Shown here in pieces: positions 1 to 21,945 of a stretch of 21,945 nt of DNA. Source of the DNA: a virus. The translations under genes and the position numbers were made by a program. The stretch is taken from the IMG/VR virus record IMGVR_UViG_3300042465_002491, positions 1 through 21,945 of that record. One strand, 5' to 3'. Each line of letters opens with the position of its first letter. Positions within the stretch are counted from its first letter, which is position 1. The notes beneath the pieces are model-generated. The model had not been told where the DNA came from and ran no database searches. It saw nothing but the letters and a program-made list of their open reading frames with translations.

Positions 1-4
1 ACGG

Positions 5-37
5 AAAACGCCCTAGCAGCATTTAACTACTAGGGCG
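5..37 (-). terminator. Rho-independent terminator of the late operon
   Basis: On the minus strand an 11-bp stem (positions 37-27 with 19-9; CGCCCTAG with CTAGGGCG, then one T.G wobble, A-T and G-C) closes a 7-nt loop and is followed directly by TTTT at 8-5. It lies 37 nt after the stop of the last late gene, where the end of the structural transcript is expected. The mirror orientation has no T-run after the stem. Confidence 0.85.
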
Positions 38-73
38 CGTTACCATGACAAACCCCAAATCAACGTGACAGCG

Positions 74-286
74 TTACTTGGACGAACTCATACTAACGAA
101 TTGTAGAATCTCGTCAAGTGTAGAAATCGAACCTGCCAATTTCATTACTTCGTTCGGGTTTTCTGCCTGTCTCAGATTGGCGATGAAGACTTCACGCTCA
201 TCCTCTAGAAAGCTCAAGAATACCTTGAACTCCTCGTTGTTTACTAGGATAGAGACTGCTTCTGGTAGTGTTGGTACTGGTATCAT
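74..286 (-). CDS. Small conserved-type phage protein downstream of portal (unknown function)
   Basis: This is a 70-residue acidic, helix-rich protein, and the last gene of the late operon. It starts 4 nt after the portal stop and is followed by the terminator at 5-37. It has no signal peptide, membrane segment or catalytic motif. The C-terminal half (LAGSISTLDEILQFV) has the look of the small helical proteins often found directly after portal genes in podovirus-like phages, where their role is unknown. Assignment as a real gene rests on position, tight spacing and fit with the operon; no function is proposed. Confidence 0.7.
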   Translation of the reverse strand: MIPVPTLPEAVSILVNNEEFKVFLSFLEDEREVFIANLRQAENPNEVMKLAGSISTLDEILQFVSMSSSK

Positions 287-290
287 ATTG

Positions 291-2387
291 TTACTGGTTC
301 ATTCCTTGAGTTTCCATTCCACCCATCTGTGCTGGAGCAGTGCCAATACGCCCGATCTGAGCGTTCTGCATTTGCTGCATTTGGAACTGATATTGCTCTG
401 CGTACTTCTGGAGGCGTTGACCGAATGCTTCGTCCTGCTGCGCTCTATTAGCCACGTCAGGCTGCTGCGCGTATGCTTGAAGCATCTGCATTGCAATCTG
501 TGCGCCATTAGGTTGGGCAGGCATTTCGATACCAGCATAGATCTTAGCTAAGTCATCCGTGACCTGTTTTTGAACCTTTGCGGTAGCTTCCTCGGCAGGC
601 TGGAGAACATAGTCACCAAACACTGGGTCGATAGACATAGCGGCAAATTCAAGGAACTTGTCCATGTCAATACGTCCATTGCGGTCGAACTGCACAAGGC
701 TTCCAATTTGCTTCATGCGTGACTCTGCGTTCTCTGGATCTGCACTGAGCGAATCGAACGAAACACTGAACGAATAGTTCTCGTCTGGTGATCCCTTGGT
801 CATCGTCTGTGGGTTTGGATTACCCGTGACTTGGAAGAAGATCTCATCTGGCCCCATGCGTTGGAATAGCTTCCATGCAAGGCCGAGGACATCCTTGACG
901 TGATCCAGATACTTGTTAACAAAGAACTGCTGGCGAACGCTTGAGATAGGACTGCTCATGTCGAGTCCGACTGCCCTGTCTGCCTGTGCATTCATGGACA
1001 ACTCAATTTCCATAGATCCATTGTCAGATGGAGGGATAGGGCCAAATGCTATCTCACCCAAACGTCTATATGGCACTCTACGTCCCGGCCCCCAGTCAGA
1101 TGGAGGTCTACCAGCGGGGTGCATAATAGGTGGCAGGGTAGCCAAGCTAGCTCTATCAATTCGACTGTCTCTCTCGGTCTTGATCTGCAACTGCGCCCCA
1201 CGAAGGATGTCAGGGAACGTCTGAACTTCATACATTCGCTTTTGATTGTTGCTAAGACGAGTGACGACAAATGGATATTCATCATAGCCATTGAGCAGTT
1301 CATTCTTTGCGTAACCATCCACGTTCGGATTAAACACCGTGCAGTAGATACCCTCAGCACCATCCTCGTCGATCAGACGTTGATATGCGTAGACAACCAT
1401 CACGAGGTCAGTGTCGTTTGAGATAGGCAGGTTGGTATACTTCTTAACCTTCTGTCCATCCAAGTAATACGAATCCTTGCCTCTTAGGTTGTCGATAGCA
1501 TCGTCCACCCATTCCTCATCCCAACCTTCGGTGGTCACTTTCTTCTCAAGCTCCTGAGCGGTCATGAACGTCCTCCAGAAGACGTAAGGTGCTGCCTGTG
1601 GGTCTACGACATACGGGGGAAACAGAACCTCACCATCAGGCGCACAGGAGTGCACGAATGGGCAGTCAATCGACATACGGGGGATAGGGATACTTGCCTT
1701 GCCAGTCTTGCGAATCTCCTTGAGGAACTTGCGAACTCTCTTGGCAGTCATGTGGGGGAACGCTTGGATCACCATGTCAATCAGCATAGCATCATCCGTG
1801 GCGTTAATGATCAACTCTGCCATGTCAGGGGATGCCTGTGCTAGCTCATCGATTGATACGTCCTGCAAGAACGTGCGCTTCTCGCGCTTCCATCCAACAT
1901 AGCTGACCATGATGCCCTTCTCAAGCAGGTAGTTGGCTCCCAGTTCCATCTGATTCTTGAAGTCAGGGATGTAGCTTGATTTCATCCATTTAAGGAATGA
2001 GGAGACCAGTGCCGCCCGTGGAATAGACGTAGTGCTTGTTGGGAATGCCTTGATATGACTTCTGGTTAATGCTTGATCTAGGATAGATACGAACGCATCG
2101 ATTCTCTCACCAATGACATTGACCTCCATGTCTGAAGCGCCATCCCAAGGAAACGCATTTGATCCATTCTTACGAAGGTCTTGGGTCTTTCCATCCCAGA
2201 TGTTTCTGCGGTCATCGTAGCTCCGTCTGCAAACCTCAAAGTATTCATCGAGCTGCAATAAACAATTGTCGTAGGCATTTCGTAGTGATGGGACATCAGG
2301 CTCAGTGGATGCATAGATGAGCGATTCACCCTCCATGATTTCCTCGTTGCTTGATTCTGACATTTCTTCTTCTTCTGATGATTTCAT
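291..2387 (-). CDS. Portal protein
   Basis: This 698-residue protein is the probable portal, the dodecameric ring at the unique capsid vertex through which DNA is packaged and ejected. It has the N-terminal FPWDGASD motif (about residues 78-85) that is typical of large phage portals, a long alpha/beta middle, and a Q/M-rich C-terminal tail (about 630-698) like the barrel tail of podovirus portals. Its length matches P22/T7-class portals. The start ATG overlaps the stop of the preceding gene (ATGA), which suggests translational coupling. The gene follows TerL by one small gene, so packaging motor and portal are co-expressed. The portal call is from family resemblance, not from a single catalytic motif. 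Confidence 0.88.
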   Translation of the reverse strand: MKSSEEEEMSESSNEEIMEGESLIYASTEPDVPSLRNAYDNCLLQLDEYFEVCRRSYDDRRNIWDGKTQDLRKNGSNAFPWDGASDMEVNVIGERIDAFVSILDQALTRSHIKAFPTSTTSIPRAALVSSFLKWMKSSYIPDFKNQMELGANYLLEKGIMVSYVGWKREKRTFLQDVSIDELAQASPDMAELIINATDDAMLIDMVIQAFPHMTAKRVRKFLKEIRKTGKASIPIPRMSIDCPFVHSCAPDGEVLFPPYVVDPQAAPYVFWRTFMTAQELEKKVTTEGWDEEWVDDAIDNLRGKDSYYLDGQKVKKYTNLPISNDTDLVMVVYAYQRLIDEDGAEGIYCTVFNPNVDGYAKNELLNGYDEYPFVVTRLSNNQKRMYEVQTFPDILRGAQLQIKTERDSRIDRASLATLPPIMHPAGRPPSDWGPGRRVPYRRLGEIAFGPIPPSDNGSMEIELSMNAQADRAVGLDMSSPISSVRQQFFVNKYLDHVKDVLGLAWKLFQRMGPDEIFFQVTGNPNPQTMTKGSPDENYSFSVSFDSLSADPENAESRMKQIGSLVQFDRNGRIDMDKFLEFAAMSIDPVFGDYVLQPAEEATAKVQKQVTDDLAKIYAGIEMPAQPNGAQIAMQMLQAYAQQPDVANRAQQDEAFGQRLQKYAEQYQFQMQQMQNAQIGRIGTAPAQMGGMETQGMNQ

Positions 2388-2761
2388 AGGTTATAGCTGT
2401 AGTAAAATTCTCCGTTCTCTTCTCTGACCGATACCGTGACCGTTTTCTTGACGATGCGTTGGGAATCCTTTTGTGAGCATTCAATCGGGATGCGTGTGCC
2501 GTCAAGATCGCCATAGACAAACCTTGGGTTCTGTGCTGGGCCTACGATGAACACTTCGATCTCAGTCTTGCTAGCCACAGGCTCGGCAAGGTGCTTCTTG
2601 AACATCCACATCGCATGGTCAGTCCAATAGATCGTCGCTCCGTTCTTATCCCAGTGAACGCCCTTGATTAGGAACTCATCACGAAATGCTTTTGCCTCGG
2701 CTGGTTTTACTTCCAACTTCTCGACAATGTCTCCTTGCTTCCAGCAGTTAATATCCACCAT
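2384..2761 (-). CDS. Hypothetical protein between terminase and portal
   Basis: This 125-residue protein is of unknown function. The start overlaps the last 14 nt of the large terminase gene in another frame and is preceded by AAGGA at very close spacing. The stop overlaps the portal start (ATGA). The N-terminus (residues 1-35) is predicted helical and charged, and the rest looks beta-rich with a YW/W-containing core. There is no membrane segment or signal peptide. Its place between TerL and portal suggests a head-assembly or packaging accessory role, but nothing in the sequence proves that. Confidence 0.75.
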   Translation of the reverse strand: MVDINCWKQGDIVEKLEVKPAEAKAFRDEFLIKGVHWDKNGATIYWTDHAMWMFKKHLAEPVASKTEIEVFIVGPAQNPRFVYGDLDGTRIPIECSQKDSQRIVKKTVTVSVREENGEFYYSYNL

Positions 2762-5276
2762 TTCCTTGTTTTGTTATTTGTGATTTTGTAGCGTCAACGT
2801 GATCCAAGTCAGCAATGGCAGCATAACGCAGAACGTCAATAGGATCTTTCCATGCTTCTTTAAGTCCTTGATCTCCAGTGTATTCAGCAAGTGCGCGAAT
2901 GATATTCTCACAGTCTTGCGAGATGTAAAAGTGCGGGCGGTTTACTGAATCCAATGGCTTGCTGGTATCGTAGCTCATCTTACTGATCAACGCCTGTAGT
3001 CCTTCTTCAATATCAAGACCAGATGCTGGATTGCAGATGATTTCCATCTCAGCTAAGTCTTCGATAATCGAGGAAGCACCATCAGATGCTTGATACCTAG
3101 CAGCACCTAGCCTAGAGTCGATCAATCTGTCAAATATCTCTTCACCCTCTTCGTAGTTTTGAATCAGTTCGACGTAATCACGGATGCCATAGCCAAGACC
3201 CTTTGCCGCTTCACCAGCGACCCACTTGCCGCTCTTCCACTCAGCCCAGTCACCAACATCCACGCTAGGCCACTCCCGATAGACGTAGTATGTTCCAGTC
3301 TCGTCAACCGCAACCCAGCACATGAACCAGTTCTTTGCACCAGCAGGGTCAATAATCTGATACCGTGTGATGTTCTCCGTAGGAATCTTGTCGTTGGAAA
3401 TGACGTTGACCGCAGTGTTGAACTTAGGGAATTTGGTCGCCTGAGACTTCACAGGGACTCCGTAAGCACGAATGAGGATCTCCTCCCGTGTCCTGCCTTC
3501 AAGAGCCTCCTTGATACGCTCATAGCCTCCAAATGGGTTATCCTGAGAGTGGAAGTAGTGGATGCTGGCATTGCGCTTCTTTGACCTCTGGATGTATGGC
3601 ACAAGCTCACCCTTGAGCAGTTCCGCAGGTCTAGATTCCACGATGGATGCCCCGTCAAGATACTCTTTAATGACCTCAGTCCAACCGTCGATAGGAGTAA
3701 ACGTGACCAACATCTTGGCATCTCTCGTAGCTAATCGAAACCTGAGCGTATTGATCAATTCTGGGCCTAGCAAGTATTCGTCGAGCCATACGCCGATATT
3801 GTGCCACACGGGTGATCTGCTTCCAAGTTCTGCACCTTCCAGAATGGTTGGGTTATTCTGATACTGAGAATACGTTTTGAAAATAATCTGGGAACCGTTA
3901 GGAAGGATCAAACTGCCGTCAGTAAATCCGTTCTTTTTCGTGTAGCTGATGTAAGCACCCGCAGATGTTTGCTTGGTCTTTAGTTCCGCTGGTAGCCAAT
4001 CATACACGGCACTCTGTTGCTGACGGATAGATACCTCGGACGTTTGAGCAAAACAAAAGATCTCAGAGTTTGGGTTTTCTACTGCCGCACGGACAATGGA
4101 GAATGCCCCCCACTGGGTTTTGCCCGAGTTTTTCTGCAAGATGTTTCCAATGAAGTAGTTACCAGTTTCAGGAACTTCAATATCCCAAATCTCGCTTACT
4201 TGTTTATCATTAACCTTGACAACAATCGTTTCTTTGGGTTGAATGAGCGCACATGAGAACAATCTTAGAACACATTGTATCGGGCGACGAGCTAAAGGAA
4301 CTGATCGCACAAGGCAAAACACTGCAAGAAATTTCCGACCTAGTACTTGAAAGATGCGGGCAGCGGTGGTCAACGGCTGGGGTTTCAAAGCTCTGTAAGA
4401 AACATAAGATTCCAATGCCTCGGAGTGGTCCTCGTAGCGGATCTCTTCATAAGGGTTGGAAAGGTGGGAGGACCCTGAATAAGGACGGCTATGTAGAGAT
4501 CTACTCTCTTGGTCACCCGAATGCAAAGAAACACACCCATTATATTCTGGAGCATCGTCTGGTGATGGAGGAACAGTTGGGTCGGTTCTTACTAAAGACG
4601 GAAGTTGTCCATCACAAAAACGGCGTGAAGACTGACAATCGTCCAGAGAATCTAGAAGTCTTTGAATCCAACGCAAAGCATTTAGCCGTAACCTTGAAAG
4701 GGCAGGTCCCACAATGGAGTGAGGAAGGAAAAAAGAGAATGCGTGATGGCCAGAAGAACAAGAATCCAATGACTCTTTCTCCAGAACTGAGACTACGCCG
4801 CCAATGCCTATGTCTTTTACGGAACGCCATCCAAAAGGAGTTGAAACTTGGTGCTCCGCCGAACACTGAAACGAGTCACCGTTTCCTAGAAGGACTTGGT
4901 ATGTCTTGGCAACAGTCTTTACAAATGGTCGTAGAGCACGGCATTGAATCTGTTTTTCCCCGTCCCAAGCTAGCACATGAAACTCAGAAGTAATTTCTGA
5001 AACAGGGGTGCTTTTCTTAGCAACTGGATCATAGATCTCCTGTTCTGGTGCTAAGCAACGGTTGCCTCCAAGTGCCACAATCTCAGTGACTTCCGACAAT
5101 TGTTCTTCAGCCTTGCTCCAGTGAGGTAGACGGAATCCGTAGCGGAATGGATCTTTTTCAGCGTTCTCAATCGCCTCGTGATAGATCTGGTGAAGGTGAA
5201 CCAAATCCTCTGGTTCCATCTCTGCAATCTCATCCTCGGAGGGAGGAGTCAGAATCTGGTGGGAACGCCACTTCAT
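2748..5276 (-). CDS. terL: Terminase large subunit interrupted by an intein
   Basis: This 842-residue precursor is the ATP-driven DNA packaging motor and headful nuclease. After removal of residues 74-383 (intein) it would be 532 residues, normal for TerL. The spliced Walker A reads GGNR/SGKT. Walker B is VWLDE, followed by the coupling motif LVTFTP. The C-terminal RNase H-like nuclease has acidic residues in IIDPAG, RLIDSR and PIDVLRYAA. The start overlaps the TerS stop (ATGA), so the two subunits are coupled. No working motor can form before splicing because the P-loop itself is split. An antisense HNH gene lies within the intein-coding part. The TerL assignment is very secure. Confidence 0.95.
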   Translation of the reverse strand: MKWRSHQILTPPSEDEIAEMEPEDLVHLHQIYHEAIENAEKDPFRYGFRLPHWSKAEEQLSEVTEIVALGGNRCLAPEQEIYDPVAKKSTPVSEITSEFHVLAWDGEKQIQCRALRPFVKTVAKTYQVLLGNGDSFQCSAEHQVSTPFGWRSVKDIGIGGVVSVLEKESLDSCSSGHHAFSFFLPHSIVGPALSRLRLNALRWIQRLLDSLDDCQSSRRFCDGQLPSLVRTDPTVPPSPDDAPEYNGCVSLHSGDQESRSLHSRPYSGSSHLSNPYEEIRYEDHSEALESYVSYRALKPQPLTTAARIFQVLGRKFLAVFCLVRSVPLARRPIQCVLRLFSCALIQPKETIVVKVNDKQVSEIWDIEVPETGNYFIGNILQKNSGKTQWGAFSIVRAAVENPNSEIFCFAQTSEVSIRQQQSAVYDWLPAELKTKQTSAGAYISYTKKNGFTDGSLILPNGSQIIFKTYSQYQNNPTILEGAELGSRSPVWHNIGVWLDEYLLGPELINTLRFRLATRDAKMLVTFTPIDGWTEVIKEYLDGASIVESRPAELLKGELVPYIQRSKKRNASIHYFHSQDNPFGGYERIKEALEGRTREEILIRAYGVPVKSQATKFPKFNTAVNVISNDKIPTENITRYQIIDPAGAKNWFMCWVAVDETGTYYVYREWPSVDVGDWAEWKSGKWVAGEAAKGLGYGIRDYVELIQNYEEGEEIFDRLIDSRLGAARYQASDGASSIIEDLAEMEIICNPASGLDIEEGLQALISKMSYDTSKPLDSVNRPHFYISQDCENIIRALAEYTGDQGLKEAWKDPIDVLRYAAIADLDHVDATKSQITKQGNGGY
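4216..4244 (+). promoter_or_regulatory. Sigma70-like promoter for the antisense HNH gene
   Basis: A perfect TTGACA (4216-4221), a 17-nt spacer and TTGAAT (4239-4244, 4 of 6 matches to TATAAT) lie just before the HNH start at 4253. Transcription would begin near the ATG and give a leaderless or almost leaderless mRNA. The element is inside sequence that codes, on the other strand, for the intein C-terminal splicing block. The -10 match is weak, so this is a proposal only. Confidence 0.45.
4253..4993 (+). CDS. HNH homing endonuclease encoded antisense inside the intein
   Basis: This 246-residue protein is probably the DNA endonuclease that would spread the intein by cutting intein-free terL genes. 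Residues about 12-54 look like a helix-turn-helix segment. Residues about 73-137 form an HNH domain: EHRLVMEEQLGR (100-111), VVHHKNG (118-124) and DNRPENLEVF (128-137), with H120/H121, N129 and N133 as likely active-site residues. A basic tail (150-180) follows. Residues about 174-246 lie antisense to the intein's N-terminal splicing blocks. The frames are offset so that the wobble base of the intein codon faces position 2 of the HNH codon. The gene is intact from ATG to TAA, which argues that it is active. Confidence 0.88.
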   Translation: MRTILEHIVSGDELKELIAQGKTLQEISDLVLERCGQRWSTAGVSKLCKKHKIPMPRSGPRSGSLHKGWKGGRTLNKDGYVEIYSLGHPNAKKHTHYILEHRLVMEEQLGRFLLKTEVVHHKNGVKTDNRPENLEVFESNAKHLAVTLKGQVPQWSEEGKKRMRDGQKNKNPMTLSPELRLRRQCLCLLRNAIQKELKLGAPPNTETSHRFLEGLGMSWQQSLQMVVEHGIESVFPRPKLAHETQK

Positions 5277-5809
5277 GGTACGTCGATGATGACAGTTGAT
5301 GCCCGTGATGCGATCTTCGCCTTAGCCTGTGCAATCATAATGGCTGCATCCTCGATAGATGCTCCCTTGCGATGCTCAATCACCACACCAGCCATACCAG
5401 CGAGCTGCGTAGCCTTATCAGTCATAATGCCGACCGTTAACGCCAGTCTGTCAGGGGAGATGTTCTTCAGTTGATCTGGATCATCGGCAAGTTGTTCTGC
5501 TTTCTGGAATAGCAAGTCAGTGTATTCCTCCGCAGCAATTGCGTATTTACGCGAAAAGTCTTTGCGCTTAGTTTCGAGAGTGTCCTCATGCCTCCATTCA
5601 AGCTCCCTGACGGTCTTCCTATCGATCCCAGTCTCTCTGGCTATAGCAGAGTAGCTTTTGCCCTGTGCAAGCCCCCAGAGAGCCTTTGCGGCCCCTTGTG
5701 GGTTCCAGTATTCAACTCGCTTGCGATCACCATGAGCCTTAGCCCTGTCCAATACTTCTTGGAACCATTCATTGCTTGATGGATCAGCGAGCTTTTCAAT
5801 ATTCGGCAT
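5273..5809 (-). CDS. terS: Terminase small subunit-like protein
   Basis: This 178-residue protein lies directly upstream of TerL, and its stop overlaps the TerL start (ATGA). A helix-turn-helix is visible at about residues 50-78 (KSYSAIARETGIDRKTVREL), as in small terminases that recognise the packaging site. The rest is helical, fitting the oligomerisation core. The C-terminal AIMIAQAKAKIASR segment is a further helix. The call rests on the helix-turn-helix, the size and the position, since TerS sequences diverge widely. Its role would be to bind phage DNA and load the TerL motor. Confidence 0.82.
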   Translation of the reverse strand: MPNIEKLADPSSNEWFQEVLDRAKAHGDRKRVEYWNPQGAAKALWGLAQGKSYSAIARETGIDRKTVRELEWRHEDTLETKRKDFSRKYAIAAEEYTDLLFQKAEQLADDPDQLKNISPDRLALTVGIMTDKATQLAGMAGVVIEHRKGASIEDAAIMIAQAKAKIASRASTVIIDVP

Positions 5810-5863
5810 AGGATGGTTATGAATAGAAAAATCAAACAGATCAACATAAATCTTTGCAAGCCA

Positions 5864-8800
5864 TTATTTAGGCTGAGACGGGATATTTGCTCTCATTCTG
5901 TTTGCATAACTAGCATCTTCCTGAGATCTCCCATACAAAAAGTCGTTAATGTTTTGTTTGAAATCAGGGTCATTTCTTCCAGCATGAGCAAGTGCAGTAA
6001 TTCCAATACGTCCAGAAATAGCAGTATTATAGAAGTTCTTGAAGTTTTTTGTGGTTTGCTCTGGGCCAACGTCTTTAGCCATAGTCTTCCAGAACGGAAC
6101 AAGAATATTCAATCCATGAGCACCAGACATAAATCTATCACGTCCCCATCCAAGAATATTCCCAACACCGAAAAGCTTTAGCCTGTCCTCACTTAGCGAT
6201 GCCTTCACGGCTGGGTCAGAAAGGTTTTGTAATGGAATGTGATTAACATCAGCCATAGTCGCAGCAGCTTTGAATGTGTCAAAGAATTCCTTGCCCATCA
6301 CAGTCTTAATCCTACCCTCAATGATCTTTCCGTCTGCGCCTTCAAGCATTTTCAAGAACTTTCCTCCATTGAAAATCGTTTTGCCACCAGTAGCTGTAGT
6401 GGTTGACGGAAGATCTCTCATCAACTGAGCCACAAAGTCACCTTGCAACGATGCTTTTTGAGCTGCTGGCATTCTTTTCATCACGCTAGCGACATCCGAC
6501 ACCTTGGCGTTATACATCGCCTTTGCAAAGTTATCACCATCGAGCGCATCAAAGTCTCCAGATTTAGCGATCTTGATCAATTCATTGTTGGCGAAGTCCT
6601 CTTGCTCCTGCTTGGCCATTGATGATTTAATAATTCGCTCTTTAATTTGCAGTTTTTCAGCATCGTTTAACGATAAGAACAAGTCATCAACATCCTCTGC
6701 TTTGATATTTGACATATTTAGTTTTTTATCAGCAAATGATTTCTGAAGATCTTTCATCTTTTCGACCATGTTGTTACCAAGCAATGGATTGGTTTTCCCT
6801 GTTGGATCAACCCCCCACAACGTATTAACAATCTTCTCATCAAAATCAAGAGATTCAGGTTTGGTGGCGGCATTAGTAACAAGCCCGATTTTAGTAAGGT
6901 ACGCCTTCTTCAAGCTTTCTCTTACTTGCTGGCCTGCTGCTGGATCTGTCGCTGAAGCCAAGTCTATTACATCCCTGATATGCTGAGGATCTGCGAGTGT
7001 GCTATCGACTACCGTTGTGGCAGTCATGGTTGGTTCTCCAAGTTTCGTCTTGAGGATTTTAGCATTTAGACCACGGCTACCAGCCAAGGCTTGATCGTAT
7101 GCGGCTGTTGCGCTATCCCATTGTTCGGCAATACCTTCTTCAGCATATTTAGCCCTCTGAACATTTCTCAGGTTGGAAGAAGCACCTTCAGCCACTACCA
7201 GTGGAGTGCTACCAGTTGCGAATGAACCGCCTTCTGGGATGCTCTCCTTAGCCATCTTGATCACATCGTCAACTTCCGAAGCGGACAGGACTGCACCGCT
7301 CTCTGAGAGTTTGCGTATTTGCTCTTGAACTTCTGGGGTTTTAATAATAGTTGGGTCATCTCTCAGTCTAATTGCCTCAAGGGCATCACCTTGTTTGGCT
7401 TTGTACTCTTCGACCAATCTGTCGATACCAGTATTCTTAAATTGCTTAGAGTTCATTTTCGCCCCTTCTTCCAGATGTCTCGCGACTTCGGCTGGGGTCA
7501 TAGTCAAACCTTCCGCTTTGACGTAAAAGTCACCATATGCACTATCTTTGATTTGCTTGAGCTGTGTTCGCGCGGTCTCCAGTTGACCCCTGATTCCAGT
7601 TCCGATCATCTCTCTATCAGCAGATTCTACCGATGTATCCATCAACCTTTTGTTCAAAACGCTTTTGACCACATTTCCAGCGTCAACATTGGACTTTGCG
7701 ACAAGATCTGCAAGATTATCAGATTCCGTTTTCAATACATCCATAGCCGATCCGTACACATTGGTGGGCACTCCAGTAATTGACTCCTTAAATGTACTCA
7801 AGGCATCAACTGTTTTTTGTGCCGCTCTTGTTGGGCCAGTGCCAATCCATGCATCTTCCATTCTACCCATCAATTGCTTCTGCTTCTGCAACGGTCTAGC
7901 CCCAAACAGATAGGATATTGGAGCAGTAGTCTCAATGCCCTTCTCCTTAAGAATTGTTCTTGCCTCATCAACCTTCTTGGCTAGTTCATTTTTGAGAGGC
8001 TCCCCAATACGTTTTGCCAATGGCTGAATCAACAATCTGGATGCCTGATCAATTGCCATACCTGTCAGCGCCTCACCAGTTCTAGACATTGCCGCATCTC
8101 CAAGTTTTGGATCAAGGCCCAAAGCCTTTCTTGCAAATACATCTTGCACAAAGCCAGCTCCAGACTGAGCAACGTTCGCCACAACAGATGGATTTTTCAA
8201 GCCAAGTCTTGCTGCTGCTACTGTAGCTACAACTCCAACTGCTGTAGGAATAGCTGTGCCAATAATGTCGGCAGTAAAGTCCTTTACGGAAGTTCCAAGC
8301 TCGTCAGCCAATAACCATCCTCCATCCTGTTTTTTAAGCGCGTATGCTGGAGTACCAGTGATATTGATTTGCTCAACACCATTTGGGAATCTCTCTTTTA
8401 GGTATTGCAACTTCTCTTCTGGATTCTGAAGAAATGATAGGTTTTTTCTGTTTTTCCCGTCAAGACCAGTAGCAACATCGACCTTGTCAAGAGAGGCATC
8501 CAGTACTCTAGCCAAATGACTGTGAATCTCACTATTGGTGGTGGGAGGATCGCTAGACATCGAAGCATAAGTCTTTAATTGCTCCTCATTTGCATTAGCT
8601 AATCCTCCAATTTCATCAAGATATTCGGATCTTTTTTTCCCAGCCATTCTTCTTTCCGACGCAAGGAAGTTAAGCGAGTCTTTTTTGTCCTTGTCTTTTG
8701 CGTCAAGAAGTTGTGCCTCAGTAGCGGTGAAGATGTTGTTTAGGGAGTCAAGATCACCTGTGATCTCATTTACCAACTCAGCATTATTGCTCAGCTTAGC

Positions 8801-8881
8801 TTGTTCAAGTTGGGAATTAGCCAGCTTGATGGCATCTTGAACTTCCTGAAGATCTTTATTTTGTGGAATATTATCAATCAT
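5864..8881 (-). CDS. Large internal virion / ejection protein (1005 aa)
   Basis: This is probably the largest internal virion protein, carried in the capsid and ejected with the DNA. The N-terminus (1-105) is coiled-coil-like and charged. A short globular part (about 150-200) precedes a hydrophobic Ala/Val-rich stretch (about 205-227, TAVGVVATVAAARLGL), which could insert in the host membrane. The remaining 750 residues are mostly helical, low in aromatics and rich in Lys/Asp/Ala. I see no transglycosylase Glu motif of the T7 gp16 type. It follows two other internal virion-type genes, matching the gp14-gp15-gp16 order of T7-like phages. Function is inferred from size, composition and gene order. 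Confidence 0.7.
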   Translation of the reverse strand: MIDNIPQNKDLQEVQDAIKLANSQLEQAKLSNNAELVNEITGDLDSLNNIFTATEAQLLDAKDKDKKDSLNFLASERRMAGKKRSEYLDEIGGLANANEEQLKTYASMSSDPPTTNSEIHSHLARVLDASLDKVDVATGLDGKNRKNLSFLQNPEEKLQYLKERFPNGVEQINITGTPAYALKKQDGGWLLADELGTSVKDFTADIIGTAIPTAVGVVATVAAARLGLKNPSVVANVAQSGAGFVQDVFARKALGLDPKLGDAAMSRTGEALTGMAIDQASRLLIQPLAKRIGEPLKNELAKKVDEARTILKEKGIETTAPISYLFGARPLQKQKQLMGRMEDAWIGTGPTRAAQKTVDALSTFKESITGVPTNVYGSAMDVLKTESDNLADLVAKSNVDAGNVVKSVLNKRLMDTSVESADREMIGTGIRGQLETARTQLKQIKDSAYGDFYVKAEGLTMTPAEVARHLEEGAKMNSKQFKNTGIDRLVEEYKAKQGDALEAIRLRDDPTIIKTPEVQEQIRKLSESGAVLSASEVDDVIKMAKESIPEGGSFATGSTPLVVAEGASSNLRNVQRAKYAEEGIAEQWDSATAAYDQALAGSRGLNAKILKTKLGEPTMTATTVVDSTLADPQHIRDVIDLASATDPAAGQQVRESLKKAYLTKIGLVTNAATKPESLDFDEKIVNTLWGVDPTGKTNPLLGNNMVEKMKDLQKSFADKKLNMSNIKAEDVDDLFLSLNDAEKLQIKERIIKSSMAKQEQEDFANNELIKIAKSGDFDALDGDNFAKAMYNAKVSDVASVMKRMPAAQKASLQGDFVAQLMRDLPSTTTATGGKTIFNGGKFLKMLEGADGKIIEGRIKTVMGKEFFDTFKAAATMADVNHIPLQNLSDPAVKASLSEDRLKLFGVGNILGWGRDRFMSGAHGLNILVPFWKTMAKDVGPEQTTKNFKNFYNTAISGRIGITALAHAGRNDPDFKQNINDFLYGRSQEDASYANRMRANIPSQPK

Positions 8882-8887
8882 ATAAAA

Positions 8888-10882
8888 TTATCTACCGTTA
8901 ACTTTGTCAATAACGCTTCTTGACTGAGGAGTTAGCAATGACGTGTCGGCTGCTGACAAAAGTTTCGGAGCTGGATAATCAGCCTCGGCCTGATTGAATT
9001 GCTCCTTCGTGATAACCCCGTTTTGCAGCATGGTAAGTCTTTGAGTTCTTGAACCGTGAGCAGTATCCAACATATCTGTCTTGAAACTGTCCAGATCTTT
9101 AACAATGTCAGTCGGTTTGCCAGACGATCTAATCAATGTGGATTTCTTCTCAAGAGATTGACCTTCTGCGTTTGACAACTGACCAAGACCAGTAGCTCCA
9201 GTTGGAGAAGCCATTCTCATTTTCTGCATTGAATCGAATTTCGCAACAGCGCGTAAACCATCTACAACGTCATTAAGTCTTGCCTGATCCGATTGAGGAT
9301 AATATCCAGAAACAAGTTTCGCTGCGGAACTGTATAGACCAGTTGAAGGATTTCGATTTACAATCTCTTTTGCCTCGTCAACATATCTAAAGGCTACTCC
9401 TTTGGATAGCTCTCCTTGCGCCTTGAGCTCTTTGGCGGCTTTCGCAGCCTTCTCGACATCTAGTCTTTCCTTCTCAGCAATTGGAGCTAGGGATGTTTTT
9501 GCCTTGCCAGCCTCATCTGCCATTTCCTTTAATGATTGGGCATAAGCTGCTAACTCTGCTGAGTTATCGGAAAGTGCGGCATCACCTATACCCTTGCTCA
9601 TTGCTTCTGGCACATTTACACCATAGTTTTCAAGCGATTGCCGATAAGCCTTGATTTCTGCTTTGGCCGATCTAGCTTGTTTTTGCTCATCACTGAGTAC
9701 TAGTCTCCCGCCTGCTCTTGGAGCTGGCCGTGCTGAGGCTTGAGCACCTCCAATTGGAACAGCATCACCTGTGGCTGGCATTGCTGGTACACCAGTACTA
9801 GCAGTCGCCCTGTCAGCACTTTCAGCCGCAACTCTAATGGCATTAGCTTGCTCTTCTTGAGTTACTGGACGATTCATTGCTGCTGCGGACTCAATTGCGC
9901 CTTGACGGCTTCGTGGTTGTGGTTGATCTACCAAATCAATGCCACTAATTTGCTGTCCGGCCAACTTGTCGTAATCAGATTTATTAGAGGCATAAAAGTC
10001 AAGTACCCCGCCTTTAGGCCCAGTTCCTGCTACTTCAAACTGCCTGCCCTCTGGGAATAGATTGCTTTTTACATTCAAAACAGAACCCGCTGGGTAATCT
10101 TTGGTAGCCACTGTTGGGAGGCTGTCTTCCAATCCGCGATACCTGATACCGCTAGATCCAATGCTTGGGTCGCCTTTAACTTGTGCCATTCTTCCGCTAG
10201 CGATTTCTTGCCTAGTAGTTGGATCGTATTCCGGTTGTCCAAATGCAGTAGCTTTAATTTTAGTCGAGTCAATTGAACTTGTCGATCTTGGGCCAGCTTC
10301 CCACCCTGATTCATTTTGATACCATTTGTTAAGATCCTTAATAGGAGTCAAAGTGCTTGGGTCATAAAATCTTCCAGCTTTACTGTCCCAAGGAAGTTCG
10401 TACTCAATGTTACCCTCTGAAGTTGGAATGGTGGCTTTCTTCATTTCATATGATGGAGCAACTCTTCTTGCCCCAGCAGATTCAATAGCCTGAGCATTCA
10501 TGAGTCTTGTCTTGGCCCCCTCAGTTCCATATTGAGTCATTAGATTGAGACTGTCGCCTACTGTTCCAGCAATCCCAATTTTATCCAAGTTGGATAGTGA
10601 TGGATCACTTAGCTGAAGTTTGGTAGAATCAATTTGTTGAGCAAAATCAGGGTAAAGCGCCTTAGCGTTATCAAGCAGAGACAATGTCCCCTTGATCTTT
10701 GCCGCCATCTCCTTGTCCTTCTGGGCTAACGCTTTCTGTTCTTTCTCGTAATCGGTAATTGCTCCTTGAACTTCTTGTTGTGCAGCGACTTGCCTATTAA
10801 ACAAATCTTGATTAGCTGCATTTGCAATAGCGTAACTTGGAGTGTATCCACTCGGGTCAAATCCTTGTGCTAAAAGTGCCAT
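8888..10882 (-). CDS. Internal virion protein with a possible double-psi beta-barrel (3D-like) domain
   Basis: This 664-residue structural protein lies between the other two internal virion genes. Residues about 1-140 are helical. Residues about 208-316 resemble the 3D/MltA-type double-psi barrel: it opens with KATAFGQPEYD, has PAGSVLNV, and continues to VAGTGPKGGVLDFY. The last of these corresponds to the DTG...G..iDly signature, but with Gly in place of the catalytic Asp. A Pro/Ala-rich linker (about 320-395) leads to a long helical C-terminal half with an ASPTGATGLGQLSN motif near residue 570, common in phage virion proteins. It may help penetrate the cell wall during ejection; the domain call is moderate. 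The leader ATAAAATT has no Shine-Dalgarno. Confidence 0.72.
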   Translation of the reverse strand: MALLAQGFDPSGYTPSYAIANAANQDLFNRQVAAQQEVQGAITDYEKEQKALAQKDKEMAAKIKGTLSLLDNAKALYPDFAQQIDSTKLQLSDPSLSNLDKIGIAGTVGDSLNLMTQYGTEGAKTRLMNAQAIESAGARRVAPSYEMKKATIPTSEGNIEYELPWDSKAGRFYDPSTLTPIKDLNKWYQNESGWEAGPRSTSSIDSTKIKATAFGQPEYDPTTRQEIASGRMAQVKGDPSIGSSGIRYRGLEDSLPTVATKDYPAGSVLNVKSNLFPEGRQFEVAGTGPKGGVLDFYASNKSDYDKLAGQQISGIDLVDQPQPRSRQGAIESAAAMNRPVTQEEQANAIRVAAESADRATASTGVPAMPATGDAVPIGGAQASARPAPRAGGRLVLSDEQKQARSAKAEIKAYRQSLENYGVNVPEAMSKGIGDAALSDNSAELAAYAQSLKEMADEAGKAKTSLAPIAEKERLDVEKAAKAAKELKAQGELSKGVAFRYVDEAKEIVNRNPSTGLYSSAAKLVSGYYPQSDQARLNDVVDGLRAVAKFDSMQKMRMASPTGATGLGQLSNAEGQSLEKKSTLIRSSGKPTDIVKDLDSFKTDMLDTAHGSRTQRLTMLQNGVITKEQFNQAEADYPAPKLLSAADTSLLTPQSRSVIDKVNGR

Positions 10883-10904
10883 AATTTTATATTAGTATGT
10901 TTGA

Positions 10905-11882
10905 TTAACCAAAGATTCCCTTGTATGACTGTGCCGTGGAGAAGTTCTCTGGAGTAATGGAGCTGTATCCACCACCTGTGCTTGAACCACCCATTCCTCC
11001 TGCTAGCCCACCACCTAATTGCGCTCCCATCTTTGCTCCCATTGGCCCACCGACAGCGAATCCAGCAGCAGCGCCACCAAGAGTTCCAATCATTCCGACT
11101 GTCGATTGATATCTCTGAAGGTCTTGTTGATATTTAGCTTGGTTATAAGCATCCTGAGCCTTCACTCTTCCTTGCTCCATACCAAATCCAGTTGCATAAT
11201 CAAATAGTTTTGGTGCTGCCTGTCCAAGTTGTGCTTGTCCTTGAGCTGCATACTGTTGACCATACGCCATTCCAGCAGGAGTCATTTGAAGAAGTCCTTG
11301 GGCGGGTGCGTAATAGTTTTGAGCAGTTTGATACGCTCTTGATGTTGCGTTAGCGGCTTCGGATCTTTTATTTGCAAGTGAAGACTCACGATTTAGAATT
11401 TCAGATGCTACCGCAGCATTGCCACCAAGCCTTCCAGCAGATGCAAATGACTCCCTAGCTCCTTGTTGAGCCGATCGTTGCTCTTGAGGTGACAACCCTT
11501 GTGATCTAGCGTACGCTTCTTCAGCCTGTGCCGATTGCAACTGCATCATGCGTTGAGCCTCTGGAGACATCTCTCCCAGAAGCCCGCGAACAGCACCTGC
11601 CTGATCCGTCATCGATCCGTACTCACCAGCACGAAGACCTTGAATTTGTTGTTGTGCCTGAGTTGCTGCCTGACCTGTCTGACCAATAATTCCTTGCTCC
11701 CCACCAATTCCAAACATCGAACCAGCAATATCACCAAGATTTAGTGCTCCATATCCTTCTCTAGCTGTCTTCTCAAACGCTTGAACTCTTGGAGTAGTTG
11801 ATTCATAAACACCCAGAATGTTACCTGTCGCCTTCGCGTAGTCTGGGGTTGTTGGTGATGGCATTTTAGGCTTCGATCCCAT
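10905..11882 (-). CDS. Internal virion protein, T7 gp14-like
   Basis: This 325-residue Gln/Ala-rich protein has long helices (about 60-240) and a C-terminal glycine-zipper-like hydrophobic segment (about 262-302, GTLGGAAAGFAVGGPMGAKM). That pattern fits the smallest ejection protein of T7-like phages, which sits in the outer membrane after ejection. The start is preceded by AAAATAATATT without a Shine-Dalgarno. It precedes two larger internal virion-type genes in the order seen in T7-like genomes. The role is inferred from composition and order. Confidence 0.72.
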   Translation of the reverse strand: MGSKPKMPSPTTPDYAKATGNILGVYESTTPRVQAFEKTAREGYGALNLGDIAGSMFGIGGEQGIIGQTGQAATQAQQQIQGLRAGEYGSMTDQAGAVRGLLGEMSPEAQRMMQLQSAQAEEAYARSQGLSPQEQRSAQQGARESFASAGRLGGNAAVASEILNRESSLANKRSEAANATSRAYQTAQNYYAPAQGLLQMTPAGMAYGQQYAAQGQAQLGQAAPKLFDYATGFGMEQGRVKAQDAYNQAKYQQDLQRYQSTVGMIGTLGGAAAGFAVGGPMGAKMGAQLGGGLAGGMGGSSTGGGYSSITPENFSTAQSYKGIFG

Positions 11883-11886
11883 AATA

Positions 11887-12216
11887 TTATTTTAGTTTTT
11901 TGTGAAATTGCGAGTAAGAATAGAATCTTGTATGATTTGAATTTTTAAACTGTCTCTTAAATGCGATAAAGTCAAATCTGTCTTGAAATACCTCCATTGC
12001 GTGTTTCATGTCACCTGACAGCATTGAGATAAAGATGCAGTTTGCATTGTCAATCGGCACTGGAGTCTCTGGATTTTCAGAATCGCATGGGATGGCGAAC
12101 ATGAACGTCTTGTCATCAGAGAATACAATTCCGTTTAGCAGGTGAAACTCAATCTCGTAATTAAAGTCAATGGAATTCTCTTTATAGATGGATATGACTG
12201 AATGAATTGGATTCAT
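11887..12216 (-). CDS. Small conserved-type phage protein in tail module (unknown)
   Basis: This 109-residue protein begins with an ATG that overlaps the stop of the collar-domain gene (TAATG) and ends 4 nt before the gp14-like gene. It contains a beta-rich N-terminal half (EIEFHLLNGIVFSDDKTFMF), a central MLSGDMKHAMEVF helix and a C-terminal FKRQF...TRFYSYSQF segment. I recognise this layout from small proteins placed beside tail-fibre or internal-virion genes in many podophages; their function is unknown to me. There is no membrane segment. It may be virion-associated or a chaperone for a neighbour, but the sequence does not decide. Confidence 0.75.
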   Translation of the reverse strand: MNPIHSVISIYKENSIDFNYEIEFHLLNGIVFSDDKTFMFAIPCDSENPETPVPIDNANCIFISMLSGDMKHAMEVFQDRFDFIAFKRQFKNSNHTRFYSYSQFHKKLK

Positions 12217-12899
12217 TAATACTTGATGCAGTAGTAGAGAGCGTAGTTTTTTGGTCGTGTTTCTGTGCCACCTGCTGCGATAGAGGTGCTATAAGCTCCA
12301 ATATTATTGGTAAAATCATCACCAGATGCCAATGTCTCACCAGAACCACCACCACCAACGGCGCCCTCCTTTACAAGGTGAGTGTGACTTGCAAAAGCAT
12401 CAGCCTGATAAGTAGCAAATGTACGACCCGGATCAAGTCCTCTTGAATCATCCCACCCACGAATAAATGCACCACGAAGATCAGGGACATTGAATGTGGT
12501 TGATCCATCTCCTGCCCCATTCGCAGTTGAGATCACGGCAAACAATGCTGCATATGTAGTTCTGCTAACGGCTTGCCCATTGCAATACAGCCAACCAGTT
12601 TGAACGCCAGTCGCCGCCCCTGCAAATGGCACAACCGCTCCAGCAGGCATTAGCATATTTGATGCTTTTGCTTGTGTTACTGCTCCATTCTCAATTGCAA
12701 TTGTTTTGACAGCGTTTTCAGCCAGCTCGTTAGAAGTAATTCCTTGAGCATTAACCTTCAGCTTACCAGCCGCAACAATAAGAGTCGTATCAAACACAGC
12801 GTCATCTGTAAACGTTGTCTGGTCGATGATGTTATTCATCTTCGTGCTAGTGATTGTATCAGTAGCTGTAAATGTGTATGTCGTATCAATTGCGCCCAT
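12216..12899 (-). CDS. Tail fibre/collar-domain protein
   Basis: This 227-residue protein has a phage tail collar domain. An N-terminal attachment or shaft region (1-85) is followed by PAGAVVPFAG (about 87-96), GWLYCNGQAV, FNVPDLRGAFIRGWDD and ADAFASHTHLV, ending in ETRPKNYALYYCIKY. These motifs define the receptor-binding tip family of short fibres. It probably forms a trimer attached to the nozzle encoded just upstream and makes contact with the host surface. The leader AGAAATAAAAAC lacks a Shine-Dalgarno. The stop overlaps the next start. The protein is short for a fibre, so a further fibre gene may lie elsewhere. Confidence 0.85.
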   Translation of the reverse strand: MGAIDTTYTFTATDTITSTKMNNIIDQTTFTDDAVFDTTLIVAAGKLKVNAQGITSNELAENAVKTIAIENGAVTQAKASNMLMPAGAVVPFAGAATGVQTGWLYCNGQAVSRTTYAALFAVISTANGAGDGSTTFNVPDLRGAFIRGWDDSRGLDPGRTFATYQADAFASHTHLVKEGAVGGGGSGETLASGDDFTNNIGAYSTSIAAGGTETRPKNYALYYCIKY

Positions 12900-12903
12900 G
12901 TTT

Positions 12904-15594
12904 TTATTTCTGTGAAATGATTTGTCTATTTGTCACTGATCCAGCGACCTTTACTGAATTGATCTTAGGAGAACCAATGGTTCGTGTCAAGATAAGAGTT
13001 CCTGTATACCCTCTAATTCCCGCTAGTCTGCATCGAATACTTGCTGTTTCGGCTTCATTCGGTGAACTAGGGGACAATATTTCCCCTCCTAGAAACTGTG
13101 TGGTAGTCCCAATCTGGGATGCGTTGTCAGGATCTTCTGCTGCAAATGAAATCGAATACTCACCAGTAGCACCAGCAAGGTTCTGCATCAGAATCTGAGC
13201 ATCCGTAAACCTTTTGCGCTCCATCGTCTTTAGATCGTACCCACGGGTCGTTAGCGAGGAATTGATTGTCGGAGTAATAAGTTCTCCACCTACGTTTTGA
13301 ACATTAAGTCGATCCACAGAGCTTTCAGTGGCATCAATTTGGTGCAATCCACCGTTGCGAGTCACCGCGTACAGCTCATTTCTGATCCCAGCACCACCAG
13401 TTAGCAGGTTTTTAATCAAAAAGCGTGAGTCACCATAGGTATCCAATGATTCCCACCCTTGATTTTTGAAGTTGTAAACAAGAATTGAGTTGTTTCCACG
13501 GGCATCATTGGCTCCAACCGATGAATCAAGTGCCACGGCAAGGTAGTACCTGTTATCAAACAGGATTCCAGCTGCTTCTGCGGCAAAGTTTTTGTTTATT
13601 CGATCAATGTAGGGCTGGATATTCTTGGAAATTGGCTCCTCAGACCCACGAAGGTTATAATCGTTGAGGAATTCAAGTGAATACACGCCATCGTCCGATA
13701 GGAACATCATTGTGTTGCCACGCATTACGACAGACTTTCGCGCAAGGCATCCAATCTCAGACGTGAGTTCCTTAACTGTGCAATCAAGAAGGCTTCCGAG
13801 CGTACCCTTAATAAGGTGGAGACTGTTTCTGTTCAGGACAACTAGTGCGTCATCGTAGAACCCGTGCATGCCGACGACATAGTCTGCCGTACCACCGCTG
13901 ATTCGGAATTGGTTTTCAATCTGGTCAAAGGTAGTCGTATCGAGAATGTCTGAGACAGAGATTTCGTCAGTGATCTTCCTGCTGGTGTAGGTAGGCGCAT
14001 TGAATGGGCCTGACTGGTCGTAGTAATATGGAACCCAGAGCCTTCTTTGGAAGTGGATACCCCAAGGTGCGGCTGGTTGGTGCATGAATCCACCTCCTAC
14101 GCTGAATCTACCACCGAACTCAAATATGTCCGAACTTGACGTGTTGTAATTGCCTACAGGCGCATACCACTTAATAGTGGTAGTTGTTGCCTCAGTCACT
14201 TGGTATTCTTTCCCAAGCATTTCAGCGAAGTCAGCAGTTGCGGTCTGACGAATGACAATAATATCTCCAATTTTAATGGTGACGTTTCCGACTACTGTTG
14301 CTGTAACAAGTCCGCTTGCAACGTCTACGTCTTTTGCCGTGATGTTAAACGTCTGAGGCTGGGTATAAGCACCGCCCGGAGAAAGCGTGAATCCGTCAGT
14401 GGCAGTGCCTACAGTGGTTCCAAAGGTAACCGTCTGGCTAGTGGTAAACACATAGGTGAAAGTGTCCTGATCGACTACTGACGCAACTGCAAACGCACCA
14501 TTGGCAGGAGTTCCACCAGTAAGGCCAGCAATCGTAATGCTCGTGCCAACTAACAGTCCATGCTCGCGCACTGAGATAGTCACGGTGGTAGTTCCAGCTT
14601 GTGACGCTGATAAAATAGGTCTTCCGTTTGGATACCACTCAAGTGCCTGCTGACCATCGCGGAACAACATCACCTTGTCGAATAGCTGGATCATCTCTCC
14701 ATCCACGCCAATGGCCTGACCTGATGGGTAGGGAATGTCCGTGATGGCAAGGGTAGCTAGATCGATCTTCTTAGCCACGGTATCCATCGCAACGATGATG
14801 AACTCCTTGTTGTTCGTGTTTGGATCGCTGAATAGGCAAGAAGCCCTCACGTTAGCATTGGCAACGTCATTGATGACCATCTGGGATAGTGTTCCATCCT
14901 TGTCTGTAGGAGCTGTAGTCACCCCAGCAATCGTGTAGTCTAGCGTATTGGCATCGAAATAGGTTAGCAGGTAACTACCGTTGAACGAAGTGGCCAGTCC
15001 TGCAATCGTAGCCCACCCAGAGCTTCCAGCCTCAAACCCGTGGGCCGTGACAGTAAGACGCACAGTCCCCGTGACAGGAACCGCCACATCGGAAATAGTC
15101 TTGGAAGTGGATGTGATTACCTCGGAGACTGGAGAGACAGCGGAAACCGTATATGGGCCAACACCTCCAACCAGTGGATAGGTAATGCTTGATCCGCTTG
15201 CAGTAGTTGCCGTGAAAACGCCATTTGGATCAGTGCCGTCCGTGTATTCAATCCCAGCAATATTCAACGTGGAGCCATTGGTCAGACCGTGAGCTGATGC
15301 GGTAGTAAGCGTCACAACACCAGCAGTCACAGAGGCAGCAGTAATCAATACGCTTGATCCAACCAAATAGAATGGCAACTGCAATGGAGTTTGACCAGTG
15401 GTCAGGGCCGCAGTCTTCTCCACCACACCCTTGCGGGGCTTCCAGTAGCCCTCCATCCGACCATTCAAGGACTCACGAACCTCAAACTCTTGGAGCTGGT
15501 TAAGCTGAAGCCTTTGATTGACGGCACGGAACCCACGATCTACGTCTTCATAGATCGGCTCGTCCAGTCCACCCACTGAGCGGAATTGAGACAT
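12904..15594 (-). CDS. Tail nozzle protein (tail tubular protein B / gp12-like)
   Basis: This 896-residue protein begins with GGLDEPIYEDVDRG, similar in style to the start of T7 gp12/P22 gp10-type nozzle proteins. The C-terminal half (about 430-830) has repeated beta-blades such as MHGFYDDALVVLNRNSLHLI, MMFLSDDGVYSLEF and RYYLAVALDS, as expected for the beta-propeller around the exit channel. Three inserted beta modules carry HG(L/F)xxGxxxxIAG-type signatures at about 102-113, 185-199 and 345-356. The protein would plug the tail tube and carry fibres. Its start overlaps the upstream stop (TAATG). The matching tubular protein A gene is not in the window. Confidence 0.82.
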   Translation of the reverse strand: MSQFRSVGGLDEPIYEDVDRGFRAVNQRLQLNQLQEFEVRESLNGRMEGYWKPRKGVVEKTAALTTGQTPLQLPFYLVGSSVLITAASVTAGVVTLTTASAHGLTNGSTLNIAGIEYTDGTDPNGVFTATTASGSSITYPLVGGVGPYTVSAVSPVSEVITSTSKTISDVAVPVTGTVRLTVTAHGFEAGSSGWATIAGLATSFNGSYLLTYFDANTLDYTIAGVTTAPTDKDGTLSQMVINDVANANVRASCLFSDPNTNNKEFIIVAMDTVAKKIDLATLAITDIPYPSGQAIGVDGEMIQLFDKVMLFRDGQQALEWYPNGRPILSASQAGTTTVTISVREHGLLVGTSITIAGLTGGTPANGAFAVASVVDQDTFTYVFTTSQTVTFGTTVGTATDGFTLSPGGAYTQPQTFNITAKDVDVASGLVTATVVGNVTIKIGDIIVIRQTATADFAEMLGKEYQVTEATTTTIKWYAPVGNYNTSSSDIFEFGGRFSVGGGFMHQPAAPWGIHFQRRLWVPYYYDQSGPFNAPTYTSRKITDEISVSDILDTTTFDQIENQFRISGGTADYVVGMHGFYDDALVVLNRNSLHLIKGTLGSLLDCTVKELTSEIGCLARKSVVMRGNTMMFLSDDGVYSLEFLNDYNLRGSEEPISKNIQPYIDRINKNFAAEAAGILFDNRYYLAVALDSSVGANDARGNNSILVYNFKNQGWESLDTYGDSRFLIKNLLTGGAGIRNELYAVTRNGGLHQIDATESSVDRLNVQNVGGELITPTINSSLTTRGYDLKTMERKRFTDAQILMQNLAGATGEYSISFAAEDPDNASQIGTTTQFLGGEILSPSSPNEAETASIRCRLAGIRGYTGTLILTRTIGSPKINSVKVAGSVTNRQIISQK

Positions 15595-15869
15595 TACAGG
15601 GTGTAAGCCAAGATAGTGCCAGAAGTGATCGTGATGCTCGTAAGGATACCACCGAAACCAAACCCAGCAGGCAACGTAATGCCAGCAAGAGAAGTGTTTG
15701 GATTAGCACCGCCAGCACCAAGAACATTTCCAGTCATGCTCGTGATAACGGTATCAGCCGCAACAAGCACCCATCGAAAGTTACCCGTAATAGTCGTAGA
15801 ACCAGTTGCCGTAACAGCACCCATCTGACCCTGTAGTTGATATGAATCTCCACGCATAGGGACATTCAC
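15594..15869 (-). CDS. Small beta-rich virion-type protein, first gene of the late operon
   Basis: This 91-residue Gly/Thr/Ile-rich protein has repeated short beta strands (AGITLPAGFGFGG, LTSITITSGTILAYTL). Small proteins of this type are common in phage structural modules; decoration or fibre-linked roles are plausible but unproven. The reading starts with GTG at 15869; an in-frame ATG at 15857 gives MRGDSYQLQG and is equally possible. The stop overlaps the start of the nozzle gene (TAATG), so the two are probably co-translated. It opens the late transcript directly after the repeat-rich control region. Confidence 0.72.
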   Translation of the reverse strand: MNVPMRGDSYQLQGQMGAVTATGSTTITGNFRWVLVAADTVITSMTGNVLGAGGANPNTSLAGITLPAGFGFGGILTSITITSGTILAYTL

Positions 15870-15967
15870 TGCAAGATAATTTGCAACGTGTCAAGGGGAC
15901 TTATGCAGGATGCCTCTAAATGCTCTCAGGATCGACGTAGAGACGCTTGGACTGTAATCGGGTGTGT

Positions 15968-16030
15968 GGGGTAGAGTCAGGGGTAGAGAAGGGGTAGAGT
16001 GGCCGATTGCAATAATTTTTAAGGGGGTAG
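15968..16030. repeat. Direct repeats GGGGTAGAG (3 tandem copies plus a partial fourth)
   Basis: Copies lie at 15968-15976, 15980-15988 and 15991-15999, at intervals of 12 and 11 bp. A shortened copy GGGGTAG at 16024-16030 lies 33 bp after the third. The spacing is close to whole helical turns, as for cooperative protein binding on one DNA face. They lie about 100 bp upstream of the first late gene. Confidence 0.8.
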
Positions 16031-16040
16031 TTAAACCATG

Positions 16041-16054
16041 ACCATTTCAATGGT
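16041..16054. promoter_or_regulatory. Perfect inverted repeat, candidate operator
   Basis: ACCATT, a TC spacer and AATGGT form a perfect 6-bp inverted repeat next to the GGGGTAG repeats in the divergent control region. This is a typical size for a dimeric repressor site, but no repressor gene is visible in the window. Confidence 0.35.
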
Positions 16055-16648
16055 GGAAAAAAAACTGACCCCCGCCCCCCGCCTATCGCGTATGCACATC
16101 GTCAATTTTATTTGGGGTCAACTTGTTACAATACACATAATACGTGGTTACGTTCCACGGGGAGATGCTTGTTTTCAATCACTTATGAACGATGGCTTGT
16201 GGAACATGAGAGGGGCGCTTAAAACCGACATGGCAAGGCAAGAATAGACATGGTCAATGGGTGATAAGGGGCGGGTGGTAGGTGACGAGGAAGCCATGCG
16301 CGTGCGATTGGCATTTTCTATTGAGAGCCTGCACCGATTCCATCCCTCACTCCATCTGCCCCTTATTCAAAACCTCGTGCCTTTTCACAAGAAACATGGC
16401 CAATATCCCCGCTTGAACTCCCGACTCTGTCAGGTACCTTTCATTGTCCCGAGGATAGCCCTAGGATCGCTTGCAATCCTTTCCCGGTGTCATTGTCTCA
16501 TAAAATACCCCAAGCTCCTCACGTGCTCGTATGAACATGAGAAAGTTTTTTATTTATTTTACAAAATAATCCTTGCGCTGGTCAAATCCTCATGCAATAG
16601 TCCTCTCGTCTCCGCGATTGCGGGACAATCCAAACCAATAAAACGAAA

Positions 16649-16765
16649 ATGAAACTCCCTGAAATCCTCGTGAATCCTCCGGCATGGCTGGCAATCCCCT
16701 TGTGCGCTTTCCTCGGCGCGTCTTACATTGCAATCTTGATCGTTCTGAAAAACATCATTCATTGA
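16649..16765 (+). CDS. Tiny single-helix membrane protein (38 aa)
   Basis: The protein starts MKLPEILVNPPAW and continues with a hydrophobic helix of about 24 residues (LAIPLCAFLGASYIAILIVL), then KNIIH. It has one transmembrane helix and a basic C-terminal end. The leader is A-rich (AATAAAACGAAA), like the other starts in this operon, and the stop is 25 nt before the next gene. It may act on the host membrane, for example in lysis or superinfection control, but no function can be assigned. It is real by leader and spacing, though short. Confidence 0.6.
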   Translation: MKLPEILVNPPAWLAIPLCAFLGASYIAILIVLKNIIH

Positions 16766-16790
16766 ATCCACAAACCAATACCTAGAAAAC

Positions 16791-17147
16791 ATGAAAACTA
16801 CATTGACCACTTCACAAGCCGCCCACGAACTTCTGAACGATCCCGACGCATCTTGGACCTATTCCGGAGCGCACGCGATTGTTGAATACCTCGAAGAGCT
16901 TGAAAACGACACCGGAACAGAAGTGGAATTTGACCGTGTTTCCATTCGTTGTGATTTTTCGGAATACGACGATTTGATCTCTTGGTCTGATTCCTACTTT
17001 GGAAGCCATGAGAAAACCTTGGAAGAGTTCGGCTTCACTCCTGAAAGTTTTGAAGTGGATGAAGTGCTTGAAAAGATCCGCGAGTTTATCGAGTGCCACG
17101 GTGTTTTGATTGAACACTCGACCGGAATCATTGTTTCCAGCTTCTAA
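16791..17147 (+). CDS. Acidic small phage protein (unknown function)
   Basis: This 118-residue, very acidic protein contains the segment AIVEYLEELENDTGTEVEFD followed by VSIRCDFSEYDD. I recognise this pattern from small hypothetical proteins in phages and plasmids, whose role I do not know. The high negative charge would fit a DNA mimic or a protein inhibitor, but that is only a possibility. The leader CCTAGAAAAC precedes ATG. The next gene begins 6 nt after the stop, so it is operonic. No cysteine or metal motif is clear apart from two isolated Cys. Confidence 0.8.
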   Translation: MKTTLTTSQAAHELLNDPDASWTYSGAHAIVEYLEELENDTGTEVEFDRVSIRCDFSEYDDLISWSDSYFGSHEKTLEEFGFTPESFEVDEVLEKIREFIECHGVLIEHSTGIIVSSF

Positions 17148-17153
17148 CCCATC

Positions 17154-17417
17154 ATGACCATCCAACCGTTTGCCCCCATGAACTTAGAAACTAAATCAAT
17201 CTCAGAAATCGCCGCCATCATCCGCAAAGACTGGAAGAAAGTAAATTATGCCGCGAAGCCGTATCTTGAGGCCATGGGATCGCTTAACAGCGTCAAGAGT
17301 TCCCTCGGCTATGACACGGGAAAAACCGTCGTCCTTTATTTCCTAAGCAATGCCGCGTCATGGCGGGGAGAGACTGCCAAGGCCGTAAAGCTGGAACTTA
17401 AAAACAGAACCAAGTGA
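17154..17417 (+). CDS. Small conserved-type phage protein (unknown function)
   Basis: This 87-residue basic, helical protein contains AAIIRKDWKKVNYAAKPYLE and VVLYFLSNAASWRGETAKAV. This layout is known to me from small proteins of phages and mobile elements with no assigned function. The first ATG (17154) lies 6 nt after the previous stop; an in-frame ATG at 17178 (MNLETKSISEIA) is an alternative that begins at the conserved part. The next gene starts 4 nt after the stop. It is a member of the same short-gene operon as its neighbours. Confidence 0.78.
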   Translation: MTIQPFAPMNLETKSISEIAAIIRKDWKKVNYAAKPYLEAMGSLNSVKSSLGYDTGKTVVLYFLSNAASWRGETAKAVKLELKNRTK

Positions 17418-17421
17418 ACCA

Positions 17422-17667
17422 ATGGAAACAAAGCCGGCTTATACTTACAACGCAAACGAACCCATCCCCTACGAGGAAACTTGCCGAAAGGTCAAAGCAT
17501 GGTCAAAACGTTTGCAAGCTCGCACTGGTCGGCAAGTCTATTATGCCGTCAAAACTAGCAAGGTGGAAATTTACCATAGTGGTATCGACACGAAATCTCA
17601 CAATAAAGCCGTTGAGTCACTCGCGCGGATACTAGGCAAGATACAATTAATTTCCCATACGCGCTAA
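17422..17667 (+). CDS. Small basic hypothetical protein
   Basis: This 81-residue Lys/Arg-rich protein begins METKPAYTYNANEPIPYEE and contains CRKVKAWSKRLQARTGRQVY, probably a helix-strand arrangement that could bind nucleic acid. No family is recognised. It starts 4 nt after the preceding stop. Its own stop lies 2 nt before a hammerhead ribozyme, so its mRNA would end in the ribozyme's 5' cleavage product. Confidence 0.72.
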   Translation: METKPAYTYNANEPIPYEETCRKVKAWSKRLQARTGRQVYYAVKTSKVEIYHSGIDTKSHNKAVESLARILGKIQLISHTR

Positions 17668-17669
17668 AA

Positions 17670-17719
17670 AGTCGAAACGCCTTCGGGCGTCGTCGGATCA
17701 TGTCCGGCCTGACGAGACT
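17670..17719 (+). ncRNA. Type-II hammerhead ribozyme 1 (intercistronic)
   Basis: Reading 5' to 3': AGUC (stem II, 17670-17673), GAAA core with A15.1 at 17677, stem III ACGCC-UUCG-GGCGU (17677-17690), cleavage nucleotide C17 at 17691, stem I GUCGGA-UCAUG-UCCGGC (17692-17708), the invariant CUGACGA (17709-17715), and GACU (17716-17719) closing stem II. Every catalytic-core nucleotide of the hammerhead is present, with ends open at stem II (type II). Predicted cleavage is between 17691 and 17692. It lies 2 nt after a stop codon and 26 nt before the next start, so it would separate the upstream genes from the 238-residue gene. Confidence 0.92.
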
Positions 17720-17745
17720 ATCAGAAATTCAAACAAAACGAAAAA

Positions 17746-18462
17746 ATGAAACTATTAAATAGCGGTAACGCGAAAACACGTAAAGGCGAAAAGCGCGGAT
17801 TCATCACGTATGGAATCCACCTAGCACCGTCCAATCTGTCAGGCTTTAACGTCTGCAAGGATGCAAGCAAGGGATGCGCGGCGGCTTGTTTGAACACTGC
17901 GGGACGTGGTGCCATGTCATCGGTCCAAAAAGCTCGAATTGAGAAAACCCATTTGTTTTTCACGGACAAAACTTGTTTCCTCGGGATGCTTTGGGATGAA
18001 GTGGAAAGCGCCATTCGTTCAGCGACCAGAAAAAACATGACGCCTTGTTTTCGCCTCAATCTAACCTCAGATCTGCCATGGGAAAAGATCAAGTTTCGAG
18101 GGTCGAATATTTTCGATTCATTCCAAGGCGTTCAGTGGTACGACTATACAAAAAGTGAGGAAAGAGCGTGCAATTTCGCTGCGGGTCTACTTCCAAGCAA
18201 TTATTGGCTAACCTATTCACGAAGCGAAGTTTCAACACGTCTAGAATTGGTCGCGATGCTTCAGTCCCAAGTCAATGTCGCAATTGTTTTTGCCGACAAG
18301 CTTCCGCTTAAATGGGAGGGATTCCAAGTTATTGACGGCGATTCTGACGATTTGAGATTTCTTGACCGTCGTGGCGTCGTGGTGGGCCTGAAAGCCAAGG
18401 GCAAAGGCAAGATCGATTCCACAGGCTTTGTCTTGCAACCGGATGGATTGCTTCACGCATGA
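17746..18462 (+). CDS. Cysteine-motif phage protein (GP88/DUF-type, unknown function)
   Basis: This 238-residue protein begins MKLLNSGNAKTRKGEKRG and has a cysteine cluster C37-x6-C44-x3-C48 (VCKDASKGCAAACLNTAGRG). Further motifs are FRLNLTSDLPWE (102-113), WYDYTK (131-136), DGDSDDLRFLD (197-207) and VVVGLKAKGKG. I know this family from many phages and mobile elements; it resembles gene-product-88-type proteins. The Cys cluster and alternating strand/helix pattern would fit a metal or Fe-S binding barrel, but the spacing is not the radical-SAM CX3CX2C and no activity is known to me. The leader is A-rich (CAAAACGAAAAA). It is translated downstream of the ribozyme cut. Confidence 0.8.
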   Translation: MKLLNSGNAKTRKGEKRGFITYGIHLAPSNLSGFNVCKDASKGCAAACLNTAGRGAMSSVQKARIEKTHLFFTDKTCFLGMLWDEVESAIRSATRKNMTPCFRLNLTSDLPWEKIKFRGSNIFDSFQGVQWYDYTKSEERACNFAAGLLPSNYWLTYSRSEVSTRLELVAMLQSQVNVAIVFADKLPLKWEGFQVIDGDSDDLRFLDRRGVVVGLKAKGKGKIDSTGFVLQPDGLLHA

Positions 18463-18542
18463 TCTCGAAATTCATTGAGTGGGTTATTCTCCTATTTTTG
18501 TTTTTGGCTTGGCTCAGAATCATCCTCATGATTTTGTCATAA
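18459..18542 (+). CDS. Tiny hydrophobic membrane protein (27 aa)
   Basis: The start ATG overlaps the preceding stop (ATGA). The peptide is MISKFIEW followed by VILLFLFLAWLRIILMILS, almost entirely one transmembrane helix with an internal Arg. The TAA is 19 nt before the operon terminator stem. Overlap, hydrophobic composition and position support a real translated peptide, possibly acting on the membrane. No homology is claimed. It could be chance, given its length. Confidence 0.5.
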   Translation: MISKFIEWVILLFLFLAWLRIILMILS

Positions 18543-18561
18543 GACCGACTAGGAATCCATG

Positions 18562-18594
18562 GGGGGGTGGTACTTGTTACTGCTCCCCTTTTTT
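18562..18594 (+). terminator. Rho-independent terminator of the rightward operon
   Basis: A G-run (18561-18567) starts an 11-bp stem (18562-18572 with 18578-18588, including three G.U wobbles) that closes a CTTGT loop. It is followed by TTTTTT at 18589-18594. It lies 20 nt after the 27-residue ORF. Confidence 0.75.
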
Positions 18595-18786
18595 ATTGTC
18601 GCTTTCCTACCTTGTCTCCTGCTTTCCCTCCTGCCTCTATGCTTGCCTCTCCTTGTGTCTCTCCAATGGTTCCGTGTCTCCTTCGGTCCGACCTCTTGCC
18701 TTGGCTCTGGTTCTGCATTCGTTCTGGACTCTGGACATACCACTTGAGTCTATGGGGAGCGCAAAGTGAAAATAAATTGATTTGAT

Positions 18787-18813
18787 TATTGAGAGCCTTT
18801 TCACTTGGACTTT
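18787..18813 (+). repeat. 27-bp direct repeat, copy 1
   Basis: The sequence starts TATTGAGAGCC and ends CACTTGGACTTT, and is identical at all 27 positions to copy 2 (18870-18896), 83 bp away. AT-rich DNA precedes each copy. It is non-coding, between converging operons. Confidence 0.9.
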
Positions 18814-18869
18814 GGAAATCATCCACTGATATTCAAATAAATCAAAAAATCAAATTGATCCATAAAACA

Positions 18870-18896
18870 TATTGAGAGCCTTTTCACTTGGACTTT
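18870..18896 (+). repeat. 27-bp direct repeat, copy 2
   Basis: Identical to copy 1 (18787-18813). The first 12 bases (TATTGAGAGCCT) occur once more at 16319-16330, in the other non-coding region flanking the rightward operon. Confidence 0.9.
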
Positions 18897-18924
18897 AAGA
18901 ATCGCTGACTGCTTGTCGAGTTAT

Positions 18925-18959
18925 TCAAGAAAGAACCCCAGAAGGTTTCCCTCCTGAGG
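18925..18959 (-). terminator. Rho-independent terminator of the leftward small-gene operon
   Basis: On the minus strand CCTCAGGAGG (18959-18950), a GAAA tetraloop and CCTTCTGGGG (18945-18936) form a continuous 10-bp stem with two wobbles, followed by TTCTTTCTT. It lies 28 nt after the stop at 18988. The other strand has no T-run. Confidence 0.88.
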
Positions 18960-18987
18960 TCTAATCATTACTAACTTACTAGGGTTA

Positions 18988-19263
18988 TCAATCTTCTGGT
19001 TTGATCTGCCACTTCTCCAATCGATCTGCCAATGCCCTTAGTTGAATAATTGTTTCGTTTGCTTCGTCCACATGGCAGGCGCATGAATCTGTAGCACACC
19101 TGAATAGTTTGCTCCAAGGTATTACAAGTTGCTCCTCGTCGTACTTGAAGAAACGGCCATCAACATAGAGCATTGGCTTGATCCCGTCCTTGTCAAAGAA
19201 CAGCGGAGTGTCATCGCAGAATGAGAGTTCTACTTCTTTTGTTTTCGTCATTTTCATTTTCAT
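18988..19263 (-). CDS. Small hypothetical protein with a Cys-rich loop
   Basis: This 91-residue protein begins MKMKMTKTKEVELSF, with three in-frame ATGs within five codons; I chose the first. It contains a strand-rich middle (MLYVDGRFFKYDEEQLVIPW), a short CATDSCACH cluster that might bind metal, and a C-terminal amphipathic helix. No family is recognised. The start lies 22 nt after hammerhead ribozyme 2, so its mRNA would begin at the ribozyme cut. It is the last gene before the terminator at 18925-18959. A longer frame upstream overlaps the previous gene and is unlikely. Confidence 0.72.
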   Translation of the reverse strand: MKMKMTKTKEVELSFCDDTPLFFDKDGIKPMLYVDGRFFKYDEEQLVIPWSKLFRCATDSCACHVDEANETIIQLRALADRLEKWQIKPED

Positions 19264-19285
19264 ATTATTGTCAGTTGGTTGATTT

Positions 19286-19335
19286 GATCTCGTCAGTACT
19301 GGAATTACCAGCAGACCACTCTCGTGGTTTCGATC
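19286..19335 (-). ncRNA. Type-II hammerhead ribozyme 2 (intercistronic)
   Basis: On the minus strand: GAUC (stem II, 19335-19332), GAAA with A15.1 at 19328, stem III ACCAC-GAGA-GUGGU (19328-19315), cleavage nucleotide C17 at 19314, stem I UGCUGG-UAAUU-CCAGUA (19313-19297), invariant CUGACGA (19296-19290), and GAUC (19289-19286) closing stem II. Predicted cleavage is between 19314 and 19313. All helices differ in sequence from ribozyme 1 but pair fully, which is covariation. It begins 2 nt after the stop at 19338 and ends 22 nt before the next start. Confidence 0.92.
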
Positions 19336-19337
19336 TT

Positions 19338-19580
19338 TCAAACGTAGGTTTCCCAGCTTCCACCGTAGTAGGTACGTTCCGTCATTCCTAGTTCCTGCCT
19401 TGCGATGTTGATGCGCTCCTGAGCCATGCTGCTGCGGGACTTGAAGTAATCCATCGTGTTGGACTCGCTCCATGCCGCAAAATCACTGCACCACCGTGTG
19501 AACCTCCACTGGTGGCCGACTGGGTACATTCCTGATACGCGGTTTTTTGCTAGGCTGATTGCTGCTTCTTTTGTTTTCAT
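19338..19580 (-). CDS. Small hypothetical protein
   Basis: This 80-residue protein starts MKTKEAAISLAKNRVSGMYP at the ATG at 19580, preceded by ACAATACACAC. This start avoids a long overlap with the upstream gene that the full open frame (to 19706) would need. It is Arg/Ser/Trp-rich with a segment WRFTRWCSDFAAWSES and a helical C-terminal half. No family is recognised. Its stop is 2 nt from ribozyme 2. It is the middle gene of a three-gene operon. Confidence 0.7.
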   Translation of the reverse strand: MKTKEAAISLAKNRVSGMYPVGHQWRFTRWCSDFAAWSESNTMDYFKSRSSMAQERINIARQELGMTERTYYGGSWETYV

Positions 19581-19602
19581 GTGTGTATTGTTTATAGGAG
19601 AG

Positions 19603-19866
19603 TTAGATTGCAAAGGATTGTTTGAACGATGAGAGCGCGGATCGTGCTTCATCACCACGCAGTACGGCTTGATACCATGGCCCTTGGCCAATCCAGTCCT
19701 CTTCAAGCTTTAACCTAGCGTCCTCGTCTTCTTGTGAGATGACATGAGCTAGTGTTGGTGAGCACAGGATAGTTGTAGTGCGTTCTCCAAGGTTCCTCTC
19801 AAATCGTGCAAGTCTGCCTTGCATACCGAGATAAACTCCCTGATTTGTTAATGTTCCGATTGTCAT
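19603..19866 (-). CDS. Small hypothetical protein, first of a three-gene operon
   Basis: This 87-residue protein begins MTIGTLTNQGVYLGMQGRLA, with a basic first half and an acidic second half (ISQEDEDARLKLEEDW). The leader ACAAACCAAATACA is A-rich and has no Shine-Dalgarno. No family is recognised. Two small hairpins (19884-19899 and 19919-19931) lie just upstream and may be control elements. The next gene starts 22 nt after its stop. Confidence 0.7.
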   Translation of the reverse strand: MTIGTLTNQGVYLGMQGRLARFERNLGERTTTILCSPTLAHVISQEDEDARLKLEEDWIGQGPWYQAVLRGDEARSALSSFKQSFAI

Positions 19867-20077
19867 TGTATTTGGTTTGTTGCGTCAGCGTTGGCTGACT
19901 GGAATCAACCTATGGCATCACCTTATCGGTGTCCACATTATTTTGCAGAAAAAAGAATCATTCCCACCAATCCCTTATTCCATAAGGCTTGCATAGCAAA
20001 AATAATTTCATCCAAGCACGAAAAAGCCCCAGCAGATTGCTCCACTGAGGCCAAGTTCCTACCCTGAAAAGTTAGAA
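19867..20077. promoter_or_regulatory. Intergenic control region before the three-gene operon
   Basis: This stretch contains the terminator of the replication operon (20021-20051) and then three inverted repeats. These are CCTTAT-TCC-ATAAGG (19973-19987), CACC-TTATC-GGTG (19919-19931) and GTCAGC-GTTG-GCTGAC (19884-19899). They could be operators or leader hairpins for the three-gene unit starting at 19866. No good -35/-10 pair was found by eye. Confidence 0.4.
20021..20051 (-). terminator. Rho-independent terminator of the replication operon
   Basis: On the minus strand GCCTCAG (20051-20045) pairs with CTGGGGC (20032-20026) around a 12-nt loop, followed by TTTTT at 20025-20021. It lies 26 nt after the stop of the 53-residue ORF. 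Confidence 0.7.
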
Positions 20078-20239
20078 CTACTGCTCTGTTTTTTCAGCGA
20101 AAAGCGAGGTGCTTGGGCGGTATTTCATCCTCCACTCCATCCGCTTTACTGCTCTCTGAATCATTCTTCTGAATCCTTCGTGGTCGGTTCCCCGCAGCTT
20201 AGAAAGTTCGGACGGTTTGTTTTCTGCTTCTGTTTCCAT
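20078..20239 (-). CDS. Small basic hypothetical protein (53 aa)
   Basis: The protein starts METEAENKPSELSKLRGTDH and continues with a basic, probably helical part (EGFRRMIQRAVKRMEWRMKY). It lies 41 nt after the helicase gene and just before a terminator, as the last gene of the replication operon. No family is recognised. The basic helix could bind nucleic acid. Moderate support from position and terminator. Confidence 0.55.
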   Translation of the reverse strand: METEAENKPSELSKLRGTDHEGFRRMIQRAVKRMEWRMKYRPSTSLFAEKTEQ

Positions 20240-20280
20240 GTGCATTTGTTATGCGTGTGTATTTGAGGTCGTCAACAAAT

Positions 20281-21522
20281 TTATTCAAAGCGTTGCCTTG
20301 CTCCATTCAAGAGCAATCTCATGACCGTATCTCGCTTGCCATTTCTCATTTTGCCAATCTTGATGCCATCGTCGCAAATAAATAACAGTGAGTCAGCATC
20401 CTGCTCAATCGCTCTTGATTCTCTTGTCTGATTTTGCTCGTTAAGCTGTGTGGCGGTCACCACTGGACAGTTGAGATGCTTTGCGAGCTGCTTGCAGCTA
20501 CCTGAGCTGTGTGCAACCTCTTCTTCTCTCGACTTGCTCGATTTATTGGGAGATCTGATGATCTGTAGGTAGTCGATCACAACCAATCCAATCTGACCAT
20601 CGTTAAGATCTTTGATGCGCTGACACTCTGCCTCGATTGAGGCCATGGTCTGGTTTGCTGATGAGTCGATGTAGAGCTTGGATTCTGCAAGTGTTTCACA
20701 CGCTCGTTTGATTTTATCAAGGTCTGACTTGGATGCCGACTTTGGGGTGGTAAGCACACCGTAATCCACTCGTGCCATGCAACAAATCAATCTGCTTACG
20801 ACTTCGTGGGTGGTCATTTCCAGTGAGAAGATACCCACTACTTTACCTTGTTCGATTGCTTCCTTGGCAAACTGGATCATCAGCACGGATTTTCCTCGTG
20901 ATGGTTTTGCGCCTACGACCCACAACTGACCACCCTTCAGTCCACCGCTGATCTCATCAAGCTCAGGCAATCCCGTTGACATTCCAACCAAATCACCTGC
21001 TGCATGGTCGGCCTTGAATGTATCAAAGAAAACACCGACTGCTTGCTTTGCATTCTGTGTTCGGCTCTTGCTCTCCACAGCCCCTGTGAGGGCTTCAATA
21101 ATGTTTTTGGCAGTCTCTATAGCCTCGGCACTGTCAGACGCCTCAGAGAGGCTCCTAGAGCCAACCACGCCTATCCTGCGTCCCTTCATCTCCTTCAGGG
21201 TCTCCAACCAGATGCTCCAACCACTTCCTGTCACGTTGTGCGTAAAAACATCCACAATGGATGATGCACCTCCAGCTCGCTCCAGCAATCCAAGGTCATT
21301 CAGCCGTGGAACAAACGTGGCAAGGTCGATTTCTCCATTGGCATCACGCTCCGTATCCTTGATGGCTTCAAAAATGATTTGATTCGTTGGGAACCAGAAG
21401 CACTCAAGATCGATCCCATCTGCCATGGCCTGCTTGTGGAGGTTTGGATGGTGCATCATGGTTGAGAGGACTGATTTCTCAGCGCTCTCGTTCGCTGGCA
21501 TTGCTTGGGTGTAATTTTTCAT
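20281..21522 (-). CDS. Replicative DNA helicase, DnaB family
   Basis: This 413-residue protein is the ring helicase that unwinds phage DNA and recruits primase and polymerase. The N-terminal domain (about 8-115) begins PANESAEKSVLSTMMHHP. The RecA-like domain has Walker A GAKPSRGKS (204-212), the SLEM glutamate (233-236), Walker B LVVIDYLQ (313-320), TATQLN (356-361) and AIEQDADSLLFI (371-382). Its start overlaps the stop of the initiator/loader-like gene (ATGA), so helicase and partner are coupled. At 413 residues it is slightly short for DnaB but complete. No intein is present, though DnaB is a frequent intein host. Confidence 0.95.
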   Translation of the reverse strand: MKNYTQAMPANESAEKSVLSTMMHHPNLHKQAMADGIDLECFWFPTNQIIFEAIKDTERDANGEIDLATFVPRLNDLGLLERAGGASSIVDVFTHNVTGSGWSIWLETLKEMKGRRIGVVGSRSLSEASDSAEAIETAKNIIEALTGAVESKSRTQNAKQAVGVFFDTFKADHAAGDLVGMSTGLPELDEISGGLKGGQLWVVGAKPSRGKSVLMIQFAKEAIEQGKVVGIFSLEMTTHEVVSRLICCMARVDYGVLTTPKSASKSDLDKIKRACETLAESKLYIDSSANQTMASIEAECQRIKDLNDGQIGLVVIDYLQIIRSPNKSSKSREEEVAHSSGSCKQLAKHLNCPVVTATQLNEQNQTRESRAIEQDADSLLFICDDGIKIGKMRNGKRDTVMRLLLNGARQRFE

Positions 21523-21941
21523 ATCCCGTATTGGTCTGAGGTTTGAGGTTTGCGGTAGATCTGAGTGGAGGGCAGATTGATGGCCGTGACGTTTGAGACA
21601 TTCTCTTCAAAGAGTCCTTCCCAACCTTTCTCGATTGAGTAGGCAATCATCCTGATAGCTCTGATCTCTCCAACACTTCCTAGCTTCTTCAACTGCATCT
21701 TGATCGTGGATGGTGTGAGCTTCTTCTTCTTCTCCTTTCGGTAGACGACCCAATCATTCCAAGCCTCTGCGAAATCTTCAGATTCAAAAGGTAAATCAAT
21801 CGCGGTCACGCGACTATTCTTTCCTTTCCCTTCCTTCCTTTCCTTCCCTTCCCCTGAGCACGCGTCAGCACGCGTAGTTTCACCCGTGTTTACACGCGTC
21901 AAATCGGATGAAAATAAGTCAGGCTGGTGGTACGAAGGCAA
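21519..21941 (-). CDS. Phage replication initiator / helicase loader-like protein (5' end probably outside window)
   Basis: The visible product has 140 residues from a TTG codon at 21941, but the frame stays open to the window edge, so the N-terminus is probably missing. Residues about 55-115 (AWNDWVVYRKEKKKKLTPST, then a helix ending SIEKGWEGLFEEN) match the C-terminal domain of phage replication proteins that work with DnaB or its loader. A charged linker (GKERKEGKGKN, about 32-42) precedes it. The linker DNA contains repeats and a homopyrimidine run like an internal origin. The stop overlaps the helicase start. Confidence 0.72.
   Translation of the reverse strand: MPSYHQPDLFSSDLTRVNTGETTRADACSGEGKERKEGKGKNSRVTAIDLPFESEDFAEAWNDWVVYRKEKKKKLTPSTIKMQLKKLGSVGEIRAIRMIAYSIEKGWEGLFEENVSNVTAINLPSTQIYRKPQTSDQYGI
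21807..21899. other. Candidate replication origin inside the replication gene
   Basis: The core CACGCG occurs at 21807-21812, 21859-21864, 21869-21874 and 21893-21898. Two copies share AGCACGCGT exactly 10 bp apart. Between the first copy and the others lies a 39-nt pure pyrimidine run (21817-21855, plus strand). The repeats fall in different reading frames, so they are not explained by a repeated peptide. Iterons plus a biased tract within an initiator-type gene upstream of the helicase is the layout of lambda ori in gene O. Function is inferred. Confidence 0.45.
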
Positions 21942-21945
21942 ATAA

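Follow-up and report, generated by a model that had tools for sequence, protein, structure and literature searches.

An intein in a phage terminase gene with a probable homing endonuclease gene on the opposite strand

Intein biology usually treats the endonuclease as a domain fused to the splicing protein. The locus described here raises the question whether a splicing protein and its endonuclease can be encoded by two strands of the same DNA. It lies in the window analysed, i.e., the whole stretch of 21,945 bases from an IMG/VR virus record, and is, with high probability, a mobile intein that interrupts the terminase (TerL) within its Walker A motif and has its homing endonuclease encoded by a separate, opposite-strand gene. 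The features are as follows, in window coordinates:

2748-5276, minus strand: TerL precursor ORF of 842 aa (N-extein, intein and C-extein), assigned from a weak Terminase_6N match, synteny and relatives
5058-5276, minus strand: N-extein of 73 aa, with C-terminal GGNR as first half of Walker A
4128-5057, minus strand: intein of 310 aa, from C1 to N310
5019-5057, minus strand: block A region, intein aa 1-13, CLAPEQEIYDPVA, C1 invariant in 35 inteins
4839-4895, minus strand: block B region, intein aa 55-73, with the invariant His69
4773-4994, minus strand: N-terminal splicing half, intein aa 22-95, opposite the HNH C-terminus, constrained in both frames
4254-4772, minus strand: antisense linker, intein aa 96-268, largely of low model confidence and absent from mini-inteins
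4128-4190, minus strand: blocks F and G, intein aa 290-310, with Asp292 and Asn310
4253-4993, plus strand: HNH endonuclease gene of 246 aa, ORF intact
4541-4687, plus strand: HNH catalytic core, HNH aa 97-145, with family match and invariant residues
4202-4223, plus strand: conserved block before the HNH start, with TTGACA at 4216-4221, showing slowed synonymous change
2751-4127, minus strand: C-extein of 459 aa, with N-terminal SGKT as second half of Walker A

The insertion is in frame and splits the Walker A motif of TerL (GGNR/C...KN/SGKT), with Ser as the +1 residue of the window intein; the HNH gene starts 125 nt from the C-splice junction. The preliminary description of this DNA had proposed a TerL intein with splicing blocks at both ends and an intact HNH gene antisense to its centre, and both were confirmed. 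Its further claim, that the end of the HNH gene lies antisense to the N-terminal splicing blocks, holds for block B, since HNH codons ~173-246 are antisense to intein aa 22-95, but not for block A (aa 1-13), which, like blocks F and G, lies outside the HNH gene.

The splicing domain was compared across 35 inteins, in which C1, the block B His69 and N310 are invariant, block F Asp292 is present in 90% or more (it is Cys in phage PHS3) and the +1 residue of the other inteins is S, T or C. The clade of the window is unusual at two positions: the penultimate residue is Lys (QKN), while most other clades have His, and block B reads SAEH instead of TxxH, and therefore its splicing could be slow. A penultimate His is not strictly required in known inteins. 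In the AlphaFold2 model, intein aa 1-90 and ~276-310 have block-mean pLDDT of 84-97, and most of aa 96-229 falls below 50; the splicing parts are predicted to adopt the Hint fold, and the linker looks disordered. Intein splicing domains are the top Foldseek matches of this model (RecA intein, E=2.5e-6), and a profile of the 35 inteins matches solved inteins, namely DnaB inteins, at E=6e-17. The Pfam Intein_splicing model scores above its cut-off in relatives L120 and L189 and below it in the window. Window positions 3900-5300 gave no Rfam match at E<=1, and on this ground a group I intron was rejected.

The protein encoded on the other strand matches HNH_3 (PF13392) with 39.8 bits against a cut-off of 24.8, and its core includes invariant residues. 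Its model has a mean pLDDT of 89, including the C-terminal helices encoded opposite block B. The best structural match is I-HmuI, an enzyme that resides in a group I intron, and it is weak (E=0.27), as is the I-HmuI profile match. The HNH core is shared with I-HmuI-type homing endonucleases (1u3e), whereas the match outside the core is weak.

Is the open frame opposite the HNH gene a matter of chance or of coding? The preliminary description had stressed that the splicing frame stays open across the HNH gene, at a chance of 1 in 100,000; the openness stands, with 0 stops, and the figure applies to equal base use. When the HNH protein and its codon use were kept fixed, i.e., synonymous codons were shuffled within each HNH gene, 7.3 antisense stops were expected in the window, and none of 2000 shuffles reached zero. 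Stronger evidence than this single count comes from conservation, since the intein frame is likewise free of stops in each of the 22 most closely related full-length elements (74-98% DNA identity). Shuffled HNH genes have a mean of 4-11 splicing-frame stops each, which sums to ~180 over 24 representatives against 0 observed, the representatives being related and hence not 24 independent tests. HNH genes outside the arrangement behave differently: nearly all of the relatives from bacterial genomes (GTDB) have stops, mostly several, in the frame equivalent to the splicing frame, and in five phage HNH genes that do not lie in inteins the count is 2-17. It might be argued that the antisense frame is open merely as a consequence of HNH codon use, devoid of coding meaning in the splicing frame, as base composition alone can yield long antisense ORFs in some genes and a few ORFs in other phases are also long here. 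Given ~180 expected stops and none seen, free-standing HNH relatives closed in the splicing phase and conserved intein halves, this explanation retains practically no probability and is already refuted by the stop counts and controls, unless the controls are biased. A chance antisense ORF is likewise ruled out by the codon shuffles, the free-standing HNH controls and the conservation. An assembly artefact was also rejected, because the arrangement is common to many contigs from different samples and to isolated phages.

The arrangement recurs widely. HNH queries and intein queries of IMG/VR retrieved largely identical sets of contigs, and L017 is the only one of the 22 closest full-length relatives whose HNH is not intact. 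A wider HNH search of IMG/VR gave 80 + 17 loci, and in 97/97 the HNH lies antisense to a long host-gene ORF, the relative phase of the two being identical at every locus where it was computed (five loci whose HNH match spans a stop were read by hand, and five contigs come from the closest-relative search). The host ORFs form ~30 sequence clusters, and every cluster shows an insertion in the P-loop together with the end motifs of inteins. In most clades the HNH start is 122-125 nt from the C-splice junction. Nine isolated phages carry the arrangement, namely eight Pectobacterium/Dickeya phages of the Ymer genus and Pseudoalteromonas phage PHS3, and so do the GTDB bacterial contigs L144-L147 and L156. 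On bacterial contigs, antisense-HNH inteins occur also outside terminase, i.e., in an SNF2-like helicase (L146, L147) and in another large P-loop protein with the motif GDG/TGVGKG (L156). The layout is thus common to a family of about a hundred relatives, from viruses and isolated phages to a few bacterial genomes, and the conservation of the opposite-strand HNH frame in related inteins, on which the first proposal depended, is borne out by the 97 IMG/VR loci, the nine phages and several bacterial contigs. The tree would allow a single origin of all the antisense HNHs.

The extent of the overlap differs between clades. The HNH runs through block B in the window's clade, L110, L132 and the Ymer group, and ends before it in L084-L109, L113-L122, L130, L131 and L144, and therefore the overlap with the splicing blocks is variable. 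HNH homologues ending before these blocks had been named as evidence against the proposal; they do exist, which makes the block-B overlap clade-specific, but the antisense arrangement is general. In L083, L105, L106 and L111 a broken HNH was considered and rejected, as the ORF merely ends earlier; the only truly broken HNH is that of L017/L063, which are one contig.

In the overlap, HNH codon position 3 coincides with intein codon position 2, and vice versa. Changes were counted on the tree of the window's clade only, and the count was repeated without L017; sites are not fully independent, so the p-values of the wobble rates are to be read loosely. Intein wobble positions show 3.74 changes per site outside the overlap and 1.47 opposite block B (p ~1e-8), and HNH wobble positions 1.79 over the linker and 0.66 opposite block B (p ~1e-8). 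Both rates drop opposite block B, and therefore the bases in this part are under constraint from both proteins. Over the linker it is the HNH wobble that changes fastest (1.79 vs 0.68 and 0.61, p=3e-15), so that selection in that part acts mainly on the HNH, and otherwise against stops. In the window's clade selection is thus seen on both strands opposite the N-terminal splicing half, and mainly on the HNH over the linker. The suggestion that the antisense peptide serves only as a linker agrees with the low confidence of the model over most of aa 96-229, with the HNH-like substitutions and with mini-inteins that have no linker.

The element behaves as an optional insertion. At the GGNR-SGKT site 65/80 of the closest TerL relatives are uninterrupted, two of them with 98-99% C-extein identity to the window, and the site is also uninterrupted in Escherichia phage KW1E_UTAR, the best cultured match to the Ymer C-extein outside the Ymer genus. 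Four intein types occur at this site among these TerL relatives, and in L140 and L141 the intein DNA is 91% identical, while the exteins are only 54% and 67% identical. Sporadic distribution together with lateral transfer into the same site, by which homing endonucleases are recognised, is therefore what the sequences indicate. Loss states were found as well. In L017 the HNH has stops from codon 178 on, and the intein frame is open. An HNH-blind census with two mini-intein queries, which reaches near relatives only and leaves two further matches uncounted, gave 35 inteins, all at this one site: 24 mini (130-136 aa) and 11 full (295-315 aa). All 11 full inteins have the antisense HNH, and the 24 mini-inteins have an HNH on neither strand, one of them keeping an antisense relic. 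A sense-frame HNH was found in none of the 35, which sets them apart from canonical inteins with fused endonuclease. A single 549-bp indel separates the mini-intein L270 from the full L272, and around it their DNA is 86% identical; L270 keeps the HNH C-terminus and stop on its opposite strand, a relic that points to deletion as the origin of the mini-intein. Intein-free alleles, laterally moved inteins, the decayed HNH of L017 and mini-inteins together fit a homing cycle.

Could the HNH gene be something other than a homing enzyme, or the intein something other than functional? HNH proteins beside terminase genes are known to work in DNA packaging, and an HNH gene placed within terL might likewise encode a packaging partner of the terminase; this is unlikely, as 65 of the 80 close TerL relatives do without the element, terL is kept in the one phage with a broken HNH, and relatives reside also in helicase-like genes. 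That the HNH frame was active in the past and now persists as a fossil, maintained only by the opposite-strand intein, is very unlikely. Such decay is visible in L017 and in the relic of L270, but nearly all full-length members have an intact HNH, and the fast HNH wobble over the linker argues for selection on the HNH protein there. Even less probable is a dead or slow relic intein, with the HNH being a free-standing gene that invaded terL and the frame being kept open only for TerL read-through. The unusual penultimate Lys, the SAEH motif and linker residues that track HNH selection would suit it; against it stand the invariant C1, His69 and N310 and the strongly constrained splicing halves, and, because the Walker A motif is interrupted, splicing is necessary if TerL is to work.

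For the mobile intein with an opposite-strand homing endonuclease the following mechanism can be proposed. TerL would be translated with the intein inside, and the Hint domain (intein aa 1-95 and 270-310) would excise itself, ligating GGNR to SGKT. The HNH enzyme, presumably made from the other strand, would cut or nick intein-free terL at the P-loop, and repair would then copy the whole 930-bp element. The antisense reading of most of the HNH gene would need only to lack stops, for TerL read-through, thus forming a linker at the position of the canonical in-frame endonuclease. Later the HNH decays or is deleted, leaving mini-inteins, and these states of loss are evident from the comparison of relatives.

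Which known systems does it resemble? TerL inteins are known in the ATPase domain of mycobacteriophage terminases (PMC5050341), and Hint-Hop TerL inteins were described in crAss-like phages (PMC7886860). Canonical mobile TerL inteins likewise have Hint splicing blocks, an insertion in the terminase ATPase domain (P-loop here) and a homing-type distribution, but in canonical mobile inteins the endonuclease is fused in frame, and that of the window has a gene of its own on the other strand. Nuclear group I introns carry antisense homing endonuclease genes, e.g., I-DsqI (PMC9548176). These introns resemble the proposed element in having the endonuclease gene opposite the host gene, within a self-removing element, and in the cutting of the intron-less site. 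Their carrier is an RNA intron, and therefore the opposite strand need not code for protein and no dual coding is needed. The ShiLan domain, a hidden HNH in a phage DNA methylase described in 2025 (PMC11855218), is a distant tblastn relative of the window HNH; its gene also overlaps the host frame and is sporadically distributed, but it lies on the same strand in another frame and has no splicing domain, unlike the opposite-strand HNH and Hint fold of the window. A DNA methylase (N6_N4_Mtase) in L153:1367-4333 (minus strand) has an HNH near 3001-3264 (plus strand) antisense to an insertion; this insertion has no obvious splicing blocks and is an opposite-strand counterpart to the ShiLan domain. 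In the Dehalococcoidales contig L151:75-3587, a 1171-aa ORF has two HNH-like stretches in the sense frame.

The fractured genes of Dassa 2009 are reportedly split inteins with an interposed free-standing endonuclease. There too the endonuclease gene is apart from the intein frame, but the intein is split, whereas the window intein is unbroken, its frame running along the strand antisense to the HNH gene. An account of inteins whose endonuclease lies on the opposite strand was not found in the literature covered, which was partial and did not include a preprint on actinobacteriophage inteins of 'non-canonical architecture' (10.1101/2025.01.02.630785), where similar cases could be present; the paper on the Ymer genus mentions neither intein nor HNH. 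The earlier remark that no well-described case was known thus agrees with the literature covered, and because this coverage is partial, the novelty is probable, not certain. We consider it likely that these elements represent an undescribed, widespread class of mobile inteins with opposite-strand endonuclease and own control signals within the intein, which has spread through P-loop ATPase genes in phages and in bacteria, and in which the same DNA encodes a nuclease and, on the complementary strand, a self-splicing domain. With the two functions on opposite strands, their expression at different times and levels would be possible. In several clades the same bases encode both a part of the HNH and the N-terminal splicing half, within a family that is conserved and can be aligned. 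This offers a natural system in which to study long antisense gene overlaps of prokaryotes and their viruses, as well as the way in which a selfish gene is tied to an essential gene. Since isolated phages with the element exist, the mechanism is testable now. Annotation is affected as well. Ymer-genus phages (L046-L049) have their TerL listed as 'hypothetical protein' and carry no annotation for the antisense HNH. The PHS3 record (L050, KX912252.1, 1700-3826) has a TerL labelled as truncated, and the N-terminal part and intein of this TerL lie opposite the annotated HNH gene.

What may control the HNH gene? The block of ~20 bp before the HNH start is common to the window's clade and the L070 family, the inteins of which are ~37% identical. 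Intein wobble is slowed in it (1.4 vs 4.55, p=4e-4, the block having been picked after seeing the alignment), and TTGACA occurs in 9/27 representatives against 1.6 expected. Taken over all members, full promoter scores show no enrichment (Fisher p=0.12), and a clear sigma-70 promoter with ribosome site upstream of the HNH was rejected, as neither was found consistently among members. The block is only suggestive of a possible control element. An ORF of 79 aa (window 4017-4256, plus strand) lies antisense to terL, and its TGA overlaps the HNH start (ATGA), which could be chance.

Follow-up and report, generated by a model that had tools for sequence, protein, structure and literature searches.

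Compact type II hammerhead ribozymes at stop codons of phage genes: predicted mRNA cutters, part of them with a tail complementary to the catalytic core

Two compact type II hammerhead ribozymes, HHR1 and HHR2, were identified in an IMG/VR virus record of 21,945 bases (the whole stretch of DNA analysed here, hereafter the window). Comparison with related elements from viral contigs suggests, with a probability of about 0.7, that both belong to a class of hammerheads that cut phage mRNA, that are carried as an optional module in the 5′ leader of the downstream gene and that have, in part of the family, a 3′ tail acting as a product trap. The architecture, conservation, position, presence or absence and covariation of the elements were established by sequence comparison.

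HHR1 (AGUC-GAAA-CGCC(UUCG)GGCG-UC/GUCGGA(UCAUG)UCCGGC-CUGACGA-GACU) and HHR2 (GAUC-GAAA-CCAC(GAGA)GUGG-UC/UGCUGG(UAAUU)CCAGUA-CUGACGA-GAUC; the slash marks the predicted cut) are built in one order: the first strand of a 4-bp stem II leads into GAAA and the stem III hairpin of 12 nt, UC joins this to the stem I hairpin of 17 nt, and CUGACGA precedes the closing strand of stem II (Table 1). Both contain the CUGANGA and GAAA core segments, a UH cleavage site and three stems and, with an open stem II and loops capping stems I and III, both are type II hammerheads with a full core, predicted to be self-cutting. The original prediction had placed them correctly, and its description of 50-nt elements starting 2 nt past a stop codon, with a 4-bp stem II, a 6-bp stem I, a 5-nt loop I and a stable tetraloop on stem III (UUCG in HHR1, GNRA-type GAGA in HHR2), was borne out in both; the predicted cut after nucleotide 22 agrees with the hammerhead rule in each. 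An extra U-G pair is possible in stem I of HHR1, whose GAAA we take to be G12, A13, A14 and A15.1 in hammerhead numbering. A wobble at the second pair of stem I, also proposed as part of the shared design, is present in the window pair but is replaced by Watson-Crick pairs in both elements of a relative on contig 3300036985_002207 (L123/L158), and the G-U wobble was dropped as a design feature. The RNAfold minimum is the hammerhead fold for HHR2 and departs from it at stem II for HHR1. Both elements occupy gaps between genes of the same direction: a stop codon directly precedes each, the next start codon follows the element end by 26 nt (HHR1) or 22 nt (HHR2), and each element precedes the last gene of one of two convergent gene runs. 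Family searches found none for the 81-aa gene upstream of HHR1 or the 91-aa gene downstream of HHR2. In the ORF list, the gene upstream of HHR2 appears as 122 aa from a TTG.

Table 1. Features of the two hammerhead regions in the window.
Feature	Position	Strand	Basis
Gene upstream of HHR1, 81 aa	17422..17667	+	
HHR1 conserved A(-5), directly before stem II	17669	+	
HHR1, compact type II hammerhead	17670..17719	+	descriptor; RF02276 22.2 bits; compensatory changes in L123-L127
HHR1 stem II 5′ strand, partner 17716-17719	17670..17673	+	descriptor
HHR1 core GAAA	17674..17677	+	descriptor
HHR1 stem III hairpin, UUCG tetraloop	17678..17689	+	descriptor, RNAfold
HHR1 predicted cleavage site	between 17691 and 17692	+	hammerhead rule
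HHR1 stem I hairpin, 5-nt loop	17692..17708	+	descriptor
HHR1 core CUGACGA	17709..17715	+	descriptor
HHR1 tail AUCAG; UCAG 17721-17724 can pair with CUGA 17709-17712, N7-N′ a C-A mismatch	17720..17724	+	
Gene downstream of HHR1, GP88 family	17746..18462	+	PF17338, 6.3e-44
Gene downstream of HHR2, 91 aa	18988..19263	-	
HHR2 leader to downstream gene	19264-19285	-	
HHR2, compact type II hammerhead	19286..19335	-	descriptor; RF02276 20.7 bits; intact in L155, L156, L158
HHR2 stem I hairpin, 5-nt loop	19297..19313	-	descriptor, RNAfold
HHR2 predicted cleavage site	between 19314 and 19313	-	hammerhead rule
HHR2 stem III hairpin, GAGA tetraloop	19316..19327	-	descriptor, RNAfold
Gene upstream of HHR2, 80 aa from ATG common to relatives	19338..19580	-	

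Only HHR1 and HHR2 were matched by the type II descriptor in the window; the type I and type III hammerhead descriptors gave no match there, and 300 Markov surrogates of the window gave no type II match. The best Rfam family for both was RF02276 (Hammerhead_II), scored on 111-nt stretches and below the gathering cut-off of 37 bits in each case, and a scan of the whole window with Rfam at E<=1 reported no hammerhead. Stem II comprises 2 pairs in the RF02276 model, which also has CUGAUGA and a longer loop I, whereas HHR1 and HHR2 have a 4-bp stem II, a 5-nt loop I and CUGACGA. At the gathering threshold, 3/52 descriptor elements in 13 other loci with several elements each were reported by Rfam; most of the compact class thus goes unseen there, and the counts of phage hammerheads in databases are too low. 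Scores below gathering are what chance hairpins resembling hammerheads would also give, an explanation of negligible probability given the empty surrogates, the 633 descriptor matches against 1 on reversed sequence in the survey described below, and a conservation with compensatory change that already contradicts it: among relatives, stem III has changed in a compensatory manner and the stem I wobble has become a Watson-Crick pair.

The exact layout of HHR1 and HHR2 was found in at least 120 stretches on scanning viral contigs. All three stems were formed in 110 of the 133 pattern matches (those in the loci among the matches listed and the two window copies), and the other 23 were excluded. 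Further scans with N7=U, N7=A, N7=G or a longer stem III, and loci added by homology, gave a total of 546 loci (4.88 Mb) with 556 nonredundant elements, over which the 633 matches mentioned above were counted. The layout, identical in HHR1 and HHR2 and originally read as one design shared by the pair, is not private to this phage but recurs across environmental phages; the survey for further copies that had been proposed yielded no third in the window and up to 8 per locus in the wider set, with stem sequences unlike one another. Because loci were fetched by pattern or homology and the patterns enforced the layout, layout frequencies are biased; when one anchor per locus was left out, the window layout was found in 34 of 82 remaining elements and the same 17-nt stem I and loop in 63 of the 82. 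Across 209 exact-layout elements the stems stay paired while their sequence is free to vary, and an A at position -5 occurs together with a U in loop I in 222 of 231 exact-layout elements, which may reflect a tertiary contact between the two. A stricter pattern returned 2 stretches only from prokaryote genome contigs; this pattern matches 62 of 96 exact-layout CUGACGA elements and so misses about a third. A megablast search of L084, L223 and L212 against 50,697 phage records gave no match. The portal protein matches that of Phage C75C1 at 53%, and no type II hammerhead was found in this phage.

The position of the elements relative to genes was assessed in 255 elements, nonredundant over 30-nt flanks. 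An ORF ends nearby upstream in 229 and an ATG ORF lies downstream in 232, the start codon typically following the element end by 20-30 nt. The upstream stop codon ends at -4 to +3 of the element in 189/255, as compared with 148 of 5100 random same-strand positions (2.9%) and 25/255 on the opposite strand, and the commonest offset is +1, at which the G of UAG doubles as the first base of stem II. This stop-codon-to-leader placement fits processing of polycistronic phage mRNA, which is plausible for HHR1 and HHR2. The mRNA-processing system of the original prediction gains from these complete hammerheads in co-directional gaps at stop codons, but the idea is not new and is already in print: the main text of Perreault et al. 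2011 (PMC3088659) reports type II hammerheads clustering around prophage genes, with cleavage in vitro for some and in E. coli for one set, and proposes that they divide long phage transcripts into shorter mRNAs.

Part of the class carries, 3′ of the ribozyme, a tail N′UCAG that is complementary to the catalytic strand CUGAN. In 187/556 elements UCAG lies at offset 2, 4 or 5 after CUGANGA, with hardly any at other offsets, and the identity of N′ tracks that of N7, the free position of the core, as C-G and U-A pairs. In the first sample (252 elements), offset 5 comprised 16 U-A, 14 C-G and one C-A combination, the latter being HHR1 of the window, with 30/30 Watson-Crick over 18 clusters; offset 2 comprised 42 C-G, 15 U-A, 15 U-G and 5 C-A (p 3e-4). 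Elements of this sample without UCAG showed a base at the N′ place independent of N7 (p 0.22), and like stems without a following AG, taken as a control for offset 2, showed no N7-N′ association (p 0.63). Permutation within clusters gave 54/67 Watson-Crick pairs against 34 expected (p 5e-5) and permutation within loci 11/11 against 5.6 expected (p 0.008). In an out-of-sample analysis planned beforehand, the association was recovered in 281 new elements (Fisher p 3e-13), and the 14 elements from previously unseen clusters comprised 11 Watson-Crick pairs, 1 U-G and 2 mismatches (p 0.01). Over the whole set, offset 5 (58 elements) has 32 C-G, 25 U-A and 1 U-G, and at offset 2 the pair is not Watson-Crick in 28/118, 17 of these being U-G. 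The N7-N′ pairing holds for a third of the elements, in 30 of 124 clusters, and not for the whole class. A separate prediction made beforehand, UUCAG with N7=A and CUCAG with N7=G, was borne out in a single phage: UUCAG with N7=A was found in 2/22 elements, both in phage L299 and thus one independent event in favour only, with no UCAG at all in 18/22; CUCAG with N7=G was found in 0/4, which speaks neither for nor against it. In the window itself, HHR1 has a weak form of the tail, with UCAG at offset 5 and the C-A mismatch, and HHR2 has no UCAG tail; among the relatives of HHR1, that in L123 has the full N′UCAG tail and that in L124 a tail with a G-U pair. No core-complementary tail was found in the open-licence literature searched, including passages of PMC3088659, PMC6155905 and PMC11300833.

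Folding of the 3′ product with RNAfold gave pairing between the core UGA and the tail at P>0.5 in 159/252 elements, against 76 with shuffled tails. The 3′ product of the L084 elements is predicted to form two flush hairpins, and for HHR1 of the window the RNAfold value over CUGA/UCAG was 0.96. In precursors with the tail, stem II exceeded 0.5 in 94/252 and the tail hairpin in 125/252; by these energies, which omit tertiary terms, stem II is unfavoured in most tailed precursors, a point against the explanation that follows.

Catalysis, mRNA processing, the product trap and a stability effect are what we infer from these observations. HHR1 and HHR2 would cleave the polycistronic transcript of the phage in the gap separating two genes of one direction, so that the upstream mRNA would carry the stem III hairpin and a 2′,3′-cyclic phosphate at its 3′ end and the downstream mRNA (GP88 for HHR1) would gain a 5′-OH end starting with the stem I hairpin. 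After cleavage, a tail N′UCAG would pair with the core strand to form another hairpin that directly abuts stem I, trapping the core, making cleavage irreversible and leaving the 5′ end of the downstream mRNA structured. The main rival is that N′UCAG serves as a switch or timer before cleavage, sequestering CUGAN in uncut RNA until a ribosome, helicase or protein releases it. Tail pairing and the active core exclude each other, the precursor folds given above lean the same way, and a ribosome terminating at the abutting stop codon would, judging from the placement, cover stem II; set against this, transcription reaches the tail only once the ribozyme is complete, which would let a fast ribozyme cut first, the precursor energies lack tertiary contacts, and no ligand or regulator site was seen. 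We consider such a timer doubtful and favour the product trap. A reading of the match between tail and core at the level of DNA, for instance as the site of a phage protein, would draw on the same complementarity, which is also an inverted repeat in DNA, but appears very improbable because there are three spacing registers (offsets 2, 4 and 5), each of which fits an RNA hairpin loop, and because the tail position is bound to the ribozyme core. Going beyond the product trap, it is conceivable, at slightly less than even odds, that this large class of phage hammerheads, which the Rfam threshold misses, is bistable by design, the tail matched to CUGAN converting the cutting fold into the two-hairpin 5′ end of the next mRNA; each element would then separate mRNAs once and irreversibly, and the end of translation at the adjoining stop codon might set the timing.

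In type II hammerheads as described so far, the active fold is supported by a pseudoknot that involves the tail, whereas in part of the compact class the tail matches CUGAN. The published pseudoknot was present in 7/7 elements with a long loop I. As a tertiary contact in the compact set, a pseudoknot between loop I and the tail was rejected, matches being at chance level (75/275 elements, as compared with 74 when tails were shuffled); between loop I and tail, a 3-bp match is lacking in HHR1, HHR2 shows a match of 3 bp or more, which is chance level, and neither contains the pseudoknot of RF02276 and the Perreault type II consensus. With the pseudoknot absent, these RNAs could be poorly active at the Mg level of cells. 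According to the main text of PMC3088659, RF02276 elements share with HHR1 and HHR2 the catalytic core and the permutation, and likewise flank phage genes in several copies with a proposed role in transcript cutting; the compact class differs by its 5-nt loop I, the lack of a pseudoknot, the conserved A(-5) with the loop-I U and, in part, the tail complementary to the core. The same text places a hammerhead of haloviruses HF1/HF2 upstream of a helicase gene, 13 nt before the start codon, much as in the leaders described here, but as a core variant in a high-salt setting, whereas the core here is canonical. The pseudoknot-containing hammerhead of Zhan et al. 2024 has hammerhead chemistry, G8 and G12 in common with the compact class; according to the main text (PMC11300833) a pseudoknot replaces helix II there, whereas no pseudoknot was detected here. 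New here, in that they were not found in the open-licence literature searched, are the pseudoknot-less compact class, the stop-codon placement and the core-complementary tail. The purpose of the many phage hammerheads has been a question since 2011 and can now be addressed directly by means of this placement, the linkage with downstream genes, the natural relatives in which an element is present, absent or dead, and the tail that covaries with the core and competes for it.

Comparison of related loci shows that HHR1 and HHR2 are optional modules rather than fixed parts of the genome. HHR1 is present in 5 of 32 GP88 relatives in viral contigs (L123-L127, 89-94% identity), where the upstream gene is the 81-aa gene in L125-L127, as in the window, a gene-B homologue in L123 and a gene-A homologue in L124. 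In L153, whose GP88 is 92% identical over 88 residues up to the contig end, no hammerhead was found and the upstream gene runs into the GP88 start; none was found with the 26 other GP88 relatives (59-70%). HHR2 is intact in three of five relatives, carries a G12-to-U change in an otherwise preserved structure in L157, and is absent from L159, where leader length is unchanged. The relatives without an element and the core mutant indicate that HHR1 and HHR2 are not essential, and the deliberate strategy originally preferred to a stray element has to be weakened to this extent. Between loci, the downstream gene alone was common in 118 gene pairs, the upstream gene alone in 51 and both in 20, and the element thus appears to behave mainly as part of the 5′ leader of the downstream gene. 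Gain and loss among relatives, the L157 core mutant and the lack of a fixed cargo (the neighbours fall into 158 gene families upstream and 145 downstream) would also suit decaying or selfish passengers without function for the phage; stems that stay paired across the 209 elements, the strict stop-codon position, the N7-tail covariation and the multiple copies per locus with unlike stems speak against passengers and make this explanation improbable. By eye, several of the 26 more distant GP88 relatives have a TTGACA-like and TAACTT-like promoter directly 5′ of the ATG.

In the survey locus L084, the complete tail hairpin, in which a 3' tail N'UCAG pairs with the catalytic strand CUGAN, was present in all seven elements of a compact hammerhead array, with core/tail pairs alternating between CUGAC/GUCAG in some elements and CUGAU/AUCAG in others. 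In the relative L157, the counterpart of the second predicted hammerhead (HHR2) lies about 70 nt upstream of the 91-aa gene of L157 and has a natural G12-to-U core mutation with its stems intact; predicted from its sequence to be inactive, it may provide a ready-made natural control.

No hammerhead was found upstream of the GP88 gene in the distant relatives L128-L154 (excluding L153). In several of these, an apparent promoter, judged by eye, immediately precedes the ATG of GP88, which points to an mRNA with almost no leader.

The HNH endonuclease ORF is antisense to, and fully enclosed by, the intein-like part of the terminase gene, whose intein match was weak (0.0029, below cut-off). The noncoding gap separating the window's two convergent gene runs contains a direct repeat, the copies of which are 76% identical, with the first 27 nt exact.

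Coordinates of the features described
Feature	Location	Strand	Remarks
HNH endonuclease ORF	window 4253-4993	+	HNH_3 3.4e-10; PHROG HNH 1.8e-28
Terminase large subunit gene	window 2748-5276	-	intein-like part, about residues 79-384
Seven compact hammerheads	L084 7361-9683	-	within 2.3 kb
63-nt direct repeat, two copies	window 18787-18849 and 18870-18932		noncoding gap

Follow-up and report, generated by a model that had tools for sequence, protein, structure and literature searches.

Two putative type II hammerhead ribozymes of a compact phage subclass lie just behind stop codons in a viral DNA stretch

The DNA analyzed here is a 21,945-nt stretch of the IMG/VR virus record IMGVR_UViG_3300042465_002491 (the window), which has no detectable DNA similarity to named phages. 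Its rightward (plus-strand) operon carries three small genes of 118 aa (16791-17147; phrog_9974, unknown function), 87 aa (17154-17417; phrog_13953, unknown function) and 81 aa (17422-17667), followed by the gene for a 238-aa GP88 family protein (17746-18462; PF17338, phrog_1617), for which a sequence search found no solved relative. A 38-aa open reading frame with a hydrophobic stretch (16649-16766, plus strand) opens this gene run, so that perhaps four small genes, not three, precede the element described below. Two sequences in the window, which is part of a tailed-phage genome, read as type II hammerhead ribozymes. The first, HH1 (17670-17719, plus strand), is intergenic, as the preliminary description of the window had placed it, and separates the 81-aa gene from the GP88 gene. 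The second, HH2 (19286-19335, minus strand), sits in the leftward, replication-side operon between genes of 80 aa (19338-19580, minus strand) and 91 aa (18988-19263, minus strand), downstream of a DnaB-like helicase gene and a replication O-like gene. Gene starts in the window (for example, 17720-17745 and 19264-19285) are A-rich and have no Shine-Dalgarno sequence; one is present in 89 of 162 cases at other hammerhead-bearing loci.

Read directly from the sequence, HH1 has the layout AGUC-GAA-ACGCCUUCGGGCGU-C-GUCGGAUCAUGUCCGGC-CUGACGA-GACU. The preliminary description had claimed a full hammerhead core and three helices with the ends open at stem II, and every one of these elements can be located. 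Stem II (4 bp) is formed by AGUC at 17670-17673 and GACU at 17716-17719 and is open, whereas stems I and III are closed, which is the type II topology. GAAA occupies 17674-17677. It is followed by the 5-bp stem III hairpin (17677-17690), in which ACGCC and GGCGU enclose a UUCG loop (cUUCGg), and by C17 (H17 = C) at 17691. The stem I hairpin (17692-17708) pairs GUCGGA with UCCGGC over 6 bp around a UCAUG loop, also appears in the predicted fold of the 3′ cleavage product, and leads into CUGACGA at 17709-17715. The invariant core (CUGACGA, GAAA, U17690 and C17691) is thus complete. Cleavage would be expected after C17, between 17691 and 17692, and the earlier prediction of this site agrees with the position of C17 relative to the core. 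Stem II begins 2 nt past the TAA stop codon of the 81-aa gene (17665-17667), again as first noted, and the GP88 gene starts 26 nt past the end of stem II.

HH2, which the preliminary description had missed, has the same architecture on the opposite strand. Its stem II pairs GAUC at 19335-19332 with GAUC at 19289-19286; between them lie GAA (19331-19329), stem III (19328-19315), C17 (19314, with expected cleavage at 19314/19313), stem I (19313-19297) and CUGACGA (19296-19290). The core is again complete, and stems I, II and III measure 6, 4 and 5 bp in both HH1 and HH2. HH2 also starts 2 nt past a stop codon, the TGA of the 80-aa gene (19340-19338).

A strict type II descriptor, requiring at least 6, 4 and 5 bp in stems I, II and III, matched the real window twice, at HH1 and HH2; 400 simulated windows, together 17.6 Mb of strand sequence, gave 0 matches. 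Descriptors for type I and type III hammerheads found none in the window or in gp88-linked loci. A covariance-model search had been proposed as a check on HH1. With a model (R1) built from 61 phage hammerheads of the subclass described below, none of them from this virus's family, HH1 scored 62.7 bits (E 2.4e-15) and HH2 63.2 bits (E 1.8e-15), and the next best match had an E value of 0.34. In contrast, the Rfam model RF02276 (Hammerhead_II) gave HH1 22.2 bits, under its gathering cut-off of 37 bits, and did not list HH2. Rfam at gathering threshold returned no match in the window, nor did an RF02276 search of the virus's own record. Weak sub-threshold RF02276 matches occurred in 10 of 14 control genomes, so a genome search with this model does not discriminate.

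Relatives of the locus were found by searching viral contigs with the GP88 protein, without the ribozyme as a query. All five full-length GP88 relatives (89-94% identity; contigs L001-L005) carry HH1 directly before GP88, and the ribozyme pattern identified two further HH1-bearing contigs (L038 and L039). The preliminary description had made its reading depend on pairing being conserved in relatives, and it is: across eight aligned HH1 copies, variation is limited to N7, the loops of stems I and III, a single U-G/U-A wobble and two pairs of stem III whose changes are fully compensatory, these last in L001 and L038. The gene that precedes HH1 is the 81-, the 87- or the 118-aa one, varying by virus, while HH1 stays beside GP88. 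A homologue of the 87-aa gene lies directly upstream of the ribozyme in L001 and one of the 118-aa gene in L002, L038 and L039; L005 and L033 have homologues of the 81-aa gene. L038 also has a different gene behind HH1. HH2 is kept in L001, L004 and L005. Its counterpart in L002 (L002:6541-6596, minus strand) has G12 changed to U, turning GAAA into UAAA; judged by sequence, this is a probable natural inactivation, implying that cleavage there is probably dispensable.

Not every GP88 gene is preceded by a ribozyme. In L031, where the contig is cut and GP88 is 92% identical over 88 matched residues, there is none before GP88; instead, the 81-aa homologue ends in a stop codon that overlaps the start of GP88 (ATGA; L031:4960-5012). 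This arrangement suggests that the ribozyme may replace translational coupling. The more distant GP88 genes (L006-L030) likewise have no ribozyme before GP88. Upstream of these genes, reading by eye often finds a TTGACA/TATAAT-like pair that ends only approximately 7-10 nt ahead of the start codon, which suggests that these genes have a promoter of their own and leaderless transcripts.

The relatives also bear on two readings of HH1 that do not involve a ribozyme. A chance resemblance would fit the Rfam score below the cut-off, but strict matches are absent from the simulated windows, the element is conserved with compensatory changes, and an independent model recovers it at an E value of about 2e-15. 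The probability of this reading is negligible, and the sequences of the relatives already refute it. A terminator scan lists a hairpin at 17691-17676 on the minus strand which, with the T run that follows, might serve as an intrinsic terminator for leftward transcripts, the hammerhead match being secondary. However, the T run derives from AAAAA before stem II, a position occupied by CCAA in L001, L002 and L038, and what is conserved is the hammerhead core and not the T run. Already weakened by the relatives, a terminator is a very improbable explanation. We conclude that HH1 is very probably a genuine type II hammerhead ribozyme, and the interpretation given in the preliminary description is supported.

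Pattern scans with two stem II sequences returned at least 120 viral stretches each. Among the matches listed, stems I and III are present as well at 124 of 146 and 108 of 133 viral pattern sites, compared with only 13 of 124 in bacterial genomes. All loci together yield at least 358 distinct type II hammerheads. One group mostly has a 3-bp stem II and a pseudoknot between loop I and the tail, as published. A second, compact group has a 4-bp stem II, a 17-nt stem I and a U-N-A-N-G/U loop, with at least 203 members in two scans; by these sequence features, HH1 and HH2 belong to this compact subclass, which is found in many phages. Position 17 is C in 96% of its members among the matches listed. 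Some phage contigs, including L048, L086, L143 and L255, contain 7-12 hammerheads, in places nearly one per small gene. At gathering threshold, Rfam detected 0 of 37 compact members from 35 loci. In a first set, it found 0 of 16 compact members in 15 loci, compared with 15 of 27 remaining hammerheads; a second set, from a further 20 loci, gave 0 of 21, some of these 21 having been used in the R1 model.

In the compact subclass, the first base of loop I covaries with the base directly 5′ of stem II. The pair is U/A in 210 and A/U in 5 of the 215 members among the matches listed, with no other combination, and a sixth A/U case occurs in a bacterial contig. Both HH1 and HH2 have U/A, which in HH1 would join U17698 of loop I to A17669. 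Because the descriptor does not ask for this covariation, we read it as evidence that the two bases form a tertiary pair, and it points to a contact of loop I with the stem II region, as is usual in natural hammerheads, throughout the subclass. A second candidate pair, between loop base 5 and the base 3′ of stem II, was rejected, as only 26% of sequences have a standard pair there. Direct reading of HH1 found no loop I-tail pseudoknot of at least 4 bp, as no stretch of the adjacent tail AUCAGAAAUUC could pair with the loop UCAUG over 4 bp. In L003, a 5-bp loop-tail match is possible (UAUUG/CAAUA), so the pseudoknot varies within the family. The 95.7% of paired cells in the subclass alignment is a partly circular figure because members were selected by pairing. 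For this reason, we rely on the loop-flank covariation, the protein-found relatives and the position relative to stop codons, none of which was selected for.

This position follows a sharp rule that, like the subclass identity of HH1, the preliminary description had not recognized. Among the matches listed in two scans, stem II starts between -2 and +6 nt from the upstream stop codon in 98 of 146 and 99 of 149 viral cases (67%), compared with 4.6% of random positions lying within 6 nt of a stop. The next start codon is typically approximately 24 nt downstream. Compact phage genomes may explain the flush placement, at least in part. The genes downstream of phage hammerheads are diverse, with 215 clusters for 266 genes among the matches listed and no dominant family; a single shared function for them was therefore rejected.

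The minimum-energy fold of isolated HH1 forms both hairpins but not stem II (z -1.9), pairing the core CUGA (17709-17712) with a downstream UCAG (17721-17724) instead. Part of the RNA may therefore misfold, and the fold alone is weak evidence for the ribozyme. The predicted 3′ cleavage product folds with the same UCAG-CUGA pairing, raising the idea that the cut product is regulated, the UCAG-CUGA hairpin either holding the RNA in an OFF state or locking it after cleavage so that it does not religate. UCAG, one nt past stem II, is enriched in compact subclass tails (22 compared with 5.1 expected, at 14 loci) and stands at the same fixed position in 18 members; in L002, UUAG at this position could still pair with CUGA through a G-U. 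Against this, the motif is present in only about a tenth of the subclass and absent from the aligned HH1 copies of L003, L004, L038 and L039, and the 14 loci are perhaps not fully independent. We regard such regulation as improbable.

The reading we prefer is that HH1 processes mRNA. As the rightward transcript emerges, HH1 would fold and cut itself after C17691, splitting the message into an upstream mRNA that holds the 118-, 87- and 81-aa genes and a separate GP88 mRNA. Assays of hammerheads from phage-like loci showed cleavage both in vitro and in Escherichia coli (PMC3088659), and HH1 very probably cleaves itself too. In the type II layout, the cut would fall between two closed hairpins, leaving one at the new end of each product: the upstream RNA would bear a 2′,3′-cyclic phosphate behind its terminal cUUCGg stem III hairpin, and the GP88 mRNA would begin with a 5′-OH and the stem I hairpin. 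Both new ends should resist exonucleases and 5′-end-dependent decay, so that the two halves could differ in stability and translation. HH2 would act likewise in the leftward operon. Processing is the most likely role and probably the purpose of HH1; whether end protection is the benefit we consider an even question. While it terminates at the stop codon next to HH1, a ribosome would sit on GAAA and on the 5′ strand of stem II, and translation of the upstream gene might conceivably delay cleavage, although we hold this to be doubtful. Equally speculative is the wider idea that phages make general use of the compact type II hammerhead with its loop I-flank pair as a "stop-codon cutter", in which the ribosome gates folding, cleavage is coupled to upstream translation and each cistron receives its own hairpin-capped mRNA.

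An active ribozyme could also be selfish or neutral, a cassette boundary that spreads between phage genes with no benefit from cleavage. HH1 is indeed kept while its neighbors are exchanged (the upstream gene differs in L001, L002 and L003, and the downstream gene in L038), and both the diversity of downstream genes and the lost G12 of HH2 in L002 would suit such an element. On the other hand, hundreds of copies share an invariant core, as the search required, and in the relatives found by protein, which did not have to carry it, substitutions leave the structure unaffected; this implies selection for activity. Copies within one phage differ in stem sequence and so are not recent duplicates. 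We therefore consider a selfish or neutral element unlikely, and mRNA processing remains the preferred account.

Hammerheads between phage genes are already known. HH1 and HH2 share their permutation, core and intergenic, often clustered phage setting with the type II hammerheads of bacteria and phages (Perreault et al. 2011, PMC3088659; RF02276), for which processing of long phage transcripts was proposed. Those ribozymes are described as mostly having a loop I-3′ tail pseudoknot of at least 4 bp and often a short stem II. In HH1 and HH2, by contrast, stem II has 4 bp, the length of stem I is fixed at 17 nt, and a putative pairing of one loop base with one flanking base takes the place of the pseudoknot; both copies also score under the Rfam cut-off. 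Type I and type III hammerheads, known from Schistosoma, viroids and satellite RNAs, likewise bring loop I into contact with the stem II region without a pseudoknot, and a conserved reverse Hoogsteen pair has been reported for these two types (PMC6155905). Their loop I partner is a loop II base; in HH1 and HH2 the putative partner, supported by covariation, is a base flanking the open stem II. As far as the literature consulted allows, three things are new: the two copies, the rule on stop codons, and the compact subclass, which scores under the Rfam cut-off and shows the covariation of loop and flank. The supplementary figures of PMC3088659 mention non-pseudoknot contacts, so part of the compact subclass may already have been seen.

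The reason for hammerheads in bacteria and phages is acknowledged to be an open question (PMC6155905, PMC10085705). Work cited in PMC10085705 deals with hammerhead and twister ribozymes near Mu-like phage genes and reports that self-cleaving RNAs are enriched both around phage genes and around one another. Compared with the loci cited there, the position here is defined: the ribozyme runs from the stop codon, and the next start follows approximately 24 nt on. The present case offers a defined subclass with a covariation-supported contact, a model that detects it where the Rfam cut-off fails, and a sharp positional rule. It also offers natural comparisons between GP88 with the ribozyme, GP88 without it and with a stop-start overlap (L031), and a probable knock-out (HH2 of L002). 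Together, these make the mRNA-processing idea testable.

Follow-up and report, generated by a model that had tools for sequence, protein, structure and literature searches.

A pseudoknot-free type II hammerhead ribozyme between two small genes of a viral operon, with a predicted role in transcript punctuation

What is the 50-nt element that lies between two small genes of the virus record IMGVR_UViG_3300042465_002491, and what might a virus gain by carrying it there? An earlier note on this DNA (21,945 nucleotides, positions 1 to 21,945 of the record, hereafter the window) had read positions 19286-19335 of the minus strand as the second hammerhead ribozyme of the window, set in a leftward operon. 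Rereading of the sequence, together with a minimum free energy (MFE) fold, bore out the coordinates, the core and all three stems. The operon setting was also described correctly, from the stop codon of the upstream gene 2 nt before the element (TGA at 19340-19338) to the small gene after it, whose first ATG (19263-19261) lies 22 nt downstream. The features of the locus are as follows.

17670..17719, plus strand: type II hammerhead copy 1, AGTC GAAA CGCC(TTCG)GGCG TC GTCGGA(TCATG)TCCGGC CTGACGA GACT
17746..18462, plus strand: GP88-family gene (PF17338, by family match), downstream of copy 1
18934..18961, minus strand: terminator-like hairpin ending the leftward operon (same sequence directly 3' of the upstream gene in the relatives L006 and L007)
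18988..19263, minus strand: downstream small gene (ORF), 91 aa from its first ATG, no function assigned
19286..19335, minus strand: type II hammerhead ribozyme copy 2, the main finding (canonical core and stems; the MFE fold is the hammerhead)
19338..19559, minus strand: upstream small gene (ORF), 73 aa, MKTKEAAIS..., with its stop TGA at 19340-19338

Read from 19335 to 19286 on the minus strand, copy 2 is GATC GAAA CCAC(GAGA)GTGG TC TGCTGG(TAATT)CCAGTA CTGACGA GATC, and it divides into the following parts, given with the two flanking bases.

19336, minus strand: A(-1), proposed tertiary pair with U1 of loop I (19307), from covariation
19332..19335, minus strand: 5' strand of stem II, GAUC (11.4-11.1), paired with 19286-19289; helix 2 covaries between GC and AU in 51 sequences
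19328..19331, minus strand: core GAAA (G12 A13 A14 A15.1), G12 being 19331, from the sequence
19316..19327, minus strand: stem III hairpin CCAC-GAGA-GUGG with a GNRA tetraloop, from the fold and helix 3 covariation
19314..19315, minus strand: U16.1 and C17, with cleavage predicted 3' of C17 (19314), from the sequence
19297..19313, minus strand: stem I hairpin UGCUGG-UAAUU-CCAGUA with a 5-nt loop, from the fold and covariation
19290..19296, minus strand: core CUGACGA (C3-A9), from the sequence
19285, minus strand: A(+1), thought on the basis of covariation to make a proposed tertiary contact with position 5 of loop I (19303); the pair is standard in 33%, so non-canonical in most

Every position of the hammerhead core (CUGANGA ... 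GAAA ... UH) is canonical. Stem I has 6 bp, stem III closes with the A15.1-U16.1 pair, and stem II, of 4 bp, is open; since loops close stems I and III, the permutation is that of type II, and all three helices have covariation support. ViennaRNA, which has no knowledge of ribozymes built in, folded the 50-mer into exactly the hammerhead structure at its energy minimum (MFE -14.5 kcal/mol, z -1.98). The cut that had been expected between 19314 and 19313 agrees with the position of C17. The analysis of the sequence confirms the minus-strand segment 19335..19286 as a complete type II hammerhead ribozyme that is predicted to cleave itself. Our model R1, the alignment of which includes copy 2 itself, scored it at 67.1 bits (E 9e-14). 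The best Rfam family at this position is RF02276 (type II hammerhead), with 20.7 bits against a curated gathering score of 37, and a default Rfam scan therefore misses copy 2. At 20 loci, Rfam at its gathering score gave no match, versus 23 by model R1, whose alignment includes some of those loci.

Copy 1 begins 2 nt past a TAA and ends 26 nt ahead of the ATG of the GP88-family gene. Its MFE fold has one competing pairing in the core, and its centroid structure holds the three hammerhead stems. The two copies have the same architecture with no stem sequence in common. Each follows the coding strand of its operon, and since the two operons converge, the copies lie on opposite strands. The earlier note had argued that a second copy makes a chance match very unlikely, and the shuffling control upholds this: 36,855 windows generated by first-order-Markov shuffling yielded no type II hammerhead as compact as the two present here. 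The view that the motif arose by chance, or has decayed and does nothing, could draw on the absence or mutation of the ribozyme in some close relatives (below); it is the least probable of the explanations considered, given the shuffled windows, the second copy, the covariation and the placement of the element among its genes.

The wider family was sought in viral contigs with a pattern limited to the core plus a single sequence for stem II (GAUC or AGUC), which returned at least 120 stretches for each. Among the matches listed for two such patterns, stems I and III were also present in 120 of 136 and 122 of 136, and a permuted-core control gave 29 stretches, none of the 29 with the stems and none matching model R1. 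The six pairs of stem I were standard in 81-85% of 259 unselected matches, versus 32-40% when slid. In a gap-free alignment of 51 sequences with 17 pairs, 96.1% of cells were paired and covariation reached 0.728, versus 0.174 in shuffles; the rows were picked partly by their stems, which favours the pairing percentage but has no bearing on how varied the pair types are or on the tertiary columns. Viral contigs hold hundreds of window-like hammerheads with strong covariation. Conservation in related phages, which the earlier note had made a test of its reading, is evident, as the motif recurs with compensatory changes both in close relatives and in hundreds of unrelated viral contigs.

A stricter pattern found only 4 stretches in 257 Gb of bacterial and archaeal contigs, so the family is mainly viral; against at least 111 strict matches in the viral set, this count also led us to reject a prophage origin. 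A nucleotide search of the region against cultured phages gave no match, and the nearest reference phage, C75C1 (43% in the terminase), has no hammerhead. Pelagiphage and cyanophage matches to a marine hammerhead query were discarded, being weak and confined to the A-rich leader with no hammerhead inside. Within 2.15 Mb of family loci the incidental hammerheads comprised 54 of type II, a single doubtful one of type III and none of type I, an excess of type II that was measured only in loci chosen for type II. In three loci, three to six type II hammerheads stand in tandem at intervals of about 260-600 bp, one for each small gene: those of L187 and L231 are of the long-loop class and visibly pair loop I with the tail in a pseudoknot (GAGC/GCUC and GGGC/GCCC), and L227 has 5-nt loops.

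The published type II consensus (PMC3088659) includes a pseudoknot in which loop I pairs with the tail of stem II. Among 54 longer-loop hammerheads from the same search this pseudoknot is visible (longest match 4.0 versus 2.7 in shuffles). The 188 window-type hammerheads (class b) show no excess of it, their longest match being 2.45 nt versus 2.54 nt in shuffles, and a pseudoknot was rejected for this class. These comparisons support a refinement of the earlier reading, in which copy 2 is a type II hammerhead with an open stem II and belongs to a pseudoknot-free subclass.

A different contact is suggested by the bases that flank stem II. In 168 of the 188 window-type hammerheads an A precedes stem II and loop I begins with U, and in 19 others a U stands on both sides of stem II and the loop is ANNNA; only L244 departs from this, and it appears to be a false match. 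The association between flanks and loop I has a Fisher p of 4e-25, in a test that ignores relatedness. The pairing rule reads that A/A flanks go with UNNNG or UNNNU and U/U flanks with ANNNA. When this prediction was run on the whole viral collection, the U/U plus ANNNA combination occurred in 21 stretches, 10 of them new, and the discordant combination of U/U flanks with UNNNG or UNNNU in none. The pair between position -1 and loop position 1 is standard in 51 of 51 rows, and that between +1 and loop position 5 in 33%. On the simplest reading, the bases at the shoulders of open stem II may take the place of loop II in the known loop-loop contact.

The close relatives show how readily the element comes and goes. 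Viral contigs contain 7 relatives of the 73-aa gene and 32 of the GP88 gene. Copy 1 is present in five of six close GP88 relatives (89-94%), with structure-preserving changes such as G-C to U-A in stem III and U-G to U-A in stem I; the remaining one, L309, lacks the ribozyme, and its two corresponding genes overlap as ATGA. L003, L004 and L005 have an intact copy 2, with a stem I change of G-U to A-U in L005. In L009 and L313, which are the same contig, G12 of copy 2 is U; this natural hammerhead (L313 2413-2464, equal to L009 5018-5069) has all its stems intact. The substitution should abolish general-base catalysis, and it is possibly a natural inactive allele or else an assembly error. L008 and L315 have the homologous downstream gene without copy 2 before it, and in L006 and L007 the ribozyme and the downstream gene are both missing, so that the 73-aa gene runs directly into the terminator. 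The presence of the ribozyme is patchy, a supported refinement of the earlier account: in two close relatives the downstream gene stands without it, and in one its core is mutated. Because close relatives lack it or carry G12U, the ribozyme is dispensable, and since it is missing or mutated before close homologues of both downstream genes, any benefit is conditional. A working form is retained in most relatives, yet the ribozyme is readily gained or lost independently of the gene.

Two further observations concern the same operons. The 91-aa gene is the last one ahead of the terminator-like hairpin, and in the window (18934-18990, minus strand) as in L006, L007 and L315 a conserved 3' block, 'AAGTTAGTAATGATTAGACCTCAG...GGGGTT', with the terminator-like hairpin closes the operon whichever gene precedes it. 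The first 1.7 kb of the window relatives L003, L005 and L009 contain two or three clustered tRNA genes upstream of the small-gene operon.

Such patchiness could be expected of a selfish or repetitive element, that is, of hammerheads that spread among intergenic sites as REP elements do and bring the phage little benefit, and near-identical copies are indeed repeated in one contig (L058, L187). A link to a single downstream gene family was rejected, as 111 proteins fall into 38 PHROG families with none in more than 5, and the downstream genes have no function in common, which also counts against the punctuation reading given below. Mere spreading would nevertheless have no need of the compensatory changes that preserve stem pairing; the stems of copies 1 and 2 differ throughout in sequence, and no associated mobility gene was seen. 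We regard this explanation as unlikely.

The position of the hammerheads relative to genes, counted in 177 family members with enough flank, follows a narrow rule. A stop codon that ends an ORF of at least 40 codons lies at -2 to 12 nt from stem II in 158 of them (null 8.8%), an ATG that opens an ORF at 8-45 nt in 159 (null 17%), and both in 141, versus 1.6% at random positions. The most frequent stop distance is -1, at which the last nucleotide of the stop codon, in most cases UAG, is at once part of stem II; the ATG distances are mostly 15-33 nt, with a cluster at about 24 nt. A Shine-Dalgarno-like 4-mer occurs in 116 of 166 leaders; by eye, none was seen in the copy 2 leader of the window, and a promoter searched for in the intergene that holds copy 2 was not found there. 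The phage hammerheads studied here agree with what Figure 3 of Perreault 2011 presents, being intergenic, on the strand of the gene and often several per phage. In the 12 records with several hammerheads (up to 9 per record), all lie on one strand within each.

This placement would also suit a genuine hammerhead whose effect is to lower expression or make it conditional, a possibility that we hold to be somewhat unlikely, if less so than a selfish element. The cut would then uncouple the downstream cistron, and cleavage would occur only when the upstream gene is untranslated, as ribosomes terminating 2 nt upstream would cover stem II and GAAA and block folding. In most cases the stop abuts or overlaps stem II, so that a terminating ribosome, at the established sizes of ribosome footprints, would overlap the 5' strand of stem II, and an ATG mostly 15-33 nt away lies near the edge of the footprint of an initiating ribosome. 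The ribozyme-free L309, with its overlapping genes, would represent coupled translation as the alternative state. The tight packing of compact genomes, however, predicts equal distances.

The reading that we prefer, with a probability of about 0.72, is that copy 2 cuts the leftward polycistronic transcript between the 73-aa and 91-aa genes and would act as transcript punctuation with protected ends. The predicted cut falls right past the upstream stop and about 50 nt ahead of the downstream start codon. If copy 2 RNA cleaves itself in vivo, the upstream product would be an mRNA ending in the stem III hairpin with a 2',3'-cyclic phosphate (C>p), and the downstream product an mRNA starting flush with the stem I hairpin and bearing a 5'-OH. 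Only the type II topology leaves a hairpin on both new ends; type I leaves one on the upstream piece only and type III on the downstream piece only. In bacterial mRNA decay, 5'-terminal and 3'-terminal hairpins each slow degradation. The loops of stem III are UNCG or GNRA in 79 of 121 cases (chance about 5%), the stem is 88% G+C, and its median hairpin energy is -10.0 kcal/mol, versus -2.9 in shuffles, that of stem I being -7.6 kcal/mol. It is because of these hairpins at both new ends that punctuation is proposed: the cistrons would be separated and both pieces would resist nucleases at their ends, so their levels could differ, and copy 2 would tune expression without being essential. Judged from sequence, punctuation with protected ends appears to be the best-supported role, with regulation by terminating ribosomes ranked second.

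A related proposal, in which two hammerheads flank a gene and an RtcB-like ligase of 5'-OH and 2',3'-cyclic-phosphate ends closes the released unit into a circular mRNA, is very improbable. Arrays with one hammerhead before each gene would free such units, and the chemistry of the ends is compatible. The ribozymes of the window, however, lie on opposite strands of convergent operons and cannot flank one unit, and circles were sought by Perreault 2011 (PMC3088659) and none were found.

Extended to the family, the punctuation reading would mean that these hammerheads probably cut multi-gene phage transcripts into single-gene messages. A more comprehensive version, put forward tentatively and at rather less than even odds for all its parts jointly, is that a virus-enriched, pseudoknot-free type II subclass may serve as RNA punctuation with ruled placement (stop codon, hammerhead, leader of about 24 nt) that yields single-gene mRNAs, its permutation having been selected for two flush hairpins and its fold being locked by a swappable contact (A/A:UNNNG(U) or U/U:ANNNA).

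Elsewhere in the window, the terminase large subunit (2748-5276, minus strand) contains an intein of about 310 aa exactly within its Walker A motif, between GGNR and SGKT; the intein-free homologue of phage C75C1 reads GGNRSGKT. Within the intein, the other strand carries an HNH_3 endonuclease ORF of 246 aa (4253-4993, plus strand; E 3.4e-10), so that two reading frames seem to be kept open over the same stretch.

The window-type hammerheads, which a default Rfam search overlooks, form a large coherent set that obeys a strict rule of position, and they offer a testable explanation for the use of the type II permutation. The natural matched sets, in which the same genes occur with the ribozyme, without it and with a G12U core, are ready-made controls. 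What purpose hammerheads serve in the genomes of phages and bacteria is acknowledged to be an open matter (PMC6155905).

The closest known systems are the type II hammerheads of bacteria and prophages (Perreault 2011, PMC3088659; RF02276), which have the same core and the same permutation with an open stem II, are likewise intergenic in phages with several copies flanking single small genes, and are predicted, as here, to process phage transcripts. Type II hammerheads that flank small phage genes, and the transcript-processing idea, are already known from that work, which proposes processing into gene-length mRNAs and describes tandem phage-type hammerheads that cut during in vitro transcription, with one set cutting in E. 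coli. Relative to the consensus given there, the window type has a stem I of 6 bp with a 5-nt loop and a stem II of 4 bp, lacks the pseudoknot that joins loop I to the 3' tail, and, unlike the published type II, falls below the Rfam threshold. In the sections of the type II literature covered, we did not find the strict order of stop, hammerhead and leader, an Rfam-invisible pseudoknot-free class with a swapped tertiary contact, or matched relatives with, without and with a mutant ribozyme; part of the pseudoknot-free class may already be in the 2011 dataset, as Figure S5 of PMC3088659 lists non-pseudoknot contacts. The HHphage of haloviruses HF1 and HF2 (Perreault 2011) is alike in being a hammerhead variant 13 nt before the start codon of a phage gene; it differs in its variant core, in belonging to an archaeal virus, and in standing at the start of a polycistronic transcript, not between cistrons. 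The non-pseudoknot 'extended' hammerheads of types I and III (PMC6155905) have a reverse-Hoogsteen A-U contact between loops I and II, in which, similarly, a U of loop I meets an A on the stem II side, and their geometry of a pentaloop and a 4-bp stem II is comparable. The window type, by contrast, has no loop II, uses the shoulder bases of the open stem II instead, and shows the contact also swapped to U/U with ANNNA. This tertiary covariation gives the structural biology of type II hammerheads a defined contact, where the literature, in the parts considered, describes mainly Watson-Crick pseudoknots.
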